Made by a program: the position numbers and the translations under genes
Notes under the pieces: model-generated
The model's database searches: none
What the model saw: only the letters and a program-made list of their open reading frames with translations
What the model was told of the DNA's origin: nothing
Assembly (NCBI RefSeq): GCF_010093225.1
Contig: NZ_PDWM01000005.1
Coordinates: 1-64,000, forward strand
Origin: Pseudoxanthomonas koreensis
Lineage (GTDB): Bacteria; Pseudomonadota; Gammaproteobacteria; Xanthomonadales; Xanthomonadaceae
Direction of reading: 5' to 3'
DNA: 64,000 nucleotides
Shown: positions 1-64,000 of the stretch, piece after piece
Layout of the letters: each line of letters opens with the position of its first letter
Position numbering within the stretch: the first letter of the stretch is position 1

Positions 1-147
1 GGGTGGGAGCATCGTGCTTCGGGCGCGCAACCCGCGACGGCCCGTTTGTGGCCGGGAGGGGGGGCGCAGGCAAAACATTCGCGCTTTGGGGGGCGCAACT
101 CGCGACGGCTCGTTCTTCGTGGCCGCGGCTGCCGGGCATTCCCGGCG
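1..147. other. Non-coding stretch downstream of tRNA-Leu with an imperfect tandem repeat
   Basis: I see no gene here. Two similar segments, about 22-56 and 91-128, share the core GCAAC(C/T)CGCGACGGC(C/T)CGTT followed by GTGGCCG, roughly 70 bases apart. It lies 3' of the minus-strand tRNA cluster, so it may be trailer sequence or a decayed repeat. The window edge prevents seeing what lies further on. Confidence 0.35.
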
Positions 148-233
148 TGGTGCGAAAGGAGGGACTCGAACCCTCACGGGGGTTACCCGCTGGAACCTAA
201 ATCCAGTGCGTCTACCAGTTCCGCCACTTTCGC
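148..233 (-). tRNA. tRNA-Leu (anticodon TAG)
   Basis: An 86-nt class II tRNA read on the minus strand. The acceptor stem GCGAAAG pairs with CTTTCGC, the discriminator is A and CCA is encoded. The anticodon loop holds TAG, reading CUA and other CUN codons by wobble, and there is a variable arm as in leucine tRNAs. It is the last gene of the minus-strand cluster. A TACAAT box sits just upstream (complement of 244-249), so it may have its own promoter after the hairpin at 263-289. Confidence 0.97.
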
Positions 234-262
234 GATGCGGCGCATTGTAGCGGTGGAAAACG

Positions 263-289
263 AAAAAGCCCGGCCAGGCCGGGCTTTTT
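263..289 (-). terminator. Intrinsic terminator between tRNA-Lys and tRNA-Leu
   Basis: GC-rich stem AGCCCGGCC/GGCCGGGCT flanked by A5 on one side and T5 on the other, so it could act on either strand. On the minus strand it follows tRNA-Lys and precedes tRNA-Leu, which would split the cluster into two transcripts. Confidence 0.7.
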
Positions 290-297
290 CTTCGGGA

Positions 298-373
298 TGG
301 TGGGCCGTCAAGGATTCGAACCTTGGACCTACTGATTAAGAGTCAGCTGCTCTACCAACTGAGCTAACGGCCC
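298..373 (-). tRNA. tRNA-Lys (anticodon CTT)
   Basis: A 76-nt tRNA on the minus strand. The acceptor stem GGGCCGT pairs with ACGGCCC, the discriminator is A and CCA is encoded. The anticodon loop CTCTTAA gives CTT, reading AAG. It has its own promoter-like sequence upstream (391-418). Confidence 0.97.
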
Positions 374-390
374 CGAAAACTGAGTTGCGC

Positions 391-418
391 ATTCTAGCGG
401 AATCCGCCGTCCTGGCAA
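391..418 (-). promoter_or_regulatory. Promoter of tRNA-Lys
   Basis: On the minus strand, TTGCCA (complement of 413-418), a 16-base spacer, then TAGAAT (complement of 391-396), about 18 bases before the tRNA 5' end. It is a good sigma-70 match, and the same TAGAAT -10 recurs before tRNA-Ser(GGA) and the 4.5S RNA gene in this window. Confidence 0.55.
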
Positions 419-448
419 CTCCCGCGGCTTGCGCCGCGCTGGAACAGG

Positions 449-525
449 TGGGGTGGCTGAGGGGATTCGAACCCCCGACCACTGGAATCACAATCCAGTA
501 CTCTAACCAACTGAGCTACAGCCAC
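449..525 (-). tRNA. tRNA-His (anticodon GTG)
   Basis: Minus-strand tRNA with anticodon GTG. The discriminator is C, the histidine hallmark. The base before the acceptor stem (complement of 526) is G, so the extra G-1 needed by histidyl-tRNA synthetase is encoded. CCA is encoded. It sits between tRNA-Arg and tRNA-Lys. Confidence 0.97.
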
Positions 526-558
526 CACATGAAAAACCCATCCGCCGGCCGCCCTGGA

Positions 559-635
559 TGGCGCGCCCGGCAGGACTCGAACCTGCAACCGCCGGCTTAG
601 AAGGCCGGTGCTCTATCCGGTTGAGCTACGGGCGC
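559..635 (-). tRNA. tRNA-Arg (anticodon TCT)
   Basis: A 77-nt minus-strand tRNA. The acceptor stem GCGCCCG pairs with CGGGCGC, the discriminator is G and CCA is encoded. Anticodon TCT reads the rare AGA/AGG arginine codons, which are scarce in this GC-rich genome. Confidence 0.97.
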
Positions 636-672
636 ACAACTCGGTGTCGCTACGGCCGTCCCGGCGTCGGGA

Positions 673-749
673 TGGTCGGGGTAGAGGGATTCGAACCCCC
701 GACATCCTGCTCCCAAAGCAGGCGCGCTACCAGACTGCGCTATACCCCG
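673..749 (-). tRNA. tRNA-Pro (anticodon TGG)
   Basis: A 77-nt minus-strand tRNA with anticodon TGG. The acceptor stem CGGGGTA pairs with TACCCCG, the discriminator is A and CCA is encoded. It is the promoter-proximal gene of the five-tRNA minus-strand cluster. Confidence 0.97.
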
Positions 750-836
750 GTGTGCTGGGTCGGTCCGGCTTCGCCACTGCCTCGAGGCTCGCCGAGCCCG
801 GCTTCCCGATGCCCGAAGGCCTCCGGAAGGCCGGCC

Positions 837-866
837 ATTGTCCGGAACCCGCGCCATGGCTGTCAA
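837..866 (-). promoter_or_regulatory. Promoter of the tRNA-Pro-Arg-His cluster
   Basis: On the minus strand, a perfect TTGACA -35 (complement of 861-866), an 18-base spacer, and GACAAT as -10 (complement of 837-842). The bases after the -10 are GGCCGGCC-like. Such a GC-rich discriminator is typical of stable-RNA promoters under stringent control (inference). The predicted start lies about 80 bases before tRNA-Pro, and tig reads the other way from the same intergenic region. Confidence 0.65.
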
Positions 867-1014
867 TGCCGCACCTGTTCCGGGCTGGCGCAGGCACCGC
901 GGATGGGGGAAACTAGCGCGTTCCGTCGGGCCGGGAGGGCCGCCGGTGCCGGAACCCCACCAGACCATCGATTTTCCGCCGTGGCAGGAGCTGCGGCCGC
1001 AGGAGCCAGAACAC

Positions 1015-2310
1015 ATGCAAGTTTCCGTCGAATCCACCGGCAACCTCGAACGCCGCATGAACTTCAGCCTGCCGGCGGAGCAGCTGGAGTCCGGCGTCAG
1101 CGGGCGCCTGCGCGAGATCGCGCGCACCGCGAAGATGAAGGGTTTCCGTCCCGGCAAGATCCCGGCCAAGGTGATCGAGCAGCGCTTCGGCGACCAGGTC
1201 AAGGCCGAAGTGCTCGGCGGCCTGGTCCGCCAGACCTTCGATTCGGCCGTGCGCGAGCATGACCTGCGCCTGGCCGGCAACCCGCGCATCGACCGCGCCG
1301 GCGAGGGCGAGCTGGACTTCGTCGCCACCTTCGAGGTGGTGCCGGACTTCGGCGACGTCGATGTCGCCAAGCTCACCGTCGTGCGCCACACCGCCGAAGT
1401 GACCGACGCCGACATCGACCAGATGATCGAGAACCTGCGCCTGCAGCGCCGCACCTGGAACAAGGTCGAGCGCGCGGCGAAGCAGGGCGACCTGGTCGCG
1501 GGCGCGCTGTGGACGCAGGCCGGCGACTTCCGCCAGCCGGCCGAGGGTGCCGAGCAGTTCAACACCGTGATCGGCTCCGGCCAGCTGCTGCCGGCGCTGG
1601 AGAACGCGCTGGCCGGCCTCGAGGCGGGCGTGGAGACGGTGCTCGACGTGGCCTTCCCGGAGGGCTGGCGCCAGCCGCAGCTGGCCGGCAAAACCGCGCA
1701 GGTGCACGTGACCCTGGCCCAGGTTTCCGAGCCGGTGCTGCCGGAGGTCGACGCTGGCTTCATCCGCAGCTTCGGTGTCAAGAGCGGCGACATGGACAAG
1801 TTCCGCGAGGACATCCGCAGCAACCTGGCGCGCGAGCTCAAGGGCGCACTGATGAACCGCCTGCGCCGCGAAGTGGGCGAGCAGCTGACCGCCACCTGGG
1901 CCCATGTCGAGCTGCCGCCGCGCCTGGTCGAGAACGAGGCCCGCGGCATGCTTGCCCAGCAGGTCGAGCAGGTCCGCCGCAGCGGCCGCGACCCGGGCCA
2001 GCCCCCGGCCGACGCCCACCAGGCGTTCATGGAGCCGGCGCGCAAGCGCGTGCTGGCCGGCCTGCTGGTCGGCGAGGTGGCCCGCCGCCACGACCTGCGC
2101 CTGGATCCCAAGCGCGTGAACGAGACCCTGCGCCTGATCGCCTCGACCTACGAGCAGCCCGAGCAGGTCATTGAGATGTACCGCAACGACCCCCAGATGA
2201 TGCAGGGACTGCAGAACCGGGTGATGGAAGAGCAGGTGATCGACTGGATCGCCGAGCGCGCCCAGCACACCGAGACGCCGCTGTCGTTCCAGGACGCGAT
2301 CCGGGGATGA
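1015..2310 (+). CDS. tig: Trigger factor, ribosome-bound chaperone and prolyl isomerase
   Basis: 431 residues, matching the usual ~430. It binds at the ribosome exit tunnel and shields nascent chains. The ribosome-docking signature GFRPGKIP is at residues 43-50. The FKBP-type isomerase domain is roughly 150-240, and the helical C-terminal chaperone arms follow. I chose ATG 1015 because an AGGAG box (1001-1005) precedes it and the protein then starts MQVSVEST as in the family; the open frame extends upstream without support. The order tig-clpP-clpX-lon is the classic proteostasis cluster. A TATGCT box near 2347 suggests clpP also has its own promoter. Confidence 0.97.
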
Positions 2311-2421
2311 TGCCGGCGGCGGGTGCGGCACGGTCGCCGCGCCCGCTATGCTGACCAAGGGCGCCCGGACTGCCGGGTGCCCGACCCCGAACGCAGGCAC
2401 GCACCAGGAGCGCACGCAACG

Positions 2422-3051
2422 ATGAGCATGATCCCGACCAAAGCCCTGAACCTGGTCCCGATGGTGGTCGAGCAGACCAGCCGCGGCGAGCGCGCGTACG
2501 ACATCTATTCGCGCCTGCTCAAGGAGCGGGTGATCTTCCTGGTCGGCCCGGTCGAGGACCACGTCGCCAACGTGATCATCGCGCAGATGCTGTTCCTCGA
2601 GGCCGAGAACCCCGAGAAGGACATCAGTCTCTATATCAATTCGCCTGGTGGCCTGGTCACGGCCGGCATGGCGATCTACGACACCATGCAGTACATCAAG
2701 CCGGACGTGAGCACGATCTGCGTCGGCCAGGCCGCCTCGATGGGCGCGGTGCTGCTGGCCGCCGGCGCCGCCGGCAAGCGTTACGCGCTGCCGAATTCGC
2801 GGGTGATGATCCACCAGCCGCTGGGCGGCTTCCAGGGCCAGGCCACCGACATCGACATCCACGCCCGCGAGATCCTCAGCATGCGCGCGCGCCTGAACGA
2901 GATCCTGGCCCAGCACACCGGCCAGTCGATCGAGACCATCGGCCGCGACACCGAGCGCGACAACTTCAAGAGCGCGGCCGAGGCCAAGGCCTACGGCCTG
3001 GTCGACCAGGTCCTGGAGCGCCGTCCGGACGACTCGATCCAGGCCGGCTGA
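2422..3051 (+). CDS. clpP: ATP-dependent Clp protease proteolytic subunit
   Basis: 209 residues. This is the serine peptidase whose two heptameric rings form the chamber of ClpXP/ClpAP. The catalytic triad is visible: Ser106 in GQAASMGA, His131 in MIHQPLGG, and Asp180 in TERDNF, with the same spacing as E. coli Ser111/His136/Asp185. The start ATG 2422 has AGGAG upstream and gives a short N-terminal propeptide, as in the family. It lies between tig and clpX in the conserved order. A 163-bp gap before clpX leaves room for a separate clpX promoter. Confidence 0.98.
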
Positions 3052-3214
3052 CCCCTGCCCGCGAACGCCCCGCGCCGCCCGCGAAAGCAGGCCGGCCCGG
3101 GGCCTGCAAGCCCCCGAAAGCCCGGCCCGGCGCGCCTCTGGCGCGGTTCCGGCCCTGTGCTATTCTCGCCCCAAACCCCGCCGCGGCGGGCTGGAACACT
3201 GGAAAAAGCAAAGC

Positions 3215-4501
3215 ATGAGCGAAGACCGGCAAGGCCGTTCCGGCGACAGCAACAAGATCCTGTACTGCTCGTTCTGCGGCAAGAGCCAGCACGAGGTGCG
3301 CAAGCTGATCGCCGGCCCGAGCGTGTTCATCTGCGATGAATGCGTGGAGCTCTGCAACGACATCATCCGCGAGGAACTGGAGGAGAAGGCCCAGTCCGCG
3401 CGCAGCTCGCTGCCCAAGCCGCGCGAGATCCTCGAGGTCCTGGACCAGTACGTGATCGGCCAGCAGCGGGCGAAGAAGACCCTCGCCGTGGCCGTGTACA
3501 ACCACTACAAGCGGATCGAGAGCCGCCAGCGCAACGAGGACGTGGAGCTGGCCAAGTCCAACATCCTGCTGGTCGGCCCGACCGGTTCGGGCAAGACCCT
3601 GCTGGCCGAGACCCTGGCGCGCCTGCTCAACGTCCCGTTCACCATTGCCGATGCGACCACGCTGACCGAGGCCGGCTACGTCGGCGAGGACGTGGAGAAC
3701 ATCATCCAGAAGCTGCTGCAGAAGTGCGACTACGACGTCGACAAGGCGCAGCAGGGCATCGTCTACATCGACGAGATCGACAAGATCTCGCGCAAGAGCG
3801 AGAACCCGTCGATCACCCGCGACGTGTCCGGCGAGGGCGTGCAGCAGGCGCTGCTGAAGCTGATCGAAGGCACCGTGGCCAGCGTGCCGCCGCAGGGCGG
3901 GCGCAAGCATCCGCAGCAGGAATTCCTGCAGGTGGACACCAAGAACATCCTGTTCATCGTCGGCGGCGCGTTCGCCGGGCTGGACAAGATCATCCAGCAG
4001 CGCAGCACCGAGGCCGGCGGCATTGGTTTCGGCGCCAAGGTGAAGAGCAGTTCGCGCAAGGCCGACACCGGCAAGCTGCTGGCCGAGGTCGAGCCGGAGG
4101 ACCTGATCAAGTTCGGCCTGATCCCGGAGTTCGTCGGCCGCCTGCCGGTGGTGGCGACCCTGGAGGAGCTGGACGAGCCGGCCCTGGTCAAGATCCTGAC
4201 CGAACCGAAGAACGCCATCACCAAGCAGTTCAAGAAGCTGTTCGAGATGGAGGGCGTGGAGCTGGAGTTCCGCCCCGACGCGCTGGCGGCGATCGCGCGC
4301 AAGGCGCTCAAGCGCAAGACCGGCGCCCGCGGCCTGCGCACGATCGTCGAATCGGTGCTGCTGGACACCATGTACGACCTGCCGTCGGCCGAGAACGTCA
4401 GCAAGGTGGTGGTGGACGAGTCGGTGATCGACCACAGGACCGAGCCGTACCTGATCTACCAGACCCCGCCGGCGGCGCCGAAGGTGGCCTCCGCCGAGTG
4501 A
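3215..4501 (+). CDS. clpX: ATP-dependent Clp protease ATP-binding subunit, unfoldase
   Basis: 428 residues. AAA+ hexamer that unfolds tagged substrates and feeds them to ClpP. The N-terminal zinc-binding domain has Cys18/Cys21 and Cys40/Cys43. Walker A is GPTGSGKT (121-128), Walker B IVYIDE (182-187), and the pore loop GYVG is at 154-157. The second pore loop GGRKH and the ClpP-docking IGFGAK loop are both present, and the sensor II region carries GARGLR. The length is standard. A TATTCT box about 50 bases upstream could be its -10. An inverted repeat follows the stop codon. Confidence 0.98.
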
Positions 4502-4528
4502 TCGCCGGGCGATCGTCCAGCGCGTCAA

Positions 4529-4556
4529 GGAAGCCCCGGCCGCGTCCGGGGCTTCC
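4529..4556 (+). terminator. Terminator hairpin after clpX
   Basis: The 11-bp stem GGAAGCCCCGG/CCGGGGCTTCC has a short loop and only a weak T-containing tail. It separates clpX from the lon promoter. Confidence 0.6.
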
Positions 4557-4593
4557 TGCATCTGCTTGACCGCAAAGGGGTTTTGCCAGGGTT

Positions 4594-4622
4594 CTTGCAA
4601 CACTGAGGGGCAGACCCCATAA
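4594..4622 (+). promoter_or_regulatory. Sigma-32 (heat shock) promoter of lon
   Basis: CTTGCAA at 4594-4600, a 14-base spacer, then CCCCATAA at 4615-4622. This is very close to the sigma-32 consensus (CTTGAAA, 13-15 bases, CCCCATnT). It lies about 50 bases before the lon start, as expected for a heat-shock protease. No comparable site is evident before clpP, clpX or tig. Confidence 0.8.
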
Positions 4623-4670
4623 CGGGGGCAGGACGGCACGAGCCGTCATCCCCGCATCCCCGGAGCCTGC

Positions 4671-7151
<2,481 letters not shown>

Positions 7152-7179
7152 CGCGGCTGCCGACGGGGCGGACAAGGCG

Positions 7180-7208
7180 ATGGCGCGGGTGGCAAACACC
7201 CGCGCCAT
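7180..7208 (+). terminator. Terminator hairpin after lon
   Basis: The 12-bp stem ATGGCGCGGGTG/CACCCGCGCCAT has loop GCAAA and is followed by a short T-rich stretch. It separates lon from the hupB promoter. Confidence 0.6.
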
Positions 7209-7223
7209 TGCTGCATTTCCGGG

Positions 7224-7253
7224 TTGCGGCAAGGGGGCGGCGCCCTGTATAAC
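7224..7253 (+). promoter_or_regulatory. Promoter of hupB
   Basis: TTGCGG at 7224-7229, an 18-base spacer, and TATAAC at 7248-7253. The predicted start leaves a leader of roughly 105 bases before the HU start codon. Confidence 0.5.
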
Positions 7254-7368
7254 GAGCGCACCCGCCGGCGGCCATGACCGCGTGGCGGAACCGGACCAGG
7301 GGACACGCCGGATCAGCGCGGATCCCCACCACTCATTCGCGGCGAGGCCGCACAGGGAGCAATCAAGC

Positions 7369-7641
7369 ATGAACAAAACCGATCTGATCGACGCCGTCGC
7401 CAACGAGGCCGAAGTCACCAAGGCCGAGGCCGCCCGCGCCGTCGATGCGGTGGTCAATTCCATCACCAGCGCGCTGAAGAAGGGCGACGCGGTGACCCTC
7501 GTGGGCTTCGGCACGTTCCAGGTGCGCAAGCGCGCCGCGCGCACCGGCCGCAACCCGAAGACCGGCGAAACCATCAAGATCAAGGCTTCGAAGAACCCGG
7601 CGTTCAAGGCTGGCAAGGCCCTGAAGGACGCTGTAAACTGA
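7369..7641 (+). CDS. hupB: DNA-binding protein HU (beta-type)
   Basis: 90 residues, exactly the HU length. Small histone-like dimer that bends DNA and compacts the nucleoid. The N-terminal helices [11 protein letters not shown] and the DNA-embracing arm with the conserved RNPKTGE segment are present. The position directly after lon is the classical place for hupB. The start ATG 7369 has GGGAG about ten bases upstream. Only 34 bases, including a 14-bp palindrome (7662-7675), separate it from tRNA-Val, so the tRNA may be cotranscribed and processed out. Confidence 0.97.
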
Positions 7642-7675
7642 TCGACCCCGCTGCCAGGGCAGGGTGCATGCACCC

Positions 7676-7750
7676 GGGTGCTTAGCTCAGCGGTAGAGCG
7701 TCGCCCTTACAAGGCGAGGGTCGGGGGTTCGAAACCCTCAGCACCCACCA
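7676..7750 (+). tRNA. tRNA-Val (anticodon TAC)
   Basis: A 75-nt tRNA. The acceptor stem GGGTGCT pairs with AGCACCC, the discriminator is A and CCA is encoded. The anticodon loop CTTACAA gives TAC. It lies 34 bases after hupB with no obvious promoter of its own. A perfect palindrome abuts its 5' end. Confidence 0.97.
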
Positions 7751-7779
7751 GCCTGGGCGGCGCGGCAACACGAAACAGC

Positions 7780-7809
7780 TTGTAGGGCGGATGCGAATCG
7801 TCCTACAAT
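7780..7809 (+). promoter_or_regulatory. Promoter of tRNA-Asp
   Basis: TTGTAG at 7780-7785, an 18-base spacer, and TACAAT at 7804-7809, 14 bases before the tRNA. The two boxes are also the arms of an inverted repeat (TTGTAGG/CCTACAA), the same sequence as the tips of the 134-bp elements elsewhere in the window. Confidence 0.6.
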
Positions 7810-7823
7810 GTCCGTCTCGACGC

Positions 7824-7900
7824 GGAGTGGTAGTTCAGTCGGTTAGAATGCTGGCCTGTCACGCCGGAGGTCGCGGGTTCGAGTCCCGTCCACTCCGCCA
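7824..7900 (+). tRNA. tRNA-Asp (anticodon GTC)
   Basis: A 77-nt tRNA. The acceptor stem GGAGTGG pairs with CCACTCC, the discriminator is G and CCA is encoded. The loop CTGTCAC gives anticodon GTC. A strong terminator follows directly. Confidence 0.97.
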
Positions 7901-7908
7901 CTATCCGG

Positions 7909-7942
7909 AAAGGCCCCTGGGAAACCAGGGGCCTTTTCTTTT
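7909..7942 (+). terminator. Intrinsic terminator after tRNA-Asp
   Basis: The stem AAAGGCCCCTGG/CCAGGGGCCTTT has loop GAAA and is followed by TTCTTTT. It is a canonical rho-independent terminator closing the tRNA-Val/tRNA-Asp unit. Confidence 0.9.
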
Positions 7943-8055
7943 CCGGCCTTTGCCCGGCTTCCGCCCGCTGCGCCGTCGCCCGTGCCGCCCCGGGCGCCCG
8001 CGACAGGTTAAACTCGCGCGCTAACTTCCGCCGTCAATCGATTGGGCTGGCAACA

Positions 8056-10032
8056 ATGCTGCAGAAACTCCGCGACCGGTCGTCCGGCTGGGTGGCCACG
8101 GTCATCATCGGCCTGCTGATGATCCCGTTCCTGTTCGTCGTCGACCAGAGCTACCTCGGTGGCGTGGGCGCCAACAACGTCGCCCAGGTCAAGGCGCCGC
8201 CCACCTGGTGGCAGGGCGCGCCGAAATGGTGGCCGGCCTCGATGCTGTGGGAACACCGCGAAGTGGGCGTGGACGAATTCCGCCAGCGGTTCGAGCAGGA
8301 GCGCATGCGCCAGCGCGAAGAGCAGGGCGATGCGTTCGATCCGCGCGCCTTCGAGACCCTGGAGAACAAGCGCAAGGTGCTGGAAAGCCTGCTCGACGAG
8401 AAGGCGCTGCAGCTGGCCGCCGAGCGCTCCGGCGTGGTCGTCGGCGATGCCGCCGTGCGCGAGTACATCGCGACGATCCCGGCGTTCCAGGTCGACGGCC
8501 GTTTCGACGAGAACCGCTACCGGCTGGCGCTGGCGGCGCAGGTGCCGGCGCGCACGCCGGCGCAGTTCGAGGCGCTGGTGCGCGAGTCGCTGCAGCAGTC
8601 GCTGATCCCGCTGGCCGTGGGCACTTCCGCGTTCCTCACCGACGCCGAGCTGGACCGCATCCTGCGCCTGTCCGGCGAGACCCGCGACATCGAGATCGCG
8701 CTGCTGCCGCTGGCGGCCGAAGACACCGCGCCGGTCGGCGACGACGAGATCGAGGCCTGGTACAAGGCCAATCCGTCCGACTTCGTCCGCCCCGAGGCGG
8801 TGACCCTGGAATACATCGAAGTCCTCGGCGCGAACCTGCCGGCACCGGCTCCCGCCGACGAGGCCACGCTGCGCAAGCGCTTCGAGGAAGAGAAGGCGCG
8901 CTTCGTCGAACCGGAGCAGCGGCTGGCTTCGCACATCCTGGTCCGGGTCGACGCCGATGCCGACGAGGCCACGCGCAAGGCGGCGCAGGAGAAGGCGCAG
9001 CGCCTGGCCGACGAAGCGCGGGCGGCGGGCGCGGATTTCGCCGCGCTGGCGAAGGCCAACTCGGAAGACCCCGGCTCGCGCGACAGCGGCGGCGACCTGG
9101 GCTGGGTCGAGCGCGGGATGATGGTCGGTCCGTTCGACGACGCGTTGTTCACGATGCAGGCTGGCGAAGTGCGCGGGCCGGTACAGACCGACTTCGGCTA
9201 CCACGTGCTGCAGCTGCGCGAGCTCAAGCAGGGCGCGCAGGTCGAGTTCGAGCAGGTGCGCGAGGAACTGGCCCGCGAGCAGGCCCAGGCCGACCGCGAG
9301 CGCGGTTTCAGCGACCAGGTCGGGCAACTGACCGACCTGGTCTACCAGAACCCCTCGTCGCTGGCCCCGGCTGCCGAAAAGCTCGGCCTGCAGGTGCGCA
9401 CGCTGGGTCCGTTCACGCGCGAAGAGACGGTCGGCATTGGTGCGGCGCCGGAAGTGAAGAAGCTGGCCTTCTCCGAGGCGATGATCGAGGACGGCACTGC
9501 CAGCGATCCGATCCAGCTCGGGCCGGAGCACAGCGTGGTGATCCGTGTGGTGGAGCACGCGCCCGAACAGCCGCGGCCGCTGGCCGAGGTGCGCGAACAG
9601 GTGGTTGCCGCGGTCCGCGCCGATCGCCGCGAGAAGGCCGCGATCGCCGCCGCCGATGCGCTGGTCGAGCGCCTGCGCAAGGGCGAGGCGATCGCCGCGG
9701 TGGCCGCGGAGGCCGGTGCCGAGCTGGCGCCGCTCCCGGGCCTGCCGCGTGGCGTGCCGGCGCCTTCGCCGGAGGGCAACCGCGCCATCTTCGCCGTCGC
9801 CGCTCCCGCGGAGGGCAAGCCGGCCGCGGGTCGTTTCGAACTGCAGGGCGGTCGCCAGGCCGTGTTCGTGGTCAATGCGGTGCATCCGGGCAAGCCGGAG
9901 GAACTGCAGGCCGAGCAGCGCAAGTCGCTGCGCGCGCAGCTCGAGCAGATCGACGGCAGCATCGCCGCCGAGGCCTACGTGGCCGCGATCCGCAAGGGCT
10001 TCGACGTGGTGGTCGAGGAAAGCCAGCTGTAG
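8056..10032 (+). CDS. ppiD: Periplasmic peptidyl-prolyl isomerase / chaperone, SurA N-domain family
   Basis: 658 residues. One N-terminal membrane anchor (about residues 12-30, WVATVIIGLLMIPFLFVV) leaves the rest in the periplasm. A SurA-type chaperone domain follows. A parvulin domain lies near residues 290-400, with SHILVRV, GGDLGWV and GYHVLQL. E. coli PpiD is 623 residues and also follows hupB after lon, so both family and neighbourhood agree. Its likely role is assisting outer-membrane and secreted proteins as they leave the Sec translocon. Catalytic competence of the parvulin domain cannot be judged from sequence alone. Confidence 0.9.
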   Translation: MLQKLRDRSSGWVATVIIGLLMIPFLFVVDQSYLGGVGANNVAQVKAPPTWWQGAPKWWPASMLWEHREVGVDEFRQRFEQERMRQREEQGDAFDPRAFETLENKRKVLESLLDEKALQLAAERSGVVVGDAAVREYIATIPAFQVDGRFDENRYRLALAAQVPARTPAQFEALVRESLQQSLIPLAVGTSAFLTDAELDRILRLSGETRDIEIALLPLAAEDTAPVGDDEIEAWYKANPSDFVRPEAVTLEYIEVLGANLPAPAPADEATLRKRFEEEKARFVEPEQRLASHILVRVDADADEATRKAAQEKAQRLADEARAAGADFAALAKANSEDPGSRDSGGDLGWVERGMMVGPFDDALFTMQAGEVRGPVQTDFGYHVLQLRELKQGAQVEFEQVREELAREQAQADRERGFSDQVGQLTDLVYQNPSSLAPAAEKLGLQVRTLGPFTREETVGIGAAPEVKKLAFSEAMIEDGTASDPIQLGPEHSVVIRVVEHAPEQPRPLAEVREQVVAAVRADRREKAAIAAADALVERLRKGEAIAAVAAEAGAELAPLPGLPRGVPAPSPEGNRAIFAVAAPAEGKPAAGRFELQGGRQAVFVVNAVHPGKPEELQAEQRKSLRAQLEQIDGSIAAEAYVAAIRKGFDVVVEESQL

Positions 10033-10062
10033 CCACTGGACGGAATTGCCAGGCTCGTACGA

Positions 10063-10099
10063 AGGAAGGGCGCGGTGGACCACCGCGCCCTTCCTATTT
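10063..10099. terminator. Terminator between convergent ppiD and mltD
   Basis: The long GC stem AGGAAGGGCGCGG/CCGCGCCCTTCCT is followed by ATTT on the plus strand. It lies between the ppiD stop and the mltD stop and may serve both directions. Confidence 0.7.
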
Positions 10100-10118
10100 G
10101 CGGCACACCTGTTGCAAC

Positions 10119-11339
10119 TCAGTCCAGCCGCAGCACCATGCCGGGCCGGAGCACGCTCTTCGCGTGCAGTCCGTTCAGGTCGAGCAGGCGCTGCGTGCTC
10201 ACGCCATGTCGCCTGGCGATGGTCGAGGCCGAATCGCCGCGGCGCACGGTGTAGGTCGCCGCGGCGGCATCGGCCTGTGCGACGACCGGCGATGCCGCGG
10301 CGGACGCGGTGCCTGCCGTGCCGGCGCCTGTCGCTGGCACCAGCGCCAGTGGCGTGCCGCGGCTGGGCCAGTGGCCGGCCAGCGCCGGGTTGAGCCGGCG
10401 CAGCGTCGCCGCGTCCTGGCCGTTGCGCGCGGCCCATTGTTCGAGCGAGCGGGCGTCGTCCAGCGGTTGCGCGCGCAGCGGCGTCACCGGGCGATCCAGG
10501 GCTGCACGCCACTGCGGCTGCGTGCCGGCCTGTTCGAGCAGGCAGGCCAGTGCGTGCAGCTTCTCGACGTAGGCGTAGGTGATCTGCGGCAGTCCGCCGA
10601 CGTTTTGTGGCGCGGCGCTGGCGACCTCGCCGCCGCTGCGCCGCAGTGCCTGCAGCACGCGGAATTCGCCGGCGTTGTAAGCCATGACGGTGAGGCGCCA
10701 GTTGCCATCGAAGCGGCGGTACAGGGCTTCCAGGTAGCTCACCGCCGCTCGGGTCGACTCGGCCGGCGACAGGCGCGCGTCGTAGCCCTTCTCGATGCGC
10801 AGGCCGTGGCTGCGCCCGGTGATGGTGATGAACTGCCACAGTCCCGCCGGCCCCGACCGGCTGCGCGCGCCCGGTGCGTAGCCGCTTTCGACGAAGGGGA
10901 TCAGCGCGAACTCGGTGGGCAGGTCGGCCGCGCGCAGCGATTCGACGACGTGGCCGAACAGCGCCAGCGTGTCTCCCCCGGGAGCGCCCAGGCGCTGTGG
11001 CGCATGCGCGAAGTGCTTGCGCCAGCGTGGCTCTGCATCGCGGCATTGCGGCTCGGCCAGGCCATCGCGGAAGGATTCGAAGATCGCCAGGCCCGTGGTG
11101 GGCGCGGCGACGGGCGTGTCGCTGCCTTCGGCAGGCATCGCCGCCGGAGCCGCGGGTTGCGGCGGCGTGGCCGCCGCCCCGTCCACCTGCGCCCCGTCCA
11201 CCGGCTCCGCGGCCGCTGGCACGACGGTGGTGGTTTCGTCCGCCTGCACCTGTCCCCGGCCCGTCGTCGGCGAGGTCGCGCACGCGGACAGCGCGAGCAC
11301 GGCCAGCGGCCAGCAGCGGGCGAGGATGCGGTTGGTCAT
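10119..11339 (-). CDS. mltD: Membrane-bound lytic murein transglycosylase D-like lipoprotein
   Basis: 406 residues. The signal peptide ends in the lipobox LSAC (Cys20), giving an outer-membrane lipoprotein. A Pro/Ala-rich linker (about 40-80) leads to an SLT-type transglycosylase domain with the catalytic Glu151 in IPFVESGY, followed by GPAGLWQF and AYNAGE. A single LysM peptidoglycan-binding module is at the C-terminus (TYTVRRGDSASTIARRHGVS); E. coli MltD has two. It cleaves glycan strands with formation of anhydromuropeptides. Its start overlaps the end of gloB by 4 bp, so the two are translated from one message, as in enterobacterial gloB-mltD order. Confidence 0.92.
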   Translation of the reverse strand: MTNRILARCWPLAVLALSACATSPTTGRGQVQADETTTVVPAAAEPVDGAQVDGAAATPPQPAAPAAMPAEGSDTPVAAPTTGLAIFESFRDGLAEPQCRDAEPRWRKHFAHAPQRLGAPGGDTLALFGHVVESLRAADLPTEFALIPFVESGYAPGARSRSGPAGLWQFITITGRSHGLRIEKGYDARLSPAESTRAAVSYLEALYRRFDGNWRLTVMAYNAGEFRVLQALRRSGGEVASAAPQNVGGLPQITYAYVEKLHALACLLEQAGTQPQWRAALDRPVTPLRAQPLDDARSLEQWAARNGQDAATLRRLNPALAGHWPSRGTPLALVPATGAGTAGTASAAASPVVAQADAAAATYTVRRGDSASTIARRHGVSTQRLLDLNGLHAKSVLRPGMVLRLD

Positions 11340-12097
11340 GCGCGGAACGTGTCCTTCCAGGCGCGGAGCGTGGCGAACGCCTCGACCGCATCGGCCGGTG
11401 TGTGGCCGAGCCGGCGACCGACCGAAGAGAGCACTTCCTGCGCGTCGCAGCGCAGGAACGGATTGCAGTCGCGCTCGCTGGCGATGGTGGAGGGCAGGGT
11501 GGCTTCGCCGGCGGCGCGCAGCCGCGCCACTTCCGCGCCGCGTGCGGCCAGCGCGGCGTTGCCCGGTTCCACTTCGCGGGCGAAGGCGGCGTTGGCCAGG
11601 GTGTATTCGTGGCCGCAGCAGACCCGGGTCTGGCCGGGCAGTGCGGCCAGCCGCTGCAGCGAGTGCAGCATCTGCTCCGGCGTGCCTTCGAACATGCGCC
11701 CGCAGCCGAGGCTGAACAGCGTGTCGCCGCAGAACAGGTGGTCCTCGACGACATAGGCGAGGTGGTTGCTGGTGTGCCCGGGCACCGCGAGCACCTGCAC
11801 GTCACGGTCGAGCAGCCGCAACCGGTCGCCGTCGCCGACCCGCTCGCAGTCCAGTGCGATGCGCGCGTCGTCCGGCGCGAACACCGGCAGCCCGGGCCAG
11901 CGCCGCAGCAGTTCCGGGACGCCGCCGACATGGTCGGGGTGGTGGTGGGTGAGCAGGATCGCCGACGGCACCAGGCCGGCGTCGGCGGCCGCCAGCACCG
12001 GCGCGGCCTCGCCCGGGTCGACCAGCAACGACCGGTTCGCGTCGCGCAGGACCCAGATGAAGTTGTCCTCGAATGCGGGCAGCGCGCTCAGTCGCAT
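11336..12097 (-). CDS. gloB: Hydroxyacylglutathione hydrolase (glyoxalase II)
   Basis: 253 residues, the normal size. It hydrolyses S-D-lactoylglutathione to D-lactate and glutathione, the second step of methylglyoxal detoxification. The metal-binding motif THHHPDH (residues 50-56) is intact, and further ligands appear in GHTSNH, FCGDTLF and CCGHEY. The start ATG is at 12097; the longer open frame upstream runs antisense to the next gene and has no family support. It is divergent from the methyltransferase gene, with only 12 bases between start codons. Confidence 0.96.
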
Positions 12098-12102
12098 AGA
12101 AT
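12097..12102 (+). promoter_or_regulatory. -10 box of the methyltransferase gene (leaderless arrangement)
   Basis: TAGAAT is seven bases before the ATG at 12110, so transcription would begin at or next to the start codon. No Shine-Dalgarno sequence fits. The box overlaps the first codon of the divergent gloB gene. The -35 region is poor, so this remains a prediction. Confidence 0.4.
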
Positions 12103-12109
12103 CGCGACC

Positions 12110-12751
12110 ATGCCCGCCGCCGCGTCCAGCCGTCAACCCGGCGCCCCGCTCCGGTTCAGGAGAGCGGAGGCCGACTGGCTGCTGGCGGAGGAGCGCGCAT
12201 GGCTGTCGGCGCAACTGGCCGCGCGCCCGGCGCGGCCATGGCTGTGGCTGGCGCCGCCGGCGTCGATGCCGCGCGACTGGCCGCTGCCGCCGCCACGCGG
12301 CGTGCTGCTGTGCGCGCAGGGCGACGGCTACACCGGCACCGTGCGCTGCAGCGCCTCGCTGCCCCTGGCCAACGAATGCCTGGGCGACGTGGTGCTGCAG
12401 CATCCGGGCCGTGATGCCGGCGCGCTTCTGGCCGAGTGCGAGCGGGTGCTGGTGGAAGGCGGGCGGTTGTGGCTGTTCACGCTCAATCCGTGGAGCCCGT
12501 ACCGCTGGCGCACGGCCGGTGACCTCCCGGTCGTCGCGCCCGGCAAGTGGCTGCAGCGACTGCGTACGCTGGGGCTGCAGCTGGATGCGCCGCACTACAT
12601 CGGTCCCTGCTGGCGCATGGGCCATGCCGGTGCGGCCGCGCGGATCGCGCCGCTGCGCGCCAGCTGTGTGTGGGTGGCGGAGAAGCGCGGGCTGGCGCCG
12701 GTCGCGCCGCTGCCGGTCGCATGGCGCGGCGGTGCCGCGCCGGCCGCCTGA
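12110..12751 (+). CDS. SAM-dependent methyltransferase-like protein (YafS-type neighbourhood)
   Basis: 213 residues. It has the later part of a class I methyltransferase fold: the segment around LGDVVLQHP and [26 protein letters not shown] resembles motifs post-I to III. The usual glycine-rich motif I is hard to recognise; [12 protein letters not shown] is its best equivalent. In E. coli the gene between gloB and rnhA is the putative methyltransferase yafS, so position supports the call. The substrate is unknown. It starts 12 bp from the divergent gloB start and is followed by rnhA after 79 bp. Confidence 0.75.
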
Positions 12752-12830
12752 ACGCAAGCAAGGCAGGCCGCCGCCACGGGCCGGCAAGAACGATGACACG
12801 GACAACCGACTGGAACGAACGACACGAAGC

Positions 12831-13289
12831 ATGGGGATGAAGAAGATCGAGATCCACACCGACGGCGCCTGCCTCGGCAATCCGGGGCCGGGTGGCTGGG
12901 GCGCGCTGCTGCGCTACAACGCGCACGAACGCGAACTGGCGGGCGGCGAGCCCGACAGCACCAACAACCGCATGGAACTGATGGCGGCGATCATGGCCCT
13001 GGAAACCCTGAGCGAGCCATGCGAGGTGGTGCTGCACACCGATTCGCAGTACGTCCGCCAGGGCATCACCGAGTGGATGTCCAACTGGGTGCGGCGCGGC
13101 TGGAAGACCGCCGGCGGCGACCCGGTCAAGAACCGCGACCTGTGGGAGCGCCTGCACGCCGCCGCCGGCCGCCATCGCGTCGACTGGCGCTGGGTCAAGG
13201 GCCACAACGGCGACCCGGACAACGAGCGCGTGGACGTGCTCGCGCGCACCGCCGCGCAGCAGGTTCGCGACAGCGGCAAGGTACACTGA
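12831..13289 (+). CDS. rnhA: Ribonuclease HI
   Basis: About 152 residues. It removes RNA from RNA-DNA hybrids. The four acidic catalytic residues are present: Asp11 (HTDGAC), Glu49 (NNRMELM), Asp71 (HTDSQY) and Asp135 (NERVDV), numbered from ATG 12831. An alternative start at ATG 12837 would shorten it by two residues, and neither has a strong ribosome site. It sits seven bases before dnaQ, the conserved rnhA-dnaQ pair (divergent in enterobacteria, tandem here). Confidence 0.96.
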
Positions 13290-13296
13290 GCGCCGC

Positions 13297-14046
13297 ATGC
13301 GCCAGATCATCCTCGATACCGAGACCACCGGCCTGGAGTGGAAGAAGGGCAACCGCGTCGTCGAGATCGGTTGCGTGGAACTGCTCGAGCGCCGGCCCAG
13401 CGGCCGCACCTTCCACCGCTACCTCAGGCCCGACTGCCCGTTCGAGCCCGGGGCGCAGGAAGTCACCGGCCTGACCCTGGAGTTCCTCGCCGACAAGCCG
13501 GGCTTCGAGGAGGTGGCCGAAGAGTTCCTCGAATTCGTCGACGGCGCCGAACTGGTCATCCACAACGCGGCCTTCGACCTGGGCTTCCTCGACTCCGAAC
13601 TGTCGCGGCTGGGCGAGCGCTACGGGCGCATGGCCGACCGCACCACCACGGTGGACACCCTGCTGCTGGCGCGCGAACGCTTCCCCGGCCAGCGCAATTC
13701 GCTGGACGCGCTGTGCAAGCGGCTGGGCGTGGACAACTCGCACCGGCAGCTGCACGGCGCGTTGCTCGACGCGCAGATCCTTGCCGATGTGTATATCGCC
13801 CTGACTTCCGGCCAGGAGGAGATCGGCTTCGGCGACGCGGGGGCGGAGGCGGTGCGCCGGCCGGCCGCGGTGGCCAGCTTCGCGCCGGCCGCCGGCGAAC
13901 GGCCGCGCATCGGCGTGCTGGCGGAAGAGGAAGTGGCGCACCTGCGCCGCCTGGAAACCCTGCGCAAGAAAGCGGGCCGCGCGCTCTGGGACGAAGTGGC
14001 CGGGACCGACGAGGCGGCGCAGGCTCCGGCGGCGGCGACGGCCTGA
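13297..14046 (+). CDS. dnaQ: DNA polymerase III epsilon subunit, 3'-5' proofreading exonuclease
   Basis: 249 residues. DEDDh exonuclease: ExoI is LDTETTG (Asp7, Glu9), ExoII is HNAAFDLGFL, and ExoIII contains HGALLDAQILADVY with the catalytic His and Asp. The C-terminal tail from about 175 is the flexible part that binds the polymerase alpha subunit; LEEEVAHLRRLETL-like helices end it. It acts in the replisome core to remove misincorporated bases. It follows rnhA by 7 bp and ends at a hairpin facing the convergent phosphatase gene. Confidence 0.96.
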   Translation: MRQIILDTETTGLEWKKGNRVVEIGCVELLERRPSGRTFHRYLRPDCPFEPGAQEVTGLTLEFLADKPGFEEVAEEFLEFVDGAELVIHNAAFDLGFLDSELSRLGERYGRMADRTTTVDTLLLARERFPGQRNSLDALCKRLGVDNSHRQLHGALLDAQILADVYIALTSGQEEIGFGDAGAEAVRRPAAVASFAPAAGERPRIGVLAEEEVAHLRRLETLRKKAGRALWDEVAGTDEAAQAPAAATA

Positions 14047-14048
14047 AG

Positions 14049-14071
14049 CCCCGCTCCCGCCGGGAGTGGGG
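14049..14071. terminator. Hairpin between convergent dnaQ and PP2C phosphatase
   Basis: The stem CCCCGCTCCC/GGGAGTGGGG has a 3-base loop and lies in the 30-base gap between two convergent genes. There is no T-tract, so termination efficiency is uncertain. Confidence 0.45.
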
Positions 14072-14076
14072 GAAAG

Positions 14077-14781
14077 CTACTGGCAGCGGACCAGGACGGC
14101 GGTGACGTTGTCCGAGCCGCCGCCGTCCAGCGCCGCGGCCACCAGGCTGTCCACGCATTCCTGCGCGCTGCAGTCCTGCTCGCCGAGGGTGTCGGCGATG
14201 CGGCGGTCTTCCACTTCCTCGGTCAGGCCGTCGCTGCACAGCAGCAACTGCATGCCCGGGCGCAGGTCGCCGGCCATGGTCGACACGTTCAGGTGGTTCG
14301 GGTCGGTCACGCCCAGCGCCTGGGTGACGACGTTGCGGTGCGGATGCGAACGGGCCTGTTCCGGGGTGAGGCTGCCCTGCTCGATCAGGTCCTGGACGTA
14401 ACTGTGGTCCTGGCTGAGCTGGGCCAGATTGCCGTCGCGCCACAGGTAGGCGCGACTGTCGCCGACCCAGGCCACCTCGAAGCGCTGGCCCTGCACGCGC
14501 GCGGCGACCACGGTGGTCCCCATGGGCAGGGCATCGTTGCGCCGGCGCGAGACGCGGATGATCTCCTCGTCGGCGATGCGGATGGCCTGGGCCAGGGGGG
14601 TGCCGCTGCGGATCTCGCGGACGATGGTCTCGCGGGCCAGGGCGCTGGCCACCTCGCCGCATGCGTGGCCGCCCATGCCGTCGGCCACCAGCCACAGGCC
14701 CAGCTCGCTGTCGCCGTAATAGGTGTCTTCGTTGAGCTGGCGGCGCAGGCCGACGTGGGTCAGGTGTCCGAATTCGATCAT
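14077..14781 (-). CDS. PP2C-family serine/threonine protein phosphatase
   Basis: 234 residues, the compact bacterial PP2C (Stp1/PrpC) type. The metal-binding motifs are all present: QLNEDTYY (Asp19), VADGMGGHACGE (Asp34), GDSRAYL, CSDGLTEEV and GSDNVT. It would dephosphorylate Ser/Thr residues using two Mn/Mg ions. No Hanks-type kinase is next to it in this window, so its partner is elsewhere. It is convergent with dnaQ and divergent from the tRNA-Ser(CGA) unit. Confidence 0.92.
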   Translation of the reverse strand: MIEFGHLTHVGLRRQLNEDTYYGDSELGLWLVADGMGGHACGEVASALARETIVREIRSGTPLAQAIRIADEEIIRVSRRRNDALPMGTTVVAARVQGQRFEVAWVGDSRAYLWRDGNLAQLSQDHSYVQDLIEQGSLTPEQARSHPHRNVVTQALGVTDPNHLNVSTMAGDLRPGMQLLLCSDGLTEEVEDRRIADTLGEQDCSAQECVDSLVAAALDGGGSDNVTAVLVRCQ

Positions 14782-14897
14782 GGGGTCGGCGCGAGGTGTT
14801 GCTCAAGGATGCATACGCAATGATCCGTGCGGACAGGCCAGCGGGCAAGGCGATGGCGGATGGGGCGGGCTGCGGCGCGCGCAGCGCCAGACCCGAC

Positions 14898-14926
14898 TTG
14901 TCGCGCAGGGGCCGGGCCCGTATCAT
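14898..14926 (+). promoter_or_regulatory. Promoter of tRNA-Ser(CGA)
   Basis: TTGTCG at 14898-14903, an exact 17-base spacer, and TATCAT at 14921-14926, about 30 bases before the tRNA. A GC-rich discriminator follows. Confidence 0.6.
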
Positions 14927-14955
14927 TCACCGCCCCGGCCGCGCCGGGGACCGCT

Positions 14956-15046
14956 GGAGAGGTGGCAGAGCGGTTGAATGTACCTGACTCGAAATCAGGC
15001 AGGCGTTTATAGCGCCTCGAGGGTTCGAATCCCTCCCTCTCCGCCA
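14956..15046 (+). tRNA. tRNA-Ser (anticodon CGA)
   Basis: A 91-nt class II tRNA. The acceptor GGAGAGG pairs with CCTCTCC, the discriminator is G and CCA is encoded. The loop CTCGAAA gives anticodon CGA, and a long variable arm is visible. It reads UCG, a favoured serine codon at high GC. Confidence 0.97.
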
Positions 15047-15058
15047 ACGAACACACGG

Positions 15059-15090
15059 GGGCTGCGCCAACAGGCGCAGCCCTTTCGTTT
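15059..15090 (+). terminator. Terminator after tRNA-Ser(CGA)
   Basis: The stem GGGCTGCGCC/GGCGCAGCCC has loop AACA and is followed by TTTCGTTT. It is a good rho-independent terminator. Confidence 0.8.
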
Positions 15091-15100
15091 GTGGCCAGAG

Positions 15101-15157
15101 TAAAAGGGGACGGAGGCAATTGAGCACATGTGCTTAATTGCCTCCGTCCCCTTTTTA
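15101..15157. repeat. 57-bp near-perfect palindrome (MITE/REP-like)
   Basis: The left arm starts TAAAAGGGGACGGAGGCAAT and the right arm is its complement, ending in CTTTTTA. Each arm is about 28 bases and they meet at GCACATGTGC. They differ by one indel in the A-run and one substitution. It lies between the tRNA-Ser terminator and the DUF6165 gene. Inverted repeats of the form GGGGAC...GTCCCC are known beside REP-associated tyrosine transposases in gammaproteobacteria, but no such transposase gene is in this window. Confidence 0.75.
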
Positions 15158-15216
15158 CGCCCATCGCGCTTGCCGGGGGCGGTAGACTGGCCGCACTCCC
15201 TCCGCGTGACCCGACC

Positions 15217-15624
15217 ATGTCCGAAATCCTCGTCCCCGTGTCCTTCGGCGAACTGCTCGACAAGATCGCGATCCTGCAGATCAAGTCCGAACGCATGACC
15301 GATCCGGCCAAGCTGGCCAACGTGCGCAAGGAGCTCTCCGCGCTCGAGCACACCTGGCTGCAGCACCCCGCCGCCGGCGGCGACATCACCCACCTGCGCG
15401 CGCAGCTCAAGGCGGTGAACGAGCGCCTGTGGGAGATCGAGGACGACATCCGGGTCAAGGAGAAGGCGCAGGAGTTCGACGCGGACTTCGTGCGCCTGGC
15501 GCGCAGCGTCTACTTCGAGAACGACGAGCGCGCGCGGGTGAAGAAGGAAATCAACCTGGCGCTGGGCTCGGCCTACGTCGAGGAGAAGTCCTACCAGGAC
15601 TACCGCGCCGGCGCCGCGCCCTGA
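15217..15624 (+). CDS. DUF6165 family protein
   Basis: 135 residues, all-helical in appearance, opening SEILVPVSFGELLDKIAILQ. I recognise the DUF6165 family but no biochemical function. Members are often found close to lipopolysaccharide or glycosyltransferase genes, and here a glycosyltransferase 9 gene lies 3 kb downstream. The start ATG 15217 is 29 bases after a TAGACT -10-like box; an earlier in-frame start at 15130 would lie inside the palindrome and is rejected. Its last 25 bases overlap the end of the convergent membrane-protein gene. Confidence 0.8.
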   Translation: MSEILVPVSFGELLDKIAILQIKSERMTDPAKLANVRKELSALEHTWLQHPAAGGDITHLRAQLKAVNERLWEIEDDIRVKEKAQEFDADFVRLARSVYFENDERARVKKEINLALGSAYVEEKSYQDYRAGAAP

Positions 15625-18600
15625 GCCACGCCGGGCGCCGGCCGTGATGCCGGTGCCGCGCCTTCCGCCAGTTCCAGTGCGCGGATCCTGGCCATGTGGC
15701 GGACCATGCGCAGCCGCGGGCCGTGCGGGATCGCCACGCCGTAGCCCTGGTGCAGCCGCTCCACGTCGCGCGGATCGCCCAGGCCGATCGCGCCGAGCTG
15801 GGCGACCAGCAGCGCCTGCTCCTGCACCTCCATCGGCAAGGCCTGCGGCAGCTGCAGCACGGCTTCGCCGCTGGCGCGCATGGCCGCGGGGTCGCGCGCG
15901 GCGGCGGCGGCGTAGAGCGCCAGCACCCGCTGCACCGGTTCGGGCTGCAGGGCCGGGTCGATCCAGGCAGGCGCTATCCAGGCGCCCTGCAGGTCCGGCG
16001 CCGGCAGGTGGCCGATCGTGGCCATGGCCACTTCCGATGCCGCTTCGATCCACGTGGCCGGGTCGGCGACGGCGCCGTGCGACAGCCCCAGCAGCGCCTG
16101 CAACGGTGCTTCGGCCACGGGCAGGTCGGCCGCGCGCCGGCCGAGGCTGCTGGCGTGCGTGCCTTCGCGCAGCGCACGCGCCAGGACCAGGGCGCGCTGC
16201 CGGCCCAGCAGCAGGCTGTGGCCTGCCAGCGCGGGCAGGTCGGCCGAAGCCGGCGGCGGCTGCCGGCCTTCGAGCAGGTCCAGCACCGGCAGCCCGTTGT
16301 CGGCCAGGCGCTGCAGGGTGTCGGCGCGGTCGGCGCGGAAGCGCGTGCGTGGCCCCTGCAGCGCGACCACCGGATGGAAATCGCTGTGCGGCGGCGCGCG
16401 CAGGGCGCGGACGTAGGTGTCCAGCAGCGCGGCGCCGCCGATGCGGCGCAGGTCCAGCGCCGCGTCGCTGGACAGCCCCACGCGCGCGGTCTCGCGCGCC
16501 AGCGCCGCGGTGTCGCGCAGCCGCGCGGCATCGTGCGCCGGGCAGCGGCGGCGGCAGGCGACCACGACCAGGTCGTTGTCCTGGGCCAGGTACACCGCCG
16601 CATCGGGAAACTGCGTGCGCAGCGCGGCGACGATCCGCGCCAGCAGCGCATCGTCGATCTCGTAGGTCTGCAGCCACTGCACCAGCACGCCGTCGTCGGC
16701 CAGGTGCTCGTGCAGGAAGCGGTAGAACTCGGCGGTGAACAGCCCGGCCACGCCGCTGACCCAGGGATTGGACGGCTCGGACACGATCACGTCGTAGCGC
16801 CGCCGGCCGCTGGCGTAGAAGCGGCGCGCGTCATCGAAGTGGACCCGTGAACGCGGGTCGTGCAGGGCGCGGTCGATACGCGCGGCGAACAGGCGCGCGC
16901 CGGCGGCATGCACCACCGGTTCGATTTCCACCGTCTCCACCCGCCGCACCCGGTCGCTGCCGAGCAGGGTGTGGGTGGACAGGCCCAGGCCCCAGCCGAT
17001 CACCCCGACCTGGCGCGGCTGCGGATGCAGCGCCAGCGGCAGCGCGCCGAGGCTGACCATGGTCAGTTCGTCGCCGCCTGGAGGACCGTCGACGCTGGCC
17101 GCCATCGCCCCGTCGGACTTGCCGTTGGTCAGCAGCGACACGGTGCCGTGCATCGGCGAGCGGGCGACGCCTATCGTCGCGGTCTTGCCGTCGCGCAGGA
17201 ACGGCACCTCCAGCGACGGATCCAGCCGGGCGAAGCCGGTGCGGAACGCGCCGGACAGCTGCGCGCGCGGATCCGGCCGTCCCCATTCGATGGACACCGC
17301 CAGCGCGCCGGTCGCGCCCAGCACCAGCAGCGCCACCCGCAGCGGCGACAGTTCCCCGCGCGCATGCGCCAGCAGCCAGAAGCCGAGCGCGACGTCGCCG
17401 GTGGCGGCCAGCAGCAACCCGCCGCGCACGCTGAGCAGCGGCACCAGCACGTGCATCATCAGCAGCACGCCGGCGATCGCGCCGACCGTGTTGGCCGCGT
17501 ACAGGCGCCCGATCGCCGCCTCGCCGCTGCCGGCTCGGAGCAGGGCCAGGGTGAACAGCGGCAGGGTCATGCCGGCGAAGAACGCGGCCGGCAGCATCAC
17601 CGCCAGGGCGATGCCGGCGCTGCCGAGCAGGAACAGCCGGTAGCCGCCGTCGGTGCGCGCCAGCGACTGCACCAGCGCGGCGGTCCAGTCGAACGAGTGG
17701 GCGAAGGCCAGCAGCGACAGCATCGCCATCACCCCCATCGCCACCTGCGCCAGCGCCGCGGTGCGCAACGGATCCACCAGCCGCGCCGCGCGCCGGTGCA
17801 CCCACGCGCCGCCGAAGGCCAGGCCCAACAGGAACGCGGCCAGCATCAGCTCGAAGCTGTGCACCGTGGTGCCCAGGGCCTGGTGGAGCAGGCGGATCCA
17901 GCCGATCTCGTAGACGAAGGAGCAGGCGCCGGAGAGCAGTGCGATCCAAAGCACGGCGTGCGCCAGCCCGGGATGCGCGTGGTTGGCGGCGGTACCGGTG
18001 GCGACGGGCGTCGGGCCCGAGGTCTCCGCCGCGATTCCGCGCGATGGCACCTCGTTCGCGTGCGCGGGCGTGGACGTGGACGACACCACCGGCCGCTCAT
18101 GCCGCCATGCCAGCCCCCCCGCCGCGGCCGCCACCACCAGGTTCACCACCGCCGCCACCGCCATCGCCCCGGGCATGCCCAGTCGTGGCAGCAGCAGGAA
18201 GGTCGCGCCCAGCGCGCCGAAGGCCGCGCCCAGGCTGTTGGCGAAATACAGCCCGCCGAGCACGCGCGCGTCCTGGTCGGGCGCCGCGCGCAGCCAGCCG
18301 GCGCTGAGCAGCGGGAAGGTCGCGCCCAGCAGCAGGCAGGCCGGCAGGATCAGCAGCGCGCCACTGAGCCAGGGATAGAGCTGCCCGGCCGCGCCGCCGC
18401 CCAGCACCGGCAGCACCGCTTCGGACAGCTGCATGTAGCCGCTGAACAGCGGATGGAACGCCAGCCCGAGCAGGCCGATCGCCGCCTCGGCCAGCGCATA
18501 CGCACGCAGCAGGCGCCGCCAGCGCAGGCCCATGCGCGCCGCCAGCCAGGCGCCGCCGGCCATGCCGCCCATGAAGATCGCCAGCACCAGGCTCTGCGCA

Positions 18601-18755
18601 TAGGCGGCGTGGCCCAGCACCAGCCCCAGGTAGTGCGACCACAGCGACTGGTAGACCAGCCCGGCGAATCCGGACAGCACGAACAGGAACAGGACCGCGG
18701 CGCCGGGCAGGGGCCGGATGCCGGCCCGCGTCGACAGCGGCTCTGCGCCAGTCAT
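15600..18755 (-). CDS. Fused multi-pass membrane / spermidine-synthase-like protein
   Basis: 1051 residues. The N-terminal half is a polytopic membrane region with two MFS-like halves (about residues 15-220 and 255-490, each opening with LSG.(A/C)..VY(Q/E)). After it comes a Rossmann-fold aminopropyltransferase-like domain (about 580-740): VIGWGLGLSTHTLL, VETVEIEPVV, DARRFYA and DVIVSEPSNPWVSGVAGLFT. A helical tail of about 300 residues follows. The family is annotated as spermidine synthase or fused MFS/spermidine synthase, but polyamine synthesis by such large proteins is unproven. It is upstream of, and in line with, nothing else on its strand except the GT9 gene 28 bp away. Confidence 0.8.
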   Translation of the reverse strand: MTGAEPLSTRAGIRPLPGAAVLFLFVLSGFAGLVYQSLWSHYLGLVLGHAAYAQSLVLAIFMGGMAGGAWLAARMGLRWRRLLRAYALAEAAIGLLGLAFHPLFSGYMQLSEAVLPVLGGGAAGQLYPWLSGALLILPACLLLGATFPLLSAGWLRAAPDQDARVLGGLYFANSLGAAFGALGATFLLLPRLGMPGAMAVAAVVNLVVAAAAGGLAWRHERPVVSSTSTPAHANEVPSRGIAAETSGPTPVATGTAANHAHPGLAHAVLWIALLSGACSFVYEIGWIRLLHQALGTTVHSFELMLAAFLLGLAFGGAWVHRRAARLVDPLRTAALAQVAMGVMAMLSLLAFAHSFDWTAALVQSLARTDGGYRLFLLGSAGIALAVMLPAAFFAGMTLPLFTLALLRAGSGEAAIGRLYAANTVGAIAGVLLMMHVLVPLLSVRGGLLLAATGDVALGFWLLAHARGELSPLRVALLVLGATGALAVSIEWGRPDPRAQLSGAFRTGFARLDPSLEVPFLRDGKTATIGVARSPMHGTVSLLTNGKSDGAMAASVDGPPGGDELTMVSLGALPLALHPQPRQVGVIGWGLGLSTHTLLGSDRVRRVETVEIEPVVHAAGARLFAARIDRALHDPRSRVHFDDARRFYASGRRRYDVIVSEPSNPWVSGVAGLFTAEFYRFLHEHLADDGVLVQWLQTYEIDDALLARIVAALRTQFPDAAVYLAQDNDLVVVACRRRCPAHDAARLRDTAALARETARVGLSSDAALDLRRIGGAALLDTYVRALRAPPHSDFHPVVALQGPRTRFRADRADTLQRLADNGLPVLDLLEGRQPPPASADLPALAGHSLLLGRQRALVLARALREGTHASSLGRRAADLPVAEAPLQALLGLSHGAVADPATWIEAASEVAMATIGHLPAPDLQGAWIAPAWIDPALQPEPVQRVLALYAAAAARDPAAMRASGEAVLQLPQALPMEVQEQALLVAQLGAIGLGDPRDVERLHQGYGVAIPHGPRLRMVRHMARIRALELAEGAAPASRPAPGVAQGAAPAR

Positions 18756-18782
18756 GCCACCGGCCGTCGCGCGCGGCGCCGC

Positions 18783-19823
18783 TCAGCCATCATGCGCGAT
18801 GCGGTAACGCTCGAAGGCATCGATCGCATCGTCCACCGTGACCAGGTCCATCACCCCGTCGTGCTCGATCTTGGTGCCCCACTTGAGCGCGCTGGCGGGC
18901 TTGCCGAGGTAGCGGCGCGCCGCATCGTCGTAGCGGTCCACGCAGTAGCGCCGGTCCGAGTAGGGGCCGCTGCGCGCCGGGTTGCTGGCCGCGTGCAGGC
19001 CCAGCACCCTGGTGCCCATCGCGTTGGCGATGTGCATCGGGCCGGAGTCGGGGGTGACCAGCAGGCTGGCGCGTTCGAGCAGGGCCGGCAGCTGCTTGAG
19101 CGTGTCCTTGCCGACCAGGTCCAGTGCCGGCGCGCGCATCGCCGCCACGATCGCATCGGCGGTGCTGCGCTCCAGTTCGCGGCGCCCGCCACACAGCACC
19201 ACCCGCCAGCCACGGCCGGCGGCATGGTCGGCCAGGGCCGCGTAGCGGTCGGGGTACCAGTTGCGGCGCACGTGGCTGGAGCAGGGCGAGACCATCAGCA
19301 CCGGGGTGCCGTCATCGGGCCACTGCGCCTGCGCCCATTCCCGCGCCTCGTCCGGGACCGGCAGGTCCCAGGCCACCTGGTCCTGGACCAGGCCCAGCGG
19401 CTCGCAGAAGCTGCCGATCGCGTCGAGCACGTGGATGCCGGGGCGGTCGGCGATGCGCTCGTTGATGAAGAGGCCGTGCAGGTCCTTCGAACGCGAGCGG
19501 TCGTAGCCGATCCGGCGCCGCGCCGGGATGAAGGCCGAGAGCAGGTTGGCGCGGGCGGCGACCTGCATCTGCAGCAGCACCTCGAAGCCGCCGGCGGGCA
19601 GTTCGCGCCGCAGCGCGCGCATCCCGGCCAGGCCGCTGCGCTTGTCGTAGACGTGGAAAACCACTCCTTCCAGGCCGTCCAGCAGGCGCCGGCCGGCCGG
19701 GTCGATCACCCAGTGCAGCGGCGGTGCGTCCGGCCAGGCGCGCTGCAAGGTGCGCACCAGGGGAACGACGTGGGTCACGTCGCCGAGCGCGGACAGGCGG
19801 AGCAGGCAGAGGGGTGGGCGCAT
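18783..19823 (-). CDS. Glycosyltransferase family 9 (heptosyltransferase-like)
   Basis: 346 residues. The family 9 layout is clear: N-terminal [20 protein letters not shown], central [21 protein letters not shown], and the C-terminal nucleotide-sugar site [24 protein letters not shown]. This is close to heptosyltransferase I (WaaC), which adds heptose to Kdo of the lipopolysaccharide inner core in the cytoplasm. The divergent neighbour is a Kdo kinase, which fits inner-core synthesis. Exact donor and acceptor cannot be told from sequence. Confidence 0.88.
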
Positions 19824-19836
19824 CGCTTGCGGCTGT

Positions 19837-19845
19837 TGTTAGACT
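19837..19845 (+). promoter_or_regulatory. Extended -10 of kdkA (leaderless arrangement)
   Basis: TGTTAGACT matches the extended -10 pattern TGn-TAnnnT. Seven bases separate it from the ATG at 19853, so the transcript should start at or within a base or two of the start codon. No Shine-Dalgarno sequence is present. Confidence 0.4.
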
Positions 19846-19852
19846 CGTGCGG

Positions 19853-20602
19853 ATGGTCGCCTTCGACGCCAGTGAAGCCCTGACGCCGTACCGCGCCGAG
19901 CGCGGATACGGGGCCATTCTGTTCGACCGCGAACGGCTGCGGCAAGCCGGCGCCGAACTGTTCTCCCCGGCGGCCTGGGGCGAGCGCGCGCGGCCGGTGG
20001 GCTCCGGCGGGCGTGGGGGGGCCTGGTTCGTGGACGCGCCGTCCGGGCCGTGCGTGCTGCGCCACTACCTGCCCGGCGGCATGGCCGCGCGCTTCAGCCG
20101 GGACCGCTACCTGTGGCGCGGGGCCTCGCACACGCGCAGCTTTGCCGAGTTCCGGCTGATGCGCGAACTGCTCGGCCGCGGCCTGCCGGTGCCGCGGCCG
20201 CTGGCCGCCAGCTATGAGCGCGATGGCGTCGGCTACCGCGCGGCGATCCTGCTGGAGCGGCTGACGGAGGTGCGCTCGCTCGCCGACCGCGCCCTGGTCG
20301 CCGGCAACGGTGCGCCCTGGGAGGAAGCGGGGCGGCTGATCGCGCGCTTCCACCGCGAGGGCCTGGACCACGCCGACCTCAACGCGCACAACCTGCTGTT
20401 CGACGGCAACGGCCGCGGCTGGATGATCGATTTCGACCGCTGCCGCCTGCGCATCCCCGCTACCCACTGGCGCGAGGGGAACCTGCGCCGGCTGCTGCGC
20501 TCGCTGGTCAAGCTGCGCGGCGAGCGCGCGTCGGGCGAGGTCGAAGCCGACTTCGCCCGCCTGCACCGCGCCTACGACCTGGTCTGGAAGCGGGGCTGCT
20601 GA
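19853..20602 (+). CDS. kdkA: 3-deoxy-D-manno-octulosonic acid kinase
   Basis: 249 residues. A KdkA/WaaP-type small kinase that phosphorylates Kdo of the lipopolysaccharide inner core. Its kinase core reads [19 protein letters not shown] followed by [10 protein letters not shown], giving the catalytic Asp and the metal-binding Asp. The N-terminal half has [10 protein letters not shown], the nucleotide lysine/arginine region. I chose ATG 19853 since it restores the family N-terminus; the longer frame overlaps the GT9 gene antisense. Its stop TGA overlaps the next start (TGATG), so it leads a tightly coupled operon into the moa genes. Confidence 0.88.
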
Positions 20603-21360
20603 TGGCCGACTGGTCGCTGCGGCTGCACGGGGTCGGCAACGCGTCGGCGGTGGAGCTGGGCTCGGCCATGGCCAGCATCGAGCGCGACGGCCGGCCGGGG
20701 CTGACCATCGACTGCGGCGCCGAGGGACTGACCGCGCACGAGGCGCTCTACGGCGGCCCGCCCGACGCGGTGTTCGTCACCCACGTGCACCTGGACCACG
20801 TGGCCGGTTTCGAGCGGCTGTTCGTCTCCACCTATTTCGATCCGCACCGGCGTGGCAAGGTGCGGCTGTACGTGCCGGCGCCGGTGGTGCCGCTGCTGCA
20901 GCGGCGGGTCGGCGACTATCCCAACGTGCTGGCCGAGGGCGGGGCCAACTTCTGGGACGCGTTCCAGCTGGTCCCGGTGAGCGACGCGTTCTGGCACGAC
21001 GGGCTGCGCCTGGAAGTGTTCCCGGTGCGCCACCACTGGCCCGACACCGCCTTCGGCCTGCGCCTGCGCGGCAGCGTGGTCTGGAGCGGCGACACCCGGC
21101 CGGTCCCGGAGATGCTGGCCCGGCACGCCGACGCCGGCGAACTGGTCGCCCACGACTGCGCGCTGCACGGCAATCCCTCGCATACCGGGCTGGACGACCT
21201 GGAGCGCGAATATCCCGATGCGCTGCGCAAGCGCATGCTGCTGTACCACTACGCCGGCCATGCCGACGCGGCGGCGATGGTCGCCCGCGGCTACCGGGTG
21301 GCGCGGCCCGGCGAAGCCTGGCCGCTGGCGGCGCCGACCGCGATGCAGGCAGCGCCATGA
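20602..21360 (+). CDS. Metallo-beta-lactamase fold hydrolase (RNase Z-like)
   Basis: 252 residues. The zinc motif THVHLDH is intact, with later ligands likely at VRHHWPD, WSGDTRP, HDCALH and LYHYAGHAD. The pattern resembles RNase Z/arylsulfatase-like members rather than glyoxalase II. The substrate is unknown. It overlaps kdkA by one base and moaA by four bases, so all are translated together. It could act on a sugar phosphate, on RNA or on a molybdopterin precursor; the sequence does not decide. Confidence 0.82.
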   Translation: MADWSLRLHGVGNASAVELGSAMASIERDGRPGLTIDCGAEGLTAHEALYGGPPDAVFVTHVHLDHVAGFERLFVSTYFDPHRRGKVRLYVPAPVVPLLQRRVGDYPNVLAEGGANFWDAFQLVPVSDAFWHDGLRLEVFPVRHHWPDTAFGLRLRGSVVWSGDTRPVPEMLARHADAGELVAHDCALHGNPSHTGLDDLEREYPDALRKRMLLYHYAGHADAAAMVARGYRVARPGEAWPLAAPTAMQAAP

Positions 21361-22406
21361 GCGCGCACGAGGCAGGTGCCGGGATGGACGCGGTGCAGCC
21401 GCTGCCCGCGCTGGCGCAGGACCGCCTCGGACGTCCGTTGCACGACCTGCGGCTGTCGGTGATCGACGCCTGCAATTTCCGCTGCGGCTACTGCATGCCG
21501 GCCGACCGCATCCCCGACGACCACGGCCTGGATGCCGCCGGGCGGCTGTCGTTCGACCAGATCGAGACGCTGGTGCGCGGCTTCGCCGCCGTCGGCGTGC
21601 GCAAGCTGCGCCTGACCGGTGGCGAACCGCTGCTGCGCAAGCGCCTGCCGGAACTGGTCGCGCGCCTGGCGCGCGTGCCCGGCATCGACGACCTGGCCCT
21701 GACCACCAACGCCTCGCTGCTGGCCGCGCAGGCGCGCGCGCTGCGCGAGGCGGGGCTGCGGCGGATCACGGTGAGCCTGGACGCGCTGGACCCGGCGGTG
21801 TTCGGCGCGATGTCCGGCGGCCGCGGCGAGGTCGGCACGGTGCTGCGCGGGATCGCCGCCGCGGAGGAGGCCGGCTTCGACGCGCTCAAGATCAACTGCG
21901 TGGTCCAGCGCGGCGTCAACGAAGACCAGGTGCTGCCGCTGCTGCAGCACTTCCGCGGCAGCGGGCACGTGGTCCGCTTCATCGAATACATGGATGTGGG
22001 CACCTGCAACGGCTGGGCGCCGGCGCAGGTGGTGCCCTCGGCCGAGTTGCGCGCGCGCATCGATGCGCACTGGCCGCTGCGGCCGCTGCAGTCGCAGTAC
22101 ACTGGCGAGGTGGCCGAGCGCCATGCCTTCGTCGACGGTGGTGGCGAAGTCGGCTTCGTCAGTTCGGTCAGCGCGCCGTTCTGCGGCGACTGCCACCGCG
22201 CGCGGGTCTCGGCCGACGGCCGCCTCTATACCTGCCTGTTCGCCGCCCATGGCCATGACCTGAAGCCGGCGCTGGCGCATGGCGGCGAGGCGCTGGCCGC
22301 CGAAGTGGCCACGCTGTGGTCGCGGCGCAGCGACCGCTACAGCGAGATCCGCGGCAACCCGCGCGCGCCGCGCAAGCACATCGAGATGTACCTGATCGGA
22401 GGTTGA
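21357..22406 (+). CDS. moaA: GTP 3',8-cyclase, molybdenum cofactor biosynthesis
   Basis: 349 residues. Radical SAM enzyme that converts GTP to 3',8-cyclo-GTP, the first step of molybdopterin synthesis. The N-terminal cluster motif is CNFRCGYC (Cys39, Cys43, Cys46). The C-terminal cluster is Cys276, Cys279 and Cys293 (FCGDCHRA...YTC). The C-terminus ends in Gly-Gly, as required in the family. Its start overlaps the preceding gene by four bases, so there is no room for a molybdenum cofactor riboswitch directly upstream. Confidence 0.97.
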   Translation: MSAHEAGAGMDAVQPLPALAQDRLGRPLHDLRLSVIDACNFRCGYCMPADRIPDDHGLDAAGRLSFDQIETLVRGFAAVGVRKLRLTGGEPLLRKRLPELVARLARVPGIDDLALTTNASLLAAQARALREAGLRRITVSLDALDPAVFGAMSGGRGEVGTVLRGIAAAEEAGFDALKINCVVQRGVNEDQVLPLLQHFRGSGHVVRFIEYMDVGTCNGWAPAQVVPSAELRARIDAHWPLRPLQSQYTGEVAERHAFVDGGGEVGFVSSVSAPFCGDCHRARVSADGRLYTCLFAAHGHDLKPALAHGGEALAAEVATLWSRRSDRYSEIRGNPRAPRKHIEMYLIGG

Positions 22407-22907
22407 GTGGCCACGCGAAAATCCCCCCCCGGCAAGCTGACCCACCTGGATGCCGCCGGCCGCCCGGCGATGGTCGACGTCTCCGCCAAGCAGGTGGGCG
22501 CACGCAGCGCCACCGCCGAGTGCCGGGTGAAGTTTCCCGCCGCCGTGGCCGCGCAGCTGCGCGCCAGCGGCCTGCGCGGGCCCAAGGGCGGGATCGTCGA
22601 GACCGCGGTGATCGCCGGGACGATGGCGGCCAAGCGCACCCACGAACTGGTCCCGTTCTGCCACGCGCTGGCGCTGGACGGCGTGCGCATCGGCATCGAC
22701 TGGCACGGCGACCGCGAACTGCGGATCGAATGCACCGCGCGCACCACCGCGCGCACCGGGGTGGAGATGGAAGCACTGACCGGGGCCACGGTGGCCGCGC
22801 TGACCGTGTACGACATGAGCAAGGCGCTCTCGCACGCGATCGTGCTGGGCCCGGCGAAACTGCTGGGCAAGCGCGGCGGCAAGCGCGATTTCGGGAAGAC
22901 GGACTGA
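22407..22907 (+). CDS. moaC: Cyclic pyranopterin monophosphate synthase
   Basis: 166 residues. It rearranges 3',8-cyclo-GTP to cyclic pyranopterin monophosphate. Conserved segments are [29 protein letters not shown] and YDMSKALSH. The start is GTG at 22407 immediately after the moaA stop, with GGAGG at 22398-22402 ending four bases before it. It overlaps moaD by one base. Confidence 0.97.
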
Positions 22908-23149
22908 TGGCACGGGTACGCCTGCTGTATTTCGCCAGCCTGCGCGAGGCGGCCGGGCGCGAAGGCGAGGAGGTGGAGAGCACTGCGGCCGACCTGGCCG
23001 GGCTCTACGCCGAGACCGCCGCGCGCCACGGCCTGCAATGGCCGCGCGAACGGCTGCGGGTGGCGGTGGACGGCGCCTTCGCGCGCTGGGACGACGCGCT
23101 GCGCGACGGCAGCGAGGTCGCCTTCATCCCGCCGGTGTCGGGAGGCTGA
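22907..23149 (+). CDS. moaD: Molybdopterin synthase small subunit
   Basis: 80 residues, a ubiquitin-like sulfur carrier. The C-terminus ends PPVSGG; the terminal Gly is adenylated and thiocarboxylated to donate sulfur in the MoaD2-MoaE2 complex. The order moaC-moaD-moaE, with overlapping or adjoining codons, is standard. No MoeB-type adenylating enzyme is in this window. Confidence 0.95.
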   Translation: MARVRLLYFASLREAAGREGEEVESTAADLAGLYAETAARHGLQWPRERLRVAVDGAFARWDDALRDGSEVAFIPPVSGG

Positions 23150-23150
23150 G

Positions 23151-23645
23151 ATGGAACGCGAAGTACAGGACGGCGCCATGGCGCAGCCCGGACCGGCATG
23201 TTTCGAACTGGCCGACGCCGCGTTCGCCATCGAGCCGCTGCGCGCGCAGCTGCTGCGCGCCGAAGCCGGCGCCTACGCCAGCTTCGAAGGCTGGGTGCGC
23301 GACCACAACGACGGCCGCCCGGTGCTGGGGCTGCACTACGAGGCCTATGCCACGCTGGCGGGCGCCGAGGGCCAGCGCATCGTCGAAGAGGCGATGGCGC
23401 GCTTCGCCATCGCCGGCGTGCACTGCGTGCACCGCACCGGCGAGCTGGCGATCGGCGACCTGGCGGTGTGGGTCGGCGTGAGCGCGGCGCACCGCGACGC
23501 GGCGTTCGCCGCCTGCCGCTTCGTGATCGACGAGGTCAAGGCGCGGGTGCCGATCTGGAAGCGCGAGCGCTATGCCGACGGCGGCCCGCAGTGGCTGCAT
23601 CCGGAGCCGGCCGGGGCTGGTGCGGCGCAGCAGGAGGAGCCGTGA
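23151..23645 (+). CDS. moaE: Molybdopterin synthase catalytic subunit
   Basis: 164 residues. It inserts the dithiolene sulfurs into precursor Z using MoaD thiocarboxylate. The catalytic lysine region KARVPIWKRERY and the segment FEGWVRDHNDGR are present. It is slightly longer than E. coli MoaE because of extra residues at both ends. It follows moaD after one base and overlaps the beta-propeller gene by one base. Confidence 0.96.
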   Translation: MEREVQDGAMAQPGPACFELADAAFAIEPLRAQLLRAEAGAYASFEGWVRDHNDGRPVLGLHYEAYATLAGAEGQRIVEEAMARFAIAGVHCVHRTGELAIGDLAVWVGVSAAHRDAAFAACRFVIDEVKARVPIWKRERYADGGPQWLHPEPAGAGAAQQEEP

Positions 23646-24652
23646 TGAAACGCATCCATCTCCATGCCGGCCTGGCGCTGGCGTTGCTCGGCGTGCAGGC
23701 GCCCGTGGCGGCCGGCGAACTGCTGGTAGGCAACAAGTCCGCCGACACGCTGTGGCGGCTGTCGCTGGAGGACGGGCGCAAGCTCGGCGAGGCGCCTACC
23801 GCGCCCGGCCCGCACGAGATCGCGGTGAGCCCCGACGGCACGCTGGCGGTGGTCAGCGAGTACGGACGACAGGCGCCGGGCCACACCCTGGGCGTGTACG
23901 GCACGGACACCGGGACCTTGCTGCGCCGGATCGATCTTGGCGTGCACGGCCGCCCGCACGGCATGCGCTTCGAGGCCGACGGCCGCCACCTGCTCGCCAC
24001 CACCGAGGCCAGCGACGCATTGCTGCGGGTGGACCTGGACGGCAAGGTCGAGCGCGTGTTCGACCTGGGGCCGGGCAAGGGCCATATGGTCGCGCTCTCG
24101 GCCGATGGCGCGACCGCTTACGTGAGCAAGGTCGGCGCCGGCACCGTGGTGCGCGTGGACCTGGCCGACGGCGCGGTGCTGGAAAAACCCGCCGGCGCCG
24201 GCGCCGAAGGCATCGGCATCGCCCCGGATGGCACGGTGTGGGTGAGCAACCGCGAGGCCGGCACGGTGACCGTGCACGACCCGGCCACGCTGGACGCGCT
24301 CGACACCCTGGACAGCGCCGGCTTCCCGATCCGGGTCGGCTTCACTCCCAGCGGCCGGCACGCGCTGGTGACCAACGCGCGTGCGGCGACTCTGGCGGTG
24401 TTCGACACGGTCTCGCGCAAGCCGGTGGCGCGGGTCGAACTGGCGCGCCCGGGCGTGGAATACCGCGAAACCATGCCCGGCCGCGCCGCGCTGCCGATCG
24501 GTGCCATCGCCGATCCGTCCGGTCAGCGCGTCTACGTCGCCATCAGCGGCGGCAACGAGATCGCCGTGGTCGACACCGCGAGCTGGAAAGTGGTGGAACG
24601 CTGGCCGACCGGCGACGAGCCGGATGCGCTGGGGATCGTGCCGTCCCGCTGA
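23645..24652 (+). CDS. Secreted YncE-like beta-propeller protein
   Basis: 335 residues. An N-terminal signal peptide (about residues 1-22, LALALLGVQAPVAAG) directs it to the periplasm. The rest is a run of propeller blades with YncE/NHL-type strands: HEIAVSPDGTLAVV, HGMRFEADGRHLLAT, GIGIAPDGTVWVS and VYVAISGGNEIAVVD. The function is unknown; related proteins bind DNA or act as surface or redox-associated propellers. It is translationally coupled to moaE, but nothing in it suggests molybdenum chemistry. It ends the operon. Confidence 0.8.
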   Translation: MKRIHLHAGLALALLGVQAPVAAGELLVGNKSADTLWRLSLEDGRKLGEAPTAPGPHEIAVSPDGTLAVVSEYGRQAPGHTLGVYGTDTGTLLRRIDLGVHGRPHGMRFEADGRHLLATTEASDALLRVDLDGKVERVFDLGPGKGHMVALSADGATAYVSKVGAGTVVRVDLADGAVLEKPAGAGAEGIGIAPDGTVWVSNREAGTVTVHDPATLDALDTLDSAGFPIRVGFTPSGRHALVTNARAATLAVFDTVSRKPVARVELARPGVEYRETMPGRAALPIGAIADPSGQRVYVAISGGNEIAVVDTASWKVVERWPTGDEPDALGIVPSR

Positions 24653-24725
24653 CCGCCGTGGTGCACTATGTGAAACGGCGTCCCGGAGGGCCGGAACTAT
24701 GCCGGGGCCGGGACGAGGGATGCGC

Positions 24726-25439
24726 ATGGATTTCCTGAAAATCCTCAAGTCGTTCGAAGAGTTCGTCTACGAAGCGCTGACCTGGCTGGTGCTGCTGCCG
24801 CGCACCTTGTGGCGCATCGTCGTCTCGCCAAGGCGGATGACCGGTTATGCCGGCACGCAGCTGGCCTCACAGGACGAGAGCCGCTTCAGCGATGCGATCA
24901 GCCCGCCGTTGCTGCTGATCCTGTGCGTGCTGATCTCGCACTTCATCGACCTGGCCATGCGCCATCCGGCCCCGGAAGAGAACGCCGGCCTGGGCGCCGT
25001 GGTGCTGTCGTCGGAGCAGAACCTGCTGCTCTACCGGACCATCGCCTTCGGCGTGTGGTCGCTGGCGGGTGCGGTCTACCTGCTTGTACGCACCCGCCGG
25101 CCCGTGGACCGGGAGACGTTGCGGGCGCCGTTCTACGAACAGTGCTACCTGGTCGCACCCTTCGCTTTCACCATCTCGGTGTCGCTGACGCTGATGGCGC
25201 TGGACCGTCCGTGGCTGGTGCAGATCGCCGCATGCATGTTCCTGGCAGCGACCGGCTGGTTCTGGCTGGTGCAGGCGGCGTGGTTCCGCTCGCGCGCTTC
25301 GCTGGGCCTGTGGCGCAGCCTGTTGGCGGCCGCGCTGGTGCTGGTCGTCGGATCCGTCGTCAATGCAGGCGTGGGGCGTGTGCTGAGTGCCAGCGGCCAC
25401 GCTTCGGCAACGGCGGCCGAAGATCCGGCGTCGCCTTGA
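24726..25439 (+). CDS. Predicted inner-membrane protein, unknown function
   Basis: 237 residues. The first 45 are cytoplasmic-like and basic (LLPRTLWRIVVSPRRMTGY). About five hydrophobic helices follow, starting near residue 60 (PPLLLILCVLISHFI). ATG 24726 is chosen because GAGGG lies six bases upstream; ATG 24720 in the same frame has almost no spacing. I do not recognise the family; permease-like and Yip1-like small membrane proteins look similar. It is followed by the 4.5S RNA gene on the other strand. Confidence 0.7.
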   Translation: MDFLKILKSFEEFVYEALTWLVLLPRTLWRIVVSPRRMTGYAGTQLASQDESRFSDAISPPLLLILCVLISHFIDLAMRHPAPEENAGLGAVVLSSEQNLLLYRTIAFGVWSLAGAVYLLVRTRRPVDRETLRAPFYEQCYLVAPFAFTISVSLTLMALDRPWLVQIAACMFLAATGWFWLVQAAWFRSRASLGLWRSLLAAALVLVVGSVVNAGVGRVLSASGHASATAAEDPASP

Positions 25440-25507
25440 GAAGAGCAGGGCTGGTGCGCCGGTATGGCGCCCCTGGCTTTAGGACGTTGATTTTCCGGTG
25501 CGCGAAA

Positions 25508-25621
25508 AGGTGGCGGCCCCGCCGGCTTGCCTCGGCGCCCGCGTCGATCGATACCGTTGCTGCCTTCCGGCCCTGGCGGGATTTTCGATCTAGCGTCGCG
25601 AGGGGCCGACGGGGCCACCAT
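25508..25621 (-). ncRNA. ffs: Signal recognition particle RNA (4.5S RNA)
   Basis: Read on the minus strand, the universally conserved apical domain is present: CCAGGGCCGGAAGGCAGCAA, with the GGAA tetraloop and asymmetric loop that bind Ffh. The ends TGGTGGCCCCG and CGGGGCCGCCA pair to close the hairpin, giving about 114 nt. The stem is followed by TTTT, so it may serve as its own terminator. A TAGAAT -10 candidate (complement of 25704-25709) would give a leader of about 75 bases, to be trimmed as in E. coli. Exact ends are estimates. Confidence 0.88.
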
Positions 25622-25774
25622 GGGACTGGAGCGCGCGGGCGGTCCAGGGTTCCGGCAGGCGGGGCGGGCGGTTGAAGCGGCCGCCGCGCGAGCGGGGAGG
25701 CGAATTCTAGCCGATCCGTGCGACGGGCCGCCATGGCGGGGCGTGTCGGGGTGGACCAAAACCGGTTCACTTTA

Positions 25775-25804
25775 CAAGCAGGTTGTCATATGACAACCTG
25801 CTTG
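25775..25804. promoter_or_regulatory. 30-bp perfect palindrome upstream of the HTH gene
   Basis: The half-site CAAGCAGGTTGTCAT is followed directly by its exact complement. It ends 37 bases before the HTH-protein start. It could be the operator of that regulator, or a hairpin in the transcript; it has no T-tail. The surrounding bases are noticeably more AT-rich than the rest of the window. Confidence 0.6.
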
Positions 25805-25841
25805 GTGTCACTGGATTCCTTGGCGTAATCGACAACACTCA

Positions 25842-26372
25842 ATGAGTGAGTACGAATTCACCTTGAAGTTCCGATTGCCGGACGTCGACGCTGATCCGGA
25901 GCAGTTCATCGACGCGCTGGCCGAGGCCGGATGCGATGACGCGACTGTGGGTATCGGCCAGCAAGGCCGCATCGCCCTGGACTTTACCCGCGAGGCTGCC
26001 GATGCCCTGGAGGCCATCGTTTCGGCGGTGCAGGCGGTCAAGGGTGCGATCCCCGGTGCGGAGCTGATCGAAGCATCGCCGGATTTCGTGGGACTGACGG
26101 ATGTGGCGGACCTGGTCGGTTGTTCGCGCCAGAACATCCGCAAGCTGATGATCAGTAATCCAGAGACCTTCCCGGCTGCGGTGCATGAGGGCTCACAGGC
26201 GTTCTGGCACCTGCGCCCGGTGTTGGTCTGGTTTTCCGAGACCCAGAAGCGGCCGATCGATCGCTCGCTGATCGAGGTTTCCGAAGTGACCATGAAGGTC
26301 AACATCGCAAAAGAGACGCGCCGCATGTCCGGCGTGGGGCTCCTCAAAGAGCTCGAAACGCTCTTCGCTTGA
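25842..26372 (+). CDS. Helix-turn-helix DNA-binding protein, accessory
   Basis: 176 residues. Residues 1-80 form a small alpha/beta domain of unknown type (EFTLKFRLPDVDADPEQF). An HTH of MerR/Xis-like type follows at about 86-106 (GLTDVADLVGCSRQNIRKLM), then FWHLRPVLVWF and a C-terminal helix. No effector domain or membrane segment is visible. It lies alone between the 4.5S RNA and a toxin-antitoxin pair, directly after a 30-bp palindrome, so an autoregulated repressor is a reasonable guess (inference). Base composition looks lower in GC than the neighbouring core genes, which suggests acquisition. Confidence 0.75.
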   Translation: MSEYEFTLKFRLPDVDADPEQFIDALAEAGCDDATVGIGQQGRIALDFTREAADALEAIVSAVQAVKGAIPGAELIEASPDFVGLTDVADLVGCSRQNIRKLMISNPETFPAAVHEGSQAFWHLRPVLVWFSETQKRPIDRSLIEVSEVTMKVNIAKETRRMSGVGLLKELETLFA

Positions 26373-26508
26373 GGCGCTGGTTCAGCAGTACTGGCGGGTG
26401 GGTTCCGGCGAAGCGCGGGGGTATGGGGCCTCCTGGGGGGGGCGAGACCAGAAGCTTCCGCTTGCCGGGTGCCTGTCCGGCGGGGAGTTGCGATAGCACT
26501 CGGAACAG

Positions 26509-26531
26509 TTGTACGGTATTCTTCCGTACAA
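26509..26531. promoter_or_regulatory. Operator-like inverted repeat of the toxin-antitoxin operon
   Basis: TTGTACGG, seven bases, CCGTACAA. The right arm runs into the AGGAGG ribosome site of the antitoxin gene. DUF1778 antitoxins with their GNAT toxins typically bind such palindromes and repress their own operon, so this is the likely operator. Confidence 0.65.
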
Positions 26532-26542
26532 GGAGGTCCGCC

Positions 26543-26806
26543 ATGACCAACGCCGCTGCCCGTCTCGACCTGCGCCTGAGCCCTGCGGACAAGGCGCGCA
26601 TTGCCCGCGCCGCCGACCTGCGCGGCGTGCCGCTGTCCGCATTCGTGCGCGATGCGGTACTGCGCGAAGCCGAAAGCATCATGGCTGCCGAACTGACCGT
26701 CACCCTGTCGGTGGAAGAGTCCCGGCGCCTCCTCGAGGCGCTGGATGCTCCCTTCCAGCCCAATGCCAGGCTCAAGAAGGCCCTCGTCCGCGTCACGCAG
26801 GCCTGA
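26543..26806 (+). CDS. DUF1778 (TacA/AtaR-like) antitoxin
   Basis: 87 residues. The N-terminal ribbon-helix-helix DNA-binding part reads RLDLRLSPADKARIARAADL followed by RGVPLSAFVRDAVLREA. The C-terminal part, ending LDAPFQPNARLKKALVRV, is the toxin-wrapping segment typical of DUF1778 (FxxPPxPNxxL-like). A strong AGGAGG lies six bases before ATG 26543. The toxin gene starts three bases after the stop codon. It should neutralise the acetyltransferase and repress the operon jointly with it. Confidence 0.9.
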   Translation: MTNAAARLDLRLSPADKARIARAADLRGVPLSAFVRDAVLREAESIMAAELTVTLSVEESRRLLEALDAPFQPNARLKKALVRVTQA

Positions 26807-26809
26807 TGC

Positions 26810-27298
26810 GTGCTCGTTGTCGAGCAACTCAAGCCCAGGCGACATGACCGCGAGGGATTCACTTGCGGTGAGCCGACGCTGGATGCCTACCTGCGCCATC
26901 AGGCCGCCCAACACCATCGCGACGGCATAAGCACCGCACATGTCCTGGTGGATGACGCCGATCCGGCCCGCATCCTCGGCTACTACAGCCTGTCCGCTGC
27001 CCAGCTTCTGCTGACCGACCTGCAGGAGGCCGATCGCAAGCGCCTGCCCGGCTACCCGGTACCGGCTATCCGGATGGGACGGCTGGCCGTCGCGGCCAGC
27101 GAGCAGGGCAAGGGACATGGCGATTACCTGCTGGCGCATGCCGTGGCGCGCAGCCTGGGGCTGCGCGAGCAGCTCGGAGTGCGCGTGTTGCTGGTAGATG
27201 CACTGCACGAGACAGCGGCCCGCTTCTATCGCGCCTATGGCTTCCGCGAAGCCACGGCGAACTCACGGACGTTGTATCTGCCGTTGGGGGATGTCTGA
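26810..27298 (+). CDS. GNAT-family toxin (TacT/AtaT-like tRNA acetyltransferase)
   Basis: 162 residues, starting GTG at 26810. GNAT fold with the acetyl-CoA loop RLAVAASEQGKGHGDYLLAH and the C-terminal ALHETAARFYRAYGF strand-helix. The N-terminal FTCGEPTLDAYLRHQAAQHH is the usual TacT-family opening. Known members acetylate the amino group of aminoacyl-tRNAs and stop translation until peptidyl-tRNA hydrolase repairs them; which tRNA this one targets is unknown. Three bases separate it from the antitoxin gene, a standard type II module. Confidence 0.9.
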   Translation: MLVVEQLKPRRHDREGFTCGEPTLDAYLRHQAAQHHRDGISTAHVLVDDADPARILGYYSLSAAQLLLTDLQEADRKRLPGYPVPAIRMGRLAVAASEQGKGHGDYLLAHAVARSLGLREQLGVRVLLVDALHETAARFYRAYGFREATANSRTLYLPLGDV

Positions 27299-27331
27299 GC
27301 AGAAGAAGGAATGAGGGTCGGCGAGAAGCGC

Positions 27332-27411
27332 GGGTCAGAGTGCACTTTCCGGAGTTGGCCCAGGCTGGGTGTCGTCGCGGATCAGCACCCAGGGAAAGTG
27401 CACTCTGCCCC
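27332..27411. repeat. 80-bp nested inverted-repeat element
   Basis: The outer arms CAGAGTGCACTTTCC and GGAAAGTGCACTCTG are perfect over 15 bases and extend with GGG/CCC across one mismatch. Inside them CTGGGTG pairs with CACCCAG. The layout, opening GGGTCAG and closing CTGCCCC, resembles REP-type elements mobilised by tyrosine transposases (inference). It lies 33 bases after the toxin gene. Confidence 0.65.
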
Positions 27412-27544
27412 CTGTTTCGCTGTTTCGCCGTCCATGAAACGTGAAGGGCCCCTTGCGTGCGCCCTCGCCGAATCAGCTAAAGTGAATCCCGAGCCAAGTC
27501 AGACCGCTACTGAAAGCGGGGGGACGTCGGGGCGAGAGGGGGAT

Positions 27545-27617
27545 GCACTGCGGTGCTTCGCGCCTTGCCCCTTCGGGGCGACGGCTTCGCCGTCGTGTCC
27601 ACCCGCTGCGCGGGTGG
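27545..27617. other. Run of four GC-rich hairpins
   Basis: Four stem-loops follow one another: GCAC/GTGC (27545-27556), GCCCC/GGGGC with a UUCG-type loop (27567-27579), GACGG/CCGTC with a UUCG-type loop (27580-27594), and CCACCCG/CGGGTGG (27599-27617). I see no coding sense in 27299-27695. They lead straight into a broken tRNA-like 3' end and could be a small structured RNA or repeat debris. Confidence 0.4.
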
Positions 27618-27625
27618 TCGAACCT

Positions 27626-27657
27626 GGGGTTCGAATCAAGCTCACCTCTCTCCGCCA
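27626..27657 (+). pseudogene. Inverted partial copy of the tRNA-Ser(GGA) 3' end
   Basis: The plus strand reads a T-arm-like GGGGTTCGAATC, seven unrelated bases, then CCTCTCTCCGCCA, which is exactly the acceptor strand plus CCA of the real tRNA-Ser(GGA) lying just beyond on the minus strand. No 5' half of a tRNA precedes it, so it is a fragment, not a gene. Confidence 0.6.
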
Positions 27658-27708
27658 GATACGCAAAAGCCCCCTTGCGGGGGCTTGTGCGTATCTGGCG
27701 GAGAGAGG
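27645..27708. repeat. 64-bp inverted repeat spanning the tRNA-Ser(GGA) 3' end and its terminator
   Basis: The 21-base arms CCTCTCTCCGCCAGATACGC(A) and its complement flank the GC hairpin AAGCCCCC/GGGGGCTT (27667-27686). That inner hairpin, followed by TT on the minus strand, is the probable terminator of tRNA-Ser(GGA). The outer arms duplicate 13 bases of the tRNA itself plus its trailer, so the precursor could fold into an alternative long stem. Confidence 0.75.
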
Positions 27709-27788
27709 GGGATTCGAACCCCCGAAGCGCGGTTTAGACGCTTACACACTTTCCAGGCGTGCTCCTTCAACCACTCGGACACCTCTCC
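27696..27788 (-). tRNA. tRNA-Ser (anticodon GGA)
   Basis: A 93-nt class II tRNA on the minus strand. The acceptor GGAGAGG pairs with TCTCTCC (one G-U pair), the discriminator is G and CCA is encoded. The anticodon loop CTGGAAA gives GGA, reading UCC/UCU. The long variable arm is visible. It is divergent from dnaX, the usual place in this family. Confidence 0.97.
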
Positions 27789-27831
27789 GGAACCTGCCTG
27801 GCGCCCCGTGGGGCCCCTGTCAGGGCCGCGA

Positions 27832-27860
27832 ATTCTAGCGCTCGCGGGCACCTGCCACAA
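27832..27860 (-). promoter_or_regulatory. Promoter of tRNA-Ser(GGA)
   Basis: On the minus strand TTGTGG (complement of 27855-27860), an exact 17-base spacer, then TAGAAT (complement of 27832-27837), about 44 bases before the tRNA. The -10 context (CTAGAATTCGC) is the same as at the 4.5S RNA -10 candidate. Confidence 0.6.
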
Positions 27861-27944
27861 GCGCGGGCGCGGTCCTGGGGCGGGGTTGGGCCGGGGTTCG
27901 CGGCGGCCATGGCACAATGCCGGCTCCGGTCGAAACGGTGTCCG

Positions 27945-29834
27945 ATGTCCTATCTCGTCCTGGCCCGAAAGTGGCGCCCGAAGCGGTTTTCCGAGCTGGT
28001 CGGGCAGGAGCATGTCGTGCGCGCGCTGGGCAATGCCCTGGATACCGGGCGGGTCCACCACGCCTTCCTGTTCACCGGCACCCGCGGGGTGGGCAAGACC
28101 ACCATCGCCCGGATCTTCGCCAAGTCGCTGAACTGCGAGAAGGGCACCAGCGCCGAGCCGTGCGGGGTCTGCGCGGCCTGCACCGACATCGATTCGGGCC
28201 GCTACATCGACCTGCTGGAGATCGACGCGGCCTCCAACACCGGCGTGGACGACGTCCGCGAGGTGATCGAGAACGCGCAGTACATGCCCTCGCGCGGGCA
28301 GTACAAGGTCTACCTGATCGACGAAGTGCACATGCTGTCCAAGGCGGCGTTCAACGCGCTGCTCAAGACCCTGGAGGAACCGCCGGGGCACGTGAAGTTC
28401 CTGCTCGCCACCACCGACCCGCAGAAGCTGCCGGTGACGGTGCTGTCGCGCTGCCTGCAGTTCAACCTCAAGCGGCTGGACGAGGGCCAGATCGAAGGCC
28501 AGATGACGAAGATCCTGGCCGCCGAGCAGATCGAGGCCGATGCCGGTGCGATCCGCCAGCTGGCCCGCGCCGCCGACGGCAGCCTGCGCGATGGCCTGTC
28601 GCTGCTGGACCAGGCGATCGCCTATGCCGGCGGCGCGCTGGGCGAGGACACGGTGCGGGCCATGCTCGGCAGCGTCGACCGCACCCAGGTCGCCGCGCTG
28701 CTGGACGCGCTGGCCGATGGCGACGGCGCCCGGCTGCTGGCCACGGTCGACACGGTGGCCGGTTTCGCCCCGGACTGGGGCAACGTGCTGGAGGCGCTGG
28801 CCGAAGCGTTGCACCGGATCCAGGTGCGGCAGCTGGTGCCGGGCGCGGCGCGCGAGGACGAAGGCCTGGCCGTGGACGGCTACGCGGAGCGGCTGCGGCC
28901 GGAAGTGGTCCAGCTCTGGTACCAGATGGCGGTCAACGGTCGCCGCGACCTGGAGCTGGCGCCGGCGCCGCGGGTGGGCTTCGAGATGAGCGTGCTGCGC
29001 ATGCTCGCGTTCCGGCCCGAGGCCGACGCTGGCCCGCTGCCGGCGGCAGGGCAGGGGCAGGGTGCCGGCGCTGCGTCGCGTGCGCCCGGGTCGGCGCCGG
29101 TTTCCGCCGCGGGCGATGGCGCGATGAAGGACGCGAGGGGTTCCAGCACGGTGCCGCCCGCGGCGCAGCGTTCGCCTGCGCCGGAACCGGCGCGCGCGGT
29201 ACCGGAGCCTGCTTCGGATGATCCGGCGCCGCCCTGGGCGCAGGACGATGCCCACGCTCCCACGCGGCGGCCGGCCGTCACCGGCGCGGTTGCGCCCGCG
29301 GCCGCGGCGACACTGGATCCGGGCATCCTGATGCCGGCCAACACGCCGCCGGCCACCAGCACCACTGCACCGGCTGCGCCCACGCCTCCCACGACGACGG
29401 GCGCTGCGCCTGCCGCCTCCGCCGGCACCACCATCCTCGACGCCGAGGACTGGCTGCGCCACGTCGCCGGCTGCGACCTCAAGGGCCCGGCGCGCGAACT
29501 GGCTGCGCACACCGCCTTCGTCGGCCATGCCGGCGGCGTGCTGACGCTGGCGCTGGCGCCGGGCTTCGAATACCTGAGCACCTCGATGTCCACCCGCGCG
29601 CTGTCCGAAGCGCTGGCGCCCGTGCTCGGCGCCGCGCCGCGGATCGCGATCCAGAGCGGGGCGGGCGGCCAGGTGGCGGCCGAGACGCTCAACGACCGCC
29701 GCGACCGCGAGCGCGATTCGCGGCAGAGCGCGGCCGAGGAAACCTTCCTCAACGATCCGGGCGTGCGTCGCCTGATCGAGCAGCACGGCGCCCGCGTGGT
29801 GCCCGATTCCATCCGACCTTCAGAAGAGAACTGA
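27945..29834 (+). CDS. dnaX: DNA polymerase III subunits gamma and tau
   Basis: 629 residues. Clamp-loader ATPase. Walker A is GTRGVGKT (45-52), the zinc site has Cys64, Cys73, Cys76 and Cys79, Walker B is LIDEVH (124-129), and the sensor contains VLSRCLQF. A Pro/Ala-rich linker (about 375-505) joins to the C-terminal tau domain (about 505-629), which binds polymerase alpha and DnaB. I do not see the A-AAA-AAG slippery site that makes gamma in E. coli. The start ATG 27945 gives the conserved [12 protein letters not shown]; the upstream frame overlaps tRNA-Ser antisense. ybaB follows after one base. Confidence 0.96.
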
Positions 29835-29835
29835 G

Positions 29836-30156
29836 ATGCGCGGCAATATCGCCCAGCTGATGCAACAGGCGCAGAAGATGCAGGAGAACCTGCAGCGTGC
29901 CCAGGAAGAACTGGCCAAGCTCGAAGTCACCGGCAGCGCCGGCGGCGGCATGGTCAGCGTGACCCTCACCGGGACCAAGGAATGCCGCAAGGTGCGGATC
30001 GATCCTTCGGTGCTGTCCGATCCGGAGATGGCCGAGGACCTGGTCGCGGCGGCGTTCAACGATGCCGCCAACAAGGTCGATGCCGAGTCCAAGGCGAAGA
30101 TGGGTGCCGCGTCCGCCGGCATGCAGCTGCCGCCGGGGATGAAGCTGCCGTTCTGA
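29836..30156 (+). CDS. YbaB/EbfC nucleoid-associated protein
   Basis: 106 residues. An N-terminal helix rich in Gln ([21 protein letters not shown]) leads to the conserved [16 protein letters not shown] core and a C-terminal helix. Dimers bind DNA and are encoded between dnaX and recR in most bacteria, as here. It starts one base after the dnaX stop and ends 19 bases before recR. A role in nucleoid organisation or recombination is assumed from the family. Confidence 0.95.
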
Positions 30157-30175
30157 CTGCACGCGCCGCCCTGCC

Positions 30176-30775
30176 ATGAGTTCGCCGCTGCTGGAGCAGC
30201 TGATCGAGGCGCTGCGCGTGCTGCCCGGCGTCGGCCGCAAGACCGCCCAGCGCATGGCCTACCACGTGCTCGAGCGCGGGCGCGACGGCGGCCGCCACCT
30301 GGCCGAAGTGCTGGCCGAGGCGGTGGCGCGGGTGGGCCACTGCAGCCAGTGCCGCGACTTCAGCGAGGCCGAGGTCTGCGCCACCTGCGCCAGCGCCGGC
30401 CGCGACCGCCAGCTGCTGTGCGTGGTGGAATCGCCGGCCGACCGCCTGGCGATCGAGACCGCGACCGGTTATCGCGGCCTGTACTACGTGCTGCAGGGCC
30501 GGCTTTCGCCGCTGGACGGCATCGGCCCGCGCGAGCTGGGCCTGGATGCGCTGGCCGCGCGCCTGTCCGCGGGCGAGGTGGCCGAGCTGATCGTGGCCAC
30601 CAGCGCCACGGTGGAAGGGGAGGCGACCGCACATTACCTGGCGCAGCTGGCGCGCCAGCACGGAGCGCGCCCGAGCCGGCTGGCGCAGGGCCTGCCGCTG
30701 GGCGGCGAGCTGGAATACGTCGACCGCGGCACCCTCTCGCACGCCTTCGGCACCCGCGGCGAAATGCCGTTGTAG
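30176..30775 (+). CDS. recR: Recombination mediator protein RecR
   Basis: 199 residues. Helix-hairpin-helix LPGVGRKTAQR (16-26), C4 zinc finger (Cys56, Cys59, Cys68, Cys71), and a Toprim domain from about 79 (LLCVVESPADRLAIE). It works with RecO and RecF to load RecA on SSB-coated gaps; recO is at the other end of this window. Its stop codon TAG lies inside the terminal repeat of the 134-bp element that begins at 30771, so the last codons may have been reshaped by insertion. Confidence 0.96.
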   Translation: MSSPLLEQLIEALRVLPGVGRKTAQRMAYHVLERGRDGGRHLAEVLAEAVARVGHCSQCRDFSEAEVCATCASAGRDRQLLCVVESPADRLAIETATGYRGLYYVLQGRLSPLDGIGPRELGLDALAARLSAGEVAELIVATSATVEGEATAHYLAQLARQHGARPSRLAQGLPLGGELEYVDRGTLSHAFGTRGEMPL

Positions 30776-30904
30776 GAGCCCACTTCAGGGGGCGACCCGA
30801 GGCGGTCGGGCGGGGTTGCGCTGAACGCGGCATCTCCAGAAGGGGCGCGTTGAGCGCGGCGTTTCCAGGCGGCATCGGGTCGCCCCCTGAAGTGGGCTCC
30901 TACA
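30771..30904. repeat. 134-bp element with 30-bp perfect inverted termini, copy 1
   Basis: The left end starts TGTAGGAGCCCACTTCAGGG and the last 30 bases are the exact complement of the first 30. The interior holds two similar segments (GCGCTGAACGCGGC and GCGTTGAGCGCGGC). A second copy of almost the same length is at 48565-48699. No open reading frame of its own is supported. It is a MITE or REP-doublet type repeat. Confidence 0.9.
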
Positions 30905-30963
30905 AAGGGCGGTGGGATCCGGACTAAGCTTCGGGTTCGTTCCCCTACATCCGGAATCCCCCC

Positions 30964-31314
30964 ATGGGCGACACCATCTTCGGAAAGATCATCCGCCGCG
31001 AGATCCCGGCCACGATCGTCTACGAGGACGAGGAGATCCTCGGCTTCCGCGATATCGCGCCGCAGGCGCCGGTGCACGTGCTGTTCATCCCCAAGCACCG
31101 GCCGATCCCGACCCTGGACGACGCCACTGCCGCCGACGCCGAACTGCTCGGCCGGCTGATGCTGGCCGCGGCCAGGCATGCGCGCGAGGCGGGCCTGGCC
31201 GAGGATGGCTACCGGGTGGTGATGAACTGCCGCGAGCATGCCGGGCAGACCGTGTTCCACGTGCACCTGCACCTGCTCGCCGGGGCGCCGCTGGGCCACT
31301 TCGGCACGCCCTGA
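30964..31314 (+). CDS. hinT: HIT-family purine nucleoside phosphoramidase
   Basis: 116 residues, the HinT size. The histidine triad HVHLH is at 99-103 with the nucleophile His101. The N-terminus MGDTIFGKIIRREIP is typical. It hydrolyses AMP-lysine and similar phosphoramidates in the cytoplasm. It stands alone between the repeat element and a terminator. Confidence 0.94.
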   Translation: MGDTIFGKIIRREIPATIVYEDEEILGFRDIAPQAPVHVLFIPKHRPIPTLDDATAADAELLGRLMLAAARHAREAGLAEDGYRVVMNCREHAGQTVFHVHLHLLAGAPLGHFGTP

Positions 31315-31356
31315 GCGCGGCGCCGGCGCCGCCAAGCGGAACGCCCCCAACAAGCA

Positions 31357-31385
31357 GAACGCCGCCCGGAGGCGGCGTTCGTGCT
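31357..31385 (+). terminator. Terminator after hinT
   Basis: The stem GAACGCCGCC/GGCGGCGTTC has loop CGGA and is followed by GTGCTT. The T-tract is weak. Confidence 0.6.
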
Positions 31386-31440
31386 TCATGCATTGCAGTG
31401 GAACCGGGCAGGCCGGTTCGCGGGTGCTACCGGGGCCGCG

Positions 31441-31977
31441 CTACCACCAGCCCCACGGCCCCCACGGACCGCCCCACGGGCCCCAGTAGGGACCCCAGTA
31501 CGGGTAGTAGGGCGTGATCACGTCGACCTCGCGCACTTCCGGCCACAGGTAGACCACGTCGGCGGCGACCAGCGGCAACGGGTAGTCGTAGTCGCCGATG
31601 CGCACCGTGTCGGTGCCGCCGATCCTGCCGACGAAGGTGACCTCACGTCCGGCGGTGAACACGGCCGGGTCGTAGAAGCCGGCGCGGCAGGCCAGGAAGC
31701 GGCCCTGGGTCATGTCGGCCGAATCGCTGTCGGGGCGGCCGGTCGAGGTCAGCGGCATCGACACCACCTGGAAGCAGGTGTGGTCCTGCTTGGGCTGGGT
31801 CTCGATGATGCGGCCGCCCCAGCGCACCGTGGGGCCGGTCTGCGGGTTGCCCACCGACTGCTGCGGGGTGACCGCGGGAAAGGTGCCCTGCAGCGGTTCG
31901 GGAGCGGTGGCGCAGGCGCCGAGCACGAGGGCCGCGCAGGCAACGAGGGCGATGCGGAACGGAATGCGGACAGTCAT
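31441..31977 (-). CDS. Slp-family outer-membrane lipoprotein
   Basis: 178 residues. The signal peptide ends in the lipobox LGAC (Cys22). The body matches the Slp family: VRWGGRIIETQP, TCFQVVSMPL, GRFLACRAGFYDPAVF and GREVTFVGRIGG. The last 22 residues are almost only Trp, Gly, Pro and Tyr (PYWGPYWGPWGG...), an unusual aromatic tail seen in some xanthomonad homologues. The role is unknown; E. coli Slp is induced by starvation and acid. It follows the transglutaminase gene by 18 bases, so it may be the last gene of that operon. Confidence 0.88.
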   Translation of the reverse strand: MTVRIPFRIALVACAALVLGACATAPEPLQGTFPAVTPQQSVGNPQTGPTVRWGGRIIETQPKQDHTCFQVVSMPLTSTGRPDSDSADMTQGRFLACRAGFYDPAVFTAGREVTFVGRIGGTDTVRIGDYDYPLPLVAADVVYLWPEVREVDVITPYYPYWGPYWGPWGGPWGPWGWW

Positions 31978-31995
31978 GGCGGCCTCCGGAAAAGT

Positions 31996-33960
31996 TCAGG
32001 GGCGGTGCCGCGCCAGATCGTCCAGCAGCCGGCGCATTCCCCCATGGCCGCGAGCGTAGCGCGCTTCGGCGAAACGGTGGCTGAGCGCGAGCAGGTCGGG
32101 GCCGCGGGCCGGGTGCGCGGCGGCCACGCGCCGCGCCCATTCCAGTGCCGGTTCGTGCGCGGCGCGGCCCAGGCCCAGGCGGGCGTAGCGGTGGCCCAGC
32201 CGATGCCAGGCGCGCAGCAGCGGGTCGCGCTCGCGTTCGCCGCGCGCCAGCAGCCAGATCATCCCGGCCAGGGCCAGCGCGGCCAGGGCGACGAACATGG
32301 CCAGCAATTGCGCCGGTTCCAGCCGTTGCAGCCCCAGCGGGCGCAGCAGCGACTGCTGGCGCTGCGCGTCGAAGCCCAGCACCAGGTCGTTCCAGCCGCG
32401 CCGCAGCCAGTCGGTGAGGTTGCCCAGGTTGCCCAGGCGCAGCATCTCCAGCCCGGCCACGCCGCCGGTCGCGGCGCGTTGTTCGAGCGTGTCGTAGATG
32501 CGCTCGGGCGCCACCGCCGCGGTCGGGTCGACCCGGACCCAGCCGCGACCGTCCAGCCACACCTCGGTCCAGGCGTGGGCGTCCATCCGTCGCACGATCC
32601 AGTAGCCGCCGCCGAACGGATTGCGGACGCCGCCGGTGTAGCCGGTCACCACGCGCGCGGGGATGCCGGCCGAGCGCATCAGCACGGTGAAGGCGGAGCT
32701 GAAGTGTTCGCAGAAGCCGGCGCGCTGCTCGAACAGGAATTCGTCCACGGCGTGGCGGCCGGGCAGCGGCGTGTCCAGGGTGTAGGCGAACTCGGCGTGG
32801 ATCCAGCGCAGCGCGCGGTCGACGATGGCCTGGTCGTCATTGCCGGCTTCCGCGCGCCATTGCCGGCCCAGCGCGCGGGTGCGCGGGTCGTAGCCTTCCG
32901 GCAGCGCCAGTGCGCGCTGGCGCAGGATCGCCCGCAGTTCCGGATCGAACGCCTCCGGCGGCGACGACTGCAGTTGCCAGCGGCTGGGCGAGGACAGCGG
33001 GCGCAGGGTTTCCAGCGAGAAGTCGTGGCGCATGTGCGCGCCTTCGGGAGTGGCGGTGGGCAGGTCCAGCGCAGGCAGGTCGCGGCGGTCGCTGGCTTCG
33101 ATCTCCAGCCGGTAGTTCCAGCGCGCGGCCGCGCGGCGCACCTGCGGCTGCGGCAGCGCCTCCAGCCAGCGCGAACGGGTCCAGGTGCGGCCGTCGTAGT
33201 CGAGCAGCACCGGGCCGCGCCAGTACATCTCCTGCACCGGCGGCTCGGCGCCGTCGAACTGCGCGCGCATCGCCGGCGCGTCGTCGGCCATCAGGTCCAG
33301 CCAGGTGCCCGGGCTCATGGTGTCGGACAGCCCCGGGCGCGCGATCGCCCGTTCCGGCACGCCCCACAGCGGCGTGGCCATGCGCGGGAACAGCCAGAAC
33401 GCGACCAGCGCCAGCGGCAGCCCGATCGCCACCAGCCGGCCCATCGTGCCCAGCCGCTGGCGCAGCGGCGGCGGTGGCACGCCGGCTTCCAGGTCGGCCA
33501 GGCGCTGCAGGGTGAGCAGGCCGGCGAGCACGGCCGCCACCGCGCAGGCCATCACCAGCGGGCCCTGGTCGAGCAGGAACGCGGCGAACGGCGCGAACAG
33601 GGCGAAGGCCACCAGGCTGCGCGCATCGCGCAGGCTGCGCAGTTCGCTCGGCTTGATCGCCAGCATCGCCGCCAGCAGCGCGCAGCCGGTATCGCGGCCG
33701 AAGCGCGTGCCCATCACCGCCAGCACCGCGGCGACCATGGCCAGGGTCAGCAGCGCGCGCAGCCAGCCGGGCAGGACCTGTTTCCAGGCCAACAAGGCGA
33801 TCGCCGGCGCGGTGATGGCAAAACCAATCCCCAGCGGCGGCGGCAGGTTGAGCAGCAGCGGCAGCAGCGCCAGCGCGGCGGCGGACAGGGCCCAGGCGCG
33901 GCTGCCGGCGTCGAGCAGCACCGGTTCGTCGGCAGCGGTGGCGGGCAGCGTCGCGCTCAT
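31996..33960 (-). CDS. TgpA-like membrane transglutaminase-domain protein (DUF3488)
   Basis: 654 residues. About six N-terminal membrane helices (about 20-200) lead to a periplasmic transglutaminase-like domain with the Cys-His-Asp triad: RAGFCEHFSSAF, MDAHAWTEVW and RVDPTAAVAP. One more helix (LLAMFVALAALALAGMIWLL) and a DUF4129-like cytoplasmic tail follow. The start overlaps the DUF58 gene by ATGA. The order MoxR-DUF58-TgpA is common; P. aeruginosa TgpA is essential, but the substrate is not known to me. Confidence 0.9.
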   Translation of the reverse strand: MSATLPATAADEPVLLDAGSRAWALSAAALALLPLLLNLPPPLGIGFAITAPAIALLAWKQVLPGWLRALLTLAMVAAVLAVMGTRFGRDTGCALLAAMLAIKPSELRSLRDARSLVAFALFAPFAAFLLDQGPLVMACAVAAVLAGLLTLQRLADLEAGVPPPPLRQRLGTMGRLVAIGLPLALVAFWLFPRMATPLWGVPERAIARPGLSDTMSPGTWLDLMADDAPAMRAQFDGAEPPVQEMYWRGPVLLDYDGRTWTRSRWLEALPQPQVRRAAARWNYRLEIEASDRRDLPALDLPTATPEGAHMRHDFSLETLRPLSSPSRWQLQSSPPEAFDPELRAILRQRALALPEGYDPRTRALGRQWRAEAGNDDQAIVDRALRWIHAEFAYTLDTPLPGRHAVDEFLFEQRAGFCEHFSSAFTVLMRSAGIPARVVTGYTGGVRNPFGGGYWIVRRMDAHAWTEVWLDGRGWVRVDPTAAVAPERIYDTLEQRAATGGVAGLEMLRLGNLGNLTDWLRRGWNDLVLGFDAQRQQSLLRPLGLQRLEPAQLLAMFVALAALALAGMIWLLARGERERDPLLRAWHRLGHRYARLGLGRAAHEPALEWARRVAAAHPARGPDLLALSHRFAEARYARGHGGMRRLLDDLARHRP

Positions 33961-34912
33961 TCCCATGGCAACAGCGCCAGCGCGCGCAGGCAGGCGTGGT
34001 GGTGCCCGGGGCCGCGGCCCGGGCCCAGTTCCGGTTGCCCCGGCAGGCGCAGGCGGTAGCGGCGGCCGTCGCGCTCGGCCAGGTCGACCCAGGCGGCCAG
34101 GCGCGCGATGCGCGGCTCGCGCGGCATGCCGCGCAGCAGCTCCCAGTCCAGGCGCAGGTCCTGCGGCTGCGCGCGCTCGTATTCGCGCACCACCAGGCTG
34201 TCGCGGCGCGCGCTGTGCTTCCAGGCGATCGCGCGCGGCGCGTCGCCGGGGCGGTAGGCGCGCAGCTGGTGCGGTTCGTCGCCGAGCGGATGCACGCGGC
34301 TGTGCTGGCCGTCGCCGCCGGATTCGGGCAGCGGCGGCGGATTGGCTTCCGCGCGCGGGTAGACCAGCAGCGGCTGCCGCGGCCACAGCCGCGACCAGGC
34401 CCGCGCCAGTCCCAGCGGCTGGGTGGTGGAGAGGCGGATCCGCCCGGGGTGCAGCCAGCCGCGGCGACGGGTGGGCAGCGGCAGCGACAGTTCGGCATTG
34501 CCGTCGGCACCGGTGCCGGTCCAGCCGATCGCGCCGCCGAGGTCGCCGCGCAGCCCGCGCCGGCGGCGGCCGTCATGGCTGGACAGCGCCAGCCGCAGCC
34601 GCAGGGTGTCGCCGGCGGCCACCGGTTCGGCCGAGACCGTGTCCAGCTGCAGGCCCGACAGCTGCAGGTGCGCGGCGATCAGGCTGGCCAGCCCGGCCGC
34701 GCCCAGCAGCAGCGCCAGCAGCAGCGCCGGATTGTTGTTGTAGTTCAGCGCGCCCAGCGCCATCGCCGCCACCAGCAGCGCGTAGAACAGGCCGAACGGC
34801 GTGGGCAGCACGTAGATGCGGCGGCGGTCGATCCGCACCGGCAGCGCCTCCGGCGCGCGCGGGCGTTCGAAGCGTTGCAGGCGCGCGCGCAGCCCGTGCA
34901 GGGCGGCGCGCA

Positions 34913-34913
<1 letters not shown>
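33957..34913 (-). CDS. DUF58 domain protein
   Basis: 318 residues. Two adjoining hydrophobic segments near the N-terminus (FGLFYALLVAAMALGAL and ALLLALLLGAAGLASLIAA) anchor it, and a cytoplasmic DUF58 region follows with the hallmark HQLRAYRPGDAPRAIAWKHS. Its reading frame overlaps moxR by one base and tgpA by four bases. DUF58 proteins work with MoxR ATPases in assembling or maturing partners; the client here is unknown. Confidence 0.9.
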
Positions 34914-35866
<953 letters not shown>

Positions 35867-35908
35867 CGTCTTCCTGCACCGTGGGATCGGAAAGGAGTGT
35901 AGCGGCAG

Positions 35909-37768
35909 ATGGAGGCGGAACTGCGCGCGCGCCGCGCTTTCATCGCATGCTGGATCGCGGCCTGCGTGCTCAAGCTGGTGGTCGCCGCGCGGCTGCCGCT
36001 GTTCGTCGACGAAGCGTTCTACTGGCAGGAAGGCCGGCACCTGGCGTCGGCGTACTCCGACCTGCCGGGGATGAGCGCCTGGCTGGCGCGGCTGGGCACC
36101 GGGCTGGGCGGCGAACATACGCTGGCCCTGCGCCTGCCGTTCCTGGCGATGGGCGCGCTGCTGCCGTGGTGGGCGGCGCGGATCGGCCGGCGCTGGTTCG
36201 GCGCGATCCATGGCTGGCGCGCCGGCACCCTGGCGGTGCTGCTGCCGTTGCTGGGCATGCTCGGGATCCTGGCGCTGCCGGACGTGCCGATGGCGCTGGC
36301 CACGGTGCTGTGCCTGCACGCCGGTGCGCGCCTGCTGCACGAGGTCACGCCGCTGGCGGCGCTGGAACTGGCGCTGGGGCTGGCACTGGGTGCGTTGAGC
36401 CACTACCGCTTCGCCGGCGTGATTGTGGTCGGCGCGGCGGTGATGCTGTGGCTGCCGCAGGGCCGGCGCCTGCTGCGCGACCCGCGCATGCTGCTCGCGC
36501 TGGCGGTCGGTGCGCTGGCCTGGCTGCCGCTGCTGCTGTGGAACCTGGAGAACGGCGAGGCCGGGTTGCGCTTCCAGCTGGTGGAACGGCATCCCTGGGC
36601 ATTGCATGCCGGCGGCTTGGCCTTCATCCCGTTGCAGGTGCTGCTGGTGACACCGCTGCTGGGCTGGGCGCTGCTGCAGGCGGCGTGGACCACCGGCTGG
36701 AAGCGGCGGCCGGCGCGGCCGCAGTGGCGGTTCCTGGCGCTGTTCGGTTCGATCGTGCTGGGCGGGATCTTTTTGCTGGGTTTCTTCACCGACAACCAGC
36801 GGGTGAGCTTCCACTGGCCGGTGCCGGCCTACCTGGCGCTGCTGCCGGCGGCGGCCATGCTGCTGGACGGCTGGTCGCGGCCGTGGCGGCGGCTGGCGTG
36901 GGCGCTGGCCGGGGCAGGGATGCTGGCGGTGCTGGCGTGGCACCTGGCGGTGGCTTCGCCGGCGTTGCGCGCGCACAGCGCAGGCTCCAAGCACTACCCG
37001 CGCAACTTCACCGGCTGGGAGCCGCTGGCCGCGGCGGTACGCGCGGAACTGGCGCAGATGCCGGCGGGTACGCGGGTGCTGGCGGAGGACTTCAAGGTCG
37101 GCGCCGAACTGGGTTTCGCCCTGGGCGATCCACGCATCGCGGTGCTGGACCATCCGCTCAACCACGCACACGGCCGTGCACCGCAGTTGAAGCTATGGGG
37201 CCTGCAGGCCGACGCCGCGCCCGATGCGCCGACGCTGCTGGTGCTGGCGCCGGGCGACCTGCCTTTCAGGCAGTGGCTGCAGCGCTACCGCGAACTGTGC
37301 GCGCGGCTGGGGCCGCTGCCGCCGGCGCGCAGCGTGGCGGTGGACCATGGCAACCAGCGCTTCCTGCTGCTGCGCCTGCAGCCCGGCGCGCAGCCCGTGC
37401 CCGGTGCCTGCGTCGCGCCGGCGCTGGCCTGGATCGATGCGCCCGCGCCCGGTTCGAGCGTGCCGCCGAGGTTCGAGGTAAGCGGCTGGGCGTTCAAGGA
37501 GGGCGTGGGGCTGTCGCGGGTGGAAGTGCTGCTCGACGATGCGGTGGTGGCGCGGGCCGACTACGGCAGCGAGTTCGACGTGGCAAGCCACTTCCCCGGC
37601 TCGGCCGATCCGAACCAGCCGCGGGTCGGGTTCCATGCCGTGGTCGACCTGCCTGCCAGTGTGGCGGGGCGGCGCTGGCTGGGGCTGCGCCTGCACGGCG
37701 CCGACGGCAGCGTCGAAGACTGGCTGCAGCAGCCGCTGCGGATCGTCGCCGCGGACCACGACCGGTAA
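35909..37768 (+). CDS. ArnT/PMT-type membrane glycosyltransferase with C-terminal beta domain
   Basis: 619 residues. GT-C fold with the acidic motif LFVDEAFYWQEGRHL near residue 31, like GT39/GT83 enzymes that use polyprenyl-phosphate sugars. Around ten membrane helices run to about residue 350. After a soluble segment, residues about 505-619 form a beta-sandwich-like module (PRFEVSGWAFKEGVGLSRVE) that I would expect in the periplasm. The acceptor is unknown; lipid A, exopolysaccharide or protein are all possible. The ribosome site GGAAAGGAG precedes ATG 35909. It heads a three-gene cassette with a GT2 donor synthase and another polytopic protein. Confidence 0.8.
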   Translation: MEAELRARRAFIACWIAACVLKLVVAARLPLFVDEAFYWQEGRHLASAYSDLPGMSAWLARLGTGLGGEHTLALRLPFLAMGALLPWWAARIGRRWFGAIHGWRAGTLAVLLPLLGMLGILALPDVPMALATVLCLHAGARLLHEVTPLAALELALGLALGALSHYRFAGVIVVGAAVMLWLPQGRRLLRDPRMLLALAVGALAWLPLLLWNLENGEAGLRFQLVERHPWALHAGGLAFIPLQVLLVTPLLGWALLQAAWTTGWKRRPARPQWRFLALFGSIVLGGIFLLGFFTDNQRVSFHWPVPAYLALLPAAAMLLDGWSRPWRRLAWALAGAGMLAVLAWHLAVASPALRAHSAGSKHYPRNFTGWEPLAAAVRAELAQMPAGTRVLAEDFKVGAELGFALGDPRIAVLDHPLNHAHGRAPQLKLWGLQADAAPDAPTLLVLAPGDLPFRQWLQRYRELCARLGPLPPARSVAVDHGNQRFLLLRLQPGAQPVPGACVAPALAWIDAPAPGSSVPPRFEVSGWAFKEGVGLSRVEVLLDDAVVARADYGSEFDVASHFPGSADPNQPRVGFHAVVDLPASVAGRRWLGLRLHGADGSVEDWLQQPLRIVAADHDR

Positions 37769-37814
37769 CATGCGCGCCGGCCCGGGTGGCCGATGCAGAG
37801 GAGCAGGGGAAGCG

Positions 37815-38864
37815 ATGCACAGCCACGACAGTGACGCGCAGGCGCATGGCGCGGGCGGGGACGAAGCCGGGCCGCGGATCGCGCTGCTGGTCCCCTGTCG
37901 CAACGAGGCGGCGACCGTGGCCGCGGGGGTGGAAGCATTCCGCGCCAGCCTGCCGTCGGCCACCTGCCACGTGTTCGACAACCTTTCCAGCGACGCCACC
38001 GCGGAGCTGGCCCGCGCCGCCGGCGCGGTGGTGCATCGGGTGGGGCTGCGCGGCAAGGGCAACGTCGTCCGCCGTGCCTTCGCCGACATCGAGGCCGACG
38101 TCTACGTGATGGTCGACGGCGACGCCACCTACGACGCGGCGGCCGCGCCGGTACTGGTGCGGCGGCTGCTCGACGAAGGCCTGGACATGGTCGTGGGCGC
38201 GCGCGTGGACCGCGAGCGCGCCGCCTACCGCGCCGGCCACCGCTTCGGCAACCGCCTGCTGACCCGCTGCGTGGGGGTGCTGTTCGGCGACAGCTTCGAG
38301 GACATGCTGTCCGGCTACCGGGTGTTCTCGCGGCGCTACGTGAAGTCGTTCCCGGCGCACGCGTCCGGGTTCGAGATCGAGACCGAACTGGCGGTGCACG
38401 CGTTGCAGCTGCGCATGCCGGTGGCCGAGGTGGCCACCGCCTACGGCGCGCGGCCGCAGGGTTCCACCAGCAAGCTCAACACCTGGCGCGACGGCGCGCG
38501 CATCCTCGGCACCATCGCGCGGCTGTTCAAGGCCGAGCGGCCGCTGCTGTTCTTCTCCACCGGCGCAGTGGCCAGCACGCTGCTGGCGGTGGTGCTGGCG
38601 GTGCCGCTGTTCGTCACCTACGTGGAAACCGGGCTGGTGCCGCGCTTCCCGACCGCGATCCTGTGCTCGGCGCTGGTCCTGCTGGCGGCGGTGCTGCTGG
38701 CCTGCGGCCTGATCCTGGACACGGTCACCCGCGGGCGGACCGAGGCCAAGCGCCTGGCCTACCTGGCGATCCCGGCGACCCGCGGGGAACTGCCGCGCGC
38801 GCACGGTGCCGCGGCCCCGCGCAGCGCGCCGGAGGGCGCCGGAGCGGCCACCCGTGCCGGCTGA
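37815..38864 (+). CDS. Family 2 glycosyltransferase, polyprenyl-phosphate sugar synthase-like
   Basis: 349 residues. GT2 domain: ALLVPCRNEAATVAAGV, DxD in MVDGDATYD, and SGYRVFSRRYVKSFP. Two C-terminal membrane helices follow (about 245-310). This arrangement matches DPM1/ArnC-type enzymes that make undecaprenyl- or dolichyl-phosphate hexose. ATG 37815 is chosen because an AGGAG and GGGGAAG stretch precede it. It would supply the donor for the GT-C protein just upstream (inference). Its end overlaps the next gene by 11 bases. Confidence 0.85.
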   Translation: MHSHDSDAQAHGAGGDEAGPRIALLVPCRNEAATVAAGVEAFRASLPSATCHVFDNLSSDATAELARAAGAVVHRVGLRGKGNVVRRAFADIEADVYVMVDGDATYDAAAAPVLVRRLLDEGLDMVVGARVDRERAAYRAGHRFGNRLLTRCVGVLFGDSFEDMLSGYRVFSRRYVKSFPAHASGFEIETELAVHALQLRMPVAEVATAYGARPQGSTSKLNTWRDGARILGTIARLFKAERPLLFFSTGAVASTLLAVVLAVPLFVTYVETGLVPRFPTAILCSALVLLAAVLLACGLILDTVTRGRTEAKRLAYLAIPATRGELPRAHGAAAPRSAPEGAGAATRAG

Positions 38865-40716
38865 AGCGGGGGCGCGCGCCAGCCTGGCCGCGCGCCTGCG
38901 CATGTGCCTGGCGCGTCCGTTGGCGGCGCTGGCGCGGACCTTCGGTTTCGGCACCCGGCGCGGGATCGCCCGTGCCACGGTCGCCGTATCGGTGCTGTGC
39001 GCACTGGCCTCGCTGCTGCGCGGCCAGGACGCGAACTGGGACCTGCGCAACTACCACGTCTACAACGCCTGGGCCGTGCTGGAAGGTCGCCTGGGCATCG
39101 ACCTGGCGCCGGCGCAGATGCAGAGCTATTTCGTGCCGTTGCTGGACGTGCCGTACTTCCTGCTGGTGCAGCACGCACCGGCGCCGCTGGCCGCCGTGCT
39201 GCTCGGCCTGCTGCACGGGCTGGCGTTCCTGCCGCTGGCATGGATCGCATGGCGTGCGCTGGAAGACGACGTGCGCCGCGACTGGCTGGCGCCGCTGCTC
39301 GGCATCGCCGGGTTGGCCAGCGCGGCGTTCCTGTCCGAACTGGGCAACACCATGGGCGATGCCAGCACTGCGCCACTCGTGCTCGGGGCGCTGGCGCTGT
39401 CGCTGCCGGGCACCGATGACCGTTGGTCGGCGCGGCGCCTGGCACTGGCCGGTGTGCTGCTGGGCCTGGCGGTGGCGTTCAAGCTGACCAATGCGATGTA
39501 TGCCGTCGCGCTGGGCCTGGCGGTGCTGGCCGCACCGTTGCCGTGGCGCGCACGGATCTTCGCCGGGTCCTGGCTGGCCCTGGTCGCGCTGGCGGTGTTC
39601 GCGCTGCTGGCGGGGCCGTGGCTGTACGCGGTGTGGTCGACGTTTGGCAACCCGCTGTTCCCGCAGTTCAATGCCTGGTTCCAGGCGCCGCTGGCGCCGC
39701 CGCTGACGGTGGGCGACCAGCGTTGGCTGCCGCGCAGCTTCGGCGAGGCGCTGCTGCGCCCGCTGACGTCCACCGCCAACCCCTACCTGGTCAGCGAGAT
39801 CGCGTTGCTGCAGGTCACCTGGGCGCTGCTCTACGTGGCCGCGATCATCGCGCTGCTGGCATGGATCGCGCGCCGGCTGGGGTGGATGCAGGGCACCGGC
39901 GTGGCGCCGGCAGCAGCGGGCGTGCGCCGGATGCCGGGTGTGTTCTTCGTCGCCGGCTACGCCATCTGGCTGGCGATGTTCAGCATCCACCGCTACCTGG
40001 TCGTGCTGGAACTGCTGGCGCCGTTGCTGCTGTGGTTGCTGCTGCACTGGCTGCTCAGGCCGCGGCTGGCGGGGCGCGTCGCTACCGTGGCGATCGCGCT
40101 CGCGGCGCTGGTGGCGCTGGCGGGCTGGAACAGCTGGGGGCACGCGGGCTGGTCGCAACGCGCGTTCCGGGTCGAGGCGCCGCGCTTGATGCCGCCCACG
40201 GTGCTGCTGGTCGGCAATGAGCCGCAGGCGTGGCGACTGCCGTTCCTGCCCGAAGGGCCGGTCTACGCCTCGGTGGGGTCCAACTTCCCCGAATCGGAAG
40301 CGTACGTGGCGCGGGTGCGGGCGATGGTGGCCGCCGGCGGCGGCGAAGCCGGCGCGATCGTGCCGGCGGCGGTGGACCGGCGCGCCGAGAGCATCGAGCG
40401 GCGCAACCGCTGGGCGGCGTGGCTGCGGCTCGACACCGGGGACTGCCGCCTGTTGCGCTGGCTGGCCGGCCGCAGCCGCAGCGTGGAGCTGGTCGCCGCC
40501 GCACAGTCGCCGGACGGACGCTGCCACCTGCGCCCGGCCGCCGCACGCCTGCTGGCCACCGGCGACGCCAACCGCGAGCTGCTGGACGGCGCCGATGTGG
40601 TGCTGGCCCGCTATGGCTTCAGGCTGGATGCGGCCAGTTGCGAGGTCCTGGACAGCCGGATCGGCCGGCAGCCGCATCCCTGGCACTGGTGCCGCGTCGT
40701 GGCCGCCGGAGACTGA
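38854..40716 (+). CDS. Polytopic membrane protein, probable GT-C glycosyltransferase
   Basis: 620 residues from GTG 38854, with GGAG nine bases upstream. An in-frame ATG near 38899 is an alternative. About ten to twelve membrane helices run from residue 40 to about 440, and a soluble tail of about 170 residues follows. Near the start, GQDANWDLRNYHVYNAWAVL carries an aspartate in the first periplasmic loop, as in GT-C enzymes. I do not recognise a named family. Overlap with the GT2 gene ties it to the same pathway. Confidence 0.7.
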   Translation: MPAEAGARASLAARLRMCLARPLAALARTFGFGTRRGIARATVAVSVLCALASLLRGQDANWDLRNYHVYNAWAVLEGRLGIDLAPAQMQSYFVPLLDVPYFLLVQHAPAPLAAVLLGLLHGLAFLPLAWIAWRALEDDVRRDWLAPLLGIAGLASAAFLSELGNTMGDASTAPLVLGALALSLPGTDDRWSARRLALAGVLLGLAVAFKLTNAMYAVALGLAVLAAPLPWRARIFAGSWLALVALAVFALLAGPWLYAVWSTFGNPLFPQFNAWFQAPLAPPLTVGDQRWLPRSFGEALLRPLTSTANPYLVSEIALLQVTWALLYVAAIIALLAWIARRLGWMQGTGVAPAAAGVRRMPGVFFVAGYAIWLAMFSIHRYLVVLELLAPLLLWLLLHWLLRPRLAGRVATVAIALAALVALAGWNSWGHAGWSQRAFRVEAPRLMPPTVLLVGNEPQAWRLPFLPEGPVYASVGSNFPESEAYVARVRAMVAAGGGEAGAIVPAAVDRRAESIERRNRWAAWLRLDTGDCRLLRWLAGRSRSVELVAAAQSPDGRCHLRPAAARLLATGDANRELLDGADVVLARYGFRLDAASCEVLDSRIGRQPHPWHWCRVVAAGD

Positions 40717-40737
40717 AGGCGAGGGGCTGCGGCCGGC

Positions 40738-41304
40738 TCAGGGCACGGCGTATCCGGCCTCGCGCAACAGCCCGGACAGGGCGATCAGCGGCAGGCCGAC
40801 CAGCGCGGTGGGGTCGTGCGACTCGATCGCCTCGAACAGCGAGATGCCCAGGCCCTCGCACTTGAAGCTGCCGGCGCAGTCGAACGGCTGCTCGGCGTCG
40901 ACGTAGCGTTCGATCTCGGCGGCGGCCAGGGCGCGGAAGCGGACCCGGGTCAGGTCCACCGCGGCCAGGGCATGCTGGCCGCGACGCAGCGCCACGGCGG
41001 TATGGAAGTTCACGGTGCGCCCCGACATCGCCGCCAGCTGGGCGACGGCCGCGCCGCGGCCGCCGGGCTTGCCCAGGATGCGGCCGTCCAGGTCCGCGGC
41101 CTGGTCCGAGCCGATCACCCACGCCCCGGGGTGGGCCGCGGTCACCGCGCCGGCCTTGGCGTGGGCCAGGCGGCGGACCAGTTCCCCGGGGCTTTCCCCG
41201 TCCAGCGGCGTTTCCTCGACCTCCGGGCGGGCGCAGTCGAACGGCAACCGCAGGCGCTGCAGCAGTTCGCGGCGGTAGGGAGAGGTCGAGGCGAGGATCA
41301 GCAT
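40738..41304 (-). CDS. yceF: Maf-family nucleotide pyrophosphatase (YceF, m7GTP type)
   Basis: 188 residues. The N-terminal LILASTSPYRRELLQRL, the catalytic aspartate in VIGSDQAADLDG, GKPGGRGAA, and SFKCEGLGISLFEAIES are all family features. The Maf2/YceF subgroup hydrolyses 7-methyl-GTP; its position beside yceD-rpmF-fab is the same as in E. coli and supports that subgroup. The start ATG 41304 gives the conserved N-terminus. It is divergent from yceD. Confidence 0.93.
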   Translation of the reverse strand: MLILASTSPYRRELLQRLRLPFDCARPEVEETPLDGESPGELVRRLAHAKAGAVTAAHPGAWVIGSDQAADLDGRILGKPGGRGAAVAQLAAMSGRTVNFHTAVALRRGQHALAAVDLTRVRFRALAAAEIERYVDAEQPFDCAGSFKCEGLGISLFEAIESHDPTALVGLPLIALSGLLREAGYAVP

Positions 41305-41384
41305 GGCCGGTCCGTGGCGGGGGCAGGCCAGTGTCGGCGCCCGGCAGCGGCGGGGCAATGCTGTACGGCGGGGCAGGTCCGGGT

Positions 41385-41413
41385 TTGACAGGCGGCGGCA
41401 CGGTCCTTAACAT
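41385..41413 (+). promoter_or_regulatory. Promoter of the yceD-rpmF-fab operon
   Basis: A perfect TTGACA (41385-41390), an exact 17-base spacer, and TAACAT (41408-41413). Transcription would start only about four bases before the yceD ATG at 41424, so the message is almost leaderless. Confidence 0.75.
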
Positions 41414-41423
41414 TCAGCGGCTT

Positions 41424-41945
41424 ATGTCCGCAGGTGCGCCCGTCGTGCAGGTTCCCGAGACACTGGATGCCTGGAGGATGGTCGCCGCGAGGCGGCAGTT
41501 CGAAGGGCGCCTGCCGCTGTCGGCCCTGCCGCGCCTGCGTGGCAGCCTCGCCGATGTCGAGGGCGAATGCGGCTTCACGCTGGAATTCGGCCAGGACACG
41601 CTGCAGGTGCCCTACATCGAGCTGTCGATCGACGCGGGCCTGCCGCTGCTCTGCCAGCGCAGCCTGGAGCGGTTCGTGTTCCCGGTGCGGTCGGTGCTGC
41701 GGCTGGGCCTGATCCGCGACGAGGCCGACGAGGCCGCGCTGCCGGAGGGGTACGAGCCGCTGCTGGTGCCGGAAGACGGCCTGGTGCGGCCGGCCGAACT
41801 GGTCGAGGACGAGCTGGTGCTCGCCCTGCCGGTGGTGCCGCTGGCGCCGGGCAGCGAGCCCATCGACCGGACCTGGTCGGCGGGCGAAGAGGAATTGCAG
41901 GCGGCCAGCCCGTTCGCGGCGCTGGCCTCGCTGAAGAAGAAGTAA
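41424..41945 (+). CDS. yceD: YceD family protein (DUF177)
   Basis: 173 residues. It matches the DUF177/YceD family linked to 23S rRNA accumulation: [32 protein letters not shown] and [11 protein letters not shown], with an acidic C-terminal half. The usual paired cysteines are largely absent here apart from one before the LERF segment. ATG 41424 is chosen because the promoter ends just before it; an earlier frame start at 41331 would lie upstream of the -35 box. It heads the rpmF-fab operon, as in E. coli. Confidence 0.9.
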
Positions 41946-42057
41946 GGCAAACCAGAGATTCACGGCCGCGCCGCCGCCGAAGGCGCCCTGGAACGGCACC
42001 GGCGGGTGGCTTGCAGGTCCCACAAGAAACGCACTACAACGAGTTTGGAGCAATCCC

Positions 42058-42252
42058 ATGGCTGTGCAGAAATCCCGAGTCACTCCGTCCCGCCGCGGCC
42101 AGCGCCGTTCCCACGATGCGCTGACGGCCAAGCAGCTGGCGACCGACCCGACCACGGGCGAGACCCACCTGCGCCATCACGTCACCGCCGACGGCTACTA
42201 CCGCGGCAAGAAGGTCATCGCGACCAAGACCTCGGTCGTCGAAGAAGACTGA
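42058..42252 (+). CDS. rpmF: 50S ribosomal protein L32
   Basis: 64 residues. [20 protein letters not shown] is the L32 signature, and [18 protein letters not shown] ends it. It lacks the C4 zinc cysteines, as in many gammaproteobacteria. It follows yceD by 112 bases. Two GC-rich hairpins (42261-42289 and 42311-42326) without T-tails sit between it and fabH. Confidence 0.97.
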
Positions 42253-42342
42253 GTCTGACCCCTGGCGCGCGTCGTCCGCGCGCGCCAGGACCGTGGTGAA
42301 CGACGTCCTGGCTCCCCGCGGGAGCCGCAAGCGGGAATACGC

Positions 42343-43323
42343 ATGAGCGAGCGGATCTATTCGCGCATCGCCGGAACCGGCAGCTACCTGCCGGAGAAGG
42401 TGGTGACCAACGACGACCTGGCCAAGGTGGTCGACACCAGCGATGAATGGATCCACTCGCGCACCGGCATCCGCGAACGACGCGTGGTCGCCGAAGGGCA
42501 GACCAGCAGCGACCTGGGCTACCAGGCCGCGCTGAAGGCGATCGAGGCGGCCGGCATCGCCGCCGACGAGATCGACCTGATCGTGGTCGGCACGACCACG
42601 CCCGACTTCATATTCCCGTCCACCGCCTGCCTGATCCAGCAGAAGCTGGGCGTGGCCGGCTGCCCGGCGTTCGATGTCAACGCGGCGTGCTCGGGCTTCG
42701 TGTTCGCGCTGAGCGTGGCCGACAAGTTCGTGCGCACCGGCGCGGCGAAGACCGCGCTGGTGATCGGGGTCGAGACGCTGACCCGGATGGTGGACTGGAC
42801 CGACCGCACCACCTGCGTGCTGTTCGGCGACGGCGCTGGCGCGGTGGTGCTCAGGGCCGACGCCGAAACCGGCATCCTGTCCACGCACCTGCATGCCGAC
42901 GGCAGCAAGAGGGACCTGCTGCGCTGCCCCGTGGGCGTGTCGGCCGGCTTCAGCGGGAACGAGCACAACGCCGGCGTGCGCATCCAGATGGCCGGCAACG
43001 AGGTGTTCAAGCACGCGGTCAAGGCGCTGGACTCGGTGGTCGACGAGACCCTGGAAGCCAATGGCCTGGACAAGCACGACCTGGACTGGCTGATCCCGCA
43101 CCAGGCCAACCTGCGCATCATCGAGGCCACCGCCAAGCGACTGGACATGCCGATGGAGCGGGTGATCGTCACCGTCGATCGCCACGGCAATACCTCCTCC
43201 GCGTCGGTGCCGCTGGCGCTGGACGAGGCGGTGCGCTCGGGCCGCGTGCAGCGCGGCCAGTTGTTGCTGCTGGAAGCCTTCGGCGGCGGCTTCACCTGGG
43301 GCTCGGCGCTGCTGCGGTATTGA
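42343..43323 (+). CDS. fabH: Beta-ketoacyl-ACP synthase III
   Basis: 326 residues. It condenses acetyl-CoA (or a branched primer) with malonyl-ACP to start fatty acid synthesis. The Cys-His-Asn triad is visible: Cys116 in NAACSGF, His253 in PHQANLRI, and Asn283 in HGNTSSAS. It follows rpmF directly; plsX, which lies between rpmF and fabH in E. coli, is not here. Confidence 0.97.
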
Positions 43324-43427
43324 GGCGGGGCGGGGGCGACATAGCGGTTTCCACATACGCGGTCGTACAGACAATCCCGCGGGATCGCCCGTATCATCGC
43401 CGCTCTTTTCTCGACCTTCCCCCGCGC

Positions 43428-44369
43428 GTGACCGACCAGACGCTCGCTTTCGTTTTCCCCGGACAGGGTTCCCAGTCCGTGGGCATGCTCTCCGAACTGG
43501 CGGAACTGCATCCGCAGGTCCGCGCCGCCTTCGCCGAGGCTTCCGAGGGTGCCGGCGTCGACCTGTGGGCGCTCTCGCAGGGCGGTCCGGAGGAGATGCT
43601 CAACCGCACCGAATACACCCAGCCGGCGCTGCTGGCCGCGGGCATCGCGGTGTGGCGCGCGTGGCAGGCGCAGGACGGCGCCCGGCCGGCACTGCTCGCC
43701 GGCCACAGCCTGGGCGAATACACCGCGCTGGTCGCCGCCGGCGCGCTGTCGCTGCGCGACGGCGCGCACTTGGTGCGCCTGCGCGGCCAGCTGATGCAGG
43801 ATGCCGCGCCCGCCGGCACCGGCGCGATGGCCGCCGTGCTCGGCGCCGAGGACGCGCTGGTGCACGAGGTCTGCACCCAGGCCTCCACCAGCCAGGTCGT
43901 GGTCCCCGCCAACTACAACTCACCCGGGCAGATCGTGATCGGCGGCGATGCGGTTGCGGTGGACCGCGCGCTGGCATTGCTGGCCGAGCGCGGCGTGCGC
44001 AAGGCGGTGAAGCGGGCGGTGAGCGTGCCTTCGCACACCCCGCTGATGCGCGAGGCCGCCAACCGCCTGGCCGAGGCGATGGCAGGCATGGCCTGGCAGG
44101 CACCGTCGCTGCCGGTGGTGCAGAACGTGGACGCGCAGGCGCATGCCGGCGTCGACGCCATCCGCGACGCGCTGGTGCGCCAGCTCTACCTGCCGGTGCA
44201 GTGGACCGGCTGCGTGCAGGCCCTGGCCGCGCGCGGCGCCACCCGGGTGGCCGAGTGCGGCCCGGGCAAGGTCCTGGCCGGGCTGGCCAAGCGCATCGAC
44301 AAGTCGCTGGATGCGCGCGCGATCGGCGCGGTCGGCGATTTCGAATCGGCGCTGGCCGACTGGCGCTGA
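43428..44369 (+). CDS. fabD: Malonyl-CoA-ACP transacylase
   Basis: 313 residues from a GTG start at 43428, giving the conserved LAFVFPGQGSQSVGM. The nucleophile Ser94 is in GHSLGEYTAL and the partner His203 in VPSHTPLM. It transfers malonyl groups to ACP. A TATCAT box at 43392 may be a -10 of an internal promoter; the gap after fabH is 104 bases. Confidence 0.96.
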   Translation: MTDQTLAFVFPGQGSQSVGMLSELAELHPQVRAAFAEASEGAGVDLWALSQGGPEEMLNRTEYTQPALLAAGIAVWRAWQAQDGARPALLAGHSLGEYTALVAAGALSLRDGAHLVRLRGQLMQDAAPAGTGAMAAVLGAEDALVHEVCTQASTSQVVVPANYNSPGQIVIGGDAVAVDRALALLAERGVRKAVKRAVSVPSHTPLMREAANRLAEAMAGMAWQAPSLPVVQNVDAQAHAGVDAIRDALVRQLYLPVQWTGCVQALAARGATRVAECGPGKVLAGLAKRIDKSLDARAIGAVGDFESALADWR

Positions 44370-44433
44370 TACCTTTGCGGCGCGGTCGCGTGCAGTCGCG
44401 ACCCGCCACCACGAACGAACGACGAGGTCCACG

Positions 44434-45195
44434 ATGACGAACCAGTCCGCAAGCAGCCTGCCCCTTGCCGGCGAGATCGCGCTGGTCACCGGTGCCAGCC
44501 GCGGCATCGGCGCGGCGATCGCCGACGAGCTGGCCGCCCGCGGCGCTACCGTGATCGGCACCGCCACCAGCGATGGCGGCGCCGATGCGATCGGCGCGCG
44601 CCTGGCTGGCAAGGGCGGCCACGGCCGCAAGCTGGACGTCACCGACGCGGCCGCGGTGGAAGCGCTGATCGAGGGCATCGCCAAGGAGTTCGGCCCGGTC
44701 TCGATCCTGGTCAACAACGCCGGCATCACCCGCGACAACCTGCTGATGCGGATGAAGGACGAGGACTGGCAGGCGATCATCGATACCAACCTGACCAGCG
44801 TCTACCGCACCTCCAAGGCGGTGATGCGCGGGATGATGAAGGCGCGCAAGGGCCGCATCGTCAACATCGCTTCGGTGATCGGTGCCACCGGCAACGCCGG
44901 CCAGGCGAACTACGCCGCGGCCAAGGCCGGGATCATCGCGTTCTCGAAGTCGCTGGCGCGGGAGATCGGCAGCCGCGGCGTGACCGTGAATGTCGTGGCG
45001 CCCGGCTTCATCGACACCGACATGACCCGCGAGCTGCCGGAGGACGCGAAGAACGCGATGCTCGGCCAGATCGCGCTGGGCCGGCTCGGCGAGCCGGCCG
45101 ACATCGCCCGCGCGGTGGCGTTCCTGGCCGGGCCCGATGCCGGCTACATCACCGGCGAGACCCTGCATGTCAACGGTGGCATGTACATGGCCTGA
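44434..45195 (+). CDS. fabG: 3-oxoacyl-ACP reductase
   Basis: 253 residues. Short-chain dehydrogenase with the cofactor loop VTGASRGIG, NNAG, and the Ser147-Tyr160-Lys164 catalytic set (IASVIGATGNAGQANYAAAK). The C-terminal VNGGMYMA is usual. It reduces 3-oxoacyl-ACP with NADPH. A GACGAGG ribosome site precedes the start. It lies 64 bases after fabD. Confidence 0.96.
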   Translation: MTNQSASSLPLAGEIALVTGASRGIGAAIADELAARGATVIGTATSDGGADAIGARLAGKGGHGRKLDVTDAAAVEALIEGIAKEFGPVSILVNNAGITRDNLLMRMKDEDWQAIIDTNLTSVYRTSKAVMRGMMKARKGRIVNIASVIGATGNAGQANYAAAKAGIIAFSKSLAREIGSRGVTVNVVAPGFIDTDMTRELPEDAKNAMLGQIALGRLGEPADIARAVAFLAGPDAGYITGETLHVNGGMYMA

Positions 45196-45392
45196 GCCCG
45201 CCCGCGGGCAAGCGATGCCAAGAAGAAGGATTTCAAAGGCCTTGTAAGCTTTTGATCCGGCTGCGGTTGCAGGCCAGTGCCAGCGGCCGCGGCTTTTGAC
45301 TACACTATCCGCCTTGTGGACAGTGACCCCAGTACCGCCGCCGCCCGGCGACGGTCCTAATCGACAACCACTCCGCCTGGAGCAGCAAACCC

Positions 45393-45632
45393 ATGAGCAC
45401 CATCGAAGAACGCGTCAAGAAAATCGTCATCGAACAGCTTGGCGTCAAGGAAGATGAGGTGACCAACAGCGCCTCGTTCGTCGACGACCTGGGCGCCGAC
45501 TCGCTCGACACCGTCGAGCTGGTGATGGCCCTCGAGGAAGAGTTCGAGTGCGAGATCCCTGACGAAGAGGCCGAGAAGATCACCTCGGTCCAGCAGGCGA
45601 TCGACTACATCAAGGCGCACGTCAAGAGCTGA
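45393..45632 (+). CDS. acpP: Acyl carrier protein
   Basis: 79 residues, acidic. Ser37 in [14 protein letters not shown] takes the phosphopantetheine arm. The 197-base gap upstream contains a TACACT box (45301-45306) after TTTTGAC, a plausible separate promoter for this very abundant protein. It lies between fabG and fabF as usual. Confidence 0.98.
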
Positions 45633-45768
45633 TGCGTGCCGTGACCGCGGGCCGCGCTGTGGCCCGCGGTGCAACGCCAAAACCGGGGCCGCTGACTGCG
45701 GCCCCGTGCGTGTCTGGCGCCGTGCGTGCCGGGCGCGATCCCGACAAGCAGCACAGCAGGAGCCATCC

Positions 45769-47007
45769 ATGAGCCACCGTCGAGTCGTCGTCACCGGCAT
45801 GGGCGCGGTCACGCCGCTGGGCAACGACCTGGCCAGCACCTGGGACGGCATCGTCAACGGCCGCTCGGGCATCGGCCCGGTCACCCACTTCGATGCGTCC
45901 GCGTTCACCACCCGGATTGCCGGCGAGATCCGCGATTTCGATCCCACCGTCTTCGTGCCGCCCAAGGACGCGAAGAAGATGGAGCCGTTCATCCACTACG
46001 GGCTGGCGGCCTCGTTCATGGCCCTGGACGACTCCGGGCTGGCGATCGACGAGTCCAACGCCGAGCGCGTGGGCGCGATCCTCGGTTCGGGCATCGGCGG
46101 CATCCTCGGCATCGAGGAGCAGACCGCCAAGTATCTCGAGGGCGGCCCGCGCAAGATTTCGCCGTTCTACGTGCCCAGCACCATCATCAACATGCTGCCG
46201 GGGCAGCTGAGCATCATCCGCGGGCTGAAGGGGCCGAACTTCTCGGCCGTGTCCGCCTGCGCGACTTCCAACCATTCCATCGGCACCGCGCTGCGCATGA
46301 TCCAGCACGGCGACGCCGACGTGATGGTCGCCGGCGGCGCCGAACGCGGCTCCTCGCCGACCTCGATGGGCGGCTTCTGCTCGATGAAGGCGATGTCCAC
46401 CCGCAACGACGACCCCACCGCCGCCTCGCGGCCGTGGGACGCCGGGCGCGACGGCTTCGTCCTGGGCGACGGCGCCGGCGTGCTGGTGCTGGAGGAGTAC
46501 GAGCATGCGAAGGCCCGCGGCGCGCGGATCTACGCCGAGCTGGTCGGCTTCGGCGCCAGCGCCGACGCCAGCCACATGACTGCGCCCAGCGAGGACGGCG
46601 ACGGCGCCGCGCGCTGCATGGCCGCCGCGCTGCGCGACGCGAAGCTCGATCCGTCCGCGGTCGACTACCTCAACGCGCACGGCACCTCCACGCCGCTGGG
46701 CGACCTGGCCGAGACCCTGGCGATGAAACGCGCCTTCGGCGAGCACGCCTACCGGATGATGGTCAGCTCGACCAAGTCGATGACCGGGCACCTGCTCGGC
46801 GCGGCCGGTGGCGTCGAGGCGATCTTCTCGGTGCTGGCGATCCACCACGGCATCGTCCCGCCGACCATCAACCTGGAGAACCCGGGCGAAGGCTGCGACC
46901 TGGATTACGTGCCGAACGTGGCGCGCCAGGCGAAGGTCGACGTGGCCATGTCCAACGGCTTCGGCTTCGGCGGCACCAACGGCACGCTGGTGTTCCGCAG
47001 GATCTGA
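45769..47007 (+). CDS. fabF: Beta-ketoacyl-ACP synthase II
   Basis: 412 residues. Elongating condensing enzyme with the Cys-His-His triad: Cys164 (SACATSNH), His304 (NAHGTSTPLGD) and His341 (TKSMTGHLLGAAGG). The start ATG 45769 has CAGGAG seven bases upstream. It follows acpP in the canonical order. Nothing notable is visible in the 162-base gap to pabB. Confidence 0.97.
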   Translation: MSHRRVVVTGMGAVTPLGNDLASTWDGIVNGRSGIGPVTHFDASAFTTRIAGEIRDFDPTVFVPPKDAKKMEPFIHYGLAASFMALDDSGLAIDESNAERVGAILGSGIGGILGIEEQTAKYLEGGPRKISPFYVPSTIINMLPGQLSIIRGLKGPNFSAVSACATSNHSIGTALRMIQHGDADVMVAGGAERGSSPTSMGGFCSMKAMSTRNDDPTAASRPWDAGRDGFVLGDGAGVLVLEEYEHAKARGARIYAELVGFGASADASHMTAPSEDGDGAARCMAAALRDAKLDPSAVDYLNAHGTSTPLGDLAETLAMKRAFGEHAYRMMVSSTKSMTGHLLGAAGGVEAIFSVLAIHHGIVPPTINLENPGEGCDLDYVPNVARQAKVDVAMSNGFGFGGTNGTLVFRRI

Positions 47008-47169
47008 GTCGACGCCGACGGCAGCGCCGGTGGTACCGGCGCGACCGTGACCCGGGGCCGGGCCGTCCCGCGCCGCGCGACTGCGCGCCGCCGGGAAGCG
47101 GTGCCGGCCCCGCGCCTTCCCGCAGCGGGCCGCTGCACCGTCGGCCGCGCCGGCCCATCGAAGGACTCC

Positions 47170-48525
47170 ATGCTCCGCACCCATCCGCTCCCCGCCGACA
47201 CCGATCTGCTCGCGCTGCACCGGTTGGCGCCGGCGCGCTGGCCGCTGCTGCTGGAGTCGGTGGCCTCCGGTACGGTGCACGGGCGCTGGGACCTGCTGCT
47301 GCGCACCGAGGGCAGCGGGCTGCGGCTGGATGCGGACGGCGTCACCCGCGACCTGGACGGCGCGTTGCAGGCGGGGAGCTTCCTCGACGCACTCGATACG
47401 CGTTGGCGGCAGGCGCGCATCGACGTCGAAGAGCCGCGCTGGCCGTTCCGTGGCGGCTGGGCGCTGCTGCTGGACTACGAACTGGCGATGCAGGTCGAGC
47501 CGGTGCTGCGGCTGCCGCTGCGCGCTGGTGGCCGCCCGCAGGCGCTGGCGCTGCGCTGCCCGGCGGCGGTGCTGCGCGACCGCGCGAGCGGCGAATGCGG
47601 GGCCCTGGCCGAGGACGGACACGCGCACCTGCTGCCGGCGATCCTCGACGACATCGCCGCATCGCGGACATTGCCGCCGCTGCCGGCGTGGCAGCCGCCA
47701 CGCGCGGTCGAGGAGGACGAACCGCAGCGCTTCCTCGATGGCGTGGAACGCATCCTCGATTACCTGCGCGCCGGCGACGTGTTCCAGGTCAACCTCTCGC
47801 GCGCCTGGCGCGCGCGCTTCGACGCGCCGCTGGATCCGGCCGCGCTGTACGCACGCCTGCGCCAGGCCAACCCGGCGCCGTTCGCGGGCCTGTTCGCCGG
47901 CGACGGCTGGGCGGTGGCCAGTTCCTCGCCGGAGCGGCTGGTCTCGGTGCGCGGACGCGTCGCCGAGACCCGGCCGATCGCCGGCACCCGCCCGCGCTTC
48001 GAAGGCGACGACGACGCGGCGCGGATCCGCGAGCTGGTCGGCCATCCCAAGGAGCGCGCCGAGCACGTGATGCTGATCGACCTGGAGCGCAACGACCTGG
48101 GCCGGGTCTGCGCGCCGGGCAGCGTGCAGGTCGACGAGCTGATGACGGTGGAAAGCTATGCCCACGTCCACCACATCGTCAGCAACGTGCGCGGGATCCT
48201 GCGCGCGGACGCCACGCCGGGGCAGGTGATCGCCGCGGTATACCCGGGCGGGACCATCACCGGCTGCCCGAAGGTGCGCTGCATGCAGATCATCGCCGAG
48301 CTGGAGAACGTGCCGCGCGGCGCCTACACCGGCGCGATCGGCTGGCTCAACCGCGACGGCGACCTGGACCTGAACATCCTGATCCGCAGCGCGGAGGTGC
48401 AGGGCGACGAAGCCGTGTTCCGCACCGGCGCCGGGATCGTCGTCGACTCGGTGCCGGAACGCGAGCTGGACGAAACCCGCGCCAAGGCCCGCGGCCTGCT
48501 GCGCGCGCTGGAACGGCCGGCGTGA
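47170..48525 (+). CDS. pabB: Aminodeoxychorismate synthase component I
   Basis: 451 residues, the PabB length. Chorismate-binding domain: FQVNLSRAWRARF, RNDLGRVC, YPGGTITGCPK and RTGAGIVVDSVPERE. The enzyme aminates chorismate to aminodeoxychorismate for folate synthesis. One oddity: the motif around residues 269-273 is PIAGT, with Ala271 where E. coli PabB has the lysine (PIKGT) that forms a covalent intermediate; PIAGT is the anthranilate-synthase form. It occupies the slot between fabF and mltG that pabC has in E. coli. Start ATG 47170. Confidence 0.88.
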   Translation: MLRTHPLPADTDLLALHRLAPARWPLLLESVASGTVHGRWDLLLRTEGSGLRLDADGVTRDLDGALQAGSFLDALDTRWRQARIDVEEPRWPFRGGWALLLDYELAMQVEPVLRLPLRAGGRPQALALRCPAAVLRDRASGECGALAEDGHAHLLPAILDDIAASRTLPPLPAWQPPRAVEEDEPQRFLDGVERILDYLRAGDVFQVNLSRAWRARFDAPLDPAALYARLRQANPAPFAGLFAGDGWAVASSSPERLVSVRGRVAETRPIAGTRPRFEGDDDAARIRELVGHPKERAEHVMLIDLERNDLGRVCAPGSVQVDELMTVESYAHVHHIVSNVRGILRADATPGQVIAAVYPGGTITGCPKVRCMQIIAELENVPRGAYTGAIGWLNRDGDLDLNILIRSAEVQGDEAVFRTGAGIVVDSVPERELDETRAKARGLLRALERPA

Positions 48526-48564
48526 GCCCCGCACCGCCCCCGTCGCTGCGATGCAGGCCCCCAC

Positions 48565-48699
48565 TGTAGGAGCCCACTTCAGGGGGCGACCCGGAAGCAT
48601 CCGCACACAGGTGCGTTCAACGCGGCCGATCCGGAGATTCCGCGTTGGGCGCGGCATGACCAGGCGCTTTCGGGTCGCCCCCTGAAGTGGGCTCCTACA
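48565..48699. repeat. 135-bp element with 29-bp perfect inverted termini, copy 2
   Basis: The ends are TGTAGGAGCCCACTTCAGGG... and its complement, identical to copy 1 (30771-30904) over the termini. The interior differs but again holds GCGTT.AACGCGG and GCGTTGGGCGCGG segments. It lies between pabB and mltG, 40 bases after the pabB stop, and interrupts an otherwise tight operon. Confidence 0.9.
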
Positions 48700-48805
48700 A
48701 TTGCTGGCCATAACATGGCCGCGCGCCGCGGGGACGCGCCTACGGGGCGCAGGACGCCCGCCCCGCCGCGGTATGCTGGGCGGCAACGTATTCGAAGAGG
48801 TGGTC

Positions 48806-49909
48806 GTGGTTGCAGGACACAAGGGCGCATTGCGCCGGGTACTGGTGGCGCTGTGCCTGCTGCTGCTCGCCGCGGCGGTGCTGGCGGGCTGGGGCTGGTC
48901 GCGCTACCAGCGCTTCGCCGATGCGCCGCTGGCCAGCGGCGCGACCGCCGACAGCGTGCGGATCGAGCGTGGCGACGGCTTCGCCGGCGTGCTCGGCCGC
49001 CTGCGCGCGGCCGGCGTCGATGCCGGCCACGACCTGGAGTGGCGCCTGCTGGCGCGGCAGATGGACGCCGCCGGCCGGCTCAAGGTCGGCGAGTACGCAC
49101 TGTCACCGGAGCTGACCCCGCGCGAACTGCTGCAGCGCATGCGCGACGGACGCGTGCTCCAGTACCGGGTGACCCTGGTCGAGGGCTGGAACATCCGCCA
49201 GTTGCGCGCCGCGCTGGCCGCGGCCGACCCGCTTGAACACGAGACCGGCGACATGGACGACGCGGCGCTGATGGCCGCGCTCGGCCACCCGGGCCAGCAC
49301 CCGGAAGGCCGCTTCCTGCCCGAGACCTACCTGTACCAGCGCGGCGACAGCGACCTGGACATCCTGCGCCGCGCCCACGCGGCGATGGAGCAGGCGCTGG
49401 CCCAGGCCTGGGAGGCGCGCGCGGCCGACGTGCCGTTGAAGTCGCCCGAGGAAGCACTGGTGCTGGCCTCGATCGTGGAGAAGGAAACCGGCCAGGCGCA
49501 CGAGCGCGCGCAGATCGCCGGCGTGTTCGCCCGCCGCCTGCAGAAGGGCATGCTGCTGCAGACCGACCCGACCGTGATCTACGGCATGGGCAGCGCCTAC
49601 GCCGGCAACATCCGCAAGCGCGACCTGACCACCGACACCCCGTACAACACCTACACCCGTGCCGGCCTGCCGCCCACGCCCATCGCCATGCCCGGCCGCG
49701 ACGCGCTGCGCGCGGCGGTGGACCCGGCGCCGGGCGACGCGCTGTACTTCGTCTCGCGCAACGACGGCAGCCACGTGTTCTCGGCCACCTACGCCGAGCA
49801 CAACGCCGCGGTCGACTGCCACCAGCGCCGGCGCAACTGCCCGCCGGGCATGCAGGCGAAGCCTGCGGCCGCCGCCAGGCGCGACGGCGAAGCGGAGGCA
49901 CCGCGATGA
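48806..49909 (+). CDS. mltG: Endolytic murein transglycosylase
   Basis: 367 residues from GTG 48806, with GAAGAGG five bases upstream. ATG 48773 in the same frame is possible, but TATGCT there looks like a -10 box. One N-terminal membrane helix (VLVALCLLLLAAAVLAGWGW) leaves the catalytic part in the periplasm. A LysM-like region is followed by the YceG domain with the catalytic glutamate in ASIVEKETGQ, then LQTDPTVIYGMG and YNTYTRAGLPPTPIAMPG. It cuts nascent glycan strands and so sets their length. It overlaps tmk by ATGA. Confidence 0.93.
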   Translation: MVAGHKGALRRVLVALCLLLLAAAVLAGWGWSRYQRFADAPLASGATADSVRIERGDGFAGVLGRLRAAGVDAGHDLEWRLLARQMDAAGRLKVGEYALSPELTPRELLQRMRDGRVLQYRVTLVEGWNIRQLRAALAAADPLEHETGDMDDAALMAALGHPGQHPEGRFLPETYLYQRGDSDLDILRRAHAAMEQALAQAWEARAADVPLKSPEEALVLASIVEKETGQAHERAQIAGVFARRLQKGMLLQTDPTVIYGMGSAYAGNIRKRDLTTDTPYNTYTRAGLPPTPIAMPGRDALRAAVDPAPGDALYFVSRNDGSHVFSATYAEHNAAVDCHQRRRNCPPGMQAKPAAAARRDGEAEAPR

Positions 49910-50595
49910 GCGCCGCGATCCTGGCCCACCCGCGTTTCATCAGCCTGGAAGGCGGCGAGGGCGCCGGCAAGAGCACCGCGATCGCCTCGCTGCGCGACAC
50001 CCTGCAGCGGCGCGGCCACGAAGTGGTGCTGACCCGCGACCCCGGCGGCACGCCGCTGGCCGAGAAGATCCGCGCGCTGATCCTCGACAACCGCCAGACC
50101 CTGCGCGGCGAGGGCGCCGAGGACGAACCGCTGTCGGCCGAGGCCGAGCTGCTGCTGGTGTTCGCCGCGCGCGCCCAACACGTGCGCGAAGTGGTGCGCC
50201 CGGCGCTGCAGCGCGGCGCCTTCGTGGTCAGCGACCGCTTCACCGATTCGAGCTACGCCTACCAGGGCGATGGCCGCGGCCTGGATCCGGCCTGGATCGC
50301 CGAGCTGGAACGGCGCGCGGTCGGCCTGCGCCCGGGCCTGACCCTGCTGCTGGACCTGGACGTGCGCGAAGGCCGCGCCCGCACCAGCGGCCGCGACCTG
50401 GGGCCGGACCGGATCGAAAGCGAGCAGGACGAGTTCTTCGAGCGCGTGCGCGCCGGTTTCCGCCGCCGCGCCGCGGCCGAGCCGGAACGCTTCCGCGTGA
50501 TCGACGCCGCGCGCCCGCCGGGCGAGGTGGGCGCGGCGGTCGCCGCCGCGCTGGAAGCCTGGCTGGACGCGGCGTGCCGGGAGCCGGCGCGGTGA
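49906..50595 (+). CDS. tmk: Thymidylate kinase
   Basis: 229 residues. The P-loop is LEGGEGAGKST (14-24). The dTMP-binding segments TRDPGGTPLAEKIR and SDRFTDSSYAYQG are present. It phosphorylates dTMP to dTDP. It overlaps mltG by four bases and holB by four bases (GTGA), so mltG-tmk-holB-pilZ is translated as one unit. Confidence 0.96.
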   Translation: MSAAILAHPRFISLEGGEGAGKSTAIASLRDTLQRRGHEVVLTRDPGGTPLAEKIRALILDNRQTLRGEGAEDEPLSAEAELLLVFAARAQHVREVVRPALQRGAFVVSDRFTDSSYAYQGDGRGLDPAWIAELERRAVGLRPGLTLLLDLDVREGRARTSGRDLGPDRIESEQDEFFERVRAGFRRRAAAEPERFRVIDAARPPGEVGAAVAAALEAWLDAACREPAR

Positions 50596-51650
50596 CCACC
50601 GTGCTGGCGCCGTGGCAGCAGCGGGTGTTCGAGCAGGCGGTGGCCGCGCTGGATGCCGGCCGCATGGGCCACGCGCTGCTGTTCTGCGGCCCGGCCGGGC
50701 TGGGCAAGCGCGCCGTGGCCGAGGCCCTGGCCGGCTATGTCCTGTGCCAGGCGCCGGCGGCACCGGGGCAGCGCTGCGGCCAGTGCCGCAGTTGCCAGTT
50801 GTTCGCCGCGCGCTCGCAGCGCGAGCCGCTGGAAACCCGGCCGGACGGTTCGCCGGCCCAGCCGGAGGGCCACAGCGCGCACCCGGACCTGCTGCTGGTC
50901 GGCTACGAATGGCGGCTCAGGCCCGGCCCGCCGCGGATGCGCACCGAGATCGTGATCGACCAGATCCGCGAACTGTCCGAACGGCTGGAGATGTCGGCGG
51001 AATTCGGCCGGCGCGTGGCCCTGGTCGAGCCGGCCGACGCGGTGAACAACGCCGCCTGGAACGCGGTCCTCAAGACCCTGGAGGAGCCACTGCCGGGGCG
51101 CTACCTGTGGCTGGTCGCCTCGCAGCCGGCACGCCTGCCGGCGACCATCCGCAGCCGCTGCCAGCGGCTGGAGTTCCGCCTGCCGCCGCGCGCCGAGGCG
51201 CCGGCCTGGCTGCAGGCGCGCGGGCCCGCGGCCGCCGCCGCGGAGGAAGCGCTGGACGCGGCGCGCGGCAACCCCGGCCTGGCCGCGGAATGGCTGCGCG
51301 GCGAAGGCCTGGCCCTGCACCGCGAGGTCGCCGCCGACCTGGAGGCGCTCGAGTCCGGCCGCGCCGATCCGCTGGAGGCGGCGCTGCGCTGGGCCGGCGA
51401 CGAACAGGCCAGCGAGCGCCTGCGCCATGCCGCCGAACATGCGATCGAACGCGCGCGTGCGCTGGCCGGGGCGGCCGGCTTGACCGATCCGGAGCGATTG
51501 CACAAGCTGGCGGCCTGGTTCGACGCCGCCAACCGTGCCCGCGAGCTGCTGCGCAGCACGGTGCGCGCCGACCTGGTGATGGCGGACCTCCTGCTGGCCT
51601 GGCGCGACGACGCGCGGGCGCAGGTGGCGGGCAAAAGGGAGAACCGATGA
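50592..51650 (+). CDS. holB: DNA polymerase III delta prime subunit
   Basis: 352 residues from GTG 50592. Clamp-loader stator subunit. The P-loop-like GPAGLGKRAVAEAL is degenerate at the end, as delta prime does not hydrolyse ATP. The zinc cysteines are in CQAPAAPGQRCGQCRSC, and WNAVLKTLEEPLPGRYLWLVAS and IRSRCQRLEF are conserved. A stretch of about 45 residues after the zinc site is longer than in E. coli. It overlaps pilZ by ATGA. Confidence 0.94.
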   Translation: MTTVLAPWQQRVFEQAVAALDAGRMGHALLFCGPAGLGKRAVAEALAGYVLCQAPAAPGQRCGQCRSCQLFAARSQREPLETRPDGSPAQPEGHSAHPDLLLVGYEWRLRPGPPRMRTEIVIDQIRELSERLEMSAEFGRRVALVEPADAVNNAAWNAVLKTLEEPLPGRYLWLVASQPARLPATIRSRCQRLEFRLPPRAEAPAWLQARGPAAAAAEEALDAARGNPGLAAEWLRGEGLALHREVAADLEALESGRADPLEAALRWAGDEQASERLRHAAEHAIERARALAGAAGLTDPERLHKLAAWFDAANRARELLRSTVRADLVMADLLLAWRDDARAQVAGKRENR

Positions 51651-52000
51651 GTGCTGCGAGCGGACGCCAGGGCATCCTGTCACTGGCGGTGAAGGACAAG
51701 GCGGCGCTGTACAACGCGTACATGCCGTATATCCGCCACGGCGGCATCTTCGTGCCGACGCCCAAGCGCTATTTCCTCGGCGACGAGGTGTTCCTGCTGC
51801 TGACCCTGCCCGATTCCAGCGACCGCCTGCCGATCGCCGGCAAGGTGGTGTGGGTGACCCCGGCCGGCGCGCAGGGCAACCGCAACGCCGGCATCGGCGT
51901 GCAGTTCCCCGAGGGGGCCGAGGGCGAGATGGTCAAGGGCCGGATCGAGACCCTGCTGGCCGGCACCCTCAACGCCGACAAGCCGACCCAGACCATGTGA
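51647..52000 (+). CDS. pilZ: Type IV pilus PilZ-domain protein
   Basis: 117 residues. PilZ domain: IRHGGIFVPTPKRYFLGDEV, LPIAGKVVWVTPAGAQG and GIGVQFPE. Unlike c-di-GMP-binding PilZ proteins, it lacks the RxxxR motif at the N-terminus, as does founder PilZ of P. aeruginosa and Xanthomonas, which acts through PilB and FimX in pilus assembly. The place after holB is the conserved pilZ site. Confidence 0.94.
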   Translation: MSAASGRQGILSLAVKDKAALYNAYMPYIRHGGIFVPTPKRYFLGDEVFLLLTLPDSSDRLPIAGKVVWVTPAGAQGNRNAGIGVQFPEGAEGEMVKGRIETLLAGTLNADKPTQTM

Positions 52001-52062
52001 GTGCCAATGCCGGCCGCGGCCGGCATGGCAGACTTGGCCCGGACGATTCCGGGAGGGGCGCG

Positions 52063-53124
52063 ATGCGGATTCCGAGCTTGCTGCCCGGCCTGTTGGCCGC
52101 GGCGTTCGCCTGCACGGCGGTCGCCGCCGCGCCGCTGGCCGCGAGCGGCGACGTGCCGTCGCGGCTGCGGCTGGAGAGCGCGAAGCTGCAGCTGGAGGTT
52201 TCGCCGCGGCTGGGCGGACGCGTGCTGCATTTCTCGCTGCCCGGCGCGCCCAATCTGCTGCGCACCGGCGAGGCGCTGCATTCGCAGCCGGAGCCTGCGG
52301 TGGAAGCGGATGGCGCGAACATCGGCTACCTGGGCCACGAGACCTGGGTCGGCCCGCAGTCGGCGTGGTGGAGCGACCAGGCGGTCAACCCGGCGCGACG
52401 CAAGGCCGCCGCGCCGTGGCCGCCGGACCCGTGGCTGGCGCACGCGCCGGCGAAGGTGCTCGCGCACGACGGCAGCCGGCTGCTGCTGCAGGGCGCGGCC
52501 AGCCCGGTCAGCGGCGTCCAGCTGACCCAGTCCTTCGCGATCGCGCCCGACCGCCCCGGCACCGCCGAGCTGGCGGTGGAGATGCGCAACATCCGCAAGC
52601 GGCCGGTATCGCACGACATCTGGTTCAACACCCGGGTCGCGCCGGAGACGCGCGTCTACGTGCCGGTGGCCGCCGATGGCAGCGGGGTGCGGGTGCGTTC
52701 GGACACCGGTGACGGCTTCGACGGACTGATCAGCAGCACCGCCGACGGCCTGTTCTCGCTGGAACTGCTGCCGCCGGGCGAGGGCCTGCACGGCCGCCGC
52801 GGCAAGGTGTTCATCCAGCCGCGCGCCGGCTGGATCGCCGGCTTCGCCGCCGGGCAGGCGTTCGTGATCCACTTCGAACCCCAGGCGGCGGAGGCGATCC
52901 ACCCCGAGCACGGCCAGGTGGAGCTGTACCTGGCCTGGCGCCCACGCGAGGCGGACACCGGCGTGCTCGAGCTGGAGGTGCACGCGCCGTACCTGACGCT
53001 GGCGCCGGGCGAGGCGGCGACCGCGCGCGAATGGTGGGTGGTGCGCCGCTACGACGGCCCCGACCGGCGCGACGCGCAGGTGGCCTTCCTGCAGCGGATG
53101 CTGGCGGAGGCGGGCGTCGAGTAG
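52063..53124 (+). CDS. Secreted DUF4380-type protein
   Basis: 353 residues. A signal peptide (about 1-24, LLPGLLAAAFACTAVAAAP) is followed by a beta-rich domain resembling DUF4380 and aldose-epimerase-like sandwiches: LQLEVSPRLGGRVLHFSLPG, LGHETWVGPQ and VEMRNIRKRPVSHDIW. A GGGAGGGG ribosome site precedes ATG 52063. It probably sits in the periplasm and may bind carbohydrate (inference). It follows pilZ by 62 bases but is not a usual member of that operon. Confidence 0.72.
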   Translation: MRIPSLLPGLLAAAFACTAVAAAPLAASGDVPSRLRLESAKLQLEVSPRLGGRVLHFSLPGAPNLLRTGEALHSQPEPAVEADGANIGYLGHETWVGPQSAWWSDQAVNPARRKAAAPWPPDPWLAHAPAKVLAHDGSRLLLQGAASPVSGVQLTQSFAIAPDRPGTAELAVEMRNIRKRPVSHDIWFNTRVAPETRVYVPVAADGSGVRVRSDTGDGFDGLISSTADGLFSLELLPPGEGLHGRRGKVFIQPRAGWIAGFAAGQAFVIHFEPQAAEAIHPEHGQVELYLAWRPREADTGVLELEVHAPYLTLAPGEAATAREWWVVRRYDGPDRRDAQVAFLQRMLAEAGVE

Positions 53125-53155
53125 AGCGGGGTGCCGTTCCGCGGTGGGACGGGGA

Positions 53156-55231
53156 TTACTCCGGCGGCTGGCGCAGCAGCGGGTTGTCCCAGCCCGGGCG
53201 CGGGGCGAAGCGGTCGCCGTGTCGGACCTGCAGCGCCTTCAGCCGTTCAAGCAGCGCGTCGGCGCCGGTGGCGCGGATGTGCTGGATCGGGCCGCCGCGG
53301 AACGGGGCGAAGCCGGTGCCGAAGATCACCCCGGCATCGAGCAGGTCGGCGTCGGCGACCACGCCGTCGTGCAGGCACGCCACCGCCTCGTTGAGCAGCG
53401 GCAGGACCAGGCGGTCCTCCAGGTCGGATGGCGCCTGGTAGCCGGCGGGCGCTTCGGGCTTGACCGGGCGGCTGCCCTTTTCGCCCTGTTCCCACTTGTA
53501 CAGGCCCTGGCCGTCCTTCTTGCCGCGCTTGCCGGGTTCCACCGAGGCCAGCGCCGCCGGCACCTGCAGGCCCAGGAAGGGCGACAGTTCGGCGCCCACG
53601 CCCTGGGCCACGTCCAGGCCGACGGTGTCGATCAGTTCGATCGGGCCCATCGGCATGCCGAACTTCACCGCGGCCTTGTCGATCACCACGCCCGGCACGC
53701 CCTCGGCGTACACGGTCGCCGCCTCGAGCATGTACGGGAACAGCACGCGGTTGACCAGGAAGCCGGGGGTGCCGGCGACCGGCACCGGGAACTTGTCCAG
53801 CGCCTTGCAGAACGCGGCCAGGCGGCGCACCGCCTCCGGGTCGAGGCGGTCGTGCTGGACGATCTCCACCAGCGGCATCAGCGCCACCGGGTTGAAGTAG
53901 TGCAGGCCGGCGAACCGCGCCGGCCGGGCGATGTGCTCGCGCAGTTCGTCCAGCGGGATCGAGGAAGTGTTGCTGGTGAGCAGCGCGTCGTCCTTCAGCC
54001 GCGGCTCGACCAGGTGGTAGAGGTCGCGCTTGGCTTCCGGGTTCTCGATGATCGCTTCGATCACCAGGTCCGCTTCGGCCACGCCGGTGCCGGCGAGGTC
54101 GCCCTTCAGGCGCGCGGCCACGGCGGGGCGCTTGCCCTCGTCGCGGACCTTCTTCGCGAACAGCTCCTGCGCGCGGCCAAGCGCTCCGTCGATGAAGCGC
54201 TGCTCGCGGTCCTGCAGGGTCACCTCGAAGCCCTTGTAGGCCGACCATGCGGCGATGTCGCCGCCCATCACCCCGGCACCGACCACGTGCACGTGGCGGA
54301 TGCCATGCTCCTTGCCGGCCAGGCCCTTGAGCCGCTCGGTGAGGAAGAAGATCCGGATCAGGTTGCGCGCGGTCGGCGTGCCGGCGAGCTTGACCACCGC
54401 GCGGCGCTCGGCGTCCAGCCGCGCCTGGATGCCGGCGCCGCCTGCGCGCTCCCAGGTCGAGACCAGCGCGAACGGGGCAGGGTACTGGTCCTTCTTCGCC
54501 TTGCGCGCGACCTGCCTGGCCATCTGCGGGGCGAGGATCTTCCGCGCCAGCCAGGTGTTGGTCGCCCAGCCCATGAAGCGCTGCCGGAAGGGCCGTTGCG
54601 TACCCTTCAGCGCGAGCGCGGCGGCCGCGTCCTCCAGCAGCGCCGGCTCGACCACCTTGTCGACCAGGCCGATGCCGCGCGCGGCCGATGCCGACAGCGT
54701 GCGCCCGGTCAGCATCATGTCCATCGCCGCCGGCGCGCCGACCAGGCGCGGCAGGCGCGCGCTGCCGCCCCAGCCCGGGAAGATGCCCAGCTTCACCTCG
54801 GGCAGGCCGATGCGGGTGGAAGGATCGCTGCTCGCGACCCGATAGTCGCAGGCCAGCGACAGCTCGGTGCCGCCGCCCATGCAGAAGCCGTGGATCGCCG
54901 ACACCGTGCGGCAGGGCAGTTCGGCCACCTTCTGGAACACGGCCTGGCCGCGGCGGATGGCGTCGTTGACCGTGCCCTTGCGGTCGAATTCCTGGAATTC
55001 CTTCAGGTCCGCGCCGGCGATGAAGCCCGACGCCTTGGCCGAACGGAACACCACGCCCTTCGGCGGGTCGATCGCCAGCCGTTCGACGATGTCGCCCAGC
55101 TCGATCAGCACGTCCTGGGACAGTGCGTTGACCGGCGCGCCCTGGCGGTCCAGCGCCAGCACCACCACGCCGTCATCGCGCTGCGTGGCTTGCCAGTGGC
55201 TGAATCGCAGTCCGTCGAACCCTGGGAGCAT
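53156..55231 (-). CDS. Bifunctional enoyl-CoA hydratase / 3-hydroxyacyl-CoA dehydrogenase
   Basis: 691 residues, FadB/FadJ type though somewhat shorter (FadB 729, FadJ 714). The N-terminal crotonase domain has the oxyanion-hole loop FIAGADLKEF and the catalytic glutamates in GGGTELSLACDYR and GLPEVKLGIFPG. The dehydrogenase domain starts about residue 310 with VVGAGVMGGDIAAWSA, the catalytic His in HYFNPVALMPL, and GFLVNRVLFPYM. It carries out two steps of fatty acid beta-oxidation. No thiolase partner (fadA) lies next to it. It is convergent with the DUF4380 gene. Confidence 0.92.
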   Translation of the reverse strand: MLPGFDGLRFSHWQATQRDDGVVVLALDRQGAPVNALSQDVLIELGDIVERLAIDPPKGVVFRSAKASGFIAGADLKEFQEFDRKGTVNDAIRRGQAVFQKVAELPCRTVSAIHGFCMGGGTELSLACDYRVASSDPSTRIGLPEVKLGIFPGWGGSARLPRLVGAPAAMDMMLTGRTLSASAARGIGLVDKVVEPALLEDAAAALALKGTQRPFRQRFMGWATNTWLARKILAPQMARQVARKAKKDQYPAPFALVSTWERAGGAGIQARLDAERRAVVKLAGTPTARNLIRIFFLTERLKGLAGKEHGIRHVHVVGAGVMGGDIAAWSAYKGFEVTLQDREQRFIDGALGRAQELFAKKVRDEGKRPAVAARLKGDLAGTGVAEADLVIEAIIENPEAKRDLYHLVEPRLKDDALLTSNTSSIPLDELREHIARPARFAGLHYFNPVALMPLVEIVQHDRLDPEAVRRLAAFCKALDKFPVPVAGTPGFLVNRVLFPYMLEAATVYAEGVPGVVIDKAAVKFGMPMGPIELIDTVGLDVAQGVGAELSPFLGLQVPAALASVEPGKRGKKDGQGLYKWEQGEKGSRPVKPEAPAGYQAPSDLEDRLVLPLLNEAVACLHDGVVADADLLDAGVIFGTGFAPFRGGPIQHIRATGADALLERLKALQVRHGDRFAPRPGWDNPLLRQPPE

Positions 55232-55461
55232 GGCCTGACCATCCGGTTGTGTATGGAAGGACCGCTATCATCCCGAGGTTGTTTCCGCGGCGTCAAATCC
55301 CATGGAAGGACTCATGGCGGTCGCGGACGGCGGCAGGGCCGACCATACTGGGTACGCGTTAAGGTCCTGCATGGCGCCTGCGGCCTTGCGGAGCCGGCGC
55401 CCCGGTGCCGCGGATCCGCCGCCAGCGACGCATCCCGTACAGCGGCGTTCCGCCCGCCGCT

Positions 55462-55488
55462 GAACTTTCCCGGGCAACGGCGGTCACA
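55462..55488 (+). promoter_or_regulatory. Sigma-E type autoregulatory promoter of rpoE
   Basis: GAACTT (55462-55467), an exact 16-base spacer, and TCACA (55484-55488). This fits the sigma-E pattern GGAACTT-N16-TCTGA well and lies 42 bases before the rpoE ATG, so sigma-E most likely drives its own operon. The rest of 55232-55461 shows nothing I can name apart from the fadB-like gene's promoter region. Confidence 0.7.
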
Positions 55489-55529
55489 AGGGTCCGGAAA
55501 CACCGGGCCGACATGGAGCAAGGCCCGGC

Positions 55530-56159
55530 ATGGCCGAAGGAACGCCGAAGGATCCGACCCAGGAGCTGGACCTCGAGCTGGTCCGCCGCGTGCAGCGTGG
55601 CGACAGCGCGGCCTTCGACCTGCTGGTGCGCAAGTACCAGCACCGGGTCACCGCGCTGATCGGGCGTTATGTCGCCGACTGGAGCGAGTGCCAGGACGTG
55701 GCGCAGGAAACGTTCCTGCGCGCGTACCGTGCCCTGGGCAATTTCCGCGGCGATGCCCAGTTCTATACCTGGTTGCACCGGATCGCAGTGAATACCGCCA
55801 CGAACCACCTGGTCGCCCACAACCGCCGTCCGCCCACGGACGACATCGACGCCAGCGACGCCGAGCAGTACGACCTCGGCGCGCGCCTGCGCGACACCGA
55901 CACGCCCGAGCGCGAGGCCATGCGCGAAGAGCTCGAACGCACGGTGATGAAGGCGGTGGACGCGCTGCCGGAAGAACTGCGGACCGCCATCACCCTGCGC
56001 GAGGTGGACGGCCTGAGCTACGACGAGATCGCGCAGAAGATGGATTGCCCGATCGGAACGGTGCGTTCGCGCATCTTCCGTGCCCGCGAAGCGATCGATG
56101 CGGAACTCCGTCCGCTGCTCGATGTCCAAAGTGCGACCCGCGAACGAAACCGTCCATGA
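55530..56159 (+). CDS. rpoE: RNA polymerase sigma-E factor (ECF, RpoE/AlgU)
   Basis: 209 residues. Sigma region 2 is DLLVRKYQHRVTALIGRYV with DVAQETFLRAYRALGNFRG; region 4 is LPEELRTAITLREVDGLSYDEIAQ with CPIGTVRSRIFRARE. It directs envelope-stress transcription and is held by the anti-sigma factor encoded directly downstream. The stop overlaps the rseA start by ATGA, so translation of the pair is coupled. Confidence 0.96.
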   Translation: MAEGTPKDPTQELDLELVRRVQRGDSAAFDLLVRKYQHRVTALIGRYVADWSECQDVAQETFLRAYRALGNFRGDAQFYTWLHRIAVNTATNHLVAHNRRPPTDDIDASDAEQYDLGARLRDTDTPEREAMREELERTVMKAVDALPEELRTAITLREVDGLSYDEIAQKMDCPIGTVRSRIFRAREAIDAELRPLLDVQSATRERNRP

Positions 56160-57088
56160 GCCACATGAGCCAGGATCCCCGCCAACCCGTGAATCCGTCC
56201 TCCGGCGACCCCGCCGGCGACAAGTTCGAACTGCATTACCGGCAGCAGCTGTCGGCCCTGGTCGACGGCGAACTGGCGCCGGACGAGGCGCGCTTCCTGC
56301 TGCGCCGGCTGGAGCACGACGGCGAACTGGCCGGCCGGCGCGAGCGCTGGCAGCTGTGCGGCGACGTGCTGCGCGGCCAGGTCCGGCGCGCGGCCGATCC
56401 GGCCCTGGCAGGCCGCGTGGCCGCGGCGATCGCCGCGGCGCCCGCGCTGGAAGCATCGCAACCGCGCGTGGCCAACGCCGGCCGCAGCCCGTCCTGGATC
56501 CGCTGGGGCGGTGGCGGTGCGGCCCTGGCCGCATCGGTGGCGGTGGTGGCCATGCTGGTCGGCCGCCAGGACATCGCCGACCCGGTCCCGGTGCCGGCGG
56601 TCGTGCAGCAGCAGGTCCTCCCGGCCACCGAGGCGGTGCTGGCGGCGGCTTCGCCCGTGGCGGCGCCGGCACCGGTCGTCACGTCGCCGGCACCGCGCAG
56701 TGCGCCGCGCCAGGTCGCGGTGGCGGCCACCCCCCGGGCCGTGCGCGCGCCGGTGCGCCGCGCCGAAGCGCGCGAGCTCCCCGACGTTGCCCAGATCCAC
56801 GCCGCGTCGCTGGCCGATGCCGCCAGCGCCGTGCCCGCCGCGGCCGTCGACACCGATCCGTTCGCGTCCTCCCATCCGCTGCAGGCGCGCCCCTGGCCGC
56901 GCGCGGTGCTGCCGGGCACGTCCGCCGGCGGTTACGCCGCCAGCCTGGGCAGCCTGCAGGGCACCGGCGGGCACGCCGCGCAGGCGCAGGAGCCGGTGGG
57001 TGCGTTCTACCCGTTCGATCCGCGCCTGCCCGCGCAGGTGTCCGCGCCCGACGGCACCGGCCTGCCCGTACCGCCGGACGGCGACTGA
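56156..57088 (+). CDS. rseA: Anti-sigma-E factor RseA
   Basis: 310 residues, longer than E. coli RseA (216). The N-terminal cytoplasmic sigma-binding domain (LHYRQQLSALVDGELAPDEA, WQLCGDVLRGQ) leads to one membrane helix (about 118-138, WGGGGAALAASVAVVAMLVG) and a periplasmic tail of about 170 residues rich in Ala and Pro. Regulated cleavage would free sigma-E under envelope stress. No rseB gene follows; the DegP protease gene is next. Confidence 0.9.
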   Translation: MSHMSQDPRQPVNPSSGDPAGDKFELHYRQQLSALVDGELAPDEARFLLRRLEHDGELAGRRERWQLCGDVLRGQVRRAADPALAGRVAAAIAAAPALEASQPRVANAGRSPSWIRWGGGGAALAASVAVVAMLVGRQDIADPVPVPAVVQQQVLPATEAVLAAASPVAAPAPVVTSPAPRSAPRQVAVAATPRAVRAPVRRAEARELPDVAQIHAASLADAASAVPAAAVDTDPFASSHPLQARPWPRAVLPGTSAGGYAASLGSLQGTGGHAAQAQEPVGAFYPFDPRLPAQVSAPDGTGLPVPPDGD

Positions 57089-57216
57089 CCGTCGCCACCC
57101 GGGCCGGATGCCGCGCCTCCCCACGCATTCCCGCGTTGTCGCTGCGTAGTCCGTGTCCCACGGTCCGCTGGACCGTGGCCACTCTTCCACTGCCCCGAAG
57201 GCATGAAACCGAAGGC

Positions 57217-58770
57217 ATGAAACCGATGAATTCCCGTGTCCGTCCCAGTCTCCTCGCCGCCCTGGTCCTGACCGCGCCGCTGATGGCCTGCGCGCGCTCG
57301 CCCGAGGCCGCCGCCCCGGTCGCGGTGCAGTCCGCGCCCGCCGTGGCCGCGCCCGCGGCGCCGTCGGCCCCGCTCGTGACCGGCCTGCCCGATTTCACCC
57401 GCCTGGTCGAACAGGTCGGCCCGGGCGTGGTCAACATCGAGGCCCGCATCGGCAGCCCGCGTGGCGCGGCGCGTGCCCGCGGCGGCATGCCTGACGACGA
57501 GCAGATCCCGGAGATTTTCCGCCGCTTCTTCGGCCCGGATTTCCCCGGCATGCCGGGGATGCCCGGCGGCCCTGGCCAGGACGCGCCCTCGGGGCGTTCG
57601 GTCGGCTCGGGCTTCATCATCTCGCCCGACGGCTACATCCTCACCAACCACCACGTGGTCGACGGCGCCGAGAGCATCACCGTGCGCCTGTCCGACCGCC
57701 GCGAGCTGACCGCCCGGCTGGTGGGCAGCGACGAGACCTACGACGTGGCCCTGCTCAAGGTCGACGGCAAGGGCCTGCCGAGCCTGCGCCAGGGTGGCTC
57801 GTCCGCGATCAAGCCCGGCCAGTGGGTGGTGGCGATCGGTTCGCCGCGGGGCCTGGACCAGTCGGTCACCGCCGGCATCGTCAGCGCGGTCGGCCGCACC
57901 GGCGGCCCGGGTCAGCAGTACGTGCCCTTCATCCAGACCGACGTGGCGATCAACCGCGGCAACTCCGGTGGCCCGCTGCTCAATACGTCCGGCGAAGTGG
58001 TCGGGATCAACTCGCAGATCCTGAGCAACTCCGGCGGCTACATGGGCGTGAGCTTCGCCATCCCGATGGACCTGGCGATGCGCGCGGTGGAGCAGATCAA
58101 GAAGACCGGCAAGGTCAGCCGCGGCATGCTCGGCGTGCAGATCCAGGGCCTGGACGCGACCCGCGCCCGCGCCATGGGCCTGCCCGACAGCAACGGCGCG
58201 CTGGTCAACAGCGTCGAGCCGGATAGCGCCGCGGAAAAGGGTGGCATCGAGATCGGCGACGTGATCGTCTCGGTCAACGGCCAGGCCGTGGCCACCAGCG
58301 CCGACCTGCCGCCGATGGTCGGCATGCTGCCGCCGGGCACCAAGGCGAAGATCGGCGTGATCCGCGACGGCAAGCCGCGCGAGATCGGGGTGACCCTGGG
58401 CGAGCTGGCCAGCGACGCGCAGCGCGCCGCCAGCGGCCCGGACGATGGCGGCGCGGCGGCGCCGCCGGCTTCTGCGGTGGCCAGGCTGGGCCTGCGCGTG
58501 GCCGAACTGGACGCCGCTACGCGGGGCCGCCTCGGCCTCAAGGCCGGCGAGGGCGTGGCCGTGGCCGGCGTGGACGGCCGCGAGGCACGCGAAGCCGGGC
58601 TGCAGCCGGGCATGGCGATCCTGCGCGTGGGCCGCACTCCCGTCGGCAGCGTGGCCGAGCTGGAGCGCCAGCTGCGCGGGGTCGACGACGGCGACGCGGT
58701 GATGCTGCTGGTGCGCACCCCCGGCGGCACCACCAGCTTCATCGCCCTGACCGCCGGTTCGCAGGACTGA
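57217..58770 (+). CDS. degP: Periplasmic serine protease DegP/MucD (HtrA family)
   Basis: 517 residues. The signal sequence ends with LMAC (Cys25), so it could be a lipoprotein. The trypsin-like domain has His146 (TNHHVVDGA), Asp176 (YDVALLKVD) and Ser250 (RGNSGGPLL). Two PDZ domains follow (about 300-390 and 415-510). It degrades misfolded envelope proteins and belongs to the sigma-E operon. The start is ambiguous: a 14-base tandem repeat gives ATGs at 57203 (out of frame), 57217 and 57226. The out-of-frame one opens a five-codon mini-ORF whose stop overlaps ATG 57217. Confidence 0.93.
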   Translation: MKPMNSRVRPSLLAALVLTAPLMACARSPEAAAPVAVQSAPAVAAPAAPSAPLVTGLPDFTRLVEQVGPGVVNIEARIGSPRGAARARGGMPDDEQIPEIFRRFFGPDFPGMPGMPGGPGQDAPSGRSVGSGFIISPDGYILTNHHVVDGAESITVRLSDRRELTARLVGSDETYDVALLKVDGKGLPSLRQGGSSAIKPGQWVVAIGSPRGLDQSVTAGIVSAVGRTGGPGQQYVPFIQTDVAINRGNSGGPLLNTSGEVVGINSQILSNSGGYMGVSFAIPMDLAMRAVEQIKKTGKVSRGMLGVQIQGLDATRARAMGLPDSNGALVNSVEPDSAAEKGGIEIGDVIVSVNGQAVATSADLPPMVGMLPPGTKAKIGVIRDGKPREIGVTLGELASDAQRAASGPDDGGAAAPPASAVARLGLRVAELDAATRGRLGLKAGEGVAVAGVDGREAREAGLQPGMAILRVGRTPVGSVAELERQLRGVDDGDAVMLLVRTPGGTTSFIALTAGSQD

Positions 58771-58820
58771 CCGGCCGGCCGGGCGCGGCGCCGCTTGGGC
58801 GGCTGCCGCGGCTGGCCGGC

Positions 58821-58870
58821 CCCCGCCCGGCACCGGTTGAACCCCCGGCTGCCGGTGCGGCCGGGCGGGG
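58821..58870 (+). terminator. Long GC hairpin between degP and lepA
   Basis: CCCCGCCCGG (58821-58830) pairs with CCGGGCGGGG (58861-58870), and inside it CACCGG pairs with CCGGTG. It has no T-tail. It may end the rpoE operon or protect the message. Confidence 0.35.
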
Positions 58871-58930
58871 GCGGGGCCGATGCCGTGCGCAGCCGGGCCA
58901 GTGGCCCCGGAGTGTGGGCCACCCGCGGCG

Positions 58931-58939
58931 TGCGATAAT
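58931..58939 (+). promoter_or_regulatory. Extended -10 promoter of lepA
   Basis: TGCGATAAT fits an extended -10 (TGn followed by GATAAT). The -35 region is weak. The start of transcription would be about 33 bases before ATG 58979. Confidence 0.5.
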
Positions 58940-58978
58940 CCGCCGTTGTCCGACGACGGCGCAGACCGCCGCCCCCCA

Positions 58979-60787
58979 ATGTCCCCAGATTCGATGCGGT
59001 TCATCCGCAACTTTTCCATCATCGCCCACGTCGACCACGGCAAGTCGACCCTCGCCGACCGCATCATCCAGCTGTGCGGCGGGCTGGAGGCGCGCGAGAT
59101 GGAAGCGCAGGTGCTCGACTCCAACCCGATCGAGCGCGAGCGCGGCATCACCATCAAGGCCCAGTCCGTCTCGCTGCCGTACAAGGCAAAGGACGGCAAC
59201 ACCTATTTCCTGAACTTCATCGACACCCCCGGCCACGTCGACTTCTCCTACGAGGTCAGCCGCTCGCTGGCCGCCTGCGAAGGCGCGCTGCTGGTGGTCG
59301 ACGCCGCCCAGGGCGTGGAGGCGCAGTCGGTCGCCAACTGCTACACCGCGGTGGAGCAGGGCCTGGAAGTGGTGCCGGTGCTGAACAAGATCGACCTGCC
59401 CACCGCCGACATCGAGCGGGCCAAGGCCGAGATCGAGGCGGTGATCGGCATCGATGCCGAAGACGCGGTCGCGGTCAGTGCCAAGACCGGGCTGAACGTG
59501 GGCGATGTGCTGGAGGCGATCGTCCAGCGCATCCCGCCGCCGGTGCCGCGCGATACCGACAAGCTGCAGGCGCTGATCATCGACTCCTGGTTCGACAACT
59601 ACCTGGGCGTGGTCTCGCTGGTGCGGGTCATGCAGGGCGAGATCAAGGCCAAGAGCAAGCTCCTGGTGATGTCCACCGGCCGCACCCACGAGGTCGACAA
59701 GGTCGGCGTGTTCACCCCCAAGCGCAAGGAAACTGCGGCGCTGCGCGCCGGCGAGGTCGGCTGGATCACCGCCTCGATCAAGGACGTGCACGGCGCGCCG
59801 GTGGGCGACACGCTCACCCTGGCCGGCGACCCGGCGCCGAAGCCGCTGCCGGGCTTCCAGGAAATGCAGCCGCGCGTGTTCGCCGGCCTGTTCCCGGTCA
59901 ACGCCGAGGACTACCCGGACCTGCGCGAGGCGCTGGACAAGCTGCGCCTGAACGACGCGGCGCTGCGCTTCGAGCCGGAGAGTTCCGAGGCGATGGGCTT
60001 CGGCTTCCGCTGCGGCTTCCTCGGCATGCTGCACATGGAGATCGTGCAGGAGCGGCTGGAGCGCGAATACGACCTGGACCTGATCAGCACCGCGCCGACC
60101 GTGGTCTACGAGGTGCTGAAGACCGACGGCAGCGTGGTGCCGCTGGACAACCCGGCCAAGCTGCCGCAGGCCAACCTGGTGCAGGAAGTGCGCGAGCCGA
60201 TCATCCGCGCCAACATCCTTACCCCCGAGGCCTACATCGGCGCGATCATCAAGCTGTGCGAGGACAAGCGCGGCGTGCAGATCGGCATCACCTACATGGC
60301 CAGCCAGGTGCAGATCAGCTACGAGCTGCCGATGGCCGAGGTGGTGCTGGACTTCTTCGACAAGCTCAAGTCGGTCAGCCGCGGCTACGCCTCGCTGGAC
60401 TACCACTTCCTGCGCTTCGACGCCGGCCCGTTCGTGCGCGTGGACACGCTGATCAACGGCGACCGGGTCGACGCGCTGTCGATCATCGTCCACCGCAGCC
60501 ATGCCGACCGCCGCGGCCGCGAGCTGACCGAGAAGATGAAGGAGCTGATCCCGCGGCAGCAGTTCGACGTGGCCATCCAGGCCGCGGTCGGTTCGCAGAT
60601 CATCGCCCGCACCACGGTCAAGGCGCTGCGCAAGAACGTGCTGGCCAAGTGCTACGGCGGCGACATCTCGCGCAAGAAGAAGCTGCTGGAGAAGCAGAAG
60701 GAAGGCAAGAAGCGGATGAAGCAGGTCGGCCGCGTCGAGATCCCGCAGGAAGCCTTCCTCGCCGTGCTGCAGGTGGACAGCAAGTGA
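58979..60787 (+). CDS. lepA: Elongation factor 4 (LepA), ribosome-associated GTPase
   Basis: 602 residues. G1 is [10 protein letters not shown]2 lies around [11 protein letters not shown]3 is DTPGHVDF and G4 is LNKIDL. The C-terminal LepA-specific domain ends in a basic stretch ([20 protein letters not shown]). It acts on translation initiation or back-translocation under stress. ATG 58979 gives [11 protein letters not shown] 58994 in frame is five residues shorter and equally without a Shine-Dalgarno sequence. It lies upstream of lepB, the classical lep operon. Confidence 0.97.
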
Positions 60788-60896
60788 CCTGTGCCGGCCG
60801 CAGCGTGCGTTCTCTTCCGCGCGCCCTGCATGACACCTGCCGCTCCCCCGTGACGTCCCCCGTTGATGCCCCCGTTTCCGTCGCCAAGGATCCCGC

Positions 60897-61697
60897 ATGA
60901 AATGGTTTGAACTCGGCCTGGTCGTGCTCACCTTCGCCACCGGCCTGGTCTGGCTGCTCGACCGGCTGTTCCTGGCGAAGCGCCGCGCCGCCCGCGACGG
61001 CCTGCTGGCCGAAGAACCGGTGGTGGTGGACTACTCGCGCGCGTTCTTCCCGGTGCTGGCGCTGGTGCTGGTGCTGCGCAGCTTCGTCGCCGAGCCGTAC
61101 AAGATCCCGTCCAGCTCGATGATGCCGAACCTGCTGATCGGCGATTTCATCCTGGTCAACAAGTTCACCTACGGCCTGCGGCTGCCGGTGAACAACCACA
61201 AGTTCCTGGCGCTGGGCGAGCCGCAGCGTGGCGAGGTGGTGGTGTTCAAGCCGCCGCACGCGCCGGACCAGAACTGGATCAAGCGGGTGATCGGCCTGCC
61301 GGGCGACACCATCGGTTTCCATGGCGACACCCTGTTCGTCAACGGCGAGGCCGTGCAGTACCAGGAGCTGGGCGAGTTCACCGGCCAGGGCCGCGGCGCG
61401 GAGATGAACGGGGCGAGCCTGCTGCTGGAGAAGCTGCCCGGGCGCGAGCACCAGGTGCTGGAATGGGTCGGCCGCGCCAACCCGGCCGGGCAGGGCGAGT
61501 GGACGGTCCCGGCCGGCCACTATTTCGTAATGGGCGACAATCGTGATAATAGCGAGGACAGCCGGTTCTGGACCCAGACCCACTTCCTGCCCGAGGAGAA
61601 CCTGCGGGGCAGGGCGTTCCTGATCTGGCTCAATTGCGAAGGGTGGTTCTGCAAGGGGAGTTTCGATCCTTCGCGGATCGGGACGAAGATCAAGTAA
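60897..61697 (+). CDS. lepB: Signal peptidase I
   Basis: 266 residues. Two N-terminal membrane helices (about 4-26 and 50-66). The nucleophile Ser74 is in IPSSSMMP and the general base Lys129 in WIKRVIGLPGD. GDNRDNSEDSRFW is the conserved box E. It cleaves Sec and Tat signal peptides at the periplasmic face. It follows lepA by 109 bases and precedes the DUF4845 gene. Confidence 0.97.
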   Translation: MKWFELGLVVLTFATGLVWLLDRLFLAKRRAARDGLLAEEPVVVDYSRAFFPVLALVLVLRSFVAEPYKIPSSSMMPNLLIGDFILVNKFTYGLRLPVNNHKFLALGEPQRGEVVVFKPPHAPDQNWIKRVIGLPGDTIGFHGDTLFVNGEAVQYQELGEFTGQGRGAEMNGASLLLEKLPGREHQVLEWVGRANPAGQGEWTVPAGHYFVMGDNRDNSEDSRFWTQTHFLPEENLRGRAFLIWLNCEGWFCKGSFDPSRIGTKIK

Positions 61698-61761
61698 CGC
61701 GCAGCCGGTTCCGGGTACAAAGGGCCGGGGCGCACGGGCGCAAGTTCATGGGGGATTGGCA

Positions 61762-62142
61762 ATGAAGCGCAAGCAGAGCGGTCTGAGCCTGATCGGGTTC
61801 CTGGTGGTGCTGGCGGTGGTCGGCTTCGCCGCGTACGTGGGCATGAAGCTGTTCCCGATGTACCAGGAGTACTACTCGGTCACCTCGGCGATGAAGGGCC
61901 TGGCCAACGAGCCGGGCGTGGCGGACATGGACCCGGCCAAGGTCCAGGACCTGTTCTTCCGCCGCCTGTACATCAACTACTCCGAGAACGTGAAGCCGCA
62001 GAACGTGAAGTTCGAGCGCACCGACGGCGGCTGGAAGATGCGGGTCAACTACGAGGTGCGCCGCCCGCTGGTCGGCAACCTGGACGTGGTGGGCAAGTTC
62101 GACCGCACCCAGGAACTCACCCGGCGTGGCGGTGGCGACTGA
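61762..62142 (+). CDS. DUF4845 single-pass membrane protein
   Basis: 126 residues. The N-terminal [21 protein letters not shown] resembles a type IV pilin-like signal ([11 protein letters not shown]) and gives one membrane helix; the rest should be periplasmic. DUF4845 proteins sit between lepB and rnc in many beta- and gammaproteobacteria, and their role is not known to me. GGGGGA lies six bases before ATG 61762; a TTG at 61756 in frame is an alternative. Confidence 0.88.
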
Positions 62143-62149
62143 GCGCACG

Positions 62150-62821
62150 ATGATGCGCGACCGGATCGGGCACGCCTTCGCCGATCCGTCGCTGCTGGCG
62201 CAGGCGCTGACCCATCGCAGCGCCGGCAGCCCGCACAACGAACGCCTGGAATTCCTCGGCGACGGGGTGGTGAACCTGATCGCCGCCGAGGCGCTGTACG
62301 CGCGCTGGCCCGGCGCCGACGAGGGCGTGCTCACCCGCGCCCGCGCCGAACTGGTGCGCGAGGCCGCGCTGGCGGTGATCGCGCGCGGGCTGGAACTGGG
62401 CGAGCGCCTGACCCTGGGCCCGGGCGAGCTGAAGTCCGGCGGCTTCCGCCGCGATTCGATCCTGGCCGACGCGCTGGAGGCGGTGGTCGCGGCGATCTAC
62501 CTGGACGCCGGCTACGAGGCCTGCCGCGCCGTGGTCCTGCCCTGGTTCGAGCCGGCCCCGGCCCCGCTGCCGGCCGGCCGGCCGGAGAAGGACGCCAAGA
62601 CCCGCCTGCAGGAATGGCTGCAGGCGCGGCAGCGGCCGCTGCCGGCGTACGAACTGGTCTCCGAGAGCGGCGAGGAACACGCCAAGGTCTTCCTCTGCCG
62701 GTGTACCCTGAGCGAGCCCGCGGTCAGCGCCGAAGGGCAGGGCACCTCGCGCCGGCTGGCCGAACAGGCGGCGGCAGCGGCGGTGCTGGACCGGCTGGAG
62801 CCCCCGCTCCGGCATCCATGA
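62150..62821 (+). CDS. rnc: Ribonuclease III
   Basis: 223 residues from ATG 62150; ATG 62153 and GTG 62126 are in-frame alternatives. The signature [12 protein letters not shown] has Glu34 and Asp38, and [13 protein letters not shown] has Asp107 and Glu110, the four metal ligands. The double-stranded RNA-binding domain covers about 145-215 ([11 protein letters not shown] and a C-terminal [14 protein letters not shown]). It processes rRNA and other duplex RNAs. It is followed by era after 25 bases. Confidence 0.96.
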
Positions 62822-62846
62822 GCTTCCCCGCCAGTTTCAGGTCAAC

Positions 62847-63764
62847 GTGAACTCCGAACACTCTGAAGATTCCCATCGCTGCGGCAGCGTTGCGGTGATC
62901 GGCCGGCCCAACGTCGGCAAGTCGACCCTGGTCAATGCCATGGTCGGCGCCAAGGTCAGCATCGTTTCCAACCGGCCGCAGACCACCCGCCACCGGCTGC
63001 TGGGCATCGCCACGGTCGAGGGTGGGCAGCTGCTGCTGGTCGACACTCCCGGCCTGCACCGCGAACAGGGCCGGTTCAAGGCCTCGGCGATGAGCCGGGT
63101 GATGAACCGCGCCGCGCGCGGCGCGGTCGAGGACGTCGACGCGGCGCTGATGGTGGTCGAGGCCGGGCGCTGGGACGAGGAGGACACCCTGGTGTTCAAC
63201 GTCCTGCGCGACGGCGGCATCCCGGTGGTGCTGGCGGTGAACAAGGTCGACCGGCTCAAGGACAAGAGCGCGCTGCTGCCGTTCCTGGGCCAGGTCAGCG
63301 AAGGCCGCGACTTCGCCGCCATCCACCCGGTCTCCGCGCTCAAGCGCAAGGGCCTGGAGGCGCTGGTGCGCGACCTGCTCAAGCTGGTGCCCGAGGCGCC
63401 GCCGGCGTACGAGGAAGACGAGATCACCGACCGCAGCCAGCGCTTCCTCGCCGGCGAGCTGGTCCGCGAGCAGCTGATGCGCCAGCTCGGCGACGAACTG
63501 CCGTACGCGACCACGGTGGAGATCGAGCGCTTCGCCGAGGATGGCGAGCTGCTGCGCATTGGCGCGGTGATCTGGGTCGAGCGCGAAGGCCAGAAGCCGA
63601 TCGTGATCGGCAAGGCCGGCACGCGCCTGCGCGACATCGGCAGCAAGGCGCGCCAGCACATGGAGCGGCTGTTCGGGCGCAAGGTGTTCCTGGAGACCTG
63701 GGTGCGCGTGCGCGAAGGCTGGTCCGACGACGAAGCGGCGCTGAAGGCCTTCGGCTACGACTGA
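62847..63764 (+). CDS. era: GTPase Era
   Basis: 305 residues from a GTG start at 62847. G1 is GRPNVGKST (19-27), G2 falls in PQTTRHR, G3 is DTPG and G4 is NKVD. The C-terminal KH domain binds the 3' end of 16S rRNA ([15 protein letters not shown]). It assists 30S maturation. The order rnc-era-recO is conserved. Confidence 0.97.
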
Positions 63765-63781
63765 GGGGCGTGGGCCAACCC

Positions 63782-64000
63782 ATGCGCATCGAAGGCGAGA
63801 CCGGTTTCGTCCTGCACGCGCGGCCCTGGCGCGAGACCAGCCTGCTGGTGGAGGTGCTGAGCGCCGGCCATGGCCGCATCGGCCTGGTCGCGCGCGGGGT
63901 GCAGTCGCCGAAGCGGCAGGTGCTGCGCGCGGCGCTGCAGCCGCTGCAGCACATCCGCTTCGACGCGGTACTGGCCGGCGAGCTGGCGCAGCTGCGTGCG
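63782..64000 (+). CDS. recO: DNA repair protein RecO, N-terminal part (cut by window edge)
   Basis: The first 73 codons are present. [39 protein letters not shown]-like sequence is the RecO OB-fold opening. It works with RecR (30176 in this window) to load RecA. It starts 18 bases after the era stop. Confidence 0.93.

Follow-up and report, generated by a model that had tools for sequence, protein, structure and literature searches.

The inverted copy of a tRNA 3′ end that lies behind tRNA-Ser(GGA) in the window, that is, the whole 64-kb stretch of DNA that was analysed, seems to belong to a decayed tRNA-linked repeat of the RtT/TLR type, a kind of repeat widespread in bacteria and little understood, of which it would form the 5′ arm, a reading to which, together with the mechanism proposed below, we give a probability of about three in four. 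The sequence shows the plan of such a unit to be D, terminator, I, core hairpins and D′, in which D is the end of the host tRNA, I its inverted copy and D′ its direct copy, and the window unit, in which an intact D′ has been lost, is probably a relic. The D-I-D′ plan, the host range and the terminator-spanning variant look like extensions of the TLRs known from E. coli, and no description of the inverted copy was found in the literature searched, the coverage of which was partial. With ends that match the host, empty sites that are exact and cores that are alike behind several tRNAs of one genome, it becomes testable how these units spread and how their ends are kept in line with the host.

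The Palindrome and the Unit behind tRNA-Ser(GGA)

As the sequence-only reading had described, the minus strand carries an exact mirror of the last 13 nt of the tRNA, CCA included (CCTCTCTCCGCCA), and of 8 nt of trailer (GATACGCA), and beyond this mirror come a single mismatch and then the terminator stem; taken together, the inverted arms are 30 nt long (27645-27674 and 27679-27708), 97% complementary and separated by a 4-nt loop. The degenerate T-arm that had been placed on the far side is also present, as a second inverted repeat of 12 nt (27626-27637 and 27711-27722). Among all hairpins of the window with loops of 3-8 nt, the D-I palindrome is the strongest, with 28 pairs and at most one mismatch, the best hairpin in ten first-order shuffles of the window having at most 13 pairs. 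That reading covered the inverted repeat but not the sequence that follows, namely a hairpin-rich core and D′, a worn form of the direct repeat typical of normal integration, which matches the tRNA end at 13 of 16 positions, counting the next two bases. The closest named relative locus compared is that of Pseudoxanthomonas jiangsuensis (89% identity over 973 bp).

Table 1. Features of the tRNA-Ser(GGA) locus in the window.
Feature	Position	Strand	Evidence and remarks
tRNA-Ser(GGA)	27696..27788	-	ARAGORN; Rfam tRNA 50.8 bits; host end D = last 16 nt (27696-27711)
Terminator-like hairpin AGCCCCCGCAAGGGGGCTTTT, between D and I	27665..27685	-	sequence and repeat analysis; putative terminator
I, inverted copy of trailer, CCA and acceptor 3′ strand (GCGTATCTGGCGGAGAGAGG)	27645..27664	-	inverted-repeat search
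Remainder of I, inverted degenerate T-arm (GATTCGAACCCC)	27626..27637	-	12 nt, 100%
Match to Rfam RF00391 (RtT), full-length (1-130)	27527..27666	-	37.1 bits, E 1.9e-5
RtT/TLR core	27546..27635	-	R1 52 bits (window sequence among those used for R1); independently, Rfam RtT
Copy of T-arm 5′ strand (AGGTTCGACC) within core	27616-27625	-	sequence comparison
Four core hairpins	27552-27617	-	sequence; covariation in relatives
D′, degenerate direct copy of tRNA 3′ end (GCATCCCCCTCTCGCCCC)	27529..27546	-	repeat search; intact D′ in sister species G087
Remnant common to repeats at this genome's contig ends (~27 bases), abutting D′	27502..27528	.	repeat comparison

The full-length RtT match is the only one in the genome of the window at E ≤1, but its score falls under the Rfam gathering score of 45 and thus short of family membership. 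The core begins 61 nt past the tRNA end (27635 vs 27696) and on the same strand, which is where TLRs lie, and the orthologous unit in the sister species G087 also has the 3′ identity of 18-19 bp to the host RNA that characterizes TLRs. D′ of the window lacks this identity, and the window copy is therefore labelled a degenerate derivative and not a full TLR member. The remnant that abuts D′ is taken for the right-hand end of an IS3-like element, to judge by the appearance of the end of its open reading frame.

Other identities were considered for the palindrome and rejected. ARAGORN finds no second, convergent tRNA gene on the plus strand; matches to Rfam miRNA and plastid families lie far under their cut-offs and are regarded as palindrome artefacts, and a match to sX4 (44.9 bits, cut-off 70) lies over the tRNA and extends into the inverted copy.

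Relation to Known tRNA-Linked Repeats

Of the TLRs, known from E. coli since 1978, strain K-12 has 22 at ten loci, and their last 18-19 bp are those of the 3′ end of the upstream RNA; a 2021 paper states that they are so far without a known function and then proposes a role for three of them (PMC8144298). In Pasteurellaceae, RNAs of the RtT family have been reported to adjoin tRNA genes (PMC4986893). The units described here resemble the E. coli TLRs, such as RtT (rttR) of tyrT/tyrV and RrB of rrnB, in their location behind a tRNA or 5S gene, in a 3′ end that copies that of the host, in a hairpin core and in tandem copies. Unlike them, the unit in the window has a tRNA-Ser host, a degenerate D′ and an inverted copy that spans the terminator and takes in CCA and trailer.

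RrB is transcribed and lies between the rrnB terminators T1 and T2, a likeness to the terminator-spanning plan (PMC8144298), and the layout of this widely used double terminator may rest on the same plan. R1, a covariance model of the core from which rrnB is absent, gives a weak match to E. coli rrnB (19.7 bits, E 1.5e-4 over 1.1 kb). An inverted 5S end at rrnB T1 matches at 12 of 18 positions, a weak match without significance on free alignment, where 301 of 500 shuffles do as well.

Relatives and Host Range

Of the 297 genomes searched in the family, 51 have an RtT match at E ≤0.01 and 11 have one above the Rfam cut-off, and all 30 loci inspected (that of the window and 29 fetched for the best-scoring genomes) sit behind a tRNA, namely Ser(GGA), Ser(CGA), Ser(GCT), Tyr or Gln. 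In intact relatives, D is followed by a spacer or terminator, next by I and the hairpin core, and last by D′. The model R1 was built without the arms from 31 core sequences, including that of the window and three E. coli tyrT units. At E ≤1e-3 it has matches in 89 of the 299 genomes searched in the order and in 102 of the 369 searched in the class; at E ≤1e-4 it has matches in 42 of 398 genomes of the phylum, 23 of these 42 being in two families outside the class. At the locus of the window itself, the junction was compared in sister species by eye and by hits of a core HMM: eight have the unit (seven with the spacer terminator; G251 without), three have rearranged units, G172 is strongly diverged and G060, G113 and G136 have none.

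The core HMM gave 267 hits in 215 of 236 loci, corresponding to 247 unique units, and a strand control on these units found a tRNA within 150 nt upstream on the same strand for 161, downstream on the same strand for 32 and on the opposite strand for one. About ten of the 40 HMM hits that have no tRNA resemble REP-type repeats by eye (G221, G453, G514 and others) and look like cross-hits of the core model. At two loci the core lies inside the T-loop of a whole tRNA copy, which ARAGORN reads as tRNA-Arg(CCT) or tRNA-Ser(GGA) once the core is removed. A degenerate unit was also observed about 62 nt behind a tmRNA gene (locus L102, genome G744).

Ends of the Units and Their Host tRNAs

The match between the units and their hosts was tested in 203 units at 164 loci, that of the window included, all with a nameable tRNA on the same strand within 700 nt; this set is what remains of the 247 units after removal of 43 with no host tRNA within 700 nt or with one that ARAGORN could not name, and of one lacking a full window of comparison. 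D′ is an exact copy of the last 16 nt of the host in 104 of the 203 units and agrees with it at 14 or more positions in 134, and the end of the own host beats those of all other isotypes in 149, with ties in 12; units are related to one another, hence these counts are not numbers of independent events. The mean match of D′ is 13.63 of 16 with the real hosts and 10.19 (sd 0.12) with permuted ones, and 56 non-host tRNAs give a mean of 7.91 of 16, one of them reaching at least 14. The dependence of the 5′ arm on the host is weaker, its match falling from 6.21 to 5.19 of 8 under permutation (sd 0.05) in an 8-nt test that was chosen after looking at the units and that replaced a 12-nt version with a weak result (8.24 vs 6.91 of 12). 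With Arg hosts, the 5′ arm has no host match (4.47 vs 4.53 permuted). By eye, many low-scoring D′ copies start right and then diverge, as in the window.

Host-matched ends extend over many tRNA types. Among the 17 host anticodon types, 15 (those of Ser, Tyr, Gln, Arg, Glu and Thr) include at least one unit whose D′ has 14 or more of 16 matches and beats the other isotypes, and no such unit was found for Leu and Pro, with one unit each; a single Trp host has a D′ of 16/16. In genome G1267 (locus L405), the host tRNA is two C shorter than in most relatives; of the three units behind it, the first two carry the shortened copy and all three the shortened inverted arm, the last D′ being diverged, and these unit ends look like a case of concerted evolution.

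Similar Cores behind Different Hosts

Closely similar cores occur in one genome behind different tRNAs. In G526, cores that are 92% identical lie on different contigs behind Arg-CCG and Ser-GCT, and their D′ match the Arg end at 13 of 16 positions (best other isotype 12) and the Ser end at 16 of 16 (best other 12), respectively. In G531, cores 90% identical lie, again on different contigs, behind Gln-TTG and Ser-CGA, with D′ matches of 16/16 in the first Gln unit, 8/16 in the second and 11/16, a tie, in the Ser unit. A third pair, in G825, with cores 98% identical at two Ser loci less than 2 kb apart, is uninformative as to the ends because both tRNAs share one 3′ end.

Mean core identity is 0.755 for cores of one genome behind different hosts (70 pairs), 0.672 for those behind the same host in different genomes (849 pairs) and 0.645 where neither is shared (6438 pairs), a comparison that can be no more than suggestive since many of the genomes compared are distant. 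On a rough tree of 122 short cores, the amino acid of the host changes 39 times (minimum 5, shuffled mean 54), and the genome, for 86 cores, 50 times (minimum 30, shuffled mean 74). A wider reading, which we offer tentatively as a possibility well below an even chance, is that TLR/RtT is a chameleon element, the mobile or gene-converting core of which would spread among the stable-RNA genes of Pseudomonadota, taking a direct and an inverted copy of the 3′ end of each new host, so that it could excise or persist without harm to the tRNA, and borrowing the 3′-end processing of the host.

RNA Folding and Proposed Mechanism

For the function of the units and their mode of spread, we infer the following steps. 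Most transcripts would end at the terminator and give ordinary tRNA, while readthrough RNA would carry I, the core and D′, and I would pair either with D′, in the RtT fold, or with D. Trimming of the small RNA would take place at D′, which resembles a tRNA 3′ end; in E. coli, the annotation of RttR extends just to the CCA of its copy, and both transcription and processing of some E. coli TLRs have been shown by others. At the DNA level, units would insert precisely at the 3′ end of the tRNA, their copy number could change between direct repeats, and recombination, selection for pairing or both would keep D′ and I in step with the host tRNA. The remaining working part of the window unit, if any, would be its extended terminator hairpin.

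The core helices covary in relatives: in 15 Ser-type units, 96.3% of the cells of the core helices are paired and 34 are two-sided vs 11.0 after shuffling, and further pair types in the same 15 units show no excess over shuffles (17 vs 17.4). ViennaRNA predicts acceptor self-pairing of 0.92-0.94 in five terminator-type transcripts cut 36 nt past the tRNA, and native acceptor pairing falls to 0.00 when the inverted copy is included (a value of 0.94 listed with the copy for locus L013 comes from a transcript cut too early to contain I), thus bearing out the suggestion of the sequence-only reading that the acceptor strand of the precursor could mispair with the copy. This predicted loss is not equivalent to harm, as the functional tRNA of E. 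coli tyrV gives the same prediction (0.02). In long transcripts a swap of partners is predicted, the acceptor pairing with D′ and D with I; at equilibrium, this combination is more stable than the native fold, by 1.1-15.2 kcal/mol, in each of the eight cases folded, including E. coli. These values refer to equilibrium secondary structure alone. The idea that D′ sequesters I and so protects the tRNA was rejected, since D′ rescued the native acceptor in none of 11 cases (≤0.14). These folding results speak against the mechanism proposed above, as do the worn D′ and low RtT score of the window unit, the rarity of a good D′ in the terminator-type class, the missing 5′-arm match with Arg hosts, the lack of an excess of further pair types and the fact that the exact insertion was seen at another tRNA in another genus.

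The Terminator-Spanning Variant at tRNA-Ser

A genome collection was scanned for the variant with a pattern that fixes 10 + 10 bases, which returned at least 118 stretches. Among the matches listed, at least 90 palindromes lie at a tRNA-Ser end, 88 of them unique (GCT 40, CGA 29, GGA 10 and TGA 9), and no tRNA was called at the palindrome in 28 of the 118 loci. Of the 88 listed loci, 64 belong to Lysobacterales, and among the rest are Alcanivoracaceae (4), Idiomarinaceae, Rhodocyclaceae, Oxalobacteraceae and single metagenome bins labelled Rhodobacterales and Clostridia. Outside the bases fixed by the pattern, the arms of the listed matches track each other on the acceptor side (4.93 vs 4.14 of 6 shuffled). 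D′ is kept at 14 or more of 16 positions in only five of the 88 listed loci, so a working RtT fold is doubtful in the terminator-type class, and the good I and worn D′ of the window represent, among these matches, the usual state.

D and I remain alike at loci with a decayed D′, which would also be expected if the palindrome were a functionless mutational product, in which template switching during replication at the terminator hairpin reverse-copies the tRNA end and keeps correcting the palindrome. The identity of I to D declines outward from the terminator among the matches listed (0.95, 0.93, 0.90, 0.85, 0.65, 0.65), in line with such copying, and at locus L316 the palindrome runs on through the T-arm. 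Nevertheless, 72 of the 88 listed loci go on within 60 nt with the RtT-core-like motif GTTCGR, which simple fold-back copying would not create, and the I arm is also present in units that have no spacer terminator; template switching is thus considered a possible but not a likely origin.

Empty and Filled Sites

Evidence for insertion comes from the tRNA-Ser(CGA) locus of one genus, for which 35 genomes were searched and 30 loci compared. Eight loci are empty, ten have an exact distal copy of the last 12 nt of the tRNA, eight have a unit-like spacer without an exact copy and three a remnant, the tRNA being absent from the stretch in one; filled loci contain one, two or three units (G159, G1266 and G1267, respectively). 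In G159, a unit of 158 bp is flanked by two copies of a 24-bp direct repeat, GAATCCCCCCCTCTCCGCCAGATT, and the empty alleles have a single copy of GAATCCCCCCCTCTCCGCCAGATT followed by the same terminator region. This exact insertion bounded by direct repeats was thus seen at tRNA-Ser(CGA) in a genus other than that of the window, in which the distal repeat is degenerate.

A direct repeat with exact empty sites in a related genus is also what is found with tyrosine-integrase elements in tRNA 3′ ends, and the units could be non-autonomous miniature cassettes moved by such integrases, with the tRNA 3′ end as the attachment site. Moreover, two larger elements, of ~5.8 and 9.5 kb, share the same tRNA-Ser(CGA) end in two genomes of that genus, flanked by copies of the tRNA end of 21 nt (L448) and 17 nt (L449), and the integrase of L448 was checked with Pfam (DUF6538 and Phage_integrase). 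However, the units differ from integrative elements in their size of ~160 bp, in having no gene of their own that was seen, in the inverted copy and in ends that match many tRNAs; a fixed attachment site would not yield a host-matched D′ and I behind many tRNA types, and the integrases would be no more than candidates for acting on a unit. This origin therefore seems rather improbable to us, slightly more so than template switching.

Behind tRNA-Ser(GGA) of two sister species (L050 and L063, in G113 and G136), what appears by eye to be the start of an integrase gene stands in place of the repeat. In other unit-less relatives (L051, L053, L055, L058 and L061), a sequence that looks like SRP RNA lies within about 110 nt behind this tRNA.

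Rival Readings of the Inverted Copy as a Terminator or a Scar

An extended, or bidirectional, functional terminator, in which the inverted copy merely lengthens the stem, would be in keeping with the occurrence of the palindrome at at least 88 tRNA-Ser loci and with trailer halves that follow their partners outside the fixed bases (5.83 vs 3.92 of 6 shuffled, among the matches listed). However, the copy sits past the U-run and should thus not aid termination of the tRNA transcript; it takes in CCA and host-specific acceptor bases, and the RtT core and D′ are left unexplained, which makes this explanation doubtful. A one-off recombination scar, proposed in the sequence-only reading and suggested at first sight by a copy that is inverted and not direct, is very improbable, as the copy is conserved at at least 88 unique tRNA-Ser loci in several orders, including the distant relatives that this reading had named as decisive, with arms that follow their own tRNA, and a worn direct copy is present as well.

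Other Sequences in the Window

Three further elements were observed in the window. A toxin-antitoxin-like pair, with a TacA1-type antitoxin (PF08681, 1.5e-19) and a GNAT acetyltransferase, is encoded at 26546-27298 (+), and a palindromic sequence that is REP-like by eye (GAGTGCACTTTCC...GGAAAGTGCACTC) lies at 27338-27412, between the acetyltransferase gene and the IS3-like remnant. A palindrome of 23 pairs (AAAAGGGGACGGAGGCAATT...), presumably akin to a REP/RAYT-type element, is located at ~15100-15150, about 80 nt behind tRNA-Ser(CGA).
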